Part shown: positions 1 through 64,000 of the stretch, in pieces | Layout of the letters: each line of letters opens with the position of its first letter | Position numbering within the stretch: position 1 is the stretch's first letter | The notes under the pieces: model-generated | Told to the model about the DNA's origin: nothing | Database searches by the model: none | What the model saw: only the letters and a program-made list of their open reading frames with translations | Program-made: the position numbers and the translations under genes | Source of the DNA: Desulfatitalea tepidiphila | GTDB taxonomy: Bacteria > Desulfobacterota > Desulfobacteria > Desulfobacterales > Desulfosarcinaceae | Length of the DNA: 64,000 bases | Direction of reading: 5' to 3' | Assembly (NCBI RefSeq): GCF_001293685.1 | Contig: NZ_BCAG01000003.1 | Coordinates: forward strand, 682,001-746,000

Positions 1-590
1 TTACCGATCCGGCCACACCGCCGCCCCGTGTAACCTATGATGTTGACGTCATCGTAGAAGCAGCATCTTTGTTGGATTATCACAGGTTGTCTGAAAAACT
101 CAGAAGGCATAATTTTTCTGAAGACCTGAGTCCTGACGCATTCATATGCCGGTGGCGGTGCGGTGAGACCATTTTGGATGTCATGCCGACGCATTCGGGC
201 ATCCTTGGATTTGGGAATCAATGGTATACGGCCGCCTACACCGCCGCAATCTCTGTACCACTGCCTTCCGGCAAACTGATTCGGGTGTTACCAGCGCCAT
301 ACTTTTTGGCCACTAAATTCGATGCCTTCAAAGGGCGGGGTAACCAGGACTTTCTTTTGAGCAAGGATATGGAGGATATCGTAACCATTTTGGATGGAAG
401 ACCGGAGATCGTCGATGAAATTCAGCAGGTGGCTGACGATTTAAGATCATACCTGTCCGGTGCACTCTCAGAACTATTGAACAACAGGCATTTTACCGAT
501 GCTTTGCCTGGCCACCTGCCTCCGGATAAAGCCAGTCAATCCAGATTGCCGATCATTCTCAAGCGCATTGATTCAATATCTAAGCTTTAG
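1..590 (+). CDS. Nucleotidyltransferase-like protein (5' end outside window)
   Basis: The frame is open from the first bases of the window, so the true start lies upstream; the visible part is about 195 residues. Near the left edge it reads RVTYDVDVIVE, which matches the D-x-D catalytic strand of DNA polymerase beta-fold nucleotidyltransferases of the AbiEii/AbiGii or DUF6036 kind. Further on it has the block FLATKFDAFKGRG followed by SKDMEDIVTILDGR, typical of the region after the catalytic core in these proteins. Such enzymes are often toxins of type IV toxin-antitoxin pairs or orphan modifiers; the partner, if any, would be upstream and cannot be seen. The family call is fairly sure; the biological role is not. 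Confidence 0.6.
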   Translation, partial: TDPATPPPRVTYDVDVIVEAASLLDYHRLSEKLRRHNFSEDLSPDAFICRWRCGETILDVMPTHSGILGFGNQWYTAAYTAAISVPLPSGKLIRVLPAPYFLATKFDAFKGRGNQDFLLSKDMEDIVTILDGRPEIVDEIQQVADDLRSYLSGALSELLNNRHFTDALPGHLPPDKASQSRLPIILKRIDSISKL

Positions 591-698
591 GGGCAAGAAT
601 AGCCGATTAATATCGTTTCCATCTCCAGTAAACTGAGAAAATAATAAAAAGTAGATAAAATACGATATGTTGAGACTCTGCGGCGTAAACGGAGAATG

Positions 699-758
699 TT
701 ATGAAGAGGGTTGCGCTCGGGGATCCTGCCTGGCGGTTTCGGTCCAATAGAGCTTCAT
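699..758 (-). pseudogene. Remnant of a RelE/ParE-family toxin
   Basis: The ATG at 758 overlaps the stop codon of the Phd antitoxin as ATGA, the usual coupling in antitoxin-toxin operons. The 19 codons read MKLYWTETARQDPRAQPSS, then a stop. The first dozen residues match the start of ParE/RelE toxins (basic strand beta-1, then W-T-x-x-A-x-x-D), which are normally 85-100 residues long. I see no continuation in other frames down to 595. I infer that the toxin was deleted or truncated, leaving the antitoxin. The fragment is short, so the family call rests on context plus about 12 residues. Confidence 0.5.
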
Positions 759-1018
759 AACTCTTTGTCCAGATCCTCATCCGAGATCACCCGCCCATTT
801 TGGACATCTGTCAATCCCCTTTGCACGGCATCGACGAAGCGGGCCTGTTCCGTTAGGAGGTCGAAATCGGACGGAGATATCAGCACTGCCGCTGCCTTGC
901 CGTTCTGGGTGATGACAAGGGGGCGGTGTGAACTCTTTACTTCATGAAGCATCCTGGACGCTTTATTTTTAAAATCCGATAGGGAAACGATATCTTGAGA
1001 AATATTGATCGGTTTCAT
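755..1018 (-). CDS. Phd/YefM-family antitoxin
   Basis: An 87-residue protein from the ATG at 1018; an in-frame GTG three codons earlier is possible, but AGGTGA sits at a good distance from the ATG. The N-terminal half (ISQDIVSLSDFKNKASRML) is the Phd/YefM DNA-binding fold, followed by LVITQNGKAAAVLISPSDFD, the signature strand-helix of the family. The acidic tail would normally wrap the toxin. It is coupled by ATGA to a 19-codon RelE/ParE remnant, so it now appears to be an orphan antitoxin. About 150 bases between it and the Doc gene hold no convincing gene; a 26-codon frame ending at 1024 is probably chance. Known members repress their own promoter; no operator was identified here. Confidence 0.85.
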   Translation of the reverse strand: MKPINISQDIVSLSDFKNKASRMLHEVKSSHRPLVITQNGKAAAVLISPSDFDLLTEQARFVDAVQRGLTDVQNGRVISDEDLDKEL

Positions 1019-1180
1019 AGTTTTCACCTATTTAACTTAGGCTGATTTTGATCTTTAATATGGGCCAGAATTCGGGCTTCATCAAGTGAATGTTCTGTCA
1101 GCATTGGTGAAAGTGCAAGGAACTCCTTATTCCAGGAAATTTTGATTGAGAACAATTTCTCTTTCGAAGTCGGGAAAGGA

Positions 1181-1570
1181 TCAGGCGGGTCGTGTGTGGC
1201 GCCGGATAAACACAGCCACGTCGGCTTTGTCAATGTCGCCCCGAGCCACGGCCAGCACCATCTCGGCGAGGTCATTCTCGGGGGCGTCGAAGTCAAATCC
1301 ATTCAGGTAGAGAAAAATGAGTGCAGTTACAGCACCGACGCGCTTGTTGCCATCGACGAAGGGATGGTTCTTGACCAGGTGGAACAGACAGGCTGCGGCC
1401 ATCTCGTAAATGTCCGTATGCAGGAACTGGCCTCCATAGGTAGCCGACGGCATACCGAGGGCGGATTTGAGCAACTCGATATCCCGGATGCCGGCGGCGC
1501 CACCGTAGCGGGTAACCTGGTCCTGGTGGATTTCCAGGACCTCGCTCAGCCGGAGGAAGATAGGCTCCAC
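1181..1570 (-). CDS. doc: Doc-type death-on-curing toxin (Fic fold)
   Basis: A 129-residue protein with a GTG start at 1570, three bases after the stop of the AbrB-type antitoxin. It carries the Fic/Doc catalytic motif HPFVDGNKR at residues 69-77. Family members transfer phosphate or AMP from a nucleotide to a target; phage P1 Doc phosphorylates EF-Tu and so stops translation. The length is normal for Doc (about 125 residues) and all motif residues (His, Phe, Asp, Gly-Asn, Arg) are present, so it should be active. Tight spacing to the upstream antitoxin gene implies one operon read leftward. Confidence 0.88.
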   Translation of the reverse strand: MEPIFLRLSEVLEIHQDQVTRYGGAAGIRDIELLKSALGMPSATYGGQFLHTDIYEMAAACLFHLVKNHPFVDGNKRVGAVTALIFLYLNGFDFDAPENDLAEMVLAVARGDIDKADVAVFIRRHTRPA

Positions 1571-1573
1571 TGT

Positions 1574-1801
1574 TTATTCCGCCAGCTTTTTCAAGGCCTT
1601 GGGGTACCTGGTGTTCACCTTGTCGAGAGCGGCTTTGAAAGCTTTCCGTCGACCGGCATTTTTCACCGGGCTGAGAATCAGGACCTGCCCGTCGGTGGAA
1701 ATATCGAACGGGGTATCGGCGTCTGCACCAATCAGTTCCAGCACAGGCTTTTCAATCACTAGTGCCAAGCTGTTTCCGTGTTTAGTCAGGGTCTTGATCA
1801 T
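1574..1801 (-). CDS. AbrB/MazE-type antitoxin for Doc
   Basis: I place the start at the ATG at 1801, where GGGAGGT lies about seven bases upstream, rather than at an upstream in-frame ATG with no homology; this gives 75 residues. The start MIKTLTKHGNSLALVIEKPV is a swapped-hairpin SpoVT/AbrB DNA-binding domain, in which K-x-G-N-S-x-x-x-x-I-P/E-K is characteristic. It is followed three bases later by doc, the common arrangement of AbrB-Doc pairs. It should neutralise Doc and repress the operon. No clear operator was identified in 1802-2074. Confidence 0.82.
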   Translation of the reverse strand: MIKTLTKHGNSLALVIEKPVLELIGADADTPFDISTDGQVLILSPVKNAGRRKAFKAALDKVNTRYPKALKKLAE

Positions 1802-2074
1802 GGCTCGGACCTCCCATTTGCGTTGACACATTGTCGATACAAAGATACAACAAGCAATCGACCCGGTCAAGGGCCGTTTGCAATATCCGAAATCTCTTCG
1901 CCAATAACAAGATTCACCGGTATCCTCTACCCATCCCGGTTTGCTAATTTTTCGGCATATGTTCTGGGAGTGTGTATCTACATGCGTTCCTTGCCATTTT
2001 TATAGAAATCTCCAAGTCCTCGTTTTATTCCGTGGATCATTTGACTCTCCTCCATCCTCCCAGGTCCGCTTTTC

Positions 2075-2869
2075 TTATGCGGTCTGAATCATGTCAATAA
2101 ATTCGGGGAGCATCAAAATATTCACGTGTCGATCTTTCGGCATTTTGACAACGGCCTGCGAATAGCAGCCGGTGCAGATATGGACCATGGTGTCGCTTTG
2201 GACATGATCGAGCATATGCGCCAGGCCGGCAGGTGTAAAGCAACAGGAGGGCGCGCTGATCCTGTTTACGGAAAGTCCTTTGATCTTGTCGAAGACCTGA
2301 TTTGTTGATTTCAAATCCACGGGAACAGGTGCAAAGCGGCGGTGTAGCTTATAGCATCCGGCATAATAATCGATTTGTCGATTGCATTCCAAAGTGCCGA
2401 TGGACTCAAGCAGGACCTCGGGAAAATAGATGATGTTCTCCTCTGGAAACGCAAACTTATAAATTGGATAGCATGGCGAGCAGAAAAGAATGGTTCGGTT
2501 TGCCCCCAGCTTTTTCACCTGTTCGATGTTGTTGCCGACAAATTCTTTTGAAAGCGTGCGGCACGCTTGCATTGCCGTTTCATCTTTTGCCTTGATTGCC
2601 GGCCGATACAGATAATTGCCGCAGCAATATTCCTTGGACAAAAAGGTGAAATCAACGCCGGCGCGTTCCAGTATCCGGGCGAATTTTTCCACTGCATTGG
2701 GAACCATTTTCAGATTTTGACAGCCCATGATGACCACATTTTCCGCCGGGCGATCAAACGGGAGATTCATCGCTTTCATCGTTTCGATGCGGTTGGGTAG
2801 ATTGTCGAAAGTGTGCCCGAGGGTCCGAATGGTTTCGACCATTTTGGCATCGATCAGCGGGTGCATCAT
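2075..2869 (-). CDS. Cysteine-rich CCG-domain (HdrB/GlpC-like) protein
   Basis: 264 residues with two copies of the cysteine-rich CCG motif. Repeat one uses C50, C82-C83 and C130/C133; repeat two uses C172, C209-C210 and C232/C235. In heterodisulfide reductase HdrB, and in LutA, GlpC and succinate:quinone reductase relatives, each motif binds a non-cubane or [4Fe-4S] cluster used in thiol/disulfide or quinone electron transfer. There is no ferredoxin domain and no membrane segment, so it resembles a stand-alone HdrB-type subunit in the cytoplasm. GGAGG precedes the ATG at 2869. An O-methyltransferase gene ends 52 bases upstream on the same strand and may be co-transcribed. The redox partner is not encoded nearby. 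Confidence 0.82.
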   Translation of the reverse strand: MMHPLIDAKMVETIRTLGHTFDNLPNRIETMKAMNLPFDRPAENVVIMGCQNLKMVPNAVEKFARILERAGVDFTFLSKEYCCGNYLYRPAIKAKDETAMQACRTLSKEFVGNNIEQVKKLGANRTILFCSPCYPIYKFAFPEENIIYFPEVLLESIGTLECNRQIDYYAGCYKLHRRFAPVPVDLKSTNQVFDKIKGLSVNRISAPSCCFTPAGLAHMLDHVQSDTMVHICTGCYSQAVVKMPKDRHVNILMLPEFIDMIQTA

Positions 2870-2921
2870 CTTGATCCTCCATAGTGGTTGGATATCTTGT
2901 TTCCCTTCGCCTTCATTCGTC

Positions 2922-3599
2922 TCAGTCTCGCACCGTGACCTCGAACCCGCCTTTAAACGGGACCGTTATGGTTCGGAATCGGTTTACAGGGTCATGCACG
3001 AACTCAAAGTAGTCGCGGTAGAGGTTGGCGAACGCCGTGGTGTTGTCGCAAGCCACGATGGCCCCTGGACGCAGGTGCGGGGCAACGAGCTCCAGAGCTG
3101 GCAGTGCCACTTCCCAGATATCAATCAGCATGAAATCTACTGGACCGCCTACATCGCGCAGGGTCTGTCGGAGGTCCCCCTCGCGCAACTCGATGAATTC
3201 GCTGAGCCCGGCCTCCCGGAAATTGGCTCGGGCGGCTTTTGCTTTCTCAGGCTCGTACTCTGTTCCAATGACCACACCGTGTCCGACCCGGTTGTCGCGC
3301 ACCGCCGCGGCAAGGTGGAGTGTCGATACCCCAAATGAAGTGCCGGCTTCAACGACCCGCGTCGCCCGCAGGGAACGGCAGAGCATATAACAAAACTGCG
3401 CTTTCTCTTGGTCAAGAGCAACCATCTTGTCCGCGAAAAAGCGATGCATGTCCTCGTCAAAGCGGTAATTCTGATCCATGGTGCCTTCCTGCACCCGCCG
3501 TGCAATGTAAGCTTTAATTTCGTCGTTTTGCTTTTTGCTCTGTGAATACAAACGGGCGAGGAGGGACTCGAGCGTCGGGTCGTTCAAAGGGGAGGTCAT
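2922..3599 (-). CDS. SAM-dependent O-methyltransferase
   Basis: I start at the ATG at 3599 (MTSPLND), preceded by AAGGAG; the longer open frame up to 3791 shows no homology and has no ribosome site. That gives 225 residues. The core ATRVVEAGTSFGVSTLHLAA is motif I of class I methyltransferases of the MTF-3/CaOMT group, followed by an acidic strand (GTEYEP) and the DFMLIDIWEVALPALEL segment that binds the metal and substrate in catechol O-methyltransferase-like enzymes. The substrate cannot be told from sequence. It precedes the CCG gene on the same strand. Confidence 0.78.
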   Translation of the reverse strand: MTSPLNDPTLESLLARLYSQSKKQNDEIKAYIARRVQEGTMDQNYRFDEDMHRFFADKMVALDQEKAQFCYMLCRSLRATRVVEAGTSFGVSTLHLAAAVRDNRVGHGVVIGTEYEPEKAKAARANFREAGLSEFIELREGDLRQTLRDVGGPVDFMLIDIWEVALPALELVAPHLRPGAIVACDNTTAFANLYRDYFEFVHDPVNRFRTITVPFKGGFEVTVRD

Positions 3600-3936
3600 T
3601 TTTTGTTTCTCCTTAGTTTCAACCGTGGGGCCCTGTTTGCTGTCGTGCGCGATCAGGCACATACTGCGTAGAATGCCACAGGCATGCCTGTACCTATCGG
3701 CGTCCATCCAAAATTGCAATGTGTTTAGACGATGCTTCAGCGCATGGATGACGGGCAGCCGGTTCAAATGAACCAAACAGAACCGCCACATGGATATTCA
3801 TCTGATTGGGCAATCGTACATTTATCGAGATTGACCAGATGGATAGAATGAATATGGTACGACGTAAACCAGGAACTCACAGTCGTTTTCGTAAATAGAC
3901 CCCGGTAAACGATCTTCCCTGGTCAAGGAGGGAAAA
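3600..3936. other. Intergenic region between the methyltransferase and cueP-like gene
   Basis: This 337-base divergent spacer has no frame with recognisable homology. It must hold the promoters of both flanking genes. A strong ribosome site, AAGGAGGG, lies just before the ATG at 3937. I saw no clear long inverted repeat or tRNA. Confidence 0.5.
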
Positions 3937-4482
3937 ATGAACCCAAAAAAGATACTCATCGGCTTGTTGTTTTCGGTAGGCCTGATGCTTGGAGTTTCCA
4001 GCTGCCAACCCGATCCTCATTCCCCGGAAGGTATTTTGAAAAACGTCGATGCCAGGCAAGCCATTTCGATCGCAAATGAATGGAAGTGGTCCAAAAAAGA
4101 GATCAAGAGCCATGTGACGAGCCGCAACGTCGTGTTTGAAATACCCGAACATAAACCCATCCGGATTCCACTGCCTGATGATCAGATGATGATCGCCATT
4201 GCACCTTACATAAATCAGACACACACCTGAGGTGTTCACTTCATGTCCTCCTGTCAGGGGGAGCTGCCTGAAACAACGTTTGAAGTGAGCGCAATCGATC
4301 AGAAAGGAAATGAACTTTTTAAAGGACCCAAAACCACCTTGAAAAATGGCTTCTTTGAGATCTGGTTACCAAGGGACCGCAATATCCAGTTGACGATTCA
4401 AGGGTTGGGACTGAAAACCCAGGGGCAGATTGGGACCTTTGACCAAAGCGATACCTGTATTACCACGTTTCAATTGAAGTAA
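3937..4482 (+). CDS. cueP: CueP-like periplasmic copper-binding lipoprotein, probable selenoprotein (in-frame UGA at codon 98)
   Basis: Two apparent frames, 3937-4230 and 4243-4482, are one frame interrupted by a single TGA at 4228-4230 (codon 98); read through, it has 181 residues. The N-terminus is a lipoprotein signal ending LGVSSC (Cys23). Before the TGA it reads MMIAIAPYINQTHT and after it SSCQGEL, NGFFEIWLPRD and DTCITT, all CueP landmarks. CueP delivers copper in the periplasm. In Salmonella CueP the three conserved metal cysteines are, as I recall, 96, 104 and 172; here UGA98, Cys106 and Cys174 fall at identical spacing. The stop therefore replaces exactly the first metal cysteine, as expected for selenocysteine. 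A hairpin follows (4246-4262). The alternative is a nonsense pseudogene, but the rest is intact. Strong site AAGGAGGG precedes the ATG. Confidence 0.8.
4246..4262 (+). promoter_or_regulatory. SECIS-like hairpin downstream of the in-frame UGA
   Basis: After the TGA at 4228-4230, TCCTCC (4246-4251) pairs with GGGGGA (4257-4262) across a five-base loop TGTCA, giving six pairs with one G-U. An outer TTCA/TGAA pairing (4240-4243 with 4268-4271) can extend it. The loop has G in its second position, 22 bases after the UGA, within the range described for bacterial SECIS elements read by SelB. The hairpin is short, so this is supportive rather than proof. Confidence 0.5.
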
Positions 4483-4486
4483 AACA

Positions 4487-4669
4487 ATGCTGAAAACCAA
4501 GGGCGGAAGTCGACCCAACCGCCGCAATATCAGCGATGTCCTCTCTCGCCTCGACAATTATTTCGTCATGGAGGATGTGAACGATGCCTGCATCCTGAAG
4601 AGCAGTTGTTTGTCCAATTCAATCAACGCCGACTTGAATCCATCGGCCGCCGTTCCCTTGACACGATGA
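4487..4669 (+). CDS. Small open frame after cueP, unknown
   Basis: A 60-codon frame beginning four bases after the cueP stop. It has no recognisable domain, no signal peptide and no clear ribosome site other than possible re-initiation. It contains three cysteines but no metal motif. It may be a coupled small protein or simply the spacer before the next gene, whose own AAGGAG site is at 4674-4679. I regard it as doubtful. Confidence 0.2.
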   Translation: MLKTKGGSRPNRRNISDVLSRLDNYFVMEDVNDACILKSSCLSNSINADLNPSAAVPLTR

Positions 4670-4684
4670 AAAGAAGGAGATGAC

Positions 4685-5332
4685 ATGATCTATACCGAAG
4701 AAACCTTGAACCTCGCCCATGCCAGCTTCGAGGCGCTGGACAACTATATCGAATTTGCCCAGGAGAAATTGGTGCCTGTGCTGCCGGAGCTGGGGGCAAG
4801 GTTGATCGCAGCGTTGAGCAGCGACGTCGAGTGGTTCTGCCAGGTCAAGCAGATCATGGAATTCGATAACATGGCGTCGCTCAAGGCGTTTCGCGTGAAC
4901 TGCAGTCGGAGCAAAGCCTGGGGAGACTACGCCGCCGGGCTCGAGGACCATGCGCCTGTAAGGTCCTGCCGGCTGTTGGAACCCCTTGGACATGCCGTTC
5001 CAAGCGAGGTTCTGCACCAAGCCATTGCCGACAGCAGGGAAACGCCGAACCACGGCTATTTGTTTGCCATACTGGAAGCCGCCAATGGGCAGATGGCCAA
5101 GCTGGAAGCGGGGCTTGCGGAGTCCCGGAAATTCGTGCCGATCATTGCCAGCTGGCGGCCCATCAGCGGAAGCCCGAATGAAGTCATCGATGTCTGGAAA
5201 TCCCCGGAGCCCCAGCAGAAATACGAGCCAGCAGGAGAGTGGCGGACAAAGTTTTTAAGGAGTGTCCGGCTGCTGGCCCCGAAAGAAAGGGCGATGCGGC
5301 TGATCGCCCTGCCATTTTCACCCCTGCGGTAG
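4685..5332 (+). CDS. NIPSNAP-like hypothetical protein
   Basis: 215 residues with a good ribosome site (GAAGGAG) before the ATG. There is no signal peptide, membrane helix or cofactor motif. The segment FVPIIASWRPISGSPNEVIDVW resembles the NIPSNAP/ferredoxin-like alpha-beta barrel ending, in which a W-x-x-x-x-G-x-x-N-x-V-I-x-x-W pattern recurs, and two such half-repeats may be present. Proteins of this fold are small and mostly uncharacterised. It is read in the same direction as cueP, separated by about 200 bases. The family assignment is tentative. Confidence 0.5.
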   Translation: MIYTEETLNLAHASFEALDNYIEFAQEKLVPVLPELGARLIAALSSDVEWFCQVKQIMEFDNMASLKAFRVNCSRSKAWGDYAAGLEDHAPVRSCRLLEPLGHAVPSEVLHQAIADSRETPNHGYLFAILEAANGQMAKLEAGLAESRKFVPIIASWRPISGSPNEVIDVWKSPEPQQKYEPAGEWRTKFLRSVRLLAPKERAMRLIALPFSPLR

Positions 5333-5383
5333 AGAATATTCGGGACTCTTCGAGGATGGTTCCATATTTTTATGGCTCTATTT

Positions 5384-7726
5384 TTATGGAGATGCGGCCG
5401 AATCCGGCTGATCCAGTACAGATCTCACTTTATCCGTCAACCCCCTGATGGAAAATGGTTTTTGCATGAAATGGACGTTATTCTCCAGGACGCCCCGGTG
5501 CATGATGATATTTGAAGTGTATCCGGACATGTACAGGACTTTGATGGCGGGTCTGACTCGAATCAGACGCTCTTTCAGCTCCTTGCCGTTCATTTCAGGC
5601 ATGACCACGTCGGTGATCAATAGATGGATGGCTCCTGGATGGCCAAGGGCCTGCTCCAACGCCTGGGAGGGTTTCTGGGCTGTCAGCACCGTATAGCCAT
5701 TGTGTTCCAGCACACTTTTGATCAGATCCAGAATCGTTGCTTCATCCTCCACGACGAGGACCGTCTCGGTTCCTGTTGCAATGGGGGCGTCAGCGGCCCT
5801 TGTCGTATCCTCCAGCACCTGTTCAGACTTGGGCAGGTAGAGTCTGAACGTGGTTCCCATGCCCGGCTCGCTGTACACGTTGATAAACCCCTCGTTTTGC
5901 TTCACGATGCCGTAGACCGTGGCCAAGCCCAACCCGGTGCCTTCGCCGACTTCCTTGGTGGTGAAAAACGGTTCGAAGGCATTTTGAAGGGTTAGCTTGT
6001 CCATGCCGCAGCCGTCATCGCTGACCGCCAGCATCACATACGCCCCGGGCTTGAAGCCGGCGTGAACCGCGCAATAGTCCTCATCCAGGACCCGGTTCCT
6101 GGTTTCGATGGTGATGGTTCCCACCCCTGCGATGGCATCTCGGGCATTCACGCACAGGTTGGTCAGGAGCTGGTTCACCTGGGTCGGGTCCATCTTGACC
6201 GCCCACAGGGTCGTGGCCGGATGCCACAACAGTTCGACATCCTCCCCGATCAAGCGGCGCAACATCTTCAGCGAGGTTTCGACCACGTGGTTGAGATCGA
6301 GCACTTTGGGCGAGATGGCCTGTTTGCGGGCAAAAGCTAAAAGCTGCTGGGTCAGATCCGCCGACCGTTCGGCAGCGCGGTAGATTTCCTGTAAACTCGA
6401 CCGATGGGGGTCGTCCGGCGCCATTCCCAGCAGCATCAGTTCGGTGCGGCCCAGGATGGTGCTGAGCATGTTGTTGAAGTCGTGGGCGATACCGCCGGCC
6501 AATGTCCCGACCGCCTCCATTTTCTGTACCTGGCGCAACCCATCCTCCAGCCGCTTCAACTCCGTAATATCGGACAAGGTGACCAGGGCCCGGCCGTCGG
6601 CCAGAAAAACCCCGTGAAACTCGACATCCTTGATCCGGCCGTCCTCGCAGGTCACCTTGAACTCCCGCGCGGCACGGACGGTCTGCCTGGCGGCCTCCCA
6701 ATCCTCGATCACCTGTCGGCGGTAATCCGGGTCCGGATAGGCGCGGGGAAACCAGTCGTCCAGATGGTTGATCTCCACCTGGGTGTATCCGGTGAGGTCG
6801 GTGAACCCCTTGTTGGCCACCACCAGGCGGCCGCAGCGGTCCCAGATGGTGATTCCCAGGGGAAGGCTTTCGAACAGGTTGTTGAGCATATCGCGCTGGT
6901 TGCGCAAGGTCTCGTAAGCCTGAATCTCTTCGGTGATATCGTGGGCCACGGCATAGGTGACCCTTTTTTCCGGGGCCGGGTGGGACACCCAGTTCAGCCA
7001 GCGGTAGTCGCCGTTTTTGCAGCGATAGCGATTCTTGAAGTTGATGACCTTTTCACCGCGCCGAAGCTTGTCGGCGATCTTCCGGCGGGTGGCATCGACG
7101 TCGTCCGGATGGACGAATTCGGTGAACGGCACGGAGAGCAGTTCCGCCTCGCTGTAGCCGAGGGTAGCCATAAAGGCGGGATTGACTTTGAGGAAAGTGG
7201 CGGTTTCGATGTCGGCGATGCAGATCATGTCCAGGGACATGTTAAACAGGGTCTGCTGTTCCGACTGGGCGTGTCGGATCTCGCTGATATCGACGACAGC
7301 GCCCACAAGTCCGGCCACCTCGCCCTTTTCGTCGCGGAACACATGCTTATGGTAAATGACGGGCCGGATACGGCCCATTTTGTCTTTGACCTCGAATTCA
7401 TAGACTTGCAATTGCGGGTTCTTGAGAAGATCCAGGTCCTTTTGATGATAGATCCGGGCGTGCTCGCCGGGCCACAGCTCCTCGACAGTTTTTCCGCGGA
7501 TCTGTTCGGCGGTGACGCCCATCAGATCAGTAAACGCTCTGTTGCAGCCTTGATAGCGGCCGCGGGTGTCCTTGTAAAATATCGGCGTCGGGATCGAGGC
7601 CAGCAGTGATTCGGTAAAATTCAGGCTGCGCTTGAGTTCGGCTTCCAACTGCCCCAGGTGTCGGGTTCGGGCTTCGAGGTCGGCAACCCGCTGCTGCAAC
7701 GCTTCATAGGTGGGTTTGGCGGGCAT
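5384..7726 (-). CDS. Hybrid sensor histidine kinase with three PAS domains and receiver
   Basis: 780 residues, no membrane segment, so cytoplasmic. Domain order: short coiled coil 5-35; PAS 35-150; PAS 155-270; PAS 280-392; HisKA with the phosphorylated His415 in GGIAHDFNN; HATPase with N box around 527 (NARD), G1 box DDGCGM and G2 box GTGLGL; and a C-terminal receiver domain with acceptor Asp706 (ITDVVMP) and Lys756. The FNN-type H box places it with the PAS/NtrB-like HisKA_4 group common in deltaproteobacteria. The receiver on the same chain suggests a phosphorelay or autoregulation. No cognate regulator lies alongside. GGGGGAA precedes the ATG at 7726. Confidence 0.92.
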   Translation of the reverse strand: MPAKPTYEALQQRVADLEARTRHLGQLEAELKRSLNFTESLLASIPTPIFYKDTRGRYQGCNRAFTDLMGVTAEQIRGKTVEELWPGEHARIYHQKDLDLLKNPQLQVYEFEVKDKMGRIRPVIYHKHVFRDEKGEVAGLVGAVVDISEIRHAQSEQQTLFNMSLDMICIADIETATFLKVNPAFMATLGYSEAELLSVPFTEFVHPDDVDATRRKIADKLRRGEKVINFKNRYRCKNGDYRWLNWVSHPAPEKRVTYAVAHDITEEIQAYETLRNQRDMLNNLFESLPLGITIWDRCGRLVVANKGFTDLTGYTQVEINHLDDWFPRAYPDPDYRRQVIEDWEAARQTVRAAREFKVTCEDGRIKDVEFHGVFLADGRALVTLSDITELKRLEDGLRQVQKMEAVGTLAGGIAHDFNNMLSTILGRTELMLLGMAPDDPHRSSLQEIYRAAERSADLTQQLLAFARKQAISPKVLDLNHVVETSLKMLRRLIGEDVELLWHPATTLWAVKMDPTQVNQLLTNLCVNARDAIAGVGTITIETRNRVLDEDYCAVHAGFKPGAYVMLAVSDDGCGMDKLTLQNAFEPFFTTKEVGEGTGLGLATVYGIVKQNEGFINVYSEPGMGTTFRLYLPKSEQVLEDTTRAADAPIATGTETVLVVEDEATILDLIKSVLEHNGYTVLTAQKPSQALEQALGHPGAIHLLITDVVMPEMNGKELKERLIRVRPAIKVLYMSGYTSNIIMHRGVLENNVHFMQKPFSIRGLTDKVRSVLDQPDSAASP

Positions 7727-8118
7727 GGATTCCCCCTGCGTGCGTGATTCCTGTCCATCTTGTAATAGGACGTTTTCTTTTCACCACTGAGTATGGCAGT
7801 ACTGCCCATTTGTGTCAATACGCAAATAAATACAGTACCTTGTACTTCATGGCGATCCTGTCTTCGTAAACAGGACGGTATCGGGCCGTTGTATTCAAAA
7901 ACGGTCGAGTCATAGCCTGCCGGTTTTGTTTGCCATAGACAGGGAAAAGGCCGTAAATACACGGGTCATATTTAACGAAATGTCAAAAGCAATAACGGAA
8001 AAATGCCCGGTGGTTCAAAACGAAGGGGGCGGCGACAGGCTGCTTGTGCCACCGCAGCATCATGATTCAGGCAGTTTGGTAGAGATAATGACTCTTAAAA
8101 AGTGGAGTGGAGATAATC
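7727..8118. other. Divergent intergenic region with small palindromes
   Basis: 392 bases between the histidine kinase and the cation ATPase, holding both promoters. I see a perfect 12-base palindrome, GGCAGTACTGCC, at 7795-7806 close to the kinase start, and a small hairpin around 7857-7875 (TCCTGT paired with ACAGGA). Either could be an operator; neither matches a motif I know. No convincing gene. Confidence 0.35.
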
Positions 8119-10797
8119 GTGAGTGAAGAGAAAGGCACCTCGATCGACTGGCACCGGCTGGATTCAAATGAGGCCGCGCGGAAACTGAAGTCATCCGAAA
8201 CGGGTCTTGCCGCCGAAGAGGCGCGCCGCCGCTATGCGCAATACGGACCCAACGAACTCATCGAAAAACAGCGCAAATCGTTGTGGATGATGTTTTTGGA
8301 TCAGTTCAAGGACTTCATGATTCTCGTGCTGATCGCCGCCGCCTTCGTGGCGGGGGTGATCGGCGAACCGGCGGACAGTATCGCCATCGCCGTGATCGTC
8401 ATGCTGAACGCCGTACTGGGGTTCGTACAGGAATACCGGGCCGAAAAGGCCATGGATGCGCTGAAAAAGCTGGCGGCCCCCTCTGCCGTCGTGATCCGGG
8501 ACGGGCAGGCCGCGTCGGTCGCCGCGGCGCAATTGGTGCCGGGCGATCTCGTGATCCTGGAGGCCGGCAACGTGGTTCCGGCCGATCTTCGGCTGACCGA
8601 GGCGGTCCGGCTCCGCATCCAGGAGTCCGCCCTGACCGGCGAGTCCGTGGCCGTGGAAAAGGACAGCCGGTCCATCGAGGAGGCGGACCTGCCCATCGGC
8701 GACCGCAGGAACATGGCCTACAAAGGCACCCTGGTGACCTACGGCCGGGGACAGGGACTGGTGACCGGCACCGGCATGCGAACCGAGCTCGGGCGGATCG
8801 CCGGCATGCTCCAGGACCAGGGTGAGGGGCGGACCCCGTTGCAGAAACGGCTCACCACGTTCGGGCAGAAGCTCGCCTGGGCCGTGCTGGCCATTTGCTT
8901 CATCGTATTCGTCACCGGATTGCTCAGGGGAGAGCCGCCGCTCCTGATGCTCCTGACTGCGATTTCGCTGGCGGTGGCGGCCATTCCAGAGGCCTTGCCC
9001 GCGGTGATCACCATCTCCCTGGCGCTCGGCGCCAGGAAGCTGGTCAGGCAGCAGGCGCTGGTGCGAAAACTGCCGGCCGTGGAAACCCTCGGATCGGTCA
9101 CCTATATCTGTTCCGACAAAACCGGCACGCTGACGCTGAACCGCATGGTCGTGGAAGAGGTCTATGTCGACGGCCGCCGGCAACCGTCCAGGGAGATATC
9201 GCCGCTGGCCCGGGAGACCGGCGCAGGCGGGACGCCATCGGGCGGGGATGCCGTGGATCTGTTGTTCAGCGCCATGGCGCTGTGCAACGACACCCGTCGG
9301 GAAGGTTCGGACACCCTCATCGGCGATCCCACCGAAACGGCGCTGTTCGAGCTGGCCCGCGCAAAAGGGTACGACCGGGACAAGCTGCATGAAAGCCATC
9401 CCCGGGTGGCGGAGATTCCCTTTGATTCGGACCGTAAACTCATGACCACGTTCCATCCATGGAAAGACGGCCGGGTCGTTTCCTTTACCAAGGGAGCGGT
9501 CGAGGAAATTCTGGAGCGTTCCGAATCGGCTGTCGGCAACCGCGGGCAGGAGGCGGTGGACCGCCCGAAAATCCTTGAAGCGGCGGACCAGATCGCCGGC
9601 AACGGCCTGAGAACCCTGGGATTTGCCATGCGTGTGTGGGACGCCGTTCCCGATCCCCCGACCTCGGAACAGGCGGAAAAAGCCATGGTCTTTATCGGCA
9701 TGGTCGGCCTGATGGATCCGCCCCGGCCCGAAGCGGCGGAGGCCGTGGCCATGTGCCGGTCGGCGGGCATCCGGCCGGTGATGATCACCGGAGACCATCC
9801 GCTGACCGCTGCAAAGATCGCGGAGCGGGTCGGGATCATCCGCGCCGAGGGGGAGGGTGTCCTGACCGGGCGGGAACTCTCCCGGCTGCCATTGGAAGCA
9901 TTCGAGGACCGGGTGGAGCGGATCCGGGTCTATGCCCGGGTCGCCCCGGAGCAGAAACTGAAGATCGTCGAGGCCCTGCAGGACAAGGGACATTTCGTGG
10001 CCATGACCGGGGACGGGGTCAACGATGCGCCGGCGCTGAAACGGGCGGACATCGGGGTGGCCATGGGCATCACCGGCACGGATGTGTCCAAGGAGGCCTC
10101 CCACATGATTCTGCTGGACGATAATTTCGCCACCATCGTCAAGGCCGTGCGGGAAGGGCGGCGCATCTTCGACAACATCCGCAAATTCATCAAATACACC
10201 ATGACCAGCAATTCCGGGGAGATCGTCACGATTTTCCTGGCGCCGTTTCTCGGCCTGCCCATCCCCCTGCTGCCGATCCACATCCTGTGGATCAACCTGG
10301 TGACCGACGGGGTGCCCGGTCTGGCGCTGACCGCCGAACCCGGCGAGCGCAACATCATGAGCCGCCCCCCGCGGCACCCCAGGGAGAGTATTTTCGCCAA
10401 TGGGCTCGGCGTCCACATCGTATGGGTCGGTCTGCTCATGGGCGCGGTGTCCATCGTCACCCAGGCCCTGTTCATCAACAGCACCCAGACCCACTGGCAA
10501 ACCATGGTGTTTACGGTTTTGTGCCTGAGTCAGATGGGGCACGTGCTGGCCATTCGCTCCGAGCAGGACTCTTTTTTCAAACAGGGCGCCTTTTCGAACA
10601 AGCCTCTCCTGGGTGCCGTGCTGCTGACATTCGCTCTTCAGATGGCCACGATTTATGTCCCGGTGCTCAACCCGATCTTTAAGACCGCGCCGCTGACCGC
10701 CGGCGAGCTTGTCATCACGTTGCTGCTGTCCACGGTCGTGTTTTTGGCGGTGGAGATCGAAAAGACCATCAAAAGGTCGAAACTGAAGCGTTCTTGA
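8119..10797 (+). CDS. P-type cation-transporting ATPase (P2A, calcium-type)
   Basis: I start at the GTG at 8119, preceded by GGAG at six bases; an in-frame GTG at 8107 is less well placed. About 892 residues. It begins with a cation-ATPase N-terminal domain, then TGES (actuator), the M4 motif IPEALP, the phosphorylation site CSDKTGTLT near residue 333, and the hinge GDGVNDAP. About ten membrane segments, including a C-terminal block, match SERCA-like P2 pumps. It would move a cation (calcium or a related ion) across the inner membrane at the cost of ATP; ion identity is not settled by these motifs. It stands alone, read divergently from the kinase. Confidence 0.92.
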
Positions 10798-10895
10798 TCG
10801 CATCCTCTCCCGCCGTGCGGGGGGGGCATGGGTTAGTCAAGATCATGGCAACGGGTGTGACCGGATCGGACGCGATGAAAGCCAACCCGGTGTGT

Positions 10896-11703
10896 TTACC
10901 CTTTTGCGGCGCCTGTCGATGCCAGTTCCGCGATCAGTTGGCCGGTGACCGAGCCGTCGTAGCCGGGCAGGCAGTCCAACTCTTTGTGCAGGCAATGCGG
11001 TAGGCGCCTTCGCGGTGGGAGAACACTTCGTTGCGATACCCATTGATGGCTTCTGAATCTATGCCGGCCGTCCTCAATTGATCGTCCAGAAGCACCCGAA
11101 GTGCGGCGCCGGGTTCGCGATTGACAAAACGCACCATGGGCTGTGCCAGATCGGCCACGGTGCGAATGCCCAGGGGGTTGCCCCTGCCTACCATCAGCCC
11201 CTCCTCCATCAGGGAAAAACCGAACACCCGGACGGGCGTGTTCATCCGCTGGCGCGCGGCCTCCACATTGGATTCGGCTTTGCCCGAATTGTGCAGGTGG
11301 GTGCCGGCGACGTGGGCCGGTCCCCGGGCGAGGCCGTCGGCTGCGCGCAGGCCGAAGGGGACCGATTCCGTGCCTTTCAATGGAAAGCCCACCACCCGGT
11401 CCCGCACCTTTCCCAAAGTCAGACGGGTGGATGGTTCGACGGTGTCGCTGACCACCTGAACCGGCGTGTATTCGGGCGGCGCGGTCTCGACAAACAGATC
11501 GTCCACCCGGCAGCTGAACAACCGGCCAACTGAAGGACAATCGCCGTGTTGGGCAGGTTCCGCCCGGATTCGATGTCGTATATTGCCTGGCGCCGAATGC
11601 CCAGGCTTTCGGCGAGCTCTTCCTGTGACCAACCTTTTTTCAGCCGGAATTCCTTGACATCGTATCTGATGGTGTCGCGATTGAGACTTTTTTTCCGGCC
11701 CAT
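10896..11703 (-). pseudogene. Frameshifted HTH/substrate-binding regulator (molybdenum-locus type)
   Basis: Frame one (from the ATG at 11703) encodes an XRE helix-turn-helix with LKKGWSQEELAESLGIRRQ and IESGRNLPNTAIVLQLA. The reading then continues only in another frame with SCRVDDLFV, as expected for the next helix; restoring one base near 11520-11530 rejoins them. The second frame carries a periplasmic-binding-like sensor domain (AADGLARGPAHVAGTHLH, GFSLMEEGLMVGRGNPLGI). Near 11000 there is a second break and missing sequence, and the ending (LDCLPGYDGSVTGQLI) is in the third frame. Such HTH-PBP proteins often regulate molybdate uptake or molybdoenzymes. Two independent lesions argue for a true pseudogene rather than one sequencing error. 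Confidence 0.75.
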
Positions 11704-11709
11704 GAGCAC

Positions 11710-12045
11710 TTGCTCAAAGTGCCTCCCATGCCGGCAGGGCGGGGTGCTCCGATTCGTGTACGCATTTCGGCCCGGAATGTGGCCGTGGCCCTCCAGGCAC
11801 CCAGCGTAACCAGCTTCCAGAACATTTTCCCCGGCAAGGTTGACCAGATCATTGATCAGGGAGAATCTTATGTCGATCTGCGTTTGAATATCGGTTGTTT
11901 TCTATGGGCACGCATTACCCGTCAATCCTTCCTGGACTTGAATCTGAAAACGGGCCAGCCGGTATTTGCACTTATTAAAAGTGTGGCCGTATCATCAGGT
12001 GCCGTCAATGACGTGGTGAACGAGCGCAAGACGCAAAGAATCTGA
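11710..12045 (+). pseudogene. modC: C-terminal TOBE fragment of molybdate transporter ATPase ModC
   Basis: About 111 codons starting abruptly. The sequence RVRISARNVAVALQAP, then NIFPGKVDQI, LRLNIGCFLWARITRQS and GQPVFALIKSVAV, is the C-terminal molybdate-binding TOBE/MOP domain of ModC. The ATP-binding cassette that should precede it is absent; instead the frame abuts the divergent start of the broken regulator at 11703. The open frame is intact, so a free-standing molbindin-like protein is a weak alternative, but no ribosome site precedes it. Together the two pieces look like the remains of a modABC locus. Confidence 0.65.
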
Positions 12046-12186
12046 CATGCACCCAGACAGTCCATAGAACTGTCACCCACCGCAGGCAGGGACTCAGCGG
12101 AGGTGCACAGGGCGAATCGGGTACTGAAAATTTTGTATTTCGACCTCATTATTTCCGCTCCGGACCGGAAATCTTTTCACCCTCGC

Positions 12187-12522
12187 TTATGATTTGGCGC
12201 ATACCCGGATGGTGCTGGCACCGAACCCCGCCCACTCATTCAACGGCCTGTCCGATACAATAACGAATCCTTCTCTGCCGGGATCATCCGTCGAGGATAT
12301 TGAAACGTCACCGACCATTTTGTGGGTCGCCGGGTCTATGGCGATGGTCAAACCGTCTATTTCCTTGATGAGATCGTTTGCTCCGGGCGCTTCCGCCGCC
12401 AGGCCGAGGGACGCGTCGCAGCATCCTGTCGATCGAATCTCGATGCGCACGGAAAGCGGCAGTCCCTTTTCCAGCAGCGTCCTCTTGATGTCCTCACAGG
12501 CAAGCGGACCAAATTTGATCAT
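12187..12522 (-). CDS. HesB/IscA-like protein
   Basis: I start at the ATG at 12522 (MIKFGPLAC), where AGGAGG lies nine bases upstream; 111 residues. The segment IEIRSTGCCDASLGLAA with adjacent cysteines 34-35, followed by LIKEIDGLTIAIDP and DPGREGFVIVS, matches a HesB-like branch of the A-type iron-sulfur scaffold fold. Classical IscA uses three cysteines (C-x~65-C-G-C); here only C34, C35 and C108 are available, so the binding mode must differ. Related HesB-like proteins in deltaproteobacteria include selenoproteins, but I see no in-frame UGA here. The gene stands alone. Confidence 0.65.
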   Translation of the reverse strand: MIKFGPLACEDIKRTLLEKGLPLSVRIEIRSTGCCDASLGLAAEAPGANDLIKEIDGLTIAIDPATHKMVGDVSISSTDDPGREGFVIVSDRPLNEWAGFGASTIRVCAKS

Positions 12523-12897
12523 CGCTATTGTCCTCCTATTTTTCAGCACGTCAAGACGGAAGAATTTGAGGGGGCATGCTGTCGGCCCGCCCCCTCATAT
12601 CGTGATGGTGTTTAATATACCTGCCTGCAGAGTTCAAGGGTTCCCGCCGGACTGAATAGGGGGCTTGCGTTGTAAAGCACTACCGGGTCGCCTGCGGCAT
12701 CCAGAATGCGCGCTTCGAGAGCTTTTTCGGAAATCCCTAAACCCTGGTCTCATGGGATGTTCCACCCTCTTCATCAGCCCCATTTTTCCTCGATCATGTC
12801 GCGGATGGAAAGCCGTCAAGGCGGCAAAAAGTTATTGGGCCAACCCACTATTTTGAGGTAGACTTGTAAACTACTGCACACAGCCCGGAGAATCGGC
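12523..12897. other. Intergenic region upstream of the GTPase gene
   Basis: 375 bases separating two divergent genes. No frame shows homology to a known protein. A GGAG ribosome site is placed just before the ATG at 12898. No strong inverted repeat was noticed. Confidence 0.45.
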
Positions 12898-14223
12898 ATG
12901 ATCGAAAAAGTGATCATCATGGGGGCCGCCGGCCGCGATTTTCACAATTTCAACGTCTATTTCAAAGGCAACCCCCGCTATCGGGTCATTGCCTTCACGG
13001 CCGCCCAGATTCCGGATATCGAAGGCCGGACCTACCCGCCGGAGCTGGCCGGCGAAGGCTATCCGGACGGGATCCCCATCCACCCGGAGGTGGAACTGGC
13101 CCGGCTGATCCGAAACCACCGGGTGGACCTGGTCGCCTTTTCCTACAGCGACGTCCCTCACGTCCAGGTCATGCACAAGGCCGCCATCGTAACGGCCCAG
13201 GGCGCCGATTTTATCCTGCTGGGGGCCGCCTATACCATGCTGAAGTCCCGGAAACCGGTGGTTTCCGTCTGTGCCGTCCGAACCGGTTGCGGCAAGTCCC
13301 AGACCACCCGCAAGGTGTGCACCATTTTCAAGCAGCACGGCTGGCAGGTGGTGGCGGTTCGCCATCCCATGCCCTACGGCGATTTGAGAAAGCAGGTGAT
13401 CCAGCGTTTTTCTTCCTACGAGGATTTCAAAACCCACCAGTGCACCCTGGAAGAGCGGGAAGAATACGAACCGTTGGTGGACCAGGGGATCACGGTCTAT
13501 GCCGGCGTGGACTACGGCAAAATCCTCGAGGCCGCTGAAGAGGAAGCGGACATCATCGTATGGGACGGCGGCAACAACGATACGCCTTTTTATCGTCCCG
13601 ATGTCCACATCGTGCTGCTCGATCCGCACCGGGTGGGGCACGAACTGCTCTACTACCCCGGTGAAACCAACCTGCTCATGGCGGACATCGCCATCATCAA
13701 CAAGGTGGACACGGCGGATCCGCAAAACGTCGCCCGCTCCCGCGAAAACATTCGCAGCCATGCGCCCGATGCCCAGATCGTGCTGGCGGAATCGCCCATA
13801 CGGGTCAGCCGGCCGGAAAGAATCAAGGGCAAGCGCGTGCTGGTGGTCGAAGACGGCCCCACCCTGACCCACGGCGAAATGCCCTACGGGGCCGGGGTCA
13901 TTGCCGCGCGGACGTACCAGGCGGCAGAGATCGTCGATCCACGGCCCTATGCCGTGGGAAGCCTGAAAAAGACCTTTGAAGCGTATGCCGGCACCGGACC
14001 GGCGCTGCCTGCGATGGGGTACAGCCCGGAGCAGGTTCGAGACCTGGAGCGGACGATCGACCGGGTCGACTGCGACCTGGTGCTGTTTTCAACACCCATC
14101 CAGCTCAAACGCATCTTGAACATCGACAAACCCTCGATCCGGGTCCGTTACACCTACAAGGATCACGGGGCGCCGCTGCTGGAGGACGTCCTGCTCGACA
14201 AACTCAAAGGCCGCATGCCATGA
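12898..14223 (+). CDS. Cyclic 2,3-diphosphoglycerate synthetase-like P-loop protein
   Basis: 441 residues. The N-terminal 120 residues form a Rossmann-like region (VIIMGAAGRDFHNFN), followed by a P-loop SVCAVRTGCGKSQTTRKV near residue 125 and later LMADIAIINKVDTAD, a GTPase-like NKxD. This is the family annotated as cyclic 2,3-diphosphoglycerate synthase from methanogen enzymes. Most bacterial members, however, lie beside carbamate kinase and ornithine cyclodeaminase genes, as here, so its real substrate is likely linked to carbamoyl phosphate or arginine metabolism; that is inference. It overlaps carbamate kinase by four bases (ATGA), so the two are translated together. Confidence 0.75.
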   Translation: MIEKVIIMGAAGRDFHNFNVYFKGNPRYRVIAFTAAQIPDIEGRTYPPELAGEGYPDGIPIHPEVELARLIRNHRVDLVAFSYSDVPHVQVMHKAAIVTAQGADFILLGAAYTMLKSRKPVVSVCAVRTGCGKSQTTRKVCTIFKQHGWQVVAVRHPMPYGDLRKQVIQRFSSYEDFKTHQCTLEEREEYEPLVDQGITVYAGVDYGKILEAAEEEADIIVWDGGNNDTPFYRPDVHIVLLDPHRVGHELLYYPGETNLLMADIAIINKVDTADPQNVARSRENIRSHAPDAQIVLAESPIRVSRPERIKGKRVLVVEDGPTLTHGEMPYGAGVIAARTYQAAEIVDPRPYAVGSLKKTFEAYAGTGPALPAMGYSPEQVRDLERTIDRVDCDLVLFSTPIQLKRILNIDKPSIRVRYTYKDHGAPLLEDVLLDKLKGRMP

Positions 14224-15158
14224 GAGCGGAGAAAGCCAAAAAACTAGTGCTGGTCGCACTGGGCGGGAACGCGCTGATCCGCAAGCACCAGACCGGCACC
14301 CTGGAAGAGCAGTTGGAGAATCTCAAGGTGCCGATCCGGGAGATCGCCAGGCTGTCCATGGCCTACCGGATCATCATCACGCACGGCAACGGTCCGCAGG
14401 TGGGCAATCTGCAGTTGCAGCAGGAATCGTGCAGCGCGGTGCCCAGGATGCCGCTGGAGATCCTGGTGGCCCAGACCCAGGGGCAGATCGGATACATGAT
14501 CGAATCCACCCTGGACAGCGAGCTGATGGCGCTCGGCATCGTGACCCAGAAGTATATCGTGAGCCTGATCAGCTATGTCGTCGTGGACGAACAGGATCCG
14601 GCCTTTAAACATCCGTCCAAGCCCGTGGGTCCGGTCTATTCCGAAACGCAGGCCGCATCATTGCCCTATCCCACGCGCAAGACCGCCAAAGGCTACCGCC
14701 GGGTGGTCGCCTCGCCGAAACCGTTGACCATCGTGGAAAAGAGGGAGATCCGGGAACTCATCAAACGGGACTTCATCGTCATCTGCTGCGGCGGCGGGGG
14801 CATCCCGGTGATCCGGGAGGGAAGGTCCTTTTGCGGCGTGGATGCGGTAATCGACAAGGACCTGGCCAGCGCCAAACTGGCCGGGGAGGTGGGCGTGGAC
14901 ATTTTCGTCATCGCCACGGATGTGAAAGGCGTCGCCCTCGATTATGGCAAGGCGGGCGAGAGATATCTTCGAACCCTTTCCTGCAGGGAGGCAGTGGTGT
15001 ACCGGGAACTGGGGCATTTCCCCGACGGCTCCATCTGGCCCAAGATCGAGGCGGGGATGCAGTTTTTAAACAGCGGCGGGCAGACGGCAGTGATCTGCTC
15101 CATCGAAGAGATCGGCGATGCCGTTCTCGGCAAGGCGGGAACGCGGATTATCCCCTGA
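14220..15158 (+). CDS. arcC: Carbamate kinase
   Basis: 312 residues, normal for the family. It shows VLVALGGNALIRK at the start, IITHGNGPQVGNL around residues 51-63, VVASPKPLTIVE, and the CCGGGGIPVI and DKDLASAKLA motifs of the amino-acid-kinase fold. It makes ATP from carbamoyl phosphate and ADP, or works in reverse. It is coupled by ATGA to the upstream GTPase-like gene and its 3' end overlaps by 11 bases the end of the convergent ornithine cyclodeaminase-like gene. No ornithine carbamoyltransferase or arginine deiminase is in the window, so the source of carbamoyl phosphate is unseen. Confidence 0.92.
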   Translation: MRAEKAKKLVLVALGGNALIRKHQTGTLEEQLENLKVPIREIARLSMAYRIIITHGNGPQVGNLQLQQESCSAVPRMPLEILVAQTQGQIGYMIESTLDSELMALGIVTQKYIVSLISYVVVDEQDPAFKHPSKPVGPVYSETQAASLPYPTRKTAKGYRRVVASPKPLTIVEKREIRELIKRDFIVICCGGGGIPVIREGRSFCGVDAVIDKDLASAKLAGEVGVDIFVIATDVKGVALDYGKAGERYLRTLSCREAVVYRELGHFPDGSIWPKIEAGMQFLNSGGQTAVICSIEEIGDAVLGKAGTRIIP

Positions 15159-16263
15159 ATCCCGTTTTTCTTCTCCTCAGGCCTCGTTCCACATTCACCA
15201 CGAAATCCTGCACGTTGGTCAAAATGGCGCGCGCCGACAGGGAGCCGCGGTTGACCAGTTTGCTCACCGCGAACTCGGACATGTCGACCGAGTAGAAATA
15301 GACCGGCCGGACCCCATGGCCCTCCGTCACCTGGTAGGCGGGGACCATGTTGCCCGTGGCAATGGTGTGCAGTACGGTCGCCATGCCGATGACGGTCGTG
15401 GCGCGCCGCGCAATGGCTCGCATGCGGTCCTGGGCCTGGCAGGCGTCGGTGATGGTTTCGGGAAGGGGGCCGTCGTCGCGGATCGAGCCGGCGAGCACGC
15501 AGGAAATGTCGTTTTCGACGACCGCCTTCATGATGCCGTTGCCCACGATGCCGGCATCGATCGCCTTTTCGATGGAACCGATCGCCCTGACCCGGTTGAT
15601 GGCGTCCAGGTGGTTGTAGTGTCCCAATTCAGCGCTTTTCTTGGCATAGATCCCCTGGCCCAGGGCCGTCGAAAAGAGGGCCGCCTCCACATCGTGGACG
15701 GCCAGTGCGTTTCCGGCCAACAGGGCGTGGACATAGCCCTCGGCGACCAATTTGGCAAAGGCTTCGCGGGAATCTCGGTCGAATACCACCGCCGGTCCGA
15801 GGACCCAGACGATGAACCCGTTGCGGCGTTCGAATTCCAGAAGATCGTAGAGCTCGTCGTAGTCGATGGAAAAGGAGGTCTCGCGGGTCGTCCGGGTGCG
15901 GAACGCAAACTTCTGCAACGTCTGGTCCTGGGATTCAAACGGCTCGGCATGCACGAAGATGCCGTCCTCGCCGTTTTCCCGCCGGCCGCAGGCCACCCGT
16001 TCGCCGCGTTCGAGTTTCCGGAACGCCTTGACGACCAGCGATCCGTCGTCCCGTTTCACCACCACGCAGTCCATCCGGGACTGTTCCAGGAGCGTCCATC
16101 GGTTTTTTTCCACCTGGAAATACTCCGGGTGGATCGAGGTGGCGTGATAATCGTCCGGGGCTACGCCGGATTTTACGACCCGTCTGAACGTTACCGGCGG
16201 AGCGTCCACGAACGGCGGCTGTGTAAAATCCGGTGGGTGATAGGCGGGAAGTTGGAAGGTCAT
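15148..16263 (-). CDS. TIGR00300/LOR-SDH-type ornithine cyclodeaminase-like protein
   Basis: 371 residues with AAGGAG before the ATG at 16263. It has the features of the LOR/SDH conserved-region family: an N-terminal alpha-beta domain with DDYHATSIHPEYF, and a C-terminal nucleotide-binding domain with LLAGNALAVHDVEAAL and VLAGSIRDDGPLPE. Archaeal and cyanobacterial relatives (the C-terminal part of AgrE) convert ornithine to proline and ammonia using NAD. With carbamate kinase next door, this suggests a route from arginine or citrulline to proline and ATP. It starts 22 bases after the tunR stop on the same strand, so it may be read from the tunR transcript. Confidence 0.78.
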   Translation of the reverse strand: MTFQLPAYHPPDFTQPPFVDAPPVTFRRVVKSGVAPDDYHATSIHPEYFQVEKNRWTLLEQSRMDCVVVKRDDGSLVVKAFRKLERGERVACGRRENGEDGIFVHAEPFESQDQTLQKFAFRTRTTRETSFSIDYDELYDLLEFERRNGFIVWVLGPAVVFDRDSREAFAKLVAEGYVHALLAGNALAVHDVEAALFSTALGQGIYAKKSAELGHYNHLDAINRVRAIGSIEKAIDAGIVGNGIMKAVVENDISCVLAGSIRDDGPLPETITDACQAQDRMRAIARRATTVIGMATVLHTIATGNMVPAYQVTEGHGVRPVYFYSVDMSEFAVSKLVNRGSLSARAILTNVQDFVVNVERGLRRRKTGFRG

Positions 16264-16285
16264 GGCGTGCTCCTTGCTGTTTTCT

Positions 16286-17392
16286 TCATTCCGACATGAG
16301 GACCACCGAATAGCTGCTGAAGAAGACCCATGTCTCGTCTCCCTCGGCCAGGCCCAGCCGCCGGCTGCTGTCGCTGGTCACTATGGCACACACCTCTGTG
16401 CCGTCGGCAATCCGCACCACATATTCGGTATTGATGGCGCCCCGGGTGATCTTGTCAACCGTGCCATTGAACCGGTTGTCCGCGCTGCACTCGAGGCCGT
16501 GGCCGTTTTTCGACAACATCACCCACGGGGCCTTGACCTCGGCCGCAATGGTCTTGCCCGGTTTCAGACCCAGGCGCTGCACGCTGTCGTTGGTGATCAC
16601 CGTGGTGACCACGTGCCCGCCCAGGGTCACGATCTCCACGCGGGTTTGAATGTCGCCCTGCTCGATGGTTCGAATGCTGCCGAAAAACGAATTGCGGGCG
16701 CTGGTCTTGCGGGAGAATTCCTTTTCCACGATCAGACGGGTCACCTGCTGGATCTCCTCTTCGGAAAAGGAGACAAAGGAGGAGGTCAGGTTGGGCGTCG
16801 AATGCCCCAACAGCATCTGGACCGCAGGCAGGGGGAGGTTGCTCTGCATCAGCTCCACGGCCCGCGATTTGCGCAGAACTTCCGGCGCGCCGAGCTGCTT
16901 GGGGATGCCGCAGGCCTCTGCGCGCTCATAAAACTTGCGGCGGACAAATCCGGGATCCGTCTGGAACATCCCCTGCTTCCCCTTATTCAGGGATGGATCG
17001 CTGATCAACGATCGGATCTCATGGCACAGTTTTTCAGGCAACTGGACCTTGCGCCGGTGGCTGGATTTTCCCCTGGCGCGGCCCAGGATGACGAATCCCT
17101 TGTCGAACTCGAAATCCCGGCCCGGGTCGAGATTCGCCGCCTCATGGAGCTTTGCGCCGGCGTAGCGGATAATCAGGAAAATGAGCAAGATGCGGCGCCG
17201 CGACCTGAGCACGTCGGGACGCGGGGCTGCCTTGGTCCACTCACGGAAGGATTTCTCCAACCGGTCGAGCTGGACCGAATCGAGGTATTTGTCTTTTTCC
17301 GGCGTGGAGAAGATGCGTCCATGGTAGTTTCGCTCGGGCGCCGAAGGCGGCCGGGGGGATTGGCTGTCGGTTGTCTGGTCAGATTTTTTCAT
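16286..17392 (-). CDS. tunR: TunR-family tungstate/molybdate-responsive regulator
   Basis: From the ATG at 17392, 368 residues. The first 240 form a tyrosine-recombinase-like DNA-binding domain, ending LPAVQMLLGHSTPNLTSSF. The recombinase residues are not kept: the H-x-x-R position reads LRKSRA and the catalytic tyrosine is phenylalanine in SSFVSF. The rest is two tandem TOBE/MOP oxyanion-binding domains (around NSFFGSIRTIEQGDIQT and NRFNGTVDKITRGAIN). This architecture defines TunR of sulfate reducers, which controls tungstate and molybdate transport. A MOT1-type transporter is divergent next door with a long palindrome between them. An upstream in-frame GTG (17449) has no good ribosome site. 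Confidence 0.85.
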   Translation of the reverse strand: MKKSDQTTDSQSPRPPSAPERNYHGRIFSTPEKDKYLDSVQLDRLEKSFREWTKAAPRPDVLRSRRRILLIFLIIRYAGAKLHEAANLDPGRDFEFDKGFVILGRARGKSSHRRKVQLPEKLCHEIRSLISDPSLNKGKQGMFQTDPGFVRRKFYERAEACGIPKQLGAPEVLRKSRAVELMQSNLPLPAVQMLLGHSTPNLTSSFVSFSEEEIQQVTRLIVEKEFSRKTSARNSFFGSIRTIEQGDIQTRVEIVTLGGHVVTTVITNDSVQRLGLKPGKTIAAEVKAPWVMLSKNGHGLECSADNRFNGTVDKITRGAINTEYVVRIADGTEVCAIVTSDSSRRLGLAEGDETWVFFSSYSVVLMSE

Positions 17393-17469
17393 GGGCTCTC
17401 GACGATGCGATCGTTGTCCCTGTCGTGTGCCGTGCAGCTCCACACCCAATGTCGCATATTTAAGACGTT

Positions 17470-17590
17470 CCGGTTTCCATACGGGCGGGGTTAACCCCCG
17501 CCCCTGCCCCGCCGGTATAGGTCTACGGCCTGTATTACCACCCGAATCTCGTAGGGGCGGGCTTTATGCCCGCCCGCAACATCCAGTCAT
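17470..17590. repeat. Dispersed palindromic repeat, family C, copy 1
   Basis: Two GC-rich hairpins about 60 bases apart: the first around GGGCGGGGTTAACCCCCGCCC, the second around GTAGGGGCGGGCTTTATGCC and its complement. Flanking bases (CGGTTTCCATACGG; CTCGTAGGGGCGGG) recur at 41568-41724 and, inverted, at 57008-57136. It sits between tunR and the MOT1 gene. Confidence 0.7.
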
Positions 17591-17645
17591 GCTCATGGCC
17601 TCCATGCCGACAATGAGCTTGACATTTGTGGGGCGCATCCGTAGT

Positions 17646-17671
17646 ATCACGATTAATACAATAATCGTGAT
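17646..17671. promoter_or_regulatory. 26-bp palindrome, candidate TunR operator
   Basis: ATCACGATTA (17646-17655) and TAATCGTGAT (17662-17671) are perfect inverted 10-base arms around a six-base spacer. It lies 76 bases before the MOT1 transporter start and about 255 bases before tunR, in the divergent spacer. Position and symmetry suggest the TunR binding site; I did not match it to a published motif. Confidence 0.6.
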
Positions 17672-17747
17672 TATGCGTCAAGGCCGAGATTGCCATTTCA
17701 TGCCGGCGGACCCCGCCGGTAGCGAGCAATCGCCAGGAGAAAGAGAC

Positions 17748-18983
17748 ATGGATGTAAACGAAACCACCGCTCGACGATCCGGCGCCGTTTCGGCGTTCCG
17801 TTTCAACCGCATGGAGCTGGCGGGCAGCCTGGGCGACCTGGGAACCATTCTGCCCCTGGCCATCGGCATGATTTTGATCAACGGTCTCAATCCCCTGGGG
17901 TTGTTTTTGGGCGTCGGCCTCTATTACGTGTTTGCCGGGCTCTATTTCAGAGTCACCAGCCCCGTGGAACCCATGAAGGTGATCGGCGCCTATGCCATCG
18001 CCACCGGTATCACGGCCAGCCAGATTCAGGCGTCGAGCTTGTGGATCTTCCTGTTTCTGCTGGTGATCGGCGGGACCGGTATCATCACCATGATCGGCCG
18101 ATACATTCCCAGACCGGTCATTCGCGGGGTCCAGCTGTCCACCGGTGTGTTGCTGGTGACCCAGGGCGTGAAGCTGACCCTGGGCACCGCCACGTTTCAG
18201 GCCCTGCGGGATGCGGCCGAACCCTACCTGAGCATCCAGAGCCTGGGGCCGATACCTTTGGGTCTGCTGATCGGCGGGATACTGGGGGTGCTCACCCTCT
18301 TGCTGCTGGAAAACAAACGATTGCCCGCGGCCATTGTCGTCGTGGGCGCCGGCCTGTTGACCGGCATCTTGCTGGGAACCGGCGAAGGACTGCACCTGAT
18401 CCGGCCGGGCCTCTACCTGCCGGATCTGCTGCCCTACGGATTTCCCTCGGCCGGCGATTTCACCTTCGCCCTGCTGGTGCTGGTCCTGCCGCAGATTCCC
18501 ATGACCCTCGGCAATGCCGTCATGGCCAATGCCGACCTGTCGATCCAATATTTTCCACAGGATGGCCAACGGGTGACCTACCGGGCGCTTTGCATCAGTA
18601 TGGCCCTGGCCAACCTGATGAGTTTCTTCCTGGGCGGCATGCCCATGTGTCACGGCGCCGGCGGCCTGGCGTCCCGCTATCGTTTCGGCGCCCGCAGCGC
18701 CGGCTCCAACCTCATCATCGGCGCCATATTCGTCGTTCTGGCGCTGCTCCTGGGCGAACATCTCATGGGCGTCATCTACCTGCTGCCCATGGCCGCCCTC
18801 GGGATCCTGCTGATTTTCGCCGGCGCGCAGCTGAGCCTGACCCTTCTCGACATGAAAACGCGCAAGGAGATGTTCGTACCGATCCTCATGGTGGGGATCA
18901 CGCTGGCCTCGAATCTGGCCGCAGGCTTCCTGATCGGCATTGCCGTGGCCTATGCACTGAAATCGGAAAAGCTCAACGTTTGA
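17748..18983 (+). CDS. MOT1-type molybdate (sulfate-like) transporter
   Basis: I start at the ATG at 17748, eight bases after AGGAGA; the open frame reaches further left but through repeats. 411 residues with about ten hydrophobic segments. Signature pieces are MELAGSLGDLGTILPLAI and the second half-repeat MPMCHGAGGLASRYRFGAR, with PVEPMKVIGAYAIATG, all typical of the MOT1 branch of the SulP superfamily. These move molybdate through the membrane without an ABC ATPase. The divergent tunR gene and intervening palindrome support molybdate or tungstate as substrate. The stop lies in a palindrome TGACGGCGCCGTCA similar to the ends of repeat family B. Confidence 0.85.
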   Translation: MDVNETTARRSGAVSAFRFNRMELAGSLGDLGTILPLAIGMILINGLNPLGLFLGVGLYYVFAGLYFRVTSPVEPMKVIGAYAIATGITASQIQASSLWIFLFLLVIGGTGIITMIGRYIPRPVIRGVQLSTGVLLVTQGVKLTLGTATFQALRDAAEPYLSIQSLGPIPLGLLIGGILGVLTLLLLENKRLPAAIVVVGAGLLTGILLGTGEGLHLIRPGLYLPDLLPYGFPSAGDFTFALLVLVLPQIPMTLGNAVMANADLSIQYFPQDGQRVTYRALCISMALANLMSFFLGGMPMCHGAGGLASRYRFGARSAGSNLIIGAIFVVLALLLGEHLMGVIYLLPMAALGILLIFAGAQLSLTLLDMKTRKEMFVPILMVGITLASNLAAGFLIGIAVAYALKSEKLNV

Positions 18984-19000
18984 CGGCGCCGTCATTCGAG

Positions 19001-19297
19001 CAATTCTAATTGAATATGATTCACCTGAGGGCTGCATTACAGAAGTAGTTTGATAAAAGAATTCGCGTGGCATCGGTGATGGCAGGCGTGGGTGGAGCAG
19101 GTGACCGATGCCACACGCCAAGCTGTCAAGTGCCGGTAAAATGCACGGCGGGCGGCCCAGAAACTCGCTGCGCTCAAACAGTCTGGACCGCTTGTCCGCC
19201 GTTTGCATTAAACCGGCACCAGGACCGCAGGCGTATGTGGCCCTGGCCACCTGCTCCACCCACGCCGGGTTTAGTGGATGGCGTTCAGTTAGAATCG
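19001..19297. repeat. Foldback repeat family A, copy 1 (core inverted relative to flanks)
   Basis: About 295 bases built as nested inverted repeats. The outer ends contain ATTCTAATTGAAT (left) and the complement of ATTCTAACTGAA (right). Inner arms read GGGTGGAGCAGG and CCTGCTCCACCC. The core carries CAAGTGCCGGT paired with ACCGGCAC and a loop with AACTCGCTGCGCTCAAACAG. Compared with copies 3-5, the core has the same orientation but the flanks are swapped. It fills most of the gap 18984-19398 after the MOT1 gene; no protein gene is evident there. Confidence 0.85.
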
Positions 19298-19398
19298 TTG
19301 CCGGTTTTCAACGACTGTTGACGAATTCATCAATTTCTGATGAAGCCCATGAAAAGATAACATAACAGACAACACCTATCTATGACGGAGCTTATAGA

Positions 19399-20409
19399 AT
19401 GAACCCATCCCCCTGGACCAAATTCACCCTGCTCGAGGTCGCCAACAGCTACTGGAAAACCTGCGCCCTGCATACGGGCGTGAAACTCGAGCTCTTCACG
19501 GTCATCGGCGACGAAAAGATAGATGTCGAAGCGGCAGCCCGACGGATCGGTGGAAACACGCACGGCGTTGAAACGCTGCTCAACGCCCTGTGCGCCATGG
19601 ACCTGCTCACCAAGGAGAAGGGGCTTTACGCAAACACGGAATTCTCCCTCAGGTACCTGGTGAAAACATCGCCGGATTACACGGGGTTCATCATCATGCA
19701 CTACCACCACCTGATGGACTCGTGGAACCGGATGAGCGAATCGGTCCTGACCGGCAAACCCTGCCGTCAGAGACCGGTGACCGCCTCGGAAACCGAGCGG
19801 GAGAGTTTTTTGATGGGCATGTTCAACCTGGCCATGGACCTGGCGCCCCATTTCGCCAGGGAAATCGACCTTTCGGGACGGAAGCGGTTTCTCGATTTCG
19901 GCGGTGGGCCGGGAACCTACGCCATCCATTTCTGCCTGGAGAACCCGGGGATGACGGCCACGGTGTTCGATCTGCCCACCACCCGTGTCTTTGCGGAAAG
20001 AACCATCGCACGTTTCGGCCTGACCGAACGGATCGACTTCCAGGAAGGCAGCTATGTCCACGATATCGTGGACTTTGACAAGGCATACGACGTGGCCTGG
20101 CTCTCCCACAACCTTCACGGCGAAAATCCGGAAGACGCGGAAAGGGTCGTGGCCCACGCGGTATCGGCTCTGAAACCCGGAGGGCTGGTGTTCATTCACG
20201 AGTTCATCCTCAACAACGACAAGACGGGCCCGTTGTTCCCGGCCCTGTTCTCTATCAACATGCTTCTCGGCACGTCCGGCGGCCGGGCCTATTCCGAACA
20301 GGAACTCCTGACCCTTCTTGAGAAAAACGGAGTGGTGGATGTGAAACGGCTGGACGTGAAGGCGGCGGTGACATCGGGCATCGTGTGCGGACGGGTGGGG
20401 GCTGCCTGA
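19399..20409 (+). CDS. COMT-type SAM-dependent O-methyltransferase
   Basis: 336 residues. An N-terminal winged-helix dimerisation domain (residues 8-90, ALHTGVKLELFTVIGD and GVETLLNALCAMDLL) is followed by the methyltransferase core with motif I FLDFGGGPGTYAI near residue 158 and the post-motif HNLHGENPEDAERVV. This is the hydroxyindole/caffeate O-methyltransferase superfamily, including bacterial tetracenomycin- and bacteriochlorophyll-type enzymes. The substrate is unknown. It is isolated between foldback repeats A1 and A2, with no biosynthetic neighbours, so its role cannot be inferred from context. Confidence 0.85.
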   Translation: MNPSPWTKFTLLEVANSYWKTCALHTGVKLELFTVIGDEKIDVEAAARRIGGNTHGVETLLNALCAMDLLTKEKGLYANTEFSLRYLVKTSPDYTGFIIMHYHHLMDSWNRMSESVLTGKPCRQRPVTASETERESFLMGMFNLAMDLAPHFAREIDLSGRKRFLDFGGGPGTYAIHFCLENPGMTATVFDLPTTRVFAERTIARFGLTERIDFQEGSYVHDIVDFDKAYDVAWLSHNLHGENPEDAERVVAHAVSALKPGGLVFIHEFILNNDKTGPLFPALFSINMLLGTSGGRAYSEQELLTLLEKNGVVDVKRLDVKAAVTSGIVCGRVGAA

Positions 20410-20424
20410 TCTTTCATTGACCCA

Positions 20425-20728
20425 CAGCTATTCAAACGGAATTTGATTCCCCCTGAAGGGAGTGCCCTCCAAATTATCTTTAGCAAGAATTTGTATGGCA
20501 AGGCAGATGGCAGGCGTGGGTGGAGCAGGTGGCCAGGGCCACATACGCCTGCGGTCCTATTGCCGGTTAAATGCAGACGGCGGACAAGCGGCCCAGACTG
20601 TTTGAGCGCAGCGAGTTTCTGGGCCGCCCGCCGTGCATTTTACCGGCACTCGACCGCTTGGCGTGTGGCATCGGCCGCCTGTCCCACCCACGCCGGGTTT
20701 AGTGAATAGCATTTAATTGGAATAGCTG
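20425..20728. repeat. Foldback repeat family A, copy 2 (whole element reversed)
   Basis: The complete element in reverse orientation relative to copies 3-5: the terminal CAGCTATTC occurs at both ends as an inverted repeat, inner arms are GTGGGTGGAGCAGG and CCTGTCCCACCC, and the loop is CTGTTTGAGCGCAGCGAGTT. Its left arm (CCTGAAGGGAGTGCCCTCC) matches the complement of copy 3's right arm, making copies 2 and 3 the closest pair. It occupies most of 20410-20818; nothing else is evident in that gap. Confidence 0.85.
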
Positions 20729-20818
20729 ATTGACCTTTAGGTCCAAAGCAAATAATCAGACTCAAAGCTGGGTTGAACAATCGGGTCGATCCGATCCAGA
20801 CCATCCCGGGAGGCATCC

Positions 20819-20875
20819 ATGCCGGAACTGACATGCATCTTTTGCGGAGGCCGCGCCGAGCTGCACGGCCGGTGA
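20819..20875 (+). CDS. 18-codon leader frame with CxxC, upstream of jetA
   Basis: MPELTCIFCGGRAELHGR with a strong site, GGGAGG, six bases before the ATG. It ends 28 bases before jetA, which itself has only a weak ribosome site. It could be a leader peptide helping translation of the defence operon, or the stump of a zinc-ribbon protein (C-x-x-C). Being so short, it may also be chance. Confidence 0.3.
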   Translation: MPELTCIFCGGRAELHGR

Positions 20876-20903
20876 GCCAATTTTAAGTTTTCAACCGGCG
20901 TCC

Positions 20904-22166
20904 ATGGGGGCGCGTGCCATGGCCATCACCACTTTCCAGGGATTTTTGAGCACCGCCGGCCTGCACCACGGGCTGCTGGTCGATTTGTGCGCCGAACAGG
21001 GCGTGATCACGCGCGCCCAGCTGCTGGCCTACATGGAGCGGCACCTCATCGCGCCGGCGGAAAAAGACCGGCTCATCGAGCGCTATTGCCGCACGGCGAT
21101 CCTCTACGCCGAAGCGGACTGTGAATATACCGTCAACCCCATCGTGGCCGGTCTGGTCAATTTTTACGAGCGCCGCGGCAAGCTGACCCACGCCGATTTT
21201 CTGCGCGACCAGATCTACGAGATCGGCGCCCTGACCGACCTGCTGCAGCAGCAGTTGTTCGCCGAGGAACCGGTGGTGGCCCAGGTCGCCGATACGGTGG
21301 ACAAGCTCTACCTGGCGGTGCGCGACGTTCGCGAAAGCGGTTACCAGCATTACCAGGCCTGCATGCGGGCCTTCGGCGACATGAAGCGCAACGATGCGGG
21401 CCGGCCGATCGACGCTCGCATCGAGTCGTTGCGGACCGTTCACCGCCGCTACATCGAGCCGCTGCGCGAGCTGATCGATCCCCAGTCCGAACCGGTGCGC
21501 AAGATGGCCCTGCTGCGCCGCCGCATGGCCGACCTGGCCGCCGACCGCCGCCTGCTGGGCGAGTCGGTGGAGCTGGACATGCGCCGGCGCCGGCTCAACA
21601 TCGATATCCAGTATATCGACTACACCCTGATCCGCCATTTCGAGACCCTGATCGACACCAGCCGCTCGCTGCTCAACTCCCTGCTCGAGGAGAAGAGCAT
21701 CAAGGAGGCCCTGGCGCGCTGCCTGGGAAACCTGGGGTCCGTTTGGCCGCGACTGCAGGCGGAGACGATCGTGGCCCCGGGGTTGATGTCCAACCAGGCC
21801 GCCGACCTGGAGAAGGTGGGCCTCTTCTTCAACGACGTGGCGCACCGCAAGTTCGTTCCCCGGCCGCGGCCTCTGGCCATCCATCTGCCAAAGGAGGAAC
21901 CGGCCGACCGTCTCCTGCTCATGGAGGAGACGCTGCTGGCGTGCATCGCCAAAGAGCGCCATATCGCCGGCTGGCCGGGGTTCGTGGCCCGGGAATTCGG
22001 CGACTATCCGCCCGGCGAACGGCTCAAGGCCATGGTGCTGCCGCTGGTGATCACCGATCCGCCCTTTGCGGTGCGCATGGGCGATCGTCCTTTTGCCATT
22101 GATTTGAATGAGTTCGAGGTGGAGATGGAAGATTTCGATGTTACTTGGGAGTCTATCCATGGTTGA
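20904..22166 (+). CDS. jetA: Wadjet JetA (MksF/MukF-like kleisin)
   Basis: 420 residues, largely helical, with an N-terminal winged-helix-like region (GVITRAQLLAYMERH) and long helices around SVELDMRRRRLNIDIQYIDY, as in MukF/MksF kleisins. It is the first gene of a four-gene overlapping operon with the layout of Wadjet (JetABCD, also MksFEBG). These are SMC-like complexes that extrude and cut circular plasmid DNA, protecting the host from plasmids. It overlaps the next gene by eight bases. The assignment rests mainly on order, sizes and the strong JetC/JetD motifs. A second in-frame ATG occurs at codon 6. Confidence 0.85.
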   Translation: MGARAMAITTFQGFLSTAGLHHGLLVDLCAEQGVITRAQLLAYMERHLIAPAEKDRLIERYCRTAILYAEADCEYTVNPIVAGLVNFYERRGKLTHADFLRDQIYEIGALTDLLQQQLFAEEPVVAQVADTVDKLYLAVRDVRESGYQHYQACMRAFGDMKRNDAGRPIDARIESLRTVHRRYIEPLRELIDPQSEPVRKMALLRRRMADLAADRRLLGESVELDMRRRRLNIDIQYIDYTLIRHFETLIDTSRSLLNSLLEEKSIKEALARCLGNLGSVWPRLQAETIVAPGLMSNQAADLEKVGLFFNDVAHRKFVPRPRPLAIHLPKEEPADRLLLMEETLLACIAKERHIAGWPGFVAREFGDYPPGERLKAMVLPLVITDPPFAVRMGDRPFAIDLNEFEVEMEDFDVTWESIHG

Positions 22167-22746
22167 TGCGCCCCAGGATACCCAGAAAATCATCCAGGTG
22201 CTGCTGCGCGGGTACCAGTTCAGCGACTCGGATCTTTACAAGGCGGTCTACGACCGCTGGTACGCGATCCTGGACCGGCATTTCGACTGGTTCCGGGATC
22301 ACCTGGCGCTGAGCGGGTTCACCCTGTCGCGTGAGAAGCAGGTGATCTTTCTCGAAAAGGAGAACAAGACCCTCAGCCAGGAGGAGCGACAGGCCGTGGT
22401 GGCGCTTTTCCTGCTGGCCGATCTGTGGCTGGAAAAGGGCAAGAGCTACGGCGACCTGTTTCAACTGAGCGTTCCCTGGGCCGAACTGGACTGGTTCCGG
22501 GACGGGTACGGCAAGGAGTACCTCGACCAGGTGGGCATCGAAGGCGGCAACGACGGCGCCCTGGAACAGCTCTTCCGGCGCCTGGCCAACAAGGGGTTTC
22601 TGGAATACGACGACAATGCGCGGACGATGACGCTGCGACGGCCCGCCGAACGGCTGATCGACTTGGCGCGGCGGCTGCACCAGCAGATCAACACCGGGGA
22701 GCCGGACGACACCGTGGCAGAAGCACAAGAGCAGGGCGATGCATAA
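22159..22746 (+). CDS. jetB: Wadjet JetB (MksE/MukE-like)
   Basis: 195 residues from the ATG at 22159 inside the end of jetA; an upstream in-frame ATG (22108) lies too deep within jetA. It contains a helical region and a predicted winged-helix-like segment near the end (LEQLFRRLANKGFLEYDDNARTMTL), matching the small MukE/MksE subunit that bridges the kleisin. The C-terminus is acidic and probably disordered. It overlaps jetA by eight bases and jetC by eight bases, so all are translated in fixed ratio. Confidence 0.82.
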   Translation: MVDAPQDTQKIIQVLLRGYQFSDSDLYKAVYDRWYAILDRHFDWFRDHLALSGFTLSREKQVIFLEKENKTLSQEERQAVVALFLLADLWLEKGKSYGDLFQLSVPWAELDWFRDGYGKEYLDQVGIEGGNDGALEQLFRRLANKGFLEYDDNARTMTLRRPAERLIDLARRLHQQINTGEPDDTVAEAQEQGDA

Positions 22747-25504
22747 CTACACCAGCAGCATCCGCAGAATCGGGCTGATCAACAGCGGCATGTTCGACAC
22801 CCTCAGCCTCAACTTCGATGTCGAGGCCGTTCACCTGGTGGGCGCCAACAACGTGGGCAAGACCAGCCTGATCGCGCTGATCCAGTTTCTCTTCTTCCCC
22901 ACCATCCAGGAGATGACTTTCATCAAGCCGGTGGGAGAATCGCTGAACTTTTACTTCCGGCCGGAAGGTTCCTATATCCTCTTCGAGGTGCGCACCATCA
23001 CCGGCAGCATCCGCACGGTGGGCATCTACGGCACCGGCGAATCGGACTCGCGGGTCAACTTCGTGTTCAACGGGGCTTTCGATCTACAGGCGTTTCTCGG
23101 CCCGGACAAAGCGCCGCTGCCGTTGCAGGAGCTCCAGTCCGCTTTCTTTACCCGCGACTTCGCCCGTTTCGATCGCTTCGAGCGCTACGAAGAGGCCCTG
23201 CTGGGGCTGCACACGCGCAGCGAGTACAACGTGCCCATGTTCGATCTCTCCAAGACCAACTTCCGGCTGCTTCGGAAACTCATGCAGGGGCTGCTGCGGC
23301 TGGACCGCATCGACGCGGCCGATGTACAGCAGTTCTTGATCCGCATCGTGGAAAAGGGGGCGGTCAGGACCAGCTTCAACTTGCTGCAGGATTTCGAGCA
23401 GAAGTACCGGCACATCAACCGGCTGCGGATCGAGCTGCACGAGCTGGAAGGGCTCAAACCGGTCATGGCCCGCTACCAGTCGATCCTGGCCCAGATCGCC
23501 GCGGCCGAGGAGAACCGGCAGCGACATGCCGAACGGCTGTATCACTTGTCTGCGGTTTACCTGGCCCGACTGGCCGCGGAAAAAGAGGCGCGCGCCGGCG
23601 AGAATCAACGCCAGGAAGAGCGGCAGGTGCGGCTGGATCAATCGATCAGGCGCCTGGTGCAGCGCATTCACGAGGCCGGGACCGAACTGAAAGATATCGA
23701 GGCCCGGAAGGCGCGTTTCGCAAAGCTTTCCGAGATCTGCTCCCGGCACTCGGAACCCTTGATCCGCCAGGAGCGGGACGAATTGACCCACAGCCGGGTG
23801 GAGTTGCAGAACGCCCTGGCGGCGGTTCAGGCGGGCGATGCCGGGGATCTGCAACGGCAGTTGCGCAGTCTGGAACGCGAACATGAGCGTGTGCTGCGCC
23901 TGATGCAGGCCGGCACCCTGCAGCAGCTTTGGGAGGAGGCCGGTTTCGACGAATCCCATCGGGCGCTGCTCAGGTTCCTGGTCTCCCATGATCTGGCCAG
24001 TCTGCGGGCGGCCGAGGTCTTGACCGACCGGGAGGCGTTTCTGGACGCTTCGGCCCGGGTCACCGGATTCCTGGATGAGGAGGGGCGCTTCCAGGCGTTC
24101 GGCCTGGATGTGCCCCGGTCCGCGTGGTTCGTGCCCGACAAGGAGCAGGAACCCCTGGCGTCTCGGAAATCGCGGCTCGAAAGCGACATGGCCAAGGTGC
24201 GCGCGCGGATCGAGATCGCCGGAAACGTGGCCCGCAAGGAGCAGGAGCTCAGGGACCTGGATGCGGCTGTCCGGGACAAGGAGACGCTTCTGGGCCAGTT
24301 CGCCGAGCTGCAGGAGTTGACGGCCCGCTGGGAAAATGCCGATCGCCTCGCTGCCGAAGAGAAGCGGTTGGGCGAGGCGGTGCAGCGGATGAGCCAATCC
24401 CAGGAAGAGCAGGAGAAGGAGAACCAGGCCCTGCGCCGGGAGCAGCTCAAGACCCATGCCGCCCTGCAGGCCGCCCAGGCCCAGTGGGAGCATGTGAGCC
24501 GCGCGCACGATCGGTTGACGTTCTGTGAGAGCGACGCGCCGCAACAATTGGACGAGCTCACCCTGGAGGCCTTGCGTGACGAATATCGCCAGCTGCAGGC
24601 CCAACTGGAAGAGATCGTCAAGGCCATGGGGCGCCTGCAAAACGATTTGAACGAGCCCAAGGCCGAGCTCGAGGCACGCTACGAGCGGGCCGCGGCCGAC
24701 ATCTCCTTCGAGCGCTGGCTGGCCCAGAAGGCAAACCTGGCCGAAGAGGTCGGCGGGCTGGAAGCCCAGCTGCAGCGCGAGTACGATGGGGTTTTCACCC
24801 TCGTGCGGGCCAAGCTCTCCAAGATCACCCAGGCCTACGCCGGGGTCGAGGCCCAGGTGGCGGCGCTGAACAAGGCGGTGCGCAACGTGCGCATCTCCAA
24901 CATCGAACAGATCGGCGTGGCCCTGGAGAAGACCGACCTGCTGGACGCCATCGACCACAGCACGCCGGGCCAGCTGGACCTGTTCGCCGCCAGTTCGCCG
25001 GCCACACCCCTCGAAGCGGCCCACGCCATCGTGGAAGATTACTTCAACCAGATCAAAAAATACGGCAACGAGATCAACCTCAAGGACATGTTCCGCCTCA
25101 AGTTCTCGGTGCGGTTCAGCTACCAGGACAAGCCGGTGGAGCGTTACGAGATTCACCGCTTCGAATCCCACGGCACCGAGACCGGCGTCAAAATCGTCAT
25201 CTACCTGGGGCTGATCGGCCTGCTGCAGGAGCGCAAGAACATCGTCGGCACGCGCATCCCCTTCTTCCTCGACGAGGTGGGCAGCATCGACGCGGACAAC
25301 CTCAACCAGTTGATCGCCTACTGCGGCCGCAACAACTTTCTGCCCATCTTCGCCAGCCCGGAGATCCGCAAGGATATTTCCCACAACTACATTTTCCGGC
25401 GCAACGGCAGCCGCAGTTACCTGGCCGCCATGGTGAAGGTCACCAAGAAACCCCAACCGCCGGTGTCCGATGAAGCGCCCCGCCTGGCTGACCACGCTTC
25501 TTGA
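22739..25504 (+). CDS. jetC: Wadjet JetC (MksB/MukB-like SMC ATPase)
   Basis: 921 residues. Walker A is GANNVGKT at residues 35-42; a long coiled coil runs roughly from 270 to 760 with a hinge-like globular part near the middle (about 395-480); Walker B (IPFFLDEVGSID) is near residue 840. This is the MukB/MksB-type SMC motor that loops DNA. The size is closer to the shorter MksB forms than to the 1,100-residue ones, which bears on Wadjet subtype, but I do not assign a subtype. It overlaps jetD by 35 bases. Confidence 0.9.
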   Translation: MHNYTSSIRRIGLINSGMFDTLSLNFDVEAVHLVGANNVGKTSLIALIQFLFFPTIQEMTFIKPVGESLNFYFRPEGSYILFEVRTITGSIRTVGIYGTGESDSRVNFVFNGAFDLQAFLGPDKAPLPLQELQSAFFTRDFARFDRFERYEEALLGLHTRSEYNVPMFDLSKTNFRLLRKLMQGLLRLDRIDAADVQQFLIRIVEKGAVRTSFNLLQDFEQKYRHINRLRIELHELEGLKPVMARYQSILAQIAAAEENRQRHAERLYHLSAVYLARLAAEKEARAGENQRQEERQVRLDQSIRRLVQRIHEAGTELKDIEARKARFAKLSEICSRHSEPLIRQERDELTHSRVELQNALAAVQAGDAGDLQRQLRSLEREHERVLRLMQAGTLQQLWEEAGFDESHRALLRFLVSHDLASLRAAEVLTDREAFLDASARVTGFLDEEGRFQAFGLDVPRSAWFVPDKEQEPLASRKSRLESDMAKVRARIEIAGNVARKEQELRDLDAAVRDKETLLGQFAELQELTARWENADRLAAEEKRLGEAVQRMSQSQEEQEKENQALRREQLKTHAALQAAQAQWEHVSRAHDRLTFCESDAPQQLDELTLEALRDEYRQLQAQLEEIVKAMGRLQNDLNEPKAELEARYERAAADISFERWLAQKANLAEEVGGLEAQLQREYDGVFTLVRAKLSKITQAYAGVEAQVAALNKAVRNVRISNIEQIGVALEKTDLLDAIDHSTPGQLDLFAASSPATPLEAAHAIVEDYFNQIKKYGNEINLKDMFRLKFSVRFSYQDKPVERYEIHRFESHGTETGVKIVIYLGLIGLLQERKNIVGTRIPFFLDEVGSIDADNLNQLIAYCGRNNFLPIFASPEIRKDISHNYIFRRNGSRSYLAAMVKVTKKPQPPVSDEAPRLADHAS

Positions 25505-26285
25505 AACGGGCAGGGTGGCCCATTCGGCCGCCGACGGCCGGGTCGTGGGCGAGTTGCTCGCCCTGGAGATCGTCGCCATTCGCAGCGCCGGTCTGCGGCG
25601 GACCGTGGTGGCCGCCGATCCGGCCCAGTTGCGCCAATGGACGGACGCCAGGTACCCGCCGCATGCGGTCGATTGGCAGACCCTGCCCACGCGCCAGGCC
25701 AATATCGTGCGCAGCGGCGGGAGCAAAATCGGCAGGAGCGCCCATTCGGTGCTACCGTTTCTCTTCAAGTGGTTCGGCGACGGCCCATTGAGCGCCATGA
25801 CCCGCACCTATGGCATGGCCGCCGCGTGCAGCGACCGGCTGGCCGAATTGCCCGTGCCGGTCCGCTGGCGGCTGCTCACCATCGAAAACTGGGAGCCGTT
25901 TCACCGCACCGACTATACCGGTGCACCTGTCCCGGTGATGGCGGCCTACCTGGGCGGCAATGTCTCCGAGATGGTACTCGACGCCCTCAATGCCTTTCGC
26001 CACCCTCCGGAAACCGTGCTGCACTTCGGCGATTACGACTGGGAGGGGCTTTACATTTTCCAGCGTCTGCAAAAGGTGGTGCCCTCGGCCAGGCTTTACA
26101 TTCCAACGAACCTGGAGACGCTCTTTCAGCAGTACAGTCGCCGGGAATTTCTCGACAAGCAGAAGCGCAAGGCCGCCTTCGACACCGACAATCCCGAATG
26201 CGGGCCGGTGATCCGGCTGATCGAACAGTACAACGGTGGAGTGGAGCAGGAGGTGGTGGATTTGCCGGAGATGCTTTCGCCTTGA
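25470..26285 (+). CDS. jetD: Wadjet JetD (MksG, Toprim nuclease subunit)
   Basis: 271 residues, starting 35 bases inside jetC. The Toprim catalytic residues are present: Glu139 in LLTIENWEPF and the Asp pair in FGDYDWEG at residues 187-193, as in topoisomerase VI-like DUF2220 nucleases. JetD cuts plasmid DNA once the SMC complex has extruded it. Many JetD proteins are 350-400 residues; this one seems to have a reduced N-terminal (DUF3322-like) region, although the nuclease core and the final GVEQE motif are intact. It ends just before foldback repeat A3. Confidence 0.87.
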   Translation: MKRPAWLTTLLETGRVAHSAADGRVVGELLALEIVAIRSAGLRRTVVAADPAQLRQWTDARYPPHAVDWQTLPTRQANIVRSGGSKIGRSAHSVLPFLFKWFGDGPLSAMTRTYGMAAACSDRLAELPVPVRWRLLTIENWEPFHRTDYTGAPVPVMAAYLGGNVSEMVLDALNAFRHPPETVLHFGDYDWEGLYIFQRLQKVVPSARLYIPTNLETLFQQYSRREFLDKQKRKAAFDTDNPECGPVIRLIEQYNGGVEQEVVDLPEMLSP

Positions 26286-26336
26286 ATAATATTCCGTCGT
26301 GATGCCGGCGCCGGTGTAACCTTTTTTGGGCCAACT

Positions 26337-26628
26337 ATTCTGTCTGGCTGGTGTGCATTAAACCCGGCGCGGGTGGAACAGGTGGCCGATGCCACACGCC
26401 AAGCGGTCAAGTGCCGGTAAAATGCACGGCGGGCGGCCCAGAAACTCGCTGCGCTCAAACAGTCTGGGCCGCTTGTCCGCCGTTTGCATTCAACCGGCAC
26501 TAGGACCGCAGGCGTATGTGGCCCTGGCCACCTGCTCCACCCGCGCCTGCCATCTGCCTTGCCATGCAAATTTTTTCCTGAAAATATTTTGGAGAGCACC
26601 CCCTTCCGGGTGGATCACGTTCAGTTAG
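26337..26628. repeat. Foldback repeat family A, copy 3
   Basis: Same order as copies 4 and 5: left arm CATTAAACCCGGCGCGGGTGG, core with CAAGTGCCGGT and ACCGGCAC around the AACTCGCTGCGCTC loop, inner arm CCTGCTCCACCCGCG, and right arm ending CACGTTCAGTTAG. The left terminus is more degenerate (TATTCTGTCTGGCTGG). It starts 51 bases after jetD and occupies most of 26286-26806; apart from it I see nothing firm in that gap. Confidence 0.85.
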
Positions 26629-26806
26629 TGGTGATGGACTCGTAACAAGTCGTCAGAATTGCTGTCTTGACACCGATGATCCGAACGACTATGGTCACGC
26701 CCATCAGTGTGACCTACCTTTTCCGGCGCATCTTCAGCATGCCGAGGCTGCATCTGTTTTTCATCGTCAGATGCGAATGTTTCAGAAGATCAACAGAGAC
26801 CATCAG

Positions 26807-27814
26807 ATGAATACACAGCGAATTTTTATTTTTTTAGGGCTTATGCTCCTGCTGGCCTGCAAGAGCACGGCCCAGCCGTTGCCTCAAAGCGAAAAGCTTT
26901 CCCCCGCCAAAGTCAAGGAGATCGCCGCAAGGATCGACCGCCGTCACGGTGATTTGCCTTCGGAAATGCGCCGTCGCATTCTCGAAACCGTCGTTCGATC
27001 CATTGACAATATGGTGTTCATCGAAGGCGGGGAATTTGAGATGGGTGATTTCGGCATCCCATGCGAATACGATCCATCCAACATGTGCGAGTGGCCCTGC
27101 GGCCTGGCACCCGAGGAGATGTGTCCGATCACCATGTACACGGACGATGACCATCTTCACAAGGTTCGGCTGAGCAGCTTTTACCTATCCAGGTATCATA
27201 CGACGTTGAGAGATTTTGATCTGTTTCGGACGGCGCATGGAAAAGAGTTGTTTGATAAAGAGTATCGAGAGAGAGAGGATCTTAAAGTGCATTTTTTGCC
27301 CAATAAGCCTGCGCATACAAAAGGTTGGCAGGAGGCCAAGGATTACTGCTTATGGCTGGGTGAGTTGAGTGGGTATCCGGTTGACTTGCCGACGGAAGCC
27401 CAATGGGAGTATGCAGCCCGGAATCGCGGCCAATATGTTTGGTATCCGACCGATAATGGTAATATCGATTTTGGAAGAAATTACCCTCGTAGGCAAGAAA
27501 ACATGAATCCAATTGTATCATCAATCGGCAGCGTCTCTCCAAATCCACTCGGCCTGTATGATTTGGTTGGGAATGTGAATGAATGGGTAAATGACTGGTA
27601 TGCGGAAGATTACTACCTGGTATCCCCAGTAGACAATCCTACGGGGCCGGAGAATGGGAATAAAAAGGTGATGAGAGGAACACCATTCTATGAAACACCT
27701 TGGATGACCGCGCACTCCGTTTTGCGCAGAGCTGAAGATCTAATCAAAAAAGATTACTACTCGACCTTAAGCTTTCGTTGCGCCATACAAATGGACAGGC
27801 CCTTGGAGGATTAA
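26807..27814 (+). CDS. SUMF1/formylglycine-enzyme-fold lipoprotein, candidate immunity protein
   Basis: From the ATG at 26807, 335 residues. It has a lipoprotein signal (FLGLMLLLACKS), so it should face the periplasm. From about residue 85 it carries the SUMF1/FGE-sulfatase fold: MVFIEGGEFEMGDF, LPTEAQWEYAAR, NPLGLYDLVGNVNEWVNDWY and a final SFRCAI. The FGE copper cysteines are not obviously kept, so it is probably not a formylglycine generator. It converges on the VgrG effector with only eight bases between stops. Periplasmic SUMF1 proteins beside VgrG-linked toxins can serve as immunity proteins; that role is inference. Its second half (from about 27170) is visibly more AT-rich than its first. 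Confidence 0.72.
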   Translation: MNTQRIFIFLGLMLLLACKSTAQPLPQSEKLSPAKVKEIAARIDRRHGDLPSEMRRRILETVVRSIDNMVFIEGGEFEMGDFGIPCEYDPSNMCEWPCGLAPEEMCPITMYTDDDHLHKVRLSSFYLSRYHTTLRDFDLFRTAHGKELFDKEYREREDLKVHFLPNKPAHTKGWQEAKDYCLWLGELSGYPVDLPTEAQWEYAARNRGQYVWYPTDNGNIDFGRNYPRRQENMNPIVSSIGSVSPNPLGLYDLVGNVNEWVNDWYAEDYYLVSPVDNPTGPENGNKKVMRGTPFYETPWMTAHSVLRRAEDLIKKDYYSTLSFRCAIQMDRPLED

Positions 27815-27822
27815 TCTCGCAT

Positions 27823-30800
27823 TTAAGCAACGCCATCGAAAAGTCCGCTGGTTTTTGCTGCTATTAGTATCTCCCTTTTAAGATTGGGATTTCTTGTTGC
27901 CCAAGCAATTGTTTTTTTGTTTTCAGCCTTTAGAGAGCTTTCTGGAAGGTTGTGAATGAATTGATTGAATTGATCTTGCTGGCGCCCATCCAAGATTGAA
28001 TTCAACCGATTTAGACTTCCAGCAGCATTGACTTTTTCGGCTTTGGGAGACATATGTTCCAATACTTTGACAAATTGGTGCCAGCTGCCAATTGAGCTCA
28101 AAAGTAAAACAATCGCCTCTTCCTGACCAGACTCCCAACTGCCGATAAAACTCTCGCTTAAGACATAAATCATCGGCCCCACTGTTTCTGGAGGCAACTT
28201 TCCAATGGACAGGCTTTTGCCATCCAACAACACCGTTCTATCTTGAAGCAAGTTCGTGGCTATTCTTTCCGCCTCTGCTTTTAAGAATGTGCGAAACTGC
28301 CACCACCTCATGACTTCGCGAAAGCCATTTTGAAATATCTCCGCAGCAGTCCGGCCTGGAGATGAAATTGCCTGATAAATTCCAAAAGAAATGAATTTAA
28401 ATGCCTCTTCCGTAACACTATACAAGTAACGGTAATCGATATCCGCCAACGCCTCGCACACCAGTTTGATCACATCGTAGATTTTCTCAAAATCGACGAT
28501 GGTGCCGAACCCGCCGGCGGCACCGGGCCCGAATACCAGGCTGGCGTTGCAGTTAAAGGTCAACTGGTCCTTGGATATGCTCAAACCAAAATTGGCGCCG
28601 GCGCCCAGGCCGGCGGCCACGTTGCCTTCGGTCTTGACCGTGGCCAGTTCGCGCCAGTTCCCCGCGCCGCTCATCTGCCGGCCGTAAAGCCGGGCGCCGC
28701 GGCCTTGGTGGGCCGGCGCGAGCCACTGCAGGTCGCCGCTCAGGCTGCCGCCGGCCCGGGCGCCGGCAAAGGCTTCGGCTTTAAGGCCCAAACGGCCGCC
28801 CAGGCCGACCGATACGGACGGGGTGCCGAGCAGGGCCGTGGCGCCCGAGGCCACCTCCTGCGCCTTGTAAGTGGCTTTGATCCCTGCGTCGGCAAAGGCC
28901 TGGGCCCCGGTAAAACAGCTGAGCACGACGCTGCCGTGCAGGCGCAGCGCGCCAAAGGGATGGTGTATCGTCTGCCCCAGCCCGTTGCGGTAGGACAGGT
29001 GCAGGGGATAGCCGCCCTGGGACGGATAAAAGGTGTTCAACGCGACCTTGCCTTCGGCGAGGGAGATGGCGGCGCCGGCCTTGACCCCGATTTCCACCTG
29101 CCCTTTGTCGATCTGCCAGCTGTTGATGCCGGCGCTGGCCGAGGCGGCAAAGCGCAGCAGGTGGGCTTCGGCGCTTACCGCATAGCGGGCCGCGTCGGCA
29201 TGGTCGCTGGTCCAGGCAAATTCCCGGTGCAAGGCATTGAGCAGGTTGTCGTCGCGGCTGGACCAGGTCTTGAGCCGGGCCTCCAGGGTGCCGAAGGTGC
29301 TGGTGTCGGCATCGTCCTTTATGCCTTGCTTGATATCCGCGATCAGGCGGGTGGCCAACTGCCGGTTGAACGGGTGGGTGCGAAGCACGTCGGTGTGCAC
29401 GGTTCTGCGCCATGAGACCTGTTCCCGGTACCGGGCGCGTATATAGTAGCGCCGGTCCGGCCGGCTGAAGACGACCACCTCGATCACCTGGGTGCCGGTG
29501 CTGCTCTGGCGGCCCCGTTCGTAGGCCACGGCGCGCTTGCTTTTGGCGCCGTCGGACGGCGCGCCGGCCACCGATGCCGGTCGCCGGGCATCGGGTTCCG
29601 GCGCGGGCCGCTCGTCGAGTTGCCGCTGCACGGCGGCGATCTGTCCGTGCAGCTCGTTTAACTTGACCTGCCGCAGGGCCTGCCAGTTGCTCTCCACGTA
29701 GCTGCCTTTCAAACCGTCGCGCAGCAGCCGGGGGTGATAAGCCTGGTAAAAGTCGCGGGCCTGGCGCAGGGTGTACAACCGGCCCTGAAGGTCCTCGGCC
29801 GTGGTCAGATGGGTATCGGGCGCGATGTCCTCGGTGGGGGTTAGGGTCAGCAGCCCGGCATCTCTTGCTTTCAGGGCCCAGCGCTGTTTCTGGCAGCGGA
29901 TGCAGCCGCACTCGGCCTCCGGATCCGAGACGTTCAGACAGGCCATACAGTCATCGGCGTTCTGAAGGATGTGGTGGAACTCGTCGATGAGCCGCTGCAC
30001 CTCGTCGATCTCCTGCTTCAAGGCCTCGCTCTCGTCCTGGTCCAGCACGTAAAAGTGCGCCTCTCCGGTGATGTGCACGATGTCCACCAGCTGTTGTTTG
30101 AGGCGCAGCGGTTGGACCGGTGTCCCGGCCCGGGCGTCTGCTCCGGGCGCTGCAGAAGAAATTGGAATTGCATTAGAAACAGGCGCTGCCGCAGAAGCGG
30201 GCCCTGGTGCAATGGCGGCATCCGGCCGGATTGTCGCCGATGGCACCGGGTGGCTTTCGGATGTTTCGCCGGCCAATGCGCCGTCCGCACTCTGGGGTGC
30301 AAGCGGCGACTGGGTAAATGTGCCCCGGCCGGTCAGGGCGCTGCCCCCGCTGTTGAAATTGATGCGCGGCGCGCCGATGGCGATGCCCGATGATCCGATG
30401 GTGACGAAGCTGGGCCCCACCTTCAACGTCAGGCGGGCGCCGGCCTCGAGCACCGCGTCGGCCAGGGCCGCAATGTCCATGCTGCCGCCGGTCTGAAGCA
30501 CATGGTCGCCGCCGCTTTTGCGTTCAAGGTCCTTGCCCACGGTCAGGCAGGCAACGCCGTCGATTGTCTCCACAGCATCGGCGCCCACGCGGAAATGGCG
30601 GCTGCCGCCGATGTGCGTCAGACGCGAGCCCTGGATATGGGTGTGGGCGCTGCGGCCGACAAAGGTGCGCCGGTCGTTTTCGACCACCAGGTCCATCTGC
30701 CGCTGGGCATGCACAAAGAGCTGTTCGCCCTCCTTGCGATCTTCGAAGCGGATCTCGTTGAACCCTTCTCCGGATGTCGAGCGGCTTTTGATGGTCGATA

Positions 30801-32178
30801 CGCTCTTTTGGGCGGGCAGGGGGTAAGGCGGCAGGTTTTGCCCGTGGTAGAGCCGGCCGGTGATCATGGGCCGGTCCGGGTCGCCCTCTTCAAAGCCCAC
30901 GATCACCTCCTGGCCTGCTCGCGGCAGATGCACGGCGCCCCAGGCGGTGCCGGCCCAGCTCTGGGTAACGCGCACCCAGGTGCCGGCCGGCGTGCCTCTT
31001 TCCCAGTGAAACCGCACCTGGACCCGGCCGTGGCGGTCGGTGTGGATCTGCCCGTCGGCCGCACCGGTCACGATGGCGGTTTGCACGCCCCGGATCACGG
31101 GCTTGGGCAGGGGCTCGGGCCGGATGATGGCCTCGGCCGGCACGGCCGTAAAGGTGTTGACATAGATGGTGCCCCGGGCCGTGTTCACCTCCTCTATCGA
31201 CTGGGGCTGATCGCCCCGGTGGCGGACCTGCACGGCCAGGTAGGCGCCGTCGTCGGCCGCGCATAGGTGGCCGTCCGTCTTGAAGATCAGGCCCGGGGCC
31301 AGGCCAGGCTTCGTGCTCCTGCCTTCGGCCAGGTCCCGGTACATGCGCTGCTGCTCTTCCCGCACCCGGGCCAGGCGGCGGCCCTGGTCGGGCAGCCGGT
31401 GGCCGCCCGGATAGTCGTAGTGCGTCCGGCCCTTGTCCTGGCCGGAGGATGCGGTGGTCAAATTCAGGGCCGGTCTTTCAAAATTGTAGTCGCCCAATTC
31501 CACCCGGTCGCTGGTCAGCGTAAAGGTGCGCGCCCAATCGATGATGGCTTCATGTTCTGGGACCAGTCCGGCGCCGGGGTGGTAGTCCAGGGTCCGTTCA
31601 CCCGCGATCCGGCCATAGGCCGCCGGGCTGTCGCCAAAGACCATGCGGTGGCGCTGCCGATCGTGCTCGAAGAAAAAGTAGATCCCTTCCTGGGCCAGCA
31701 GTCGGCGCACGAAAGCCAGGTCGCTTTCGCGGTACTGCACGCAATGCTCCCTTGGCGGATACTTGCCCTGCAGCCGGAATGCCCACCCATCGGGGTCCAG
31801 GCCCGCGGCTTTGAACACCTGCGCGACGATTTGAGGCACGGTAAGACCGGCAAAGATGCGGCAGTCGCTACGCAGATTCAGCAAGGCGGCCTGTGGCGCA
31901 AGCCGGGCCTCGTAGCGCTCCAGTCGCCCGGATGCTTCCCGGTAAAAAAATTCGGTCACCAGGCCGTGGAAACAGCGTTCATGATCCCGCCCCTGGACGG
32001 TGAGGCATCCGCTGTGACCGAGCGCGGCCTCGCACGGGACCCGATCCTCGCTGGCCAGGTTCAGGCGGACTTCAAACGGTTCGGAGATCTTTTCTGTGGC
32101 CGTGAAATCGACGACCAGAAATTCGATGCCGCCGACGGTGAAGCAGAAGCGCGCGGCATCGGACGCGGGCACTGTCAT
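27823..32178 (-). CDS. vgrG: VgrG spike protein with large C-terminal effector extension
   Basis: 1,451 residues. Residues 1-560 are a type VI secretion VgrG/Rhs spike (LGHSGCLTVQGRDHERCFHG, CVQYRESDLAFVRRLLAQEG, RPMITGRLYHGQNLPPYP), followed by a DUF2345-like beta helix (near 580-610), an Ala/Pro-rich linker (640-690), a Cys-rich patch around 740-766 (CMAC, CGCIRC), a long region, a Gly/Ala-rich beta segment (1180-1226), and a C-terminal tip from about 1228 that I do not recognise. The tip's DNA (27823-28500) is visibly AT-richer. Fused extensions on VgrG are usually secreted toxins. No other type VI genes are in the window, so this is an orphan vgrG island. Confidence 0.85.
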   Translation of the reverse strand: MTVPASDAARFCFTVGGIEFLVVDFTATEKISEPFEVRLNLASEDRVPCEAALGHSGCLTVQGRDHERCFHGLVTEFFYREASGRLERYEARLAPQAALLNLRSDCRIFAGLTVPQIVAQVFKAAGLDPDGWAFRLQGKYPPREHCVQYRESDLAFVRRLLAQEGIYFFFEHDRQRHRMVFGDSPAAYGRIAGERTLDYHPGAGLVPEHEAIIDWARTFTLTSDRVELGDYNFERPALNLTTASSGQDKGRTHYDYPGGHRLPDQGRRLARVREEQQRMYRDLAEGRSTKPGLAPGLIFKTDGHLCAADDGAYLAVQVRHRGDQPQSIEEVNTARGTIYVNTFTAVPAEAIIRPEPLPKPVIRGVQTAIVTGAADGQIHTDRHGRVQVRFHWERGTPAGTWVRVTQSWAGTAWGAVHLPRAGQEVIVGFEEGDPDRPMITGRLYHGQNLPPYPLPAQKSVSTIKSRSTSGEGFNEIRFEDRKEGEQLFVHAQRQMDLVVENDRRTFVGRSAHTHIQGSRLTHIGGSRHFRVGADAVETIDGVACLTVGKDLERKSGGDHVLQTGGSMDIAALADAVLEAGARLTLKVGPSFVTIGSSGIAIGAPRINFNSGGSALTGRGTFTQSPLAPQSADGALAGETSESHPVPSATIRPDAAIAPGPASAAAPVSNAIPISSAAPGADARAGTPVQPLRLKQQLVDIVHITGEAHFYVLDQDESEALKQEIDEVQRLIDEFHHILQNADDCMACLNVSDPEAECGCIRCQKQRWALKARDAGLLTLTPTEDIAPDTHLTTAEDLQGRLYTLRQARDFYQAYHPRLLRDGLKGSYVESNWQALRQVKLNELHGQIAAVQRQLDERPAPEPDARRPASVAGAPSDGAKSKRAVAYERGRQSSTGTQVIEVVVFSRPDRRYYIRARYREQVSWRRTVHTDVLRTHPFNRQLATRLIADIKQGIKDDADTSTFGTLEARLKTWSSRDDNLLNALHREFAWTSDHADAARYAVSAEAHLLRFAASASAGINSWQIDKGQVEIGVKAGAAISLAEGKVALNTFYPSQGGYPLHLSYRNGLGQTIHHPFGALRLHGSVVLSCFTGAQAFADAGIKATYKAQEVASGATALLGTPSVSVGLGGRLGLKAEAFAGARAGGSLSGDLQWLAPAHQGRGARLYGRQMSGAGNWRELATVKTEGNVAAGLGAGANFGLSISKDQLTFNCNASLVFGPGAAGGFGTIVDFEKIYDVIKLVCEALADIDYRYLYSVTEEAFKFISFGIYQAISSPGRTAAEIFQNGFREVMRWWQFRTFLKAEAERIATNLLQDRTVLLDGKSLSIGKLPPETVGPMIYVLSESFIGSWESGQEEAIVLLLSSIGSWHQFVKVLEHMSPKAEKVNAAGSLNRLNSILDGRQQDQFNQFIHNLPESSLKAENKKTIAWATRNPNLKREILIAAKTSGLFDGVA

Positions 32179-32542
32179 GGGCGCCTCCGATGGGGGGTAA
32201 CGATATACAGGTTTTACTTCCGGTCATCCCGACAGGCCGCGGGTGCGGCGTGGATGATGCTTCTCCTCGAGGCAGGGCAGATCCGATGACGATCTGCAGC
32301 CGTTCCGAATGTGAGGAAATTTTGAATGAATGAATCGGTGCGCAGTATGACGATGTGAAGCGGAGTTGTCAACCGTCAATATGAGGCATCGCCGATGGTG
32401 GACCGTCGACTGAGCGGTTCTAAACTTTATGGTGACATGCGCCCTTAGTGGATGGGGACTATGCAACAGGCGCAAAGTCCTTTAGAATTGAAATCAACAT
32501 GAGCATTTTTAAGGACACCTTCAGTCCAGGCGGTCTGCAGGC
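32179..32542. other. Intergenic region between vgrG and the GIY-YIG gene
   Basis: 364 bases holding the divergent promoters. Short frames here have no homology. No strong repeat or hairpin was noticed. Confidence 0.4.
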
Positions 32543-33019
32543 ATGAACCTCGAACTGTTGCCCAGGGGGAAAGGCAGCTACCTGCTGGTCCTGAGACTGC
32601 CCGAGCTTAAGACAATACAGGTCGGCCGCCTGGGCTGCATCGCATTTCAGCGCGGGTGGTATGCCTATGCGGGCAGCGCTTTTGGGCCGGGCGGACTGGC
32701 CGCTCGTCTGCGCCATCATCTCGTGCCCGTGCGCCGGCCGCACTGGCATATCGACTATTTCCGCGTCGAAGCGAGGGTGACCGAGATCTGGACGGCCGAG
32801 GGCATGCCTTGCCGGGAGCATGACTGGGCTTCGGCCCTGACCAAGGGGATTGGGGCGGGAACCGGTATACGCGGGTTCGGCTGCTCGGACTGCCGGTGCC
32901 TCTCCCACCTGATCTATTTCAAACACGGGTTCAAACACGGGTTCAATCGCCGGCCGGCGAAAGCTTGGCTTATGAAAGTATTAGGGGAGGGCACCGTCAA
33001 ATGCTGCATTCGCAAATGA
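32543..33019 (+). CDS. GIY-YIG nuclease-family protein (DUF123)
   Basis: 158 residues. The pattern GSYLLVLRL ... IQVGRLG ... GWYAYAGSAFGPGGLAARLRHH is the DUF123 branch of the GIY-YIG/Uri superfamily, whose core normally has GxYxL, YAGSA and a conserved Arg. It then has the typical HWHIDYFR and a CSDCRCLSHL cysteine patch that may bind metal. The function of DUF123 proteins is not established. Near its end a 12-base unit (TTCAAACACGGG) is duplicated, giving KHGFKHGF. Its 3' end overlaps the next gene by 19 bases. Confidence 0.8.
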   Translation: MNLELLPRGKGSYLLVLRLPELKTIQVGRLGCIAFQRGWYAYAGSAFGPGGLAARLRHHLVPVRRPHWHIDYFRVEARVTEIWTAEGMPCREHDWASALTKGIGAGTGIRGFGCSDCRCLSHLIYFKHGFKHGFNRRPAKAWLMKVLGEGTVKCCIRK

Positions 33020-34155
33020 CACCTGTTGGAAGTCGGTTTCGAAACCTGAAGGTTCTGCCGGTTATCCTGTTTTTGCTTTTATGCTTCATCTCCTGCCGGC
33101 AGGTTGTCCCACCCGATGTCGAACATCGGCCGATCTGCGTGCCGGCCGAGGATTTCAACCGGCTTTTTGAACGCACGGGCCCCGGATGGACAGGAGGCGA
33201 CGGCACCCTGTCCGTTTTGCTCCCCGACGGCCGCACGCTCTGGCTGTTCGGCGATACGCTCCTGGGCAGGGTCCGGCCAGACGGGACCCGGCCCGTCGAT
33301 ACCCCCTTTGTCCATAATTCGCTGGTCGTGCAAGAGGGCGCTCGGTTGGAGACGCGCGTCGGTTCTGTCCGGGGAGAGCCGGGTGCCTTTTTCTCCCCTT
33401 CTTCTGCAGAAGAATGGTTCTGGCCCGGCCACGGTATCGTCGTGGGCAATCGCCTCAAGATTTTTCTGCATCGTTTCGAGCAAACCGCTCCCAAGTTGTG
33501 GGCCTGGCGCTGGATCGGCACCGATCTGGCAAATGTCTCCCTGCCTTCGTTGACGCTGACCGGTATCCAGCCTGCGCCATCGGATAATCAGATCCTTTAT
33601 GGCGTCTGCCTTCTGGAAGCCGACGGCTATACGTATATCTACGGCACGGCCGACCGGCACCATCCCAAAGAGGCCCATGTGGCGCGTGTACCGGCCGGCC
33701 GCCTGAAAGGGCCGTGGGACTATTTCAACGGTGCTTGCTGGTCGGGGCAGGCGGTCGCAACGTGCCGTATCCTGGCCGGCGTCTCCACCCAGTACAGCGT
33801 GATTCGGTCCGGTCGTCACTTTTACCTCTTCACCATGGACGGTCGCGCCGTGTTTTCCAATCTCATCGTCGTCTACCGAGCCGTTCATCCCCAAGGCCCC
33901 TGGCAGGGACCGCTGGCCCTTTACCAGGCCCCGGAAGCCGACGATCAGGTGATTGCCTACAATCCCTTTGCACATGTGCAATTCCTTGACAAAAACCGTG
34001 TGCTCCTGTCGTACAATCTCAATCATGTCTCCAACCCGGACGCCTTGTACCAGGATGCCGCCCTGTACCGGCCACGCTTTGTCCGCGTCGATCTCGGCGA
34101 AGCGGACCGGCGGTTAGACGCTGAATCGCAGCTCCAGGTCGGCGGTAACCGATAA
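33001..34155 (+). CDS. DUF4185-type lipoprotein
   Basis: I start at the ATG at 33001, with GGGGAGGG nine bases upstream, inside the end of the GIY-YIG gene; 384 residues. A lipoprotein signal ends FLLLCFISC. The mature part begins PDGRTLWLFGDTLLGR and FVHNSLVVQ, the start of DUF4185/beta-propeller proteins related to glycoside hydrolase folds, and repeats similar strands at intervals. It should be anchored at the cell envelope. The substrate is unknown, and nothing nearby suggests one. An earlier in-frame ATG lies within the preceding gene and is unlikely. Confidence 0.75.
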   Translation: MLHSQMTPVGSRFRNLKVLPVILFLLLCFISCRQVVPPDVEHRPICVPAEDFNRLFERTGPGWTGGDGTLSVLLPDGRTLWLFGDTLLGRVRPDGTRPVDTPFVHNSLVVQEGARLETRVGSVRGEPGAFFSPSSAEEWFWPGHGIVVGNRLKIFLHRFEQTAPKLWAWRWIGTDLANVSLPSLTLTGIQPAPSDNQILYGVCLLEADGYTYIYGTADRHHPKEAHVARVPAGRLKGPWDYFNGACWSGQAVATCRILAGVSTQYSVIRSGRHFYLFTMDGRAVFSNLIVVYRAVHPQGPWQGPLALYQAPEADDQVIAYNPFAHVQFLDKNRVLLSYNLNHVSNPDALYQDAALYRPRFVRVDLGEADRRLDAESQLQVGGNR

Positions 34156-34269
34156 AAATAGAGCGAGCGTTCGATTTTTTGGGTTGACAGCGCCCCCGAC
34201 AGCTTGCTAAAAAATGCGGCACGGACCATCCAGGCGGATAAACACTTAAAATCATACGAGGTAGTTAAC

Positions 34270-35382
34270 ATGATCAAATCAAGACTCTGCGACCTGATCG
34301 GCATCAAGTATCCCATCATCCAGGCGGGCATGGGCCCTTTCAGCAACAACAATCTGTGTGTCGCCGCAGCCAATGCCGGCGTACTCGGACTGCTGTCCAC
34401 CAGCGGTCTTTTCAGCAAGGAAACCCAGCCCTGGGTCTACAACGCATTTTGCGACAGCGGCGAGGCGGACCGCGATGACGACATGGCGACGGCTTTCGAA
34501 AAGGTCCTGAAACGAACCTATCGACTGGTCAAGGATAAGGGCGGCGTATACGGGCCCAACGTGATGGTCTCCGCCGAGCTGAAAGAGCAGGCCAATATCA
34601 TGATCGAAACGGCCATCAAGGTTCGGGAGGAAAATCCCGACATGAAAAACCACCTCAAGGTGATGTACACCTCCGCAGGCGATCCCATGGGGTGGGGCGA
34701 GAAGATCAAAAAAGCGGGCTTCACCTGGATTCACATCGTGCCCTCGGTCAAGGGTGCGATGCGTTGTAAAAAGGCTGGGGTCGATGTGATCGTCGCCTCG
34801 GGGCACGAGGGTGGTTTCCATACGCACTGGGAGCCGCTGCACTCCATGGTGCTGCTGCCGGCCGTGGTCGATGCCGTAGCGGATGACAAGACGCTGGTGA
34901 TCGGCGGCGGCGGGTTTTCCGACGGTAAGACCCTCGTCGCGGGCCTGGCGTTGGGTGCCGACGGCATCCTGATGGGCACCCGTTTTCTGGCCACCCAGGA
35001 AAGCGATTTCCACCAGATCTGGAAAGAGGGCGTGGTCAAGGCCGGAGACCGCGGCACACTGATTGCCCGTGGTTTTGTGGGCCCGGCCCGGTGGCTGAGG
35101 ACTCCTCGAAGTGAAGAACACGCCCAAAATACCCTTAAAAAGTCACCCGGCGTTTTTCTCGGCACGCCCGATGATTATTCCAACCTCGACATGTCGCTGA
35201 TCGAATACGAGATCGAGTCCATCAAGGCCACCTACGAAGGAAACGAAGAAAAGGCGCTCATGGCCGCCGGCGAAGTGGCCCAGCGCATCAAGGACATGCC
35301 CAAGGTCAACGACATGGTTCAGAACATTATGAAGGAAGCAGACGAAGCGTTTGCGCAATTGACCCGGAAGTTTCAAAAATAG
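34270..35382 (+). CDS. Nitronate monooxygenase/FabK-like flavin oxidoreductase
   Basis: I place the start at 34270 (MIKSRLCDLIG), with GAGG nearby; 370 residues. It shows KYPIIQAGMGPFSNNNLCVAAANAG (FMN and substrate), VDVIVASGHEGGFHT, VIGGGGFSDGKTLVAGLALGADGILMGTRFLAT (FMN phosphate site), typical of NAD(P)H-dependent flavin oxidoreductases of the 2-nitropropane dioxygenase family, which includes enoyl-ACP reductase FabK. The catalytic His of nitronate monooxygenases is in GHEGG. The exact substrate is not clear. A strong terminator follows at 35401. Confidence 0.85.
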   Translation: MIKSRLCDLIGIKYPIIQAGMGPFSNNNLCVAAANAGVLGLLSTSGLFSKETQPWVYNAFCDSGEADRDDDMATAFEKVLKRTYRLVKDKGGVYGPNVMVSAELKEQANIMIETAIKVREENPDMKNHLKVMYTSAGDPMGWGEKIKKAGFTWIHIVPSVKGAMRCKKAGVDVIVASGHEGGFHTHWEPLHSMVLLPAVVDAVADDKTLVIGGGGFSDGKTLVAGLALGADGILMGTRFLATQESDFHQIWKEGVVKAGDRGTLIARGFVGPARWLRTPRSEEHAQNTLKKSPGVFLGTPDDYSNLDMSLIEYEIESIKATYEGNEEKALMAAGEVAQRIKDMPKVNDMVQNIMKEADEAFAQLTRKFQK

Positions 35383-35400
35383 AAGTTCGATTCGAAAAAA

Positions 35401-35434
35401 TGCCGGAGACCTCTGTTCGGTCTCCGGCATTTTT
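35401..35434 (+). terminator. Rho-independent terminator
   Basis: TGCCGGAGACC and GGTCTCCGGCA form a perfect 11-pair stem around a seven-base loop, followed by TTTTT. It lies 18 bases after the flavin oxidoreductase stop. Confidence 0.9.
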
Positions 35435-35529
35435 GTTATGTTGGCAACCTGTGGCGACCGCTCCTTGCCGTCCGACGGATGGGAAGCGCGACTCCTTTTA
35501 TCCTTTCAGCCAGGGGAAGTGGCCGAAAC

Positions 35530-35766
35530 ATGACGATCCAAGCCAAAAAGATATTTGCAATGGTGGATTATGATACATGCAACCCCAGGGACTGCAATCC
35601 TGAAAAAGGGGTCTGCCCGGCCGTAGCGGCCTGCACCCATAAAGTGATCAAACAGATCGACGGCCCATTCGAGCCCCCCATCATTTTTTACGACCTGTGC
35701 ATGGGATGCTGGGACTGCATCGAGGCCTGTCCCCTGGATGCCATCCAAATGAAAGAGGTGTCATAG
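35530..35766 (+). CDS. Ferredoxin-like 4Fe-4S protein (RLI/ABCE1 N-terminus-like)
   Basis: From the ATG at 35530, 78 residues. It has an atypical first cysteine set (DTCNPRDCNPEKGVCPAVAAC) and a classical second set CMGCWDCIEACP. The order, with the phrase VDYDTCNPRDCN, resembles the two-cluster N-terminal domain of the ABCE1/RLI ribosome-recycling ATPase of archaea, here as a stand-alone protein. It may carry electrons or be a small accessory. The start could instead be at 35560. It is followed after about 250 bases by a large kinase gene, with no sign that they share function. Confidence 0.7.
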   Translation: MTIQAKKIFAMVDYDTCNPRDCNPEKGVCPAVAACTHKVIKQIDGPFEPPIIFYDLCMGCWDCIEACPLDAIQMKEVS

Positions 35767-36021
35767 GCCCGATCGTGCGGCTCGACCTGTTTTTCTCCTG
35801 CCTTTTCCGCCCGCTTTTTGCTTGCCAAATCACCTTGGGACACATACTGTTTTTATAGTTTTATTTGTCATTTGCCTTTCCCTGGCGGTCTGTGACGGGG
35901 CAGATCGTATCGCCCTGCCGAAAACCCTTCGCCGATCGACCCGATATGGCCGACGTCGAGCCCCTTGGGGGGTGTCCGAGGAATGGGAAACAGGAAAGAG
36001 GAGGCGTTCTACGGCCATTCC

Positions 36022-39629
<3,608 letters not shown>

Positions 39630-39633
<4 letters not shown>

Positions 39634-40682
39634 ACGATTCGCGACCCCTCGTGTTGATTGTGGATGACAATGCCACCAACATCGACCTGCTGGTCAATAC
39701 CTTACAAACCGATTATCGCCTGGGAATCGCCAAAAGCGGTCCAAAGGCACTGGAATACGTGGGAAAGCAGAAACCGGACCTCGTGCTGTTGGATATCATG
39801 ATGCCGGATATGGATGGCTTCGAGGTGTGCGAGCGGATGAAGGCCGATCCCGACACCGCCCCCATACCGATCATCTTCATCACGGCCATGACGGAAACCG
39901 TCAACAAGACCAAGGGGTTCGAACTCGGGGCGGTGGACTATATCACCAAACCGTTTCATGCCGCGGAGGTCAAGGCACGCATTCGAACCCACCTCTCCCT
40001 GGAGGATATGCGGCAGCAGCTGAAGAACCAGAACGTGATTCTGGAAGACCAGGTCGCCCAGAAGACCGCTGAAATCCGCCAGATTCTCAACGCCAGCATC
40101 CGCAGCATGGCCCTCATGGTCGAGATCCGGGACCCTTACACTGCCGGCCACCAGCAGCGCGTGGCCGAGCTGGCCTGCGCCATCGCCGAAAAGATGGGGC
40201 TGCCGACATCGGCCATCGACGGTATCCGGATCGCCGGCATCCTTCACGATGTGGGCAAAATCCGGATACCGGTGGCGATTCTCAGCCGGGCGGGCCAGCT
40301 GCTCGATGCCGAATACGAAATGCTCAAGATTCATCCCCAGGTCAGCTTCGAGATCATCAAGGACATACCCTTCCCCTGGCCGGTGGCCCAGATGGTGCTT
40401 CAGCATCACGAGCGGCTGGACGGATCGGGATATCCACAGGGGTTGAAAGAGGACGAGATTTTGAAAGAGGCCAAAATCCTTGCCGTGGCCGACGTGATGG
40501 AAGCCAACAGCTCGTTTCGCCCTTACCGTCCTGCCCGGGGAATAGAGACCGCCATGGAGAAACTATTGGCGCAAAAAGGGATCCGCTACGATGCCGAGGC
40601 CGTGGAGGCTTGCCTGGCGCTGTTCAACGACAAAAGCTTTAGGTTCGATGCCAACGGCGGGTCCATCCGGCAATTTTTTTAG
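39630..40682 (+). CDS. Response regulator with HD-GYP domain (c-di-GMP phosphodiesterase)
   Basis: 350 residues. An N-terminal receiver has VLIVDDNATN and acceptor Asp55 (LLDIMMPDMDG), then a coiled-coil linker (about 125-150) and an HD-GYP domain with the metal His-Asp pair in ILHDVGKI near residue 208, and HHERLDGSGYP near 272. All catalytic residues are present, so it should hydrolyse cyclic di-GMP when phosphorylated. It is coupled by a four-base overlap (ATGA) to the hybrid kinase, its likely source of phosphate. Repeat B1 lies 40 bases beyond the stop. Confidence 0.93.
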
Positions 40683-40721
40683 CCGGTCCAACCGGGATGG
40701 ATTGCCAGAAAGTCGGTACCA

Positions 40722-40846
40722 GACGGCGCCGTAAGAAGCTCAAGATCAAGGCGCGCGAAATTCCGTGTCCTGAGGCTTACTGGTCGTACGCCGCAAGGAC
40801 CACGGGATGAGCGCAACGCAGATATTGGGCTTCTTACGGCGCCGTC
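40722..40846. repeat. Terminal-inverted-repeat element, family B, copy 1
   Basis: 125 bases flanked by inverted GACGGCGCCGTAAGAAG ... CTTCTTACGGCGCCGTC. A near-identical copy is at 52628-52752. The inside includes a GTCGTACG-type palindrome. It has no coding frame, so it resembles a tiny MITE. It sits between the convergent HD-GYP and superoxide reductase genes. Confidence 0.85.
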
Positions 40847-40851
40847 AACTT

Positions 40852-41202
40852 TCATGCCGTCAACATGTTGCCCCACAGCCCATGGATATTGCAATACGCC
40901 AGGGCGTAAAACGCCTTGAAATCCTTGATCTGGTTGATCTGAAAGCGGACGTTGGGATTGGAGTAGACCGGCGCCCAGGCCGCCCGGCCCAGGTTGATCA
41001 CCTGGTTGTTGTCCTTTTTGACGCCATACAGCTCGATCCATGAAATGTGGTGTTCCTGGGTGTTCGGGTGGGGCGTTTCGTGGCCGACCACGACGCGGAC
41101 GATGTCATGGCCTTCCTTGTACCCCTTGTCCACGGTGACGGTCGGAACATGCTTCTCCTTGCCTTCGCTCTGGCTGCTTTGGATGATGGCCGAAAAATCC
41201 AT
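40852..41202 (-). CDS. sorA: Superoxide reductase, class II (neelaredoxin/desulfoferrodoxin without Dx domain)
   Basis: 116 residues. Center II iron ligands are visible: His18 in EKHVP, His45 and His51 in HPNTQEHHISWIEL, and Cys104/His107 in YCNIHGLW. The EKH motif supplies the Lys that helps protonate peroxide. There is no N-terminal desulforedoxin domain, which makes it class II. It reduces superoxide to peroxide in the cytoplasm without forming oxygen, using electrons from rubredoxin. The rubredoxin-like gene is 50 bases upstream on the same strand, a natural operon partner. It ends six bases from repeat B1. Confidence 0.93.
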   Translation of the reverse strand: MDFSAIIQSSQSEGKEKHVPTVTVDKGYKEGHDIVRVVVGHETPHPNTQEHHISWIELYGVKKDNNQVINLGRAAWAPVYSNPNVRFQINQIKDFKAFYALAYCNIHGLWGNMLTA

Positions 41203-41252
41203 TTTTATTCTCCTTTCCCTGATTTACAACTCCGAGGGTTGGGCCATGGGGA

Positions 41253-41498
41253 TCAAAGCCGGGGATCCACCTGACCGGGGCCGCCGCACTCGGGAAGATA
41301 ACAGGTCACGTTGATGAATTCGCATTTGCTCTTGCATTCGGGGCAGACCTCGGGTGGTTTCGGGGCGGTGAGTAAAAAACCGCATTTGCTGCACTTCCAA
41401 TAGGTCAACCCGCAGTTCGGGCAAATGTCGCCTACAAACTGGTTCGAGGACGTGTATCCACAACGCGCGCACGTCCATTGTTTGGGTTCCTCTCCCAT
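41253..41498 (-). CDS. Rubredoxin-like zinc-ribbon protein
   Basis: 81 residues with paired cysteines: CARC (10, 13), CPNC (26, 29), CSKC (36, 39), CPEC (52, 55), and more near the end. The first half reads like a rubredoxin-like domain of rubrerythrin (W-x-C-x-x-C-G-Y and ICPNCG), and the second is a further treble-clef-like ribbon. It precedes the superoxide reductase gene on the same strand and may be its electron donor, although the double-ribbon layout is not that of classical rubredoxin. Function by context only. Confidence 0.75.
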   Translation of the reverse strand: MGEEPKQWTCARCGYTSSNQFVGDICPNCGLTYWKCSKCGFLLTAPKPPEVCPECKSKCEFINVTCYLPECGGPGQVDPRL

Positions 41499-41567
41499 AC
41501 GCCGCCTCCTGTGGTTATCGGGTTAATCGAATCTTTTGGCTGCATTGAGGTGATGAAGTTATAGTCA

Positions 41568-41724
41568 ATGCCGTTAACCTAAGGCGTTTGGTTTTCATCC
41601 GGGCGGGGCTAAACCCCGCCCCTACAACGCCCGATCATGGCAACTGCTTCTATTATCATAAGATCTCGTAGGGGCGGGCTTTATACCCGCCCGCAACGCC
41701 TGCTTAAGTTAATGACATCGAAGT
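41568..41724. repeat. Dispersed palindromic repeat, family C, copy 2
   Basis: Two hairpins (GGGCGGGGCTAAACCCCGCC and GTAGGGGCGGGCTTTATACC with its complement). Outer ends, AATGCCGTTAACCTAAG and the complement CTTAAGTTAATGACAT, form approximate terminal inverted repeats, so the unit may be a mobile MITE. Located between the rubredoxin-like gene and the ZIP fragment. Confidence 0.7.
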
Positions 41725-41745
41725 CATGGTGTTTATCCATTCGCC

Positions 41746-41909
41746 TCAGGTTTTGGGCATCACGATGATCACTGCGACCAGTACGCCGCCGGCCAGGGCT
41801 ACCAGGCGGAAGTTCTTTTGCTCCGGCTCGTCGCGGGGCAGCAGATGGGTCGCGCCGACATAGACGAGGGCGCCGGCGGAAAGTGAAAGCGAGGCCCCAA
41901 CGTACTCTT
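41746..41909 (-). pseudogene. C-terminal fragment of a ZIP-family metal transporter
   Basis: About 54 codons: YVGASLSLSAGALVYVGATH, then LVALAGGVLVAVIIVMP and a stop. This is the last two membrane helices of a ZIP (zinc/iron) permease, whose full length is about 250 residues. The upstream part is missing: the fragment begins some 20 bases from the stop of the AhpD-like gene. A start or ribosome site is not apparent. I read it as the remnant of a deletion that joined the ZIP 3' end to the neighbouring gene. Confidence 0.6.
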
Positions 41910-41930
41910 CTCAATCTTGCTGATTCAGAC

Positions 41931-42311
41931 TCATCGTTTTGGAACGTCCGGAGAAGCGGGTTCCTTCCCGGATGATGCGACCTGTTCCATTGCTTCCAGG
42001 GCCTCGCACGCATAGACGACGGCCGGCCCGCCGCCCATCATGATGGCGACGCCCAGGGTCTCCAAAATCTCCTCGCGGGTGGCGCCGGCCCGCATGGCGT
42101 CGCGCAAATGATAGACGATGCAACCTTCGCAGTGCGTCGTAATGCCGATCGCCAGTGCCATGAGCTGCTTGGTCTTGGCGTCCAGGGCACCCGGCGCGGT
42201 GGTCGCGCCGTTGAGTTGGGCGAATGCCGACATGGGACCGCGCAGATCCCGGGCCAGTCTGGCCGTCATCTGTTGCAGGTGCTTATGGCGTTCTGGGTAG
42301 TCGTGTTTCAT
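41931..42311 (-). CDS. Carboxymuconolactone decarboxylase/AhpD-like protein
   Basis: I prefer the ATG at 42311, with GGAGAT eight bases upstream; 126 residues. It has the AhpD-type helix bundle with KTKQLMALAIGITTHCEGCI and the redox pair C-x-x-C (HCEGCIVYH) followed by REEILETLGVAIMMGGGPA. Such proteins are small peroxidase-like or decarboxylase-like enzymes. It follows the ACP gene by 91 bases on the same strand, which may or may not be functional linkage. Confidence 0.85.
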   Translation of the reverse strand: MKHDYPERHKHLQQMTARLARDLRGPMSAFAQLNGATTAPGALDAKTKQLMALAIGITTHCEGCIVYHLRDAMRAGATREEILETLGVAIMMGGGPAVVYACEALEAMEQVASSGKEPASPDVPKR

Positions 42312-42402
42312 GGTGTGCATCTCCATTGGGATTGGGGCCGATCGATGACACAGACCGTTTCCGATCTGTCACCCGGAGGTCGCGGACAAGCAGAAGCGTG
42401 GC

Positions 42403-42648
42403 TCAACTGGTACGGGAAGAGAAGTAGCCGAGCATTTCCGACAGGGTGTTGAGCTTGCCGTAATCGGATTCGGGCACGGTGACACCGAGCGCTTCATCGA
42501 TGCGGATGAAGAAATTCAATGCATCGAACGAGTCGATATCGAGCGCCTTGCGGATATTTTCGTCCGGCCCAAGGGTCGTTGGGTCCGACTCCGGAGCGAT
42601 ACGCTGGAGAATGCCGAATATGACCGTTTTAACCTCTTCCGGGTTCAT
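42403..42648 (-). CDS. Acyl carrier protein
   Basis: 81 residues from the ATG at 42648, which overlaps the E2 stop by four bases (ATGA). The helix-II motif [13 protein letters not shown] has the phosphopantetheine serine (Ser40) in D-S-F-D. It is acidic, as expected. Finding an ACP as the last gene of a pyruvate-dehydrogenase-type operon is unusual; it suggests that an acyl group made by the complex is moved to an ACP for a fatty-acid or polyketide-like step, although no synthase genes are nearby. Confidence 0.88.
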
Positions 42649-43886
42649 AACTTCGCAGGCTCCTGAAGATAATGGTTCAAGGCATCGAGAAACTGGGCGC
42701 CGCGATGGCCGTCTGTGGCGCGGTGGTCGGCCGAAAGGGTAGCGGTCAGGACCGGGCGTACCCCGAGCATGCCGTTTTCCGCCCAGGGCTGCGCCATGGT
42801 CTTGCCGAATCCCACAAGGGCTACCTGGGGCGGGTAGATGACCCCGAAAACCGTCTCCACGCCGAGGTCGCCCAGGTTGGTGATGGTGATGGTGGCATCG
42901 GTCATTTCGGAACTGCGCAGGCCGCCGGATCGGGCCCGCTCGATGAGATCCCGCAATCCGGCGATCAGTTCGTCCAGGGACTTGCCGTCCGCATCGAGAA
43001 TGGCCGGTGCGATGATGCCGCCCTGGCGCAGGGCGATCACGAAGCCCACGTGGACCGCCTCCGATATCCGTTGGTGGTCGTCGATCCAGTGGCCGTTGAG
43101 TTCGGGTACATCGCCCAGGGCGAGCACCACCGCGCGAATCAGCGGCACAACGGGCAGGATCCGCTCCTTGATGGGGCGTTTGAGATTCTCGGCGGCCAGC
43201 CAATCCAGGGTGCGCTGCATATCGATACGCGTCTGGAGATAGTAGTGGGGGATTTCCCGCTTGGAGCGCGCCATGGCGTTGGCGATGGCCCGCCGCATGG
43301 CCGCCGTGTAGTCCTTGGCGACCGGCTTTTCGGAAGGCGGCGCCGCGCCCTTCTGATCGGGTCGTGTGGATGGGGGCGGCGATGGCGCCTTGGCCGATGC
43401 TTTCTTCACATCGGCCGCGCTTATGACGCCGTCCGGTCCCGTGCCCTCGAGGCCGGCCAGATCGATACCGCGTTCGGCGGCCAGTTTGCGGGCATAGGGG
43501 GAAGCCTTGGCCCGCTCGATCCCGGGCGCGGGAATGATTGGCGGGGTGATTTCTCGTTCATCGGTGGCTGCCGGCGCAATCCGCGCAGTTTTGTCCACCA
43601 CCTCGTGTCGGGGCGTTTTCGCCAGCGGCCGCGACGGGGGGACGGCGCCGGTATCGGATCGGATGACGGCCATGACCGTGCCGATGGCCACCTTCTGACC
43701 CGGTTCGACGAGAAGCGCTTCGACGATGCCGTCTTCGTACACTTCGATCTCGATGGCGGCCTTGTCCGTGTCCACCACGGCGATGATGTCTCTTTTCTTA
43801 ACGTGGTCCCCGGGTTTGACGCGCCACTCGAGGAGCGTACCCGATTGCATATCCGAGCCCAGGCTGGGCATGCGAAATTCAGCCAT
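42645..43886 (-). CDS. pdhC: Dihydrolipoamide acyltransferase E2
   Basis: From the ATG at 43886 (a GTG two codons earlier is possible), 413 residues. One N-terminal lipoyl domain with the lipoylated Lys42 (VDTDKAAIE), a peripheral subunit-binding domain ([25 protein letters not shown]), and the catalytic chloramphenicol-acetyltransferase-like core ending [10 protein letters not shown], the H-x-x-x-D-G active site. It forms the core of a 2-oxoacid dehydrogenase complex. It overlaps the E1 beta end by eight bases and ACP by four. The E3 dihydrolipoamide dehydrogenase is not encoded here. Confidence 0.92.
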
Positions 43887-44883
43887 CGGCACCCACCATC
43901 TTCCGGACCAGGTCCACTATCTTATCGGTTTGCGGCAGCACGGCATCCTCCATGTGTTTGGCATAGGGCATGGGCGCTTCGACGCTGCACAGGCGCTGAA
44001 CCGGGGCGTCCAGCTCGTAAAAAACGCCTTCCATGATCCGTGCGGCGATTTCGGCCGAGATGCCGCCGCTGCGCCAGCCTTCGTCCACGATGAGCGCACG
44101 GTGCGTCCTGGCGATCGAAGTGAGGAACGTCCGCTCATCCAGGGGGCGCAGGGTGCGCAGATCGATGACCTCGACGTCGATGCCCTGCCTGGCGAGGATT
44201 TCCGCCGCGTCCAGGGATTTGAAGAGACTGGCCGAGTGCGTGAGGATCGTCAGGTCTTTTCCCTCCCTGCGCACGTACGCCCGGTCGATATCCACCGGGC
44301 CGGCATCGGGGGCCAGGGTGCCCTCCATGTTGTAAAGCCCGCTGTTTTCGAAGATCAGCACCGGGTCCGGATCCTCCAAGGCGGTCCAGAGCATGCCGCG
44401 CGCGTCCTCGATGGTGGCCGGGCTCAACACCTTGATGCCGGGGATGTGGGCATACCACCCCTCCAGCGAGCGCGAGTGCTGAGCCGCCAGCTGCCGGCCG
44501 CCGCCGGTGGCCATGCGGATGACGATGGGAACATTGAACTGCCCGCCGGACATGTACAGATAGAGGGAGGCGTTGTTGATGATCTGGTCGGCGGCCAGCA
44601 GGCTGAAGTTGACCGTCATCACCTCAACGATGGGCCGCATGCCGCCCAGGGCCGCACCGATGCCCGCGCCAACGAAACCCGATTCGGACAGCGGGGTGTC
44701 TCGTATCCGTTCCGGGCCGAATTCGGCCAGCAAGCCCTTGCTCACTGCGAAGCAGCCGCCGTATCGTCCCACGTCTTCGCCCATGAGAAAAACGCGCTCG
44801 TCCTTCTGCAGAGCCTCACGAATGGCTTCGCGCACGGCTTCGCGATAGGTGATCTTTCGCGGCGCCTTGTCGTCACTGGTCAT
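43879..44883 (-). CDS. pdhB: Pyruvate/acetoin dehydrogenase-type E1 component, beta subunit
   Basis: 334 residues. The start at 44883 ([20 protein letters not shown]) overlaps the E1 alpha stop by four bases. It carries the transketolase pyrimidine-binding domain ([31 protein letters not shown]) and the C-terminal domain ([20 protein letters not shown]). Together with E1 alpha it decarboxylates a 2-oxoacid using thiamine diphosphate. Sequence alone does not separate pyruvate from acetoin or branched-chain substrates. Confidence 0.93.
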
Positions 44884-45887
44884 CGCTCCCTCCGTTCCGA
44901 ATAGACGAAGCGCGTCAGGTCTTCGAGGGGTTCCCAGGTGCACGCCTCGGCGAAGGCAACGGCTTCGCCGATTTCTTGCGCCACCTCGGCTTCGATGGCT
45001 GCCACATCGCCATCGCTCAATATCCCTACGCCCTTCATTTTTGCGATGAAGTTCGCAATCGGGCAGCGCTTTTTCCACTCTGCGACTTCCACTTTTTCCC
45101 GGTAGAGCTCCGGGTCGTACATGGAGTGGGCCCGGAAGCGATAGGTACGGCACTCCAGGAAATAGGGCGTGCCGCTCGACCGGATCGCCTCGGCCGCCGT
45201 TTTTGCGGCCGCCTCGACCGCCAGCACGTCCATGCCGTCCACCGCCGCCGAGGCTACATCGTAGGAGGCCGCCTTGCGGGCGATATCCTGGACGGCGTGC
45301 TCGAGTTTCAACGCCGTGCCCATGGCATAGAGGTTGTTTTCGCAGACGAACAACACCGGCAGTTGCCACAACGCCGCCAGGTTCAGGCTTTCGTGGAATT
45401 CGCCTTCGGCAACGGCGCCTTCGCCGAAAAAACAGCAGGTGACGCGCCCTTTCTGCTGCATCTTGTCCGCCAGCGCCAGGCCGACGGCGATGGGCAGGCC
45501 ACCGCCCACGATGGCGTTGCCGCCGTAAAACCGGGTCTTGCCGTCGAACAGATGCATGGAGCCGCCGCGGCCGCGGCTGCACCCCTCCTGCTTGCCGTAC
45601 ATCTCCGCCAGGATACTGCCCGCGCCAACGCCCCGGGTGAGCGCATGGGCATGCTCGCGATAAGTGGCTACGACGGCATCGTCCGGTGTCAGCGCCTGCA
45701 GGACGCCTACGGCCACCGCCTCTTCGCCGTCATAGAGGTGTAAGAATCCCCGTATCTTCATGGCACTATAAAGTTCGGCGCATTTCTCCTCCAGGCGCCG
45801 GATGCGGATCATGGCGTGCAGCAGATGCAGCGCATGATCGCGGTCCACCGTCGCCGCCTTCTTTTTCCCCTTGCGTTGGGTCGTCAT
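44880..45887 (-). CDS. pdhA: Pyruvate/acetoin dehydrogenase-type E1 component, alpha subunit
   Basis: 335 residues. It has the dehydrogenase E1 fold: [38 protein letters not shown], and the thiamine diphosphate motif [20 protein letters not shown] ... CENN. It overlaps both the upstream synthetase stop and the downstream E1 beta start by four bases. Tight packing implies one transcript with translation-coupled stoichiometry. Confidence 0.93.
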
Positions 45888-47644
45888 TCCGAATCCTCCA
45901 GGGTCGAGAGGTCACCTTCGGGCCATCCGAGCTCCCGGGCCTTGAGCAGCCGCCGCATGATCTTGCCGGCCTTGTTTTTGGGAAGGTTCGACTTGAAATC
46001 GATCTCCTTGGGAGCCACGGCCGAACCCAGTTTTTTACGGGCGAAGCCGATGAGCTCCAGGCGCAACTCGTCGCTGGGCGCAAAGCCCGGCTTCAGGGCC
46101 ACAAAGGCCTTCACCATCTCCCCGATGAGCGGGTCGGGTTTTCCGATGACGCCCGCTTCGGCCACGGCCGGATGCGCCATTAGCATGCTTTCGACTTCGA
46201 AGGGGCCCACCATGTGGCCGGACGTCTTTATGATGTCGTCGGCGCGGCCCACGAACCAGAAGTAACCGTCCTCGTCGCGCCTGGCCAGGTCACCGGTGAG
46301 ATACCATCCGCTGACGAAGCATTTGCGGTAGCGTTCGTCATCGTGCAGATAATTTCGAAACATGGAGGGCCATCCCGGCCTCAGGGCCAGGTCTCCCTGG
46401 ACGCCCGGCGCCTCGATCACCTCGACCGTGTCGTTGTCCACCCGTTGGACGATGGCGGCCTCGATGCCGGGCAACGGGCGGCCCATGGAGCCGGGCCGGA
46501 TCTCCATGGCCGGAAAGTTGGCGATCATGATGCCGCCGGTTTCCGTCTGCCACCAGTTGTCGTGGATCGGCAGTCCCATGGCCTTTTCGCCCCAGACCAC
46601 AGCCTCGGGATTGAGTGGTTCGCCGACGCTGTGAATGACGCGCAGGCGGCTCAGGTCGTTTTCCCGCGCAGGCTCGATGCCCATGCGCATGAATCTGCGG
46701 ATGGCGGTGGGCGCGGTGTACCAGACGGTGACACGCTGTTCGGCCAGGATGCGGCACCAGCGCACGGCATCGAAATCGGCCTCGTCGACCACGTTGGTGA
46801 TGCCGTGCAGGAGCGGTGCGATGATGCCGTAAGAGGTGCCCGTGACCCAACCCGGATCGGCCGTGCACCAGAAGACATCGTCCGGGTGGAAATCCATCAC
46901 ATATTTGCCGGTCATGTAGTGGGTGAGCACGGCATTGTGGACGTGGAGGGCGCCCTTGGGCATGCCGGTGGTGCCGCTGGTGAAGTGCAGGAGCGCGATG
47001 TCTTCGGGGTCGGTCGGGGGGATGACGAAGGCGTCGGAGGCTTCCGCCATGAGTTTGGGCAGGGAGAGGAGGTCGCCGGCCAGATGGTCGACGGCATCGA
47101 CAAGGAGAACATGCCCGAGCCTGGGCAGCTTTTCGCGCAGTTGATGCACCTTCTGGCGGTAGTACCGCTCGGTGGTCAGCAGGATTTTCGCGTCACCGCG
47201 GCTCATGCGCTGGAAGATCGGTTCGGGGCCGAAAGCAGAGAAGAGGGGGCAGAAGACGCTCGTGTTCTTGAGAGTGCCCAGTGCCGCGACGTAGAGCTCC
47301 GGGATGCGGCCGGCCAGGGCGCACACTGTATCGCCTTTGCCGGTGCCCAGTGCCTGGAGAATGTTGGCGAAGCGGTTTGTTCGGGATTTGAGCTCGGCGT
47401 AGGTGATGGCGAGTTTCGCCCTCTCGCTGCCGAGCCATTGAAGGGCCACGCGGTCGCGAAGCGGGCCCTCGGCATGCCGGTCCACGGCTTCATGGGCGAT
47501 GTTGAGCCCCCCGTTCTCCGGGAGCCCCTGGAGTTCCGCGCGGATCGCAGGCCAGGAAAAATCAGCATACGTAGCGTCATAATCCAGAAGGTTCGGAACC
47601 TTCTTCATGGATTCCGGATGCTTCTGGATGGAGGTCCAAAACAA
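45884..47644 (-). CDS. acsA: Acetate-CoA ligase (AMP-forming)
   Basis: 586 residues with a TTG start at 47644 preceded by GAGGT; an ATG 12 codons in is the alternative. AMP-binding motifs are complete: [46 protein letters not shown], and the adenylating Lys in NKAGKIMRR. The length and W-W-Q-T-E place it with acetyl/propionyl-CoA synthetases. First gene of the operon with E1/E2/ACP: it could activate the free acid (such as acetate from outside) while the dehydrogenase makes the same acyl-CoA from a 2-oxoacid. Confidence 0.92.
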
Positions 47645-47785
47645 GTTCGTACCTCGCTATATGTGGCTTTAAGAGCGATGGGGTTTTCTAAAATATTGAC
47701 AAAACGGTCGACCTGGAAAGCCAGCGTTTAAAAAAAGAATAGGTCAGCGGTCGGGACCTGTCAATGTTTACGCTCTGTCATCAGC

Positions 47786-48073
47786 GATTCTAACTGAATG
47801 CCATTCATTAAACCCGGCCCGGGTGGGGCAGGTGGCCGATGCCACACGCCAAGCGGTCAAGAGCCAGTAACATGCACGGTGGGCGGCCCAGAAACTCGCT
47901 GCGCTCAAACAGTCTGGGCCACTTGTCCGCCGTTTGCATTTAACTGGCTCTATGACCGCAGGCTCACGTGGCCCTGGCCACCTGCCCCATCCGGGCCTGC
48001 CATCTCCGCTGCCATGCGAATATTGTTTATCAAACATCCTGCCTTTAAGGGTGAATCACATTCAGTTAGAACC
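47786..48073. repeat. Foldback repeat family A, copy 4
   Basis: Terminal inverted repeats GATTCTAACTGAATG and CATTCAGTTAGAACC are well kept. The core has CAAGAGCCAGT and ACTGGCTC instead of the GTGCCGGT/ACCGGCAC of copies 1-3, with paired changes. It lies in the 47645-48065 gap after acsA; its last bases supply the TAA stop (48066-48068) of the large gene read leftward. Confidence 0.9.
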
Positions 48074-51000
48074 GCTGCTCTGTCATCGTTTCACGGTTGA
48101 CCAGGAGGCTTACCATGGTCCAATCCTCCGGCCCGCCGGGCATGCCGTTCGGGTTCAGCGGCAGGCCGGTGGCACCATCCCCCTCCAGGTCCAGCCGGCA
48201 TCTGATGGTGATCCAGATTTCCCGTTGCGCCGTCTCCCATGCCAAGGGCCAATGGAGGGTGAATTGCCTGAGGGGCCGCCGTGGATCGATTTCCAGCACG
48301 ATGTTGTCGGCATAGGTGAGCCGAGGCAGGGTGTCGGGGCCTTGGCCGCCCTGGTGCCACATTTCGATGTAGAGCCGGCTCCGGTCGGGCACGAAGTGGG
48401 GCAGGGCGACCCGAATGTGGGCGGTATGGATGAATCCTTCGAGCGGATTGGCGGCATGAAAGGTTCTCTCCCGGTAGGTGCACGGGTGCTGGAGGGTTTT
48501 CGTTTTGGTCAACCGCACGTCGATTTGCGGAGCGAACAGTGCACCGGCGAGTGACGCGCAGGCGGTTTCGGGTCGTTCGCACCATGCGCGAAAACGATCG
48601 CCGGTCTCCTTGCGATCCACGAGGAGCCGATGCCTGTTTTGGATCTGCTGGAACATGCCGCCCAGCCGCACCTTCTCTCCGGGCAGGCGCAGATAGAGTC
48701 GTCCGTCGCGCAGCTCGAGCCGGCCGCCGTCCTTGATGTGCCAATCCACGATGGTGCCCTGTGCATCGATCCAGAGAAACGATCCGTCGGGCTCTTTCCA
48801 GAATTCCATTACCTTGCAGGATCCCGGGTACTTCAACATGTTCCGGTTGCCGCCGACCGGAGGCCCCCAGTGCACGTTCCCGGGCCGGTGCCCGGCAAAC
48901 CGGGACGTGGATGTTTCGATGCCTTCCGGCAGATCTTTAGCGTTTTTGGTAGCGTTTTTGGCAGCGTCTTTGGCGAAGGGACCATGGGCGAGCCACTCGG
49001 CCAGGGGTGAATCGTCATCGAATCGGTCCACGAGCGGGACCAGGCCTGCCAGAACCCTGGCCGGGCTGATCCATGAAACGGCGTCGCTGGAAATGTCTGT
49101 CAGAGGGGGCGAGGCGCTGCCTTGAGCGAAAAGCGCATGGCGCCAGGCTGCAAAGGACAGTACGCCCGAATCGGAGGACCAATGCCAGCCGGACTGACCA
49201 GGGGCGGCATCCGGATGTCGCAGGGAACAGGCGATCATTTCCCGGCCCGAGGGATAGGCGCTCCAGGCATCGGCGTCTGCTCCCAACAGGCATGGGAAAG
49301 CATCGCCGTCCTCGGAAGAGGGGTGCCGGAGGATAGGCCCGCCGGACGCGTCTCGGGCATCCGGTCTTCCGGCCGCACGCGCGGCCGTTCGCGCATGGAT
49401 CAGAAAGGCATCCAGCACGGAAAGGTCGACCAGGGATCCAGCCTGATCCATCCAAACCCTGAATTGATCCTCGTCGTTCAATTGATCTCTTGTGGCCTGG
49501 ATTGCACGGCAAACATTCCACGCTTCGAACATCGCGAGAATCGTCGCGACGGCATTCGGGTCCCAATGATGTTGATTCGTGGGATGGCGGAACCGGTCCA
49601 GCAGGCCGGGGTCGCGGCTGACCAGCAGGTCGATCCGGATCCCGGTTCGGTAAACGGCCTGGCGATGTTCGTCCCAATGGCCGTACGCGATGCGGCCGTG
49701 TCGCAAGTCGGCGATGGAGAGCGTGCCGACGGGGGTTCCCATAGGGTCCATCACCCTGAGCCCGGCAGATGCCTCCGGTTCGGGGAAGGTGATTACGCCT
49801 TTTTCGACACCTGGCAGGGGGTTTTTGACCAGGGTGCTGCGGCTGGAGAGCCGCCGTTCGATGCAGCACCCTTGCAGCAGCTCCTCGTCCGTTGTCCGAT
49901 CGCCGTCGGCTTGTCGGTATCCGTCGCGATCCATGCCAACGTTGATCAAAACGGTCCAGGGGCGCATGAGATCCGCCATTTGATGCGGCTGCAGGGTGCC
50001 CTGCAGGGACCGCTCGATCAGCCTTCTTGCTTCATCGGGAGAGGGTGCTTGCCGGGCCGCATGTCGTACCGCGTCCCGGAGTTCAGAGGTTTCGGCGATC
50101 ATACCCAGGCCGAACGCGGCATTGGCCAGCCGCACCAGACTCTGGCGCACGGCCGTGCTTTTTGTTGCCAGGGCGGCTTTGGCAAAGTGGGTGGCGAATG
50201 CGCTGACCGGATGCATGCCCGCCGTATCGGCGTTTTGAAATTGCTGGGGCTTGAAAATGGCCGCGTGAGGATCGGCGGGCGTGAGGTTGGGCGTCCAGCC
50301 GTCGGGGCCGGACGCAGGGAAAAGACGGCTGTGGAGAGGGTGGTTCTGAACCGGGTCGGCGATGGCGAAAAGGAGGGCCGCTCCGGGATCCTTGCAGGTG
50401 AGCCGGGCCGTGTCGGGCGTCCGGGTCTCCAGGCCGATGTCCAGGGTGTGGCTGTGATCGGCCAGGCGGGCGATGAGCTGTTCGACCACCGACCATCCGT
50501 CCAGGTAGCCGAAAGTCGATATTCCTCCGGGATCCTGCCGGCGGCAAGGGTTGGGGAGTAAAAAGTAGTCGTCGATCATCAACACCAGCAGATCCAGCGG
50601 GTCGCGGGTCCGGGCGGACAGATAGGCGACCAGGTCGGCTTTGGTACGCTCGATCACGGCACGAAGTTCGCGTCGTTTTTCCGCGCCCAGAGCCTCTTCG
50701 ATGGCGGCCTTGTCCAGGCGGGCGGCCATGCGGTCGCGTTGCTGTCTGGCGTGTCGCCATTGTCGCCGATCGGCCTTGGGATGGAGACGGCGCCACTGCC
50801 GGTATCCGGGAAAAGGGGAGAAGAAGAACTGGGCGGCCGGCAGCGCACTGTCGAACCACCGGCCGGGATCATAGCGCCGTTGCTGGACGCACACCTTTGG
50901 AGCGAGGACCAGGGATTTGAGCAGCGCCTCCATGGCGCGCCATGCCTGCTGGTACTGGCCGGCCAGTCGCCGGGCCACGAGCAGGGGATCGGGCAGGTAG

Positions 51001-51953
51001 ACGGCGGCGATGCGATGGCCGCGGTAGCGCCTCAACGGGTCGGTGCCGTTGATCGGGCGGCATGGCGCGTCGGCGATGTCGCGCAGGCGGCCGTCGGGCG
51101 TATCGAAGCGGCCGGGGTAACCCGAGAGGTCCAGCACGGTGAAGCGGCGGTCCCGACGCCGGACATCCACGGGGATTTGCCGCGCCCGGGCGATCATTTG
51201 GGGGGTGAAACGCGGGTCGTCTTCGGCCGGACCGCCCATGGCGCAAACGGTGTGCCACGACCACTGGACTTCTGATAAGGCGAGGGCGACGCGTTGCGGC
51301 TCGCCGTCGATCGTGCGGGGCACGATGATGCTTGAGACGGCGCGGCCGGTGGGCTCGCGTGCGTCGCTGCCGGCCTGGGTCGGCAGGGCCAGGTTGACAT
51401 CACGGAAGGTTTGGTCGCCTGAGGCATAAAGCTCCCGCCACAGGTGGCCGTTCACGTAGACGTAAAGCCAGCCGTTGCGCAGCGGCTCGGCGCTGTGCGC
51501 AGATTGCCAGGGATCGGCGCAGGCCAGGGGGACCAGCGGGATCAGCACCGTCGGCCATGAAACGGCTTGGGACGGCAGGTCCACCGGTCTGGCCGCCCGT
51601 TGCAGGGGGATCGGGCAGGCGGCATCCGCGGTGTCACAGCAGCCCGGATCGAGATAGACATGGCGCCGTGTCCGGGTAATGCCGGCGATGACCACCTCGC
51701 TGCGGTGCTTGTCCTGCCCCTCGTTGATCAGGGTTCGGCAGCGTGGGGGATCGATGGTGTGCAGGGGGTTGTGTCTGACGGCGGCACTGGTGATGCGCTC
51801 GCCGCAAAAGCTTTCGAGGCCGGTGCCGGCGATTTCGACCACCAGTTTGAAACCGCGGGCGGATGGTTTGGACAGGCGAACGGGATGGGATTCGGACGAT
51901 TTGTGCTGCCGACGCGGCGGCTCCAGCCGGTCAAGAATGGCGTTGTCGATCAT
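48066..51953 (-). CDS. Large protein of unknown function, possible secretion-associated toxin
   Basis: From the ATG at 51953 (AGGAAAG upstream), 1,295 residues; a longer in-frame start at 52022 is less likely. No signal peptide or catalytic motif recognised. Near residue 160 it has LRNGWLYVYVNGHLWREL, followed by PTGRAVSSIIVPR, loosely resembling N-terminal regions of VasX/VgrG-linked T6SS effectors. The rest is soluble, with tryptophan-rich stretches and a C-terminal beta part ending in WEIDPRR-like strands. A 12-base tandem repeat lies near residues 993-1004. It is flanked by A repeats on both sides, and its stop lies in the A4 terminus. The toxin idea is inference, not established. Confidence 0.55.
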   Translation of the reverse strand: MIDNAILDRLEPPRRQHKSSESHPVRLSKPSARGFKLVVEIAGTGLESFCGERITSAAVRHNPLHTIDPPRCRTLINEGQDKHRSEVVIAGITRTRRHVYLDPGCCDTADAACPIPLQRAARPVDLPSQAVSWPTVLIPLVPLACADPWQSAHSAEPLRNGWLYVYVNGHLWRELYASGDQTFRDVNLALPTQAGSDAREPTGRAVSSIIVPRTIDGEPQRVALALSEVQWSWHTVCAMGGPAEDDPRFTPQMIARARQIPVDVRRRDRRFTVLDLSGYPGRFDTPDGRLRDIADAPCRPINGTDPLRRYRGHRIAAVYLPDPLLVARRLAGQYQQAWRAMEALLKSLVLAPKVCVQQRRYDPGRWFDSALPAAQFFFSPFPGYRQWRRLHPKADRRQWRHARQQRDRMAARLDKAAIEEALGAEKRRELRAVIERTKADLVAYLSARTRDPLDLLVLMIDDYFLLPNPCRRQDPGGISTFGYLDGWSVVEQLIARLADHSHTLDIGLETRTPDTARLTCKDPGAALLFAIADPVQNHPLHSRLFPASGPDGWTPNLTPADPHAAIFKPQQFQNADTAGMHPVSAFATHFAKAALATKSTAVRQSLVRLANAAFGLGMIAETSELRDAVRHAARQAPSPDEARRLIERSLQGTLQPHQMADLMRPWTVLINVGMDRDGYRQADGDRTTDEELLQGCCIERRLSSRSTLVKNPLPGVEKGVITFPEPEASAGLRVMDPMGTPVGTLSIADLRHGRIAYGHWDEHRQAVYRTGIRIDLLVSRDPGLLDRFRHPTNQHHWDPNAVATILAMFEAWNVCRAIQATRDQLNDEDQFRVWMDQAGSLVDLSVLDAFLIHARTAARAAGRPDARDASGGPILRHPSSEDGDAFPCLLGADADAWSAYPSGREMIACSLRHPDAAPGQSGWHWSSDSGVLSFAAWRHALFAQGSASPPLTDISSDAVSWISPARVLAGLVPLVDRFDDDSPLAEWLAHGPFAKDAAKNATKNAKDLPEGIETSTSRFAGHRPGNVHWGPPVGGNRNMLKYPGSCKVMEFWKEPDGSFLWIDAQGTIVDWHIKDGGRLELRDGRLYLRLPGEKVRLGGMFQQIQNRHRLLVDRKETGDRFRAWCERPETACASLAGALFAPQIDVRLTKTKTLQHPCTYRERTFHAANPLEGFIHTAHIRVALPHFVPDRSRLYIEMWHQGGQGPDTLPRLTYADNIVLEIDPRRPLRQFTLHWPLAWETAQREIWITIRCRLDLEGDGATGLPLNPNGMPGGPEDWTMVSLLVNRETMTEQRF
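48939..48974. repeat. 12-base tandem repeat (3 units) inside the large gene
   Basis: AGCGTTTTTGGT, AGCGTTTTTGGC, AGCGTCTTTGGC. In the minus-strand frame these encode alternating AKDA/AKNA/TKNA. The period keeps frame, so copy number could vary without breaking the protein. Confidence 0.75.
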
Positions 51954-52136
51954 CTGTGCGCTTTCCTGCCGGCCCTGCCGCGGGTGCAAATGGCGCCGGC
52001 CCTTATAGGGCCATGCCGGCAAAGGGAACCTGTGGGAAGATCCCCATGGATTGAAGTCGGTTTATGACATTTTGTTCAACGGTCGAAGAATGGGCCGTTT
52101 CGTCATGCGTTCCGGAGTTGGCAGGAAACAATCTGA

Positions 52137-52184
52137 CCGGAAGTTTTGCCGGAAATTTCGCCGGAAGTTTCGCCGGAAGTTTCG
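52137..52184. repeat. 12-base tandem repeat (4 units) upstream of the large gene
   Basis: Four units of CCGGAAGTTTCG with single differences. It lies in the 786-base gap 51954-52739, which otherwise holds only repeats A5 and B2; I see no protein gene there. Confidence 0.75.
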
Positions 52185-52267
52185 ATAGATGGAAAATGGG
52201 TCACCCCGGACGGAAGGTTCGTATCAATTCATTTTCAGAGAATCAACTCAAATTTGACGGTGCCAGT

Positions 52268-52560
52268 GATTCTAACTGAATGCCATTCATTGGATCCGGC
52301 CCGGGTGGAACAGGCGGCCGATGCCACACGCCAAGCGGTCAAGAGCCAGTAAATTGCACGACGGGCGACCCAGAAACTCGCTGCGCTCAAACAGTCTGGG
52401 CCGCTTGTCCGCCGTTTGCATTCAACTGGCTCTAAGACCGCAGGCTCACGTGGCCCGGCCACCTGCCCCACCCGGGCCTGCCATAACCGTTGCAATGAGA
52501 GTTTTTATTTCAAACAATGCCTGGAAAGCAGGCCTTTCAGGGTCAATCACATTCAGTTCG
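52268..52560. repeat. Foldback repeat family A, copy 5
   Basis: Same subfamily as copy 4: GATTCTAACTGAATG at the left, core CAAGAGCCAGT paired with ACTGGCTC, inner arms GGGTGGAACAGG and CCTGCCCCACCC, and a right end CACATTCAGTTCG. It lies about 315 bases upstream of the large gene's start; A4 lies at that gene's 3' end. Confidence 0.9.
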
Positions 52561-52627
52561 TACTGGTGTGACGATGCCTGTTTACGAATCCTTCCATTCT
52601 TAATGGATTCGCAAACCGTCTTCGCCA

Positions 52628-52752
52628 GACGGCGCCGTAAAAAGTTCAAGATCAAGGCGCGCGAAATTCCGTGTCCTGAGGCGTACGGGTCGTACGCCGC
52701 AAGGACCACGGAATAAGCGCAACGCAGATATTGGGCTTTTTACGGTGTCGTC
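52628..52752. repeat. Terminal-inverted-repeat element, family B, copy 2
   Basis: 125 bases, same length as copy 1 and highly similar: GACGGCGCCGTAAAAAG at the left and CTTTTTACGGTGTCGTC at the right. The right terminus is the last codons and stop of the PIF1 helicase gene (stop at 52740-52742). Confidence 0.85.
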
Positions 52753-55241
52753 AATTTTTGTTCTACATGCTGGCGGTGCGCGAGCACCAGTTTGATTTCT
52801 CCATAGGAGTAGTCGTCCCCCAGGCCGGTCTTCAATGCGTTGAGCGGTGCGTCGGGCATGTCGGCAATCATGTGTTGGATGGCCTGCTGTTTTTCTTTCG
52901 GCACGAGGCGGCCGATGTCCAGTTCACCCCTGGATACGAACCAGGCCAGATGGCCTTCGATCGTGGTGACGGCCAGTCCCCGCTGGGCCGCGATCTCGGG
53001 AATGGTCAGTCCTCGGTCGAATAATTCGAAAGAGATCTTCTGGGTTTCGTTTTTCTTTTTTTTCTTCTTTTTCTTCTTATCCGGAGTCACTTGGGACTCG
53101 TGGGACGGTGCGGAGGTGGATATGTCGGGCAGCACCACTTCCTGGATGCCGTGCCGGCGGCGGTAGTCGGCCACGATGGCGGTCAGGTCCTGGCCATATT
53201 TCGATGCCAGGCGTGTGCCGATGCCCTTGATCTGTTTCAGACCGGCGGGGGTGTCGGGCAGGTGGATCGCGATCTGCACCAGGGTCTTCTGGTGCATCAC
53301 CTGGTAGAGAGGAACGCCCGCCTCTTCCGCCTGCTGCTTGCGCCATTGCCGGAGCGCTTCGAAGAGTTCGGGATGACCGACATCCGCTTGGCTGTAGGTG
53401 ATGGTTTCGGTTTTCGTCCGGGGCGCATTTTCTTCCACGGCGGCAGCCGAAAGCGACCGCAGGTAACGGTCCGGGGCAAACCCTTCGCGGCAGGACATCA
53501 CACCGGCCAGCTTTTGGACGGATTCGGTGCGCAGCAGCTTCAAGGCGTCGTTGATTTTCTTGCGGACCTCCTTGTTGTCGCTCTCCACCGCGATAGTGTC
53601 GAGAAAAGGGCAGAGAATCTCTCTGAATTTCTCTTCAAAATAGGCGGCGGCCTTTGTCAGCCGCTCCCTTATTACGGGATCCTCTTTGGGCTGTGTTTCA
53701 CCGGTGAACATCCCCTGCAACTGGCGGCGGAATTTTTTGCCCACCCCGCCGATATGAACGGCGGTCTGACGGTGAACCTCGCCGATGTCGGTACTGCTGG
53801 AGACCTGGATCAGCTTGGCGTTGCCGCGCAACAGTGTCGCCAGACGGCCGAGCAGGCGACCCAGGTCATCGAAATCGAAGCATGCCAACAGGAGTTGCTG
53901 CTGGTAGCGCCGCTTGGCAGCCGCCAGGGTTTCGGGGCTGGGATGGTTGTCGGCTGCCTGGCGGATAAAGGATTGGACGGCCGGGTCGGTTCTGACAGCC
54001 GAGGATGTCAGCGGCGAACTCAAGACCATACCTTCAAATGTCCGGCAGCGGCTCAGGGCCACATAGACCTGACCGTGGGCAAAGGCGGCCTGGGCGTCGA
54101 TGACGGCCCGGTCGAAGGTCAACCCCTGGCTCTTGTGGATGGTGATGGCCCAGGCGGGTTTCAGGGGATACTGACTGAAGGTGCCGACGACCTTTTGCGA
54201 GATGTCACCGCTTTTCGGGTCCACGGTATATTCGATATTTTCCCAGGTGCTCTTCTCCACCCAGACGGTGCTCGCGTTGCCGGGGCACCGGACTTCGACG
54301 GCGTCTCCCGAAATCCCGACGATTTCGCCGATCTTACCGTTGAAATAGCTCTTTTCGCCGCTCATGTCGTTGCGCACGAACATCACCTGGGCCCCGATTT
54401 TCAATTCCAGAAACGCGGCGGTGGGATAGGCCTGCTCGGGAAATTCCCCGGAGACCTCTGCCCCGAAGCGGCGGCTTCGGCCCGGCAGGGCGTTCATTCG
54501 TTCCTCGTTGATCGCGTCGGCACCGCGGTTGTGCGTACACAACACGATACACCCTTCGCCGTGGCGGGGCGAATAATGAGGGATGCAGCGGGCATTGAGC
54601 TGTTCTATGGTTCTGGGATCGAGCCGGTTGTCGCGCACCCGGTTGAGCAGTTCGATAAAGGTCGGGTCCGTTTGGCGGTAGATGTGCTTGAGCTCGATGG
54701 GGACCAGTTCGGTGCGCCCGAGGGCCGCGCAGCTGAAAAAATAGGGCGACTCATAGTGCGCTTTGAGTATCTGCCATTCCGCCGACTTGGCCACCGGCGA
54801 GAGCTGCTGCAGGTCGCCGATCATCAGCAACTGCACACCGCCGAAGGGCAGGTCCGAACGGCGGTAACGCCTGAGCACGCTGTCCACCGCATCGAGCAGG
54901 TCGGCCCGAACCATGCTGATTTCATCGATGACCAGCAGGTCGAGGTTCTGGATGATGTTCCTTTTCTCCCGCCTGATTCTATGACTCCCGGTATGCGGTT
55001 CGCTGCCGGGTATAAACGGACCGAACGGCAGCTGGAAAAAGGAGTGCAGGGTGACCCCGCCGGCGTTGATGGCCGCCACACCGGTCGGCGCGGTCACCAC
55101 CATTCGTTTGTGGCACTTTTTCTTGATGGTATGCAGAAAAGTGGTTTTGCCGGTGCCTGCTTTCCCGGTGAGGAAGATGTGGCAGTTGGTCTCCTGGACA
55201 AACGCTTCGGCCAACTGGAGTTCAGGATTGGAAAAGCTCAT
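52740..55241 (-). CDS. PIF1-family helicase with HRDC-like and HTH_40 domains
   Basis: I use the ATG at 55241 (MSFSNPELQLAEAF), which matches the usual start of the family and has GGAAA upstream; an ATG at 55280 is possible. 833 residues. Walker A FLTGKAGTGKTTF, Walker B LVIDEISM, QLLMIGDLQQLSPV, and the motif AITIHKSQGLTFDRAVID are those of SF1 Pif1/RecD-like helicases. The C-terminal part has an HRDC-type helical region, a Lys-rich linker (nine lysines in a row) and a helix-turn-helix (GLTIPEIAAQRGLAVTTIEGH). It should unwind structured DNA. Its last codons and stop lie in repeat B2, so the native C-terminus may have been replaced. Confidence 0.9.
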   Translation of the reverse strand: MSFSNPELQLAEAFVQETNCHIFLTGKAGTGKTTFLHTIKKKCHKRMVVTAPTGVAAINAGGVTLHSFFQLPFGPFIPGSEPHTGSHRIRREKRNIIQNLDLLVIDEISMVRADLLDAVDSVLRRYRRSDLPFGGVQLLMIGDLQQLSPVAKSAEWQILKAHYESPYFFSCAALGRTELVPIELKHIYRQTDPTFIELLNRVRDNRLDPRTIEQLNARCIPHYSPRHGEGCIVLCTHNRGADAINEERMNALPGRSRRFGAEVSGEFPEQAYPTAAFLELKIGAQVMFVRNDMSGEKSYFNGKIGEIVGISGDAVEVRCPGNASTVWVEKSTWENIEYTVDPKSGDISQKVVGTFSQYPLKPAWAITIHKSQGLTFDRAVIDAQAAFAHGQVYVALSRCRTFEGMVLSSPLTSSAVRTDPAVQSFIRQAADNHPSPETLAAAKRRYQQQLLLACFDFDDLGRLLGRLATLLRGNAKLIQVSSSTDIGEVHRQTAVHIGGVGKKFRRQLQGMFTGETQPKEDPVIRERLTKAAAYFEEKFREILCPFLDTIAVESDNKEVRKKINDALKLLRTESVQKLAGVMSCREGFAPDRYLRSLSAAAVEENAPRTKTETITYSQADVGHPELFEALRQWRKQQAEEAGVPLYQVMHQKTLVQIAIHLPDTPAGLKQIKGIGTRLASKYGQDLTAIVADYRRRHGIQEVVLPDISTSAPSHESQVTPDKKKKKKKKKNETQKISFELFDRGLTIPEIAAQRGLAVTTIEGHLAWFVSRGELDIGRLVPKEKQQAIQHMIADMPDAPLNALKTGLGDDYSYGEIKLVLAHRQHVEQKLTTP

Positions 55242-55342
55242 GGGTGTTTCCGCTGAATATCCATTATCATTTGTTGCCATGAATGGGCGTGCATGAGAAG
55301 CTTGCGTTGTGGCCCGAAACTATGTCAAAAGTGGGGCCTTAT

Positions 55343-55354
55343 GTCAATATTGAC
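55343..55354. promoter_or_regulatory. 12-bp palindrome upstream of the AMP-binding gene
   Basis: GTCAATATTGAC is a perfect palindrome in the divergent spacer between the helicase and the AMP-binding gene, 71 bases before the latter's start. It could be a repressor site; no regulator gene is adjacent, so this is tentative. Confidence 0.3.
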
Positions 55355-55424
55355 GCCATTCCAATAAGTTGCATGGGCGTTGAATCGTTGCGTGTATTTC
55401 CGTTCAGTGAAAAGGAGGTTGGCC

Positions 55425-56945
55425 ATGGGTCTCAGGGATTTTACCATTTACGATGTGATCTGCCGCAACGCGATGCTGTATCCCGGCGCGGATGCCGTGG
55501 TTTTTGGCGAACGACGGATGAACCATGCGCAATACAAGCACGCCTGCGACCGTTGCGCGGCCGGTTTGACCCGGGCCGGCGTCGGTCTCGGCGACCGGAT
55601 AGCGGTGGTGGCCCATAATTCGGATCGGTTCCTGGTGCTTTATGGTGCCGCAGCCAAGATCGGCGCCATTATCGTGCCGGTCAACTGGCGTTTCCAGCAG
55701 GATGAAATTCGATATGTGCTTGCAGATTGCAGCCCCAAGGTGGTCTTCGCCGGCAGCGAATACCACGCGAACGTGACCCTTGCGGCGGGTCAGGTCGATT
55801 CGATCCAGGCCTTTTACAACATGAGCGGCGATGGAGAGGCCGATGGGTTCAAGGCATTCGACACCCTACTGAGCGACGAAGGCGCGGACAGGCATTTCGA
55901 CGTCGATGGAGACACCGGTTTCGTGGTCATCCACACCGCCGCGGTGGGAGGATTTCCGCGCGGCGCGCTTCTAAGCCAGGCCAACATCATCGCCGGGAAT
56001 CTGATGGCAATGACCCGCAGCGACCAGGGGGAAGAAGAGTGCCATTTGTGCCTGCTCCCGCTTTTTCATATCGCGGCCCTCTCTCGAACCATGGCCGTCA
56101 TGCACCAGGGCGGCAAGAACGTGATCACCGCCCGGTTCGATGCGGCCGCGTCCCTGGAACTGATCGCCCAGGAGCGGGTGACCACGTTCGGATCGTTTGC
56201 GCCCATAGTTAAAATGCTGCTCGACGCGCACGCCCTCAAGCCCGCCGACCTGTCGAGCCTGCGAAGCATCGGCGGTTTGGAGGATCCCCAAAGCGTGGCC
56301 GCATTTTTGAAAATCGCCCCCAATGCGGCCTTTTACAGCGGTTTTGCCCAGACCGAGGCCATGGGCGTGACGGGCAGCAATGCCGCCGAGAAGCCGGGCA
56401 GCGCCGGCCGGCCCTCGATGCTCTCCCGGGTCCTGCTGGTCGACGATGAGGACCGGCCGGTGCCGGTCGGACAGGCCGGCGAGATCTGCGTGCGCTCGCC
56501 GGCCGTGTTTCTCGGCTATTGGGGGCTGGCGGAAGAGACGGCCCAGACTTTCCGCAACGGGTGGCACCACACCGGAGACCTGGGGCGTTTCGACGAGGAC
56601 GGGTATCTCTGGTATGTGGGCCGCAAAGCCCAGAAGGAGCTGATCAAGCCGGGCGGCGAAAATGTCTACCCGGCCGAGGTGGAACGCGCGATCCTCAGCC
56701 ATGGCGCGGTCGGCGAGGTGTGCGTGATCGGCGTGCCCGATGCCCAGTGGCGGGAAGCCATCAAGGCGGTGTGCGTTCTCAAACCGGGCGCCGAATTGAC
56801 GGCCCAGGCCCTGATCGACCACGTGGCCGCGAGCATCGCCCGGTACAAAAAGCCCAAGCACGTGGTCTTCGTGGCGGCACTGCCCAAAACCAAGGACGGC
56901 GCCGTCGATCGCGCCGCGGTCAAGGCGCAGTATGGCGGGCAATAG
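55425..56945 (+). CDS. Acyl-CoA synthetase-like AMP-binding protein with altered active site
   Basis: From the ATG at 55425, with AAGGAGG six bases upstream; 506 residues. The fold is that of class I adenylating enzymes (HHTGDLGRFDEDGYLWYVGR, ELIKPGGENVYPAEVE). However, the P-loop reads HTAAVGGFPRGAL instead of T-S-G-T-T-G-x-P-K-G, and the C-terminal adenylation lysine is absent: LPKTKDGAVDRAA has Ala where G-K is usual. I infer either a subfamily with changed chemistry (thioesterification without that Lys, or non-catalytic binding) or a reduced-activity ligase. No acyl-CoA dehydrogenase or other beta-oxidation gene is adjacent. Confidence 0.8.
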   Translation: MGLRDFTIYDVICRNAMLYPGADAVVFGERRMNHAQYKHACDRCAAGLTRAGVGLGDRIAVVAHNSDRFLVLYGAAAKIGAIIVPVNWRFQQDEIRYVLADCSPKVVFAGSEYHANVTLAAGQVDSIQAFYNMSGDGEADGFKAFDTLLSDEGADRHFDVDGDTGFVVIHTAAVGGFPRGALLSQANIIAGNLMAMTRSDQGEEECHLCLLPLFHIAALSRTMAVMHQGGKNVITARFDAAASLELIAQERVTTFGSFAPIVKMLLDAHALKPADLSSLRSIGGLEDPQSVAAFLKIAPNAAFYSGFAQTEAMGVTGSNAAEKPGSAGRPSMLSRVLLVDDEDRPVPVGQAGEICVRSPAVFLGYWGLAEETAQTFRNGWHHTGDLGRFDEDGYLWYVGRKAQKELIKPGGENVYPAEVERAILSHGAVGEVCVIGVPDAQWREAIKAVCVLKPGAELTAQALIDHVAASIARYKKPKHVVFVAALPKTKDGAVDRAAVKAQYGGQ

Positions 56946-57007
56946 AAGTGGTTTCAAGGCGTCGATGCCTTAAAACCAATTTGGAGATAGGGTCGAAGAA
57001 AGTACCA

Positions 57008-57136
57008 GGGCGGGCATAAAGCCCGCCCCTACGAGATCTTTGTCATACAAGCAGTTGCTTATAGCCGGGTGTTGCAGGGGCGGGGTTTATCCCCGTCCGT
57101 ATGGAAATCTGGATGCTCTAAGTTAACGGCATTGGA
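57008..57136. repeat. Dispersed palindromic repeat, family C, copy 3 (reversed)
   Basis: Reverse complement of copies 1 and 2: GGGCGGGCATAAAGCCCGCC, then GGGGCGGGGTTTATCCCCG, ending GTTAACGGCATT as in copy 2. It lies after the AMP-binding gene and directly abuts the convergent outer-membrane gene, and could act as a terminator. Confidence 0.7.
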
Positions 57137-58093
57137 CTAAAAGTGGTAGACGAAGCGGAGGTTGTAGCGCTCGCCTTCCGGTCGGTTTTCGGCCTTGCTT
57201 TCGAAATAGGCGTTGAAGAACAGGTGGGCGTCCTTGCTGATGTGCCACAACAGGCCGGGACCGATGGCCAGTACCTTCTCCCGGGTATCGTCCACGCTGT
57301 CGCCGTCCACCTTGAGGTCGGTGATCTGCTTGAGGAAGTAGCCGTTGAGCCCCACGCGCAGCATGGGCAGGACCTGATAGGCCGTGGCGAAATTGAGATG
57401 CACGGCCTGTCCGGCCTGGGTGTCGTCGGCAGCCCCATAGGCACGGTTGGGGTCGTCGTTCTTGGCGTTCCAGAGATAGTGGATGCGGGTGGAGACGGTC
57501 CACTGGGGCGTAATGAACAGGGTGCCGGCCCAGTAGGGGTTGAAGGAGAAGAAATTGCTGCCCGGGTTCAGTTCCTTGTCGTCGTCGTATTTTCCGGTTG
57601 GCAGGATGCACTGCAGTTCGATGCGGTGCATGAAGCGCGGGCCGTTGGCGCCCATGATCGGGCCCCACTGCAGAAAGGGGCCGACGAGCAGGTCCCCCAG
57701 ACCGTCGCCGTTGTCTTCGGGAAATGGCCCGGCGACATCATATGACGCATCGAGAAACACATACGGGACGATGACATCCAGGCCCCACTTGCCGCCGGCC
57801 AGGATGGTCTGATCCGATTGATAGATGAATTGTGTCAGGCTGATCCAGGCGTCGAGGTCCTCACCGGCACCGCCGCCAAAAAGATTGCCGCCGTTATCGT
57901 TGGTGAATTCGTCGGCGGTCCAGTATTGCAGGTACTGGGTGAAATACAGCCCCGGGCCGGCCGGCGGACCGCCGTCCATGAAGCTGGTGAAGCCCAGGTT
58001 CACCGAGGGTAGATCATAGGCCTGCCCCGACATCGGCATCAACAGGCAGGCCAGCGCCAACCCTGCACCTATCCATGAACGTAACCGTTTCAT
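57137..58093 (-). CDS. Outer-membrane channel-like protein (MetA/phenol-degradation family)
   Basis: 318 residues with a signal peptide ([13 protein letters not shown]). The mature part has alternating aromatic beta strands and the features of the SphA/MetA-pathway family: [50 protein letters not shown] and a final aromatic residue (VYHF). Such proteins are outer-membrane beta barrels found near aromatic or organic-acid degradation genes, presumably for uptake. Nearby genes for an AMP-binding enzyme and ketone-body use would fit. The substrate is unknown. Confidence 0.8.
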
Positions 58094-58431
58094 CGTCTCC
58101 TCCTGGTTTGTGGGGTTCTGATCCGTAAGGGTGGTCGCCCTCTAAAATCCTATCTCGGGGCGTAAGTCAAGCGCTCAAATCGAACGCCCCTGCCAAACGA
58201 TGTTTGCATGCCTTCAAGATATGGCTTGCTGTCCGATCATTGCGTGAGCCGCACCCCCTTGTCCTGGGGGGATGGTTCGCCGTCAGCCCTTCTGGTGGGA
58301 TGAGGGAGTTAAAAGGGCCACGGAAAATCTTGACCGATGCGGTCCCGGGTCGATATACCCAACCGTACGCCTTGCTTTGCAGACATTCCGGGTTCATCCA
58401 TTGATACGAATGGATCATATGAGGTAGACGA
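58094..58431. other. Intergenic region upstream of mscS
   Basis: 338 bases between divergent genes. Short frames have no homology. A GAGGT ribosome site is placed before the TTG start at 58432. No long repeat noticed. Confidence 0.4.
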
Positions 58432-59745
58432 TTGGATATCGAAAAATATCTGCAACTCGATTATTGGAAAGCATCGGCCACCGCGTTGCAGCAGTGGTTC
58501 CTGCGCGACGTATGGGTGGTCGAAACGTTGTTGGAACTCGTCGTCATTCTTCTCTGTATCGCCCTCGGAGGGCTGGTCGCCCGACCGTTCAAGCCCCGTT
58601 TGGCTCGGTTGGTCGAGCAGCGCAACTGGCTAACGTCGACCATCGGGCGTTTTCTCGCCGCCTTGCAACAGGTGCTTGCGTTCGCCCTCTCCGTGATGCT
58701 GCTGGCCCTGGCCATGGTCATTTTCCAGCGGTTCGAATTGAGCAGCCGGATCGTCAACACCGCCATGAGCCTTCTTTCGGCCTGGGTCATCATCCGCCTG
58801 GTGACCTCCATATTGCGCGAGCCTGCATGGCGGCGCTATATCGCGCTGTTTACCTGGACCCTCGCGGCCCTGCATATTCTCGATCTGCTGCATGCATTTC
58901 TCGGGTTGCTCGACAGTCTGGCGGTCACCCTGGGTGGCGTGCGCATTTCGATCCTGTTGATCATCAAGGCGGTCATTTTCCTCACCATCCTGTTGCGCTT
59001 GTCGCTGGGGGCCTCCAGCTTGCTGGAAAAGCGCATCCGGAACATGGAAGGATTGACCCCTTCGATCCAGGTGCTGTTGTCCAAGGCCCTGAAAATTACC
59101 CTTCTGGCCGTCGCGGTGATCGTCACCCTGAGCAGCCTGGGCATCAATCTTTCGGCCTTCGCCTTTTTCGGCGGCGCTATTGGCGTGGGGGTCGGCTTCG
59201 GATTGCAGAAAGTGGTCTCCAATCTCGTGAGCGGCGTCATTCTGCTCCTGGACCGCTCGATCAAGCCCGGCGACGTCATCGAGGTCGGCTCGACCTATGG
59301 CCGCATCGAGTCGCTGGGAGCGCGCTACGTTTCGGTGGCGACCCGTGACAATACCGAATACCTGATCCCCAACGAAGATCTGATCACGACCCAGGTGATC
59401 AACTGGTCCTTTTCCGACAAGCTGGTGCGTCTCAAGGTGGAGGTGGGGGTTTCCTACAATTCCGATATTCACCAGGTGATGCGTCTCATGGTGGCGGCGG
59501 CTGCCGGCATCCCCAGGGTGCTCTCGAATCCCAAGCCGCTGTGCCAGTTGAAGAATTTCGGCGATAGCAGCATCGATATGGAGCTGCGGCTATGGATCAG
59601 CGATCCGGAAAACGGCGTTTCCAATGTCAGCAGCGACGTGCGCATCGCCGTCTGGGATGCGTTCAAGGCCAATGGCATCGAAATTCCGTTTCCCCAGCGC
59701 GATCTTCACATCAAGTCGGGATTTCGGGAACCGCCGAAAGCTTGA
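58432..59745 (+). CDS. mscS: Mechanosensitive channel, MscS family
   Basis: 437 residues, TTG start with GAGGT six bases upstream. Several N-terminal membrane helices precede the pore helix FAFFGGAIGVGVGFGLQKVV, followed by the SGVILLLDRSIKPGDVIEVG beta domain diagnostic of MscS. It opens under membrane tension to release solutes. The N-terminal helices (about five) make it a medium-length member. It converges with atoE; a strong two-way terminator lies between them. Confidence 0.93.
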   Translation: MDIEKYLQLDYWKASATALQQWFLRDVWVVETLLELVVILLCIALGGLVARPFKPRLARLVEQRNWLTSTIGRFLAALQQVLAFALSVMLLALAMVIFQRFELSSRIVNTAMSLLSAWVIIRLVTSILREPAWRRYIALFTWTLAALHILDLLHAFLGLLDSLAVTLGGVRISILLIIKAVIFLTILLRLSLGASSLLEKRIRNMEGLTPSIQVLLSKALKITLLAVAVIVTLSSLGINLSAFAFFGGAIGVGVGFGLQKVVSNLVSGVILLLDRSIKPGDVIEVGSTYGRIESLGARYVSVATRDNTEYLIPNEDLITTQVINWSFSDKLVRLKVEVGVSYNSDIHQVMRLMVAAAAGIPRVLSNPKPLCQLKNFGDSSIDMELRLWISDPENGVSNVSSDVRIAVWDAFKANGIEIPFPQRDLHIKSGFREPPKA

Positions 59746-59802
59746 TGCGTTCACCGCCGCTCCGATCCACCGAATGGACCCCAAAGAATTGAAGCATAAA
59801 GA

Positions 59803-59836
59803 ACAAACGGGAGGCAGCGATGTGCCTCCCGTTTGT
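59803..59836. terminator. Bidirectional rho-independent terminator
   Basis: ACAAACGGGAGGCA and TGCCTCCCGTTTGT form a perfect 14-pair stem with a six-base loop, flanked by AT-rich tracts on both sides, between the convergent mscS and atoE genes. Confidence 0.88.
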
Positions 59837-59850
59837 TTGTTTCGGCGAGA

Positions 59851-61254
59851 TTACACGGGCAGGAAGGTGACGCCCAGGCCGAAGATGACGAACGACCAGA
59901 GCATGGCCACGAAAGTGTACCCCATGATGTCGCGGGCCTGGAGCGTGCATCCGGCCGCCACCACCGGGAAGAAGGTCAGGGTCCAGAACGGCTGGATCAT
60001 GTTGGTCCAGCTGTCGCCGTAGCCGACGGCCATGGACGCCTTGGCGATCAAGGCCTGGGTGGCATCGGTGGCCAGGCCGGCATTGGCGGCCACAGCCTTG
60101 GCCGCTTCGACGATGGGCTGCCCCACCACGGCCCATTCGCCGCCTCCCGAAGGTACGAAGATATTGATAAAACCGCCGGTGATGAAGGCCACGAAAGGAA
60201 AGCTGCCCGGCGAGGTGGCCGCCGCCAGGGAGGTGGCTACCGCTTGCCCCAGACCGGTGTGCATCATGATGCCCATGATGCCGGCGTAAAAGGGAAACTG
60301 CAGGATGATGCCGGAAACGTTGGAACAGGCCCGTTTCATGGCCACCACGTATCGTATGGGGGTTTTGTGGGCCAGCATGCCCAGGATGATGAACAGGAAA
60401 TTCATGATGTTGAGGTTGATGTCAAAGCCCTTGGAAGCGAAGTGGTCGACGATGATGTAAAGTCCCATCAGCACCACCAGCATGTTGATGATCAATGACG
60501 AGTTGAGCATGTCGCTGAGGCATTTGTCCGGCAAGGAGAGGCTTGCGGCCTCCTCTTCGACGGTCATCTGTTTTACGGGAGCATCGCCCGAGCGCATATC
60601 GTCGAAGGACTGCACCTTGTCATCCGATGGGCGCATCATGACGAAAAGGATGGGCAGCGTGACGAGCAGGGCCAGGTTGATCACGATGTTCATCGGGCAG
60701 GTCAGGGTCAGGGTCGTGGGTATGATCTCTGAGAGAACACCGGCCTTGATCAGGAAGTTCTCAGGCGTATTGATGGTCAGCGGAATCGAACCGGAAAGCC
60801 CGCCGTGCCAGGGCAAAAAGGAGGCATACACCGCGGCGGCCGTCAGACGGTAGTCCACTCCCTTGACCCGGGTGCCCAGTTCACGGGCCAGCACGGCGGT
60901 CAATACGATCCATCCCCAGGAGATGAGGGAAAAGATCTGACCGACGAAAATGACGGTGGCATACACTGCGATCGGCGTATTGATCCGGGCGGCCAGCCAG
61001 TCGATGAACCGGGTGGCGACAGGGCTGATGGCAATGGCGTAGCCGGTGACCAGGATCAGCACCATCTGCATGGCGAATGCCAGCAGGCTCCAGAATCCCT
61101 TGTACCAGGCCTGGGCGATCTTGACCGGTCCCACATCCATGGCGAACAATGCCCAGACCGCCGCGATGAGGGTGAGGATCAAGGCAAAGATGAAGGAGTC
61201 CGGCAACCATCGTCTGAACCGCTCAGCAAAAAAACTTCCAATCTGTCCTAGCAT
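59851..61254 (-). CDS. atoE: Short-chain fatty acid/acetoacetate transporter, AtoE family
   Basis: 467 residues with about ten membrane segments; AAAGGAGG before the ATG. Phrases such as WLPDSFIFALILTLIAA, ISWGWIVLTAVLARELG and SLPDKCLSDMLNSS and the C-terminal FVPSGGGEWAVVGQPIVEAA identify the AtoE/short-chain fatty acid uptake family. It is 225 bases downstream of the acetoacetyl-CoA synthetase gene on the same strand, which supports acetoacetate or butyrate import. Confidence 0.93.
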   Translation of the reverse strand: MLGQIGSFFAERFRRWLPDSFIFALILTLIAAVWALFAMDVGPVKIAQAWYKGFWSLLAFAMQMVLILVTGYAIAISPVATRFIDWLAARINTPIAVYATVIFVGQIFSLISWGWIVLTAVLARELGTRVKGVDYRLTAAAVYASFLPWHGGLSGSIPLTINTPENFLIKAGVLSEIIPTTLTLTCPMNIVINLALLVTLPILFVMMRPSDDKVQSFDDMRSGDAPVKQMTVEEEAASLSLPDKCLSDMLNSSLIINMLVVLMGLYIIVDHFASKGFDINLNIMNFLFIILGMLAHKTPIRYVVAMKRACSNVSGIILQFPFYAGIMGIMMHTGLGQAVATSLAAATSPGSFPFVAFITGGFINIFVPSGGGEWAVVGQPIVEAAKAVAANAGLATDATQALIAKASMAVGYGDSWTNMIQPFWTLTFFPVVAAGCTLQARDIMGYTFVAMLWSFVIFGLGVTFLPV

Positions 61255-61478
61255 GTCTCCTCCTTTGGTTTGTGCAGGTCCGACAACCCTATTTGAACGC
61301 CAAGCCTATTTGAACGTCAAGATAGATCGCCGTGGATCGGCACCGTGTTAAAGTTATGCTGCGATCCCGCATATGGTTTCCCCGCTGGTACGCTCTTTCC
61401 CGGCGCCATGCAGACAAGGACGGTTCCACACGGATTGATCGCCGGCGCAGTGACTGTGGCCCGCAGGGCAAGGCGGCG

Positions 61479-63440
61479 CTAATGGTTCAACTCTTCCCGG
61501 TCTTCGTACTGTTTCAGACAATTGGGATTGGCCAACGCATCTTTGTTGGTTACCGGATCTCCATGGATGACGTTGCGTACGGCCAATTCAACCTTTTTCA
61601 TGTTGATGGTGTAGGGGATTTCCTGCACCTGGATCACCTTGGCCGGCACATGCCTCGGACTGCAGGCTTCGCGGATGGTCTGCTTGATCTTCTTGGTCAG
61701 GTTGTCGTCCAAGGTCGCGCCCTTGGCCAGGGTGACGAAAAGGACCACCCGCACGTCGTCCTGCCATTTCTGCCCGACCACCACGCTGTCGGCCACTTCC
61801 GGCACATTTTCCAGGGCGGTGTAGATATCGGCCGTGCCGATGCGCACCCCGCCGGGGTTGAGCGTGGCGTCGCTGCGGCCGTAGATCGTGATGCCGCGGG
61901 TGCGGCTGTTGACGCTGATGAAGTCGCCGTGGGTCCAGACGCCCGGAAACTTGGTGAAGTAGGCATTGCGGTAGCGTTCGCCGTCCGGGTCGTTCCAGAA
62001 GTAAACCGGCATGCTGGGAAAGGCTTTGGCGCACACCAGTTCGCCGGTTTGATCGTAGACCGGCTGCCCGGCGTCGCTGTAGGCATGAACGTCGAGGCCC
62101 AGGGCTGGTCCCTGCAGTTCACCTGCATGAACCGGCAGCATGGGATTGCCCAGGGCAAAACATCCGTTCAGGTCGGTGCCGCCGCTGATCGAGGCCAACT
62201 GCATGTCGGCTTTGATGGCCCGGTAGGCATATTCAAAACCTGAAACGGACAGGGGCGAGCCGGTGGAGCAGATCATGCGCAGCTTCTCCAGGTTGTACTG
62301 TTTGCCGGGTTCGAAGCCGGCTTCGTCCAGGGCGGTGATGTAGCGGGCGCTGGTGCCGAAGATGGTCATGCCCACCTGCTCGGCCAGTTTCCACAGCACT
62401 TCCGGCCCGGGATGAAAGGGCGACCCGTCGTAAAGGACCAGTGTCGCGCCGCCGGCCAGGCCGCAGGTCAGCCAGTTCCACATCATCCAGCCACAGGTGG
62501 TGAAGTAGAACAGCACGTCGTCGCGCCTAAGGTCGCAGTGCAGCAGGTGCTCCTTGAGCTGGTTGAGCAGGATGCCGCCGTGGCTCTGGACCATGCACTT
62601 GGGCTTGCCGGTCGTCCCGGAGCTGTACATGATGTAGAGAGGATGTTCGGCCGGTACCTGCACGAAATCGACTGGTTTCGGCGCAAAGGGAGCCAGAAAT
62701 GCTTCCCATGAAACCGCGTTGGGCACGGTCGAAAGGTCCGGTGCGTTGCGCGTGTAGCCGACCACCACCACCTTTTCCACCTTGGGCAGTTGCTTGAGGA
62801 TGCCGCCCACCCGCTCCAGGCTGTCGAAGGCTTTGCCGTTGTAGAAGTAACCGTCGGCGGTGACGAGCACCTTGGGCTCGATCTGACCGAAACGGTCCAG
62901 CACACCCTTGATACCGAAATCCGGGGAAGAGGAGGACCAGATGGCCCCCAGGCTCGCCGCGGCCAGCATGGCGACGATCGTCTGGGGCATGTTGGGCATG
63001 AATCCGGCCACCCGATCGCCCCGGGTGACGCCCGCCGCGGCCAGGGCCTGGGCCATGCGGCTGACCTCTTCATAGAGGCCCTTGTAGGTGAGCGTTTTCA
63101 AGGGCTGCCCTTCACCCTGGAAGATCAGGGCAGTACGATCGTCACGGTAGCGCAGCAGGTTTTCGGCGAAGTTGAGCTCTGCGCCGATAAACCATTTGGC
63201 GCCGGGCATGCGGAGCGGATCGTCGACCACCGTATGGTAAGGTTTGCTGGCGATGATGCCGGCGAATTTCCAGAAGAGTTCCCAGAACTGGGGAATATGA
63301 TCCACCGACCATTGCCAGAGCTGGTGGTAGTCTGAAAGGGACAGGTTGTAACGCTGGTTGGCCTCGTTCATGAAACGCACCATGTTCGAATTGCGGGTAA
63401 AAACTTCAGAGGGTCGCCACAGGGGTTTTGGATTTTGCAT
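61479..63440 (-). CDS. aacS: Acetoacetate-CoA ligase
   Basis: 653 residues, GGAGG before the ATG at 63440. The size and N-terminal ACAS domain (LWQWSVDHIPQFW) plus MYSSGTTGKPKCMVQSHGGI, GGTDLNGCFALGNP, WTHGDFISVNSRTRGITIYG are those of acetoacetyl-CoA synthetases, which activate acetoacetate with ATP. It ends ...ELAVRNVIHGDPV, with the adenylation Lys in MKKVELA. It sits 42 bases after the BKACE gene and upstream of atoE, a coherent ketone-body operon. Confidence 0.94.
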   Translation of the reverse strand: MQNPKPLWRPSEVFTRNSNMVRFMNEANQRYNLSLSDYHQLWQWSVDHIPQFWELFWKFAGIIASKPYHTVVDDPLRMPGAKWFIGAELNFAENLLRYRDDRTALIFQGEGQPLKTLTYKGLYEEVSRMAQALAAAGVTRGDRVAGFMPNMPQTIVAMLAAASLGAIWSSSSPDFGIKGVLDRFGQIEPKVLVTADGYFYNGKAFDSLERVGGILKQLPKVEKVVVVGYTRNAPDLSTVPNAVSWEAFLAPFAPKPVDFVQVPAEHPLYIMYSSGTTGKPKCMVQSHGGILLNQLKEHLLHCDLRRDDVLFYFTTCGWMMWNWLTCGLAGGATLVLYDGSPFHPGPEVLWKLAEQVGMTIFGTSARYITALDEAGFEPGKQYNLEKLRMICSTGSPLSVSGFEYAYRAIKADMQLASISGGTDLNGCFALGNPMLPVHAGELQGPALGLDVHAYSDAGQPVYDQTGELVCAKAFPSMPVYFWNDPDGERYRNAYFTKFPGVWTHGDFISVNSRTRGITIYGRSDATLNPGGVRIGTADIYTALENVPEVADSVVVGQKWQDDVRVVLFVTLAKGATLDDNLTKKIKQTIREACSPRHVPAKVIQVQEIPYTINMKKVELAVRNVIHGDPVTNKDALANPNCLKQYEDREELNH

Positions 63441-63482
63441 GCTGCCTCCCTTTCAAATATGGGTAGTCCCGATTTCGGGGAA

Positions 63483-64000
63483 TCAGAATCCGACGTGCTG
63501 CAGACCTTTGAGCCCTAAAATTTTTCGTGCTTCGGCCGGGGTGGCGGTTTCCACGCCCAGTTCACCGGCGATCCGCTTGAGTTTGGCCACCTGCTCTCCG
63601 CTGCTTTTGGCCAGAACTCCCCTGGACAGGTAGAGATTGTCTTCCAGACCCACCCGGGCGTGGCCGCCCATGAGCAGGGCGTGGGTGGTCATGGCGAATT
63701 GGGCGCGGCCGGCCGCGCAGACCGACCATTGGAAATCCCCGATCTGCTGGCGTGCGGTCTGCACCAGGAACACCAGATTCTCCACAGTGGCCGGTATGCC
63801 GCCGAGGATGCCGAGCACGAACTGCAGGTAGACCGGTTTCTGAACGTGGCCCGCCTCGATCAAATAGGCCAGGTTGTTGATCATGCCCACGTCATAAATC
63901 TCGAACTCCGGTTTGGTGCCGTTGCGTCCCATCAGTTCAGCGAACTGGCGGATCGTGAGAAAGGTGTTGGGAAAGATGAAGTCTTCGGTGCCGCCGAGGT
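63483..64000 (-). CDS. Beta-keto acid cleavage enzyme (BKACE, DUF849), 5' end outside window
   Basis: The frame is open to the right edge (reading GGTEDFIFPNTF before the internal ATG at 63932), so the start lies beyond 64000. The visible C-terminal 170 residues show FEIYDVGMINNLAYLI, PVYLQFVLGILGG, MGGHARVGLEDNLYLSRG and the final LGLKGLQ, typical of BKACE, which condenses a beta-keto acid with acetyl-CoA to give acetoacetate and an acyl-CoA. Together with the next two genes it predicts a path from beta-keto acids to acetoacetyl-CoA. Confidence 0.9.
   Translation of the reverse strand, partial: LGGTEDFIFPNTFLTIRQFAELMGRNGTKPEFEIYDVGMINNLAYLIEAGHVQKPVYLQFVLGILGGIPATVENLVFLVQTARQQIGDFQWSVCAAGRAQFAMTTHALLMGGHARVGLEDNLYLSRGVLAKSSGEQVAKLKRIAGELGVETATPAEARKILGLKGLQHVGF

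Follow-up and report, generated by a model that had tools for sequence, protein, structure and literature searches.

A probable selenoprotein form of the copper protein CueP, with selenocysteine at a conserved cysteine position, in Desulfatitalea tepidiphila and its relatives

The cueP-family gene of Desulfatitalea tepidiphila very probably encodes a selenoprotein form of CueP, with selenocysteine (Sec) at residue 98; the assignment comes from comparative sequence analysis. The gene lies in a stretch of 64,000 nucleotides (referred to here as the window, whose numbering is used in Table 1), in an assembly of 5.6 Mb in 7 contigs. Its frame comprises 182 codons, including a terminal TAA, and specifies 181 residues; codon 98 is its sole in-frame TGA. 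Read through, and with the Sec position entered as Cys, the product scores 106.4 bits against Pfam CueP (PF21172; cut-off 27) and 137 bits against NCBIfam CueP_fam (NF038094; cut-off 60), and is below the narrow Salmonella-type model (NF038095; 93.8 bits, cut-off 195). The original prediction of a single in-frame TGA in an otherwise intact CueP-like gene is borne out by the frame and by the first two of these scores. The CueP family has three Cys columns, and the window protein has Cys at two of them and UGA at the first. The spacings between these columns, 8 and 68 residues, are identical in the alignment with Salmonella CueP structure 4gqz, the one solved structure found among the relatives. 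Alignment thus also confirms two further elements of the prediction, namely that the TGA occupies the first of the three conserved cysteine positions and that UGA98, Cys106 and Cys174 keep the Salmonella spacing. Two of the Salmonella cysteines presumably bear the numbers 96 and 172. Cys104 of the Salmonella protein is named in a passage of PMC13201067.

Table 1. Features of the cueP-family gene of D. tepidiphila (window coordinates)
Feature	Position	Strand	Basis
AAGGAGGG, Shine-Dalgarno-like, before the ATG	3925..3932	+	sequence; putative function
cueP-family gene, one internal TGA very probably read as selenocysteine	3937..4482	+	frame, profile scores, alignment
Signal peptide, lipobox VSSC, predicted lipidated Cys23 at 4003-4005	3937..4005	+	sequence and crude lipobox pattern
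His96-Thr-Sec98-Gly-Val-His101 codons, putative metal site	4222..4239	+	both His invariant in 42-sequence alignment; metal binding presumed from family
TGA, probable Sec98, first conserved Cys column	4228..4230	+	alignment and relatives
SECIS-like hairpin, 7-bp stem 4246-4252 with 4256-4262, loop GUC 4253-4255	4246..4262	+	
Cys106 codon (TGT), within the hairpin; counterpart of Salmonella Cys104 by spacing	4252..4254	+	
Cys174 codon	4456..4458	+	sequence, alignment

A search of 60 genomes located a CueP gene in two, that of D. tepidiphila and one of the same order (G054), which also has the TGA; ten genomes of the same genus yielded none. In a sample of the phylum (395 genomes) CueP is present in seven, the window's own included: six genes have one TGA, in every case at the residue-98 column, and the seventh has no TGA and Cys in that place. 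Genome contigs were also scanned for CueP relatives with patterns that did not include the residue-98 column. The best 80 of 89 relatives were combined with eight genes of the first sets; 87 of these 88 fit the CueP motif, and subtraction of five duplicates leaves 82 distinct genes, in which the codon at the column is TGA in 47, TGC in 17 and TGT in 18. The order of Cytobacillus oceanisediminis (G509; its cueP is locus L082) was sampled with 397 genomes, 88 of which have CueP, in a total of 97 places, 43 of these with exactly one TGA and no other stop. Eighty of the 97 (40 with TGA and 40 without) were examined. The motif fits 77 of them (39 with TGA and 38 with Cys at the column), and the three misfits, one with TGA (L138) and two with Cys (L163 and L181), have these, by eye, at the same column.

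Pooling yields 159 distinct CueP genes, in which a column that had been left free in the motif search is TGA (86 genes) or Cys (73 genes) and nothing else. What relatives present, in other words, is an in-frame UGA at a Cys column, recurring across genomes, exactly where the original prediction had directed attention to UGA or Cys in CueP homologues. The 83 codons beyond the column are free of TGA in all 157 genes whose tail is readable (L151 and L182 are excluded). Invariance of two His and of the second Cys in the 159 genes is by construction, since these residues are part of the motif search, and they are also invariant in the separate alignment of 42 sequences. The Sec form is present in two distant bacterial groups, Desulfobacterota-type genomes and the order to which Cytobacillus belongs. 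The Cys form of CueP_fam (for example in Thermaceae, Bacteroidota, Smithellaceae and many Bacillaceae) is represented by direct homologues with TGC or TGT at the column. A plasmid search with CueP returned 22 records, all of less than 60% identity, and the 15 listed carry a CueP family annotation.

A sequencing error was considered as the origin of the TGA and rejected as unlikely, because numerous separate assemblies share the TGA. One Desulfobacterales gene outside the motif fit (L046:5001-5399) has the TGA together with an in-frame TAG upstream, placed by eye near the Gln41 column; error, a broken gene or pyrrolysine might each account for this TAG.

A SECIS-like hairpin at a fitting distance behind the TGA had also been predicted. 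Its weight comes from comparison across genes and not from the fold of the window sequence alone. That fold (TCCTCCT-GTC-AGGGGGA, with its loop separated from the TGA by 22 nt) is not striking by itself: when the 48-nt stretch is dinucleotide-shuffled 200 times, 91 of the products fold equally well. Relative to synonymous recodings of 60 nt, its stem score has a p of 0.047 and its folding energy a p of 0.017; gene by gene, synonymous recoding leaves p at or below 0.05 for 10 of 26 and 1 of 20 TGA genes, and for 2 of 22 and 1 of 13 Cys genes. When the window is screened in a crude way for frames interrupted by TGA, 25 emerge besides cueP, and the hairpins behind two of these (TGA 25502 and 52052) score at least as high as the 16.8 of cueP, so that hairpin score alone cannot single out cueP. 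Rfam, at its gathering threshold, has no match across the window.

Across genes, the complete 7-bp helix is present in 82 of 86 TGA genes (four are without it) versus 6 of 73 Cys genes, in pooled counts that include locus L085; 67 of the 73 Cys-form genes accordingly do not have it. (Separated by set, all seven pairs form in 23 of 26 TGA genes versus 2 of 22 Cys genes that are not from Bacilli, and in 59 of 59 TGA genes versus 4 of 51 Cys genes of the Bacilli set, counts in which L066, a Spirochaeta row, is put with the Bacilli although the tree groups it elsewhere, and from which L085 is omitted.) Outside the pooled counts, the helix is present in L138 and L046 (TGA) and in L181 (Cys), and absent from L163 (Cys); L138, L181 and L163 were judged by eye. 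The stem of the non-Bacilli set (Desulfobacterota-type TGA genes) is UCCUCCU-GUC-AGGGGGA, and that of the Bacilli is CUUGACA-GGU-UGUCAAG, placed four bases closer to the UGA.

Both stems vary by compensation. Among the 26 TGA genes of the non-Bacilli set, 25 were compared (all but L006); three of eight pairs change on both sides, with C-G replaced by U-A in three genes and by A-U in one, and U-G replaced by G-C in two. The covariation score of this set is matched by none of 500 shuffles, and its number of both-side pairs by 13 of 500; the eighth, outermost pair that enters the test forms in only 3 of the 25 genes. Sliding the structure by one base leaves pairs in 80% of the cells, with a covariation of 0.102 versus 0.114 and no change on both sides. 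In the 59 TGA genes of the Bacilli, U-A is replaced by C-G in nine and A-U by G-C in one. The hairpin contains the codon for the second Cys: 85 of 86 TGA genes use TGT there, whereas Cys genes have TGT in 32 and TGC in 39. The predicted hairpin is thus complete in most TGA genes, covaries, and is mostly incomplete in Cys genes: a SECIS-like structure after the UGA that is kept by compensation, its kinship-corrected support consisting of few pairs. Two close relatives, L028 (Cys, encoded by TGC) and L029 (TGA), both have the full hairpin; this is perhaps a recent switch between Sec and Cys.

A quick tree of the 159 sequences (145 columns; 70 of 154 inner branches open) divides them into two large sets, of 49 and 110 rows, each of which contains Sec and Cys. 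The Sec and Cys labels need 21 changes on this tree, at least six of them on well-supported branches. When independent pairs on supported branches are counted, the helix goes with TGA in an average of 4.2 of 6, against 0.0 in the opposite sense (median p 0.125, range 0.0625-0.5), and for SelB the corresponding figures are 2.3 of 4 and 1.0 (median p 1, not significant). The two registers of the hairpin suggest, rather than show, separate gains of Sec.

The sequence that follows the TGA is under purifying selection: the median dN/dS is 0.20 in 46 TGA-TGA pairs (formed with the nearest partner of equal length at a dS of 0.15 to 1.2, members being shared between pairs and rows without a partner omitted). 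This argues against the reading of UGA as a true stop, according to which the gene is a pseudogene or encodes a 97-residue protein, possibly along with a second protein initiated at ATG 4243. The standard code does yield two open reading frames of this kind (3937-4230 and 4243-4482), but confinement of the TGA to one column in 86 genes and the tie between hairpin and TGA also oppose a true stop, which is scarcely credible. Under the preferred reading, SelB and Sec-tRNA would insert selenocysteine at UGA98, aided by the hairpin at nt 16 to 32 past the UGA.

The requisite machinery, whose presence the original prediction had made a point to confirm, is encoded in the D. tepidiphila genome: tRNA-Sec (selC; 73.4 bits), selB (374 bits), selA (620 bits) and selD (380 bits) are all over cut-off. 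The selD gene (G000:C1:801085-802008) has one in-frame TGA, and SelD is therefore itself a probable selenoprotein. (In 14 well-known control genomes, the cut-offs are passed by tRNA-Sec in five, SelB in two, selA in one and selD in two.) SelB is over cut-off in 44 of 49 genomes with TGA-CueP versus 11 of 34 with Cys-CueP (83 genomes, exclusive of L048, whose genome is already counted via L042; Fisher p 6e-8, kinship ignored). Three of the five exceptional TGA genomes that lack SelB have tRNA-Sec (L018, L029 and L065), and L018 and L065 also have selA; L019 and L087 have no SelB, tRNA-Sec or SelA over cut-off. A second set, composed of 73 of the 88 Cytobacillus-order genomes, has SelB in 36 of 37 with a TGA copy versus 12 of 36 without (Fisher p 2e-9, kinship ignored); in this count G556, which has both kinds of copy, is entered as TGA, and G686, which has an extra copy with TGA and TAG, as Cys. 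Here G727 has TGA-CueP and no SelB over cut-off. Contig numbers suggest that the assemblies of L019, L087 and G727 are fragmentary, and L087 is probably misbinned, because its cueP is identical over 400 nt to that of L082.

These counts also bear on the reading of UGA as some other amino acid (tryptophan, cysteine or a near-cognate one), with no involvement of selenium. In Mycoplasmatota TGA can mean Trp, and locus L085, of that group, has the TGA at the column and a helix that is incomplete in either register. That same genome has SelB and tRNA-Sec over cut-off, however, and the association of TGA with SelB (in uncorrected counts) and the presence of Cys in all 73 non-TGA genes make it very unlikely that an amino acid other than Sec is inserted.

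What Sec might do in CueP is suggested by the Salmonella protein, which PMC7558416 describes as a periplasmic copper protein with a cluster of conserved Cys and His on a face of its C-terminal domain. Its C104S mutant loses copper protection, as a passage of PMC13201067 states. Residue 98 is probably in the metal site because of this cluster and of the C104S phenotype, Cys104 being the counterpart of Cys106 by spacing. The window protein would be exported by way of its signal peptide, and would probably be lipid-anchored; copper(I) would then be held outside the cytoplasm by His96, Sec98, His101, Cys106 and Cys174. If Sec is present, copper is likely to be the main business of CueP, by analogy with the rest of the family. 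In the favoured scheme, Sec98 would bind Cu(I) when reduced and, on oxidation, would form a selenenylsulfide with one of the cysteines, to be re-reduced by thioredoxin-like partners; given Sec, this cycle is put forward tentatively, with somewhat less than an even chance.

Description of the product as a lipoprotein, also part of the original prediction, holds for the window protein (the VSSC lipobox, by pattern) but not for its group. The crude lipobox pattern occurs in only 4 of 26 TGA genes outside the Bacilli, the set to which the window gene belongs and in which a lipid anchor is therefore not the rule, versus 52 of 60 in the Bacilli set; the corresponding numbers for Cys genes are 6 of 22 and 36 of 51.

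Chosen genes from the flanks of 20 loci were tested as neighbours of cueP. In three of the 20 loci with flanks listed (L018, L020 and L022), the gene directly downstream of cueP encodes a TlpA/AhpC-TSA-like protein and is followed, in L018 and L022, by a MauE/DoxX-like gene; this arrangement is reminiscent of the connection that Scs disulfide reductases have with CueP in Salmonella. Near the TGA gene L031 is a gene for a P-type ATPase that contains heavy-metal-binding and YHS domains; an HMA protein is encoded in the neighbourhood of L045, and a CusB-like protein near the Cys gene L033. Together, the neighbours lend modest support to a copper or redox role. Should Sec be present, the main task of the protein could be redox (oxidant scavenging or reduction of Cu(II)), with the holding of copper secondary. 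The TlpA-like genes point in this direction, as do the title of a paper on direct scavenging of ROS by Salmonella CueP, the published mention of the Scs-CueP link, and the view expressed in PMC13188914 that the majority of uncharacterised selenoproteins are redox proteins; the loss of copper protection in C104S and the two invariant His of the CueP motif oppose it, and leave a primarily redox task possible but doubtful. It is improbable that a Sec-containing CueP has a different soft metal, for example Hg(II) or Ag(I), as its natural ligand, in view of what is published of the Salmonella copper work from which the family is known, and of the heavy-metal ATPase and CusB-like genes near two CueP genes, although these do not separate copper from silver.

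Tested neighbours in the window include no copper gene besides cueP itself. They encode a methyltransferase, a CCG-domain protein and a 215-residue protein without a Pfam match; the P-type ATPase at 8107-10797, 3.6 kb on, has general cation-ATPase domains and no heavy-metal domain. On the (-) strand at 755-1870 are a Phd/YefM antitoxin (758-1027), a Fic/Doc-family protein (1184-1570) and, beside the latter, a 98-residue open reading frame without a Pfam match (1577-1870). A JetD-like protein (25470-26282, (+) strand; PADLOC E 6e-11) is encoded beside a large ATPase (22739-25501) that has weak matches to defence ATPases, and 22739-26282 (+) is possibly a Wadjet-like set. TGA 25502, at the end of this ATPase, is probably a plain stop.

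CueP is not among the entries in Table 1 of a 2026 selenoprotein review (PMC13188914), which the review itself counts as 119 families and subfamilies, and the word is absent from the main text of that review. The NCBIfam description of the CueP family does not mention selenium, and a literature search that combined CueP with selenocysteine or selenoprotein returned nothing relevant; other papers may mention Sec-CueP. Sec-CueP is a probable selenoprotein family that is missing from the 2026 table and frequent in the order of Cytobacillus, and its genes would be truncated at the UGA by the standard code. A more encompassing proposal is that Sec-CueP is a widespread and overlooked family (Desulfobacterota and Bacillaceae) in which Sec was gained at least twice, with two hairpin registers, and whose selenium binds copper(I) directly, as a ligand, outside the cytoplasm; as a whole, this has a little less than an even chance of being correct. 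Sec-CueP makes it testable whether selenium serves as a biological copper ligand outside the inner membrane, and pairs of close relatives, L028 (Cys) with L029 (Sec) and L081 (Cys) with L089 (Sec; support for this fork is only 87), offer a natural comparison of what selenium contributes.

Bacterial SECIS elements, for example that of E. coli fdhF, have a short stem and a small G-containing loop close behind the UGA. The CueP hairpin resembles the fdhF element in these respects and differs from it in having two registers, which are offset by 4 nt between the two sets of genes. Salmonella CueP (4gqz; NF038095) can be thought of as the Cys counterpart of the window protein: it belongs to the same family and has the same spacing of the three columns, but Cys at the first of them in place of UGA. 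Sec in metal-handling proteins has predicted precedents in Table 1 of PMC13188914, which includes CopZ-like 2Fe-2S proteins, a cation-transporting ATPase (UxxC), a MerT-like protein and the SO_0444 Cu/Zn efflux transporter. Sec-CueP is like these in that it would place Sec in a protein that handles metal, and unlike them in family and motif; none of those entries is named there as a copper-binding protein outside the cytoplasm, which is what Sec-CueP would be.
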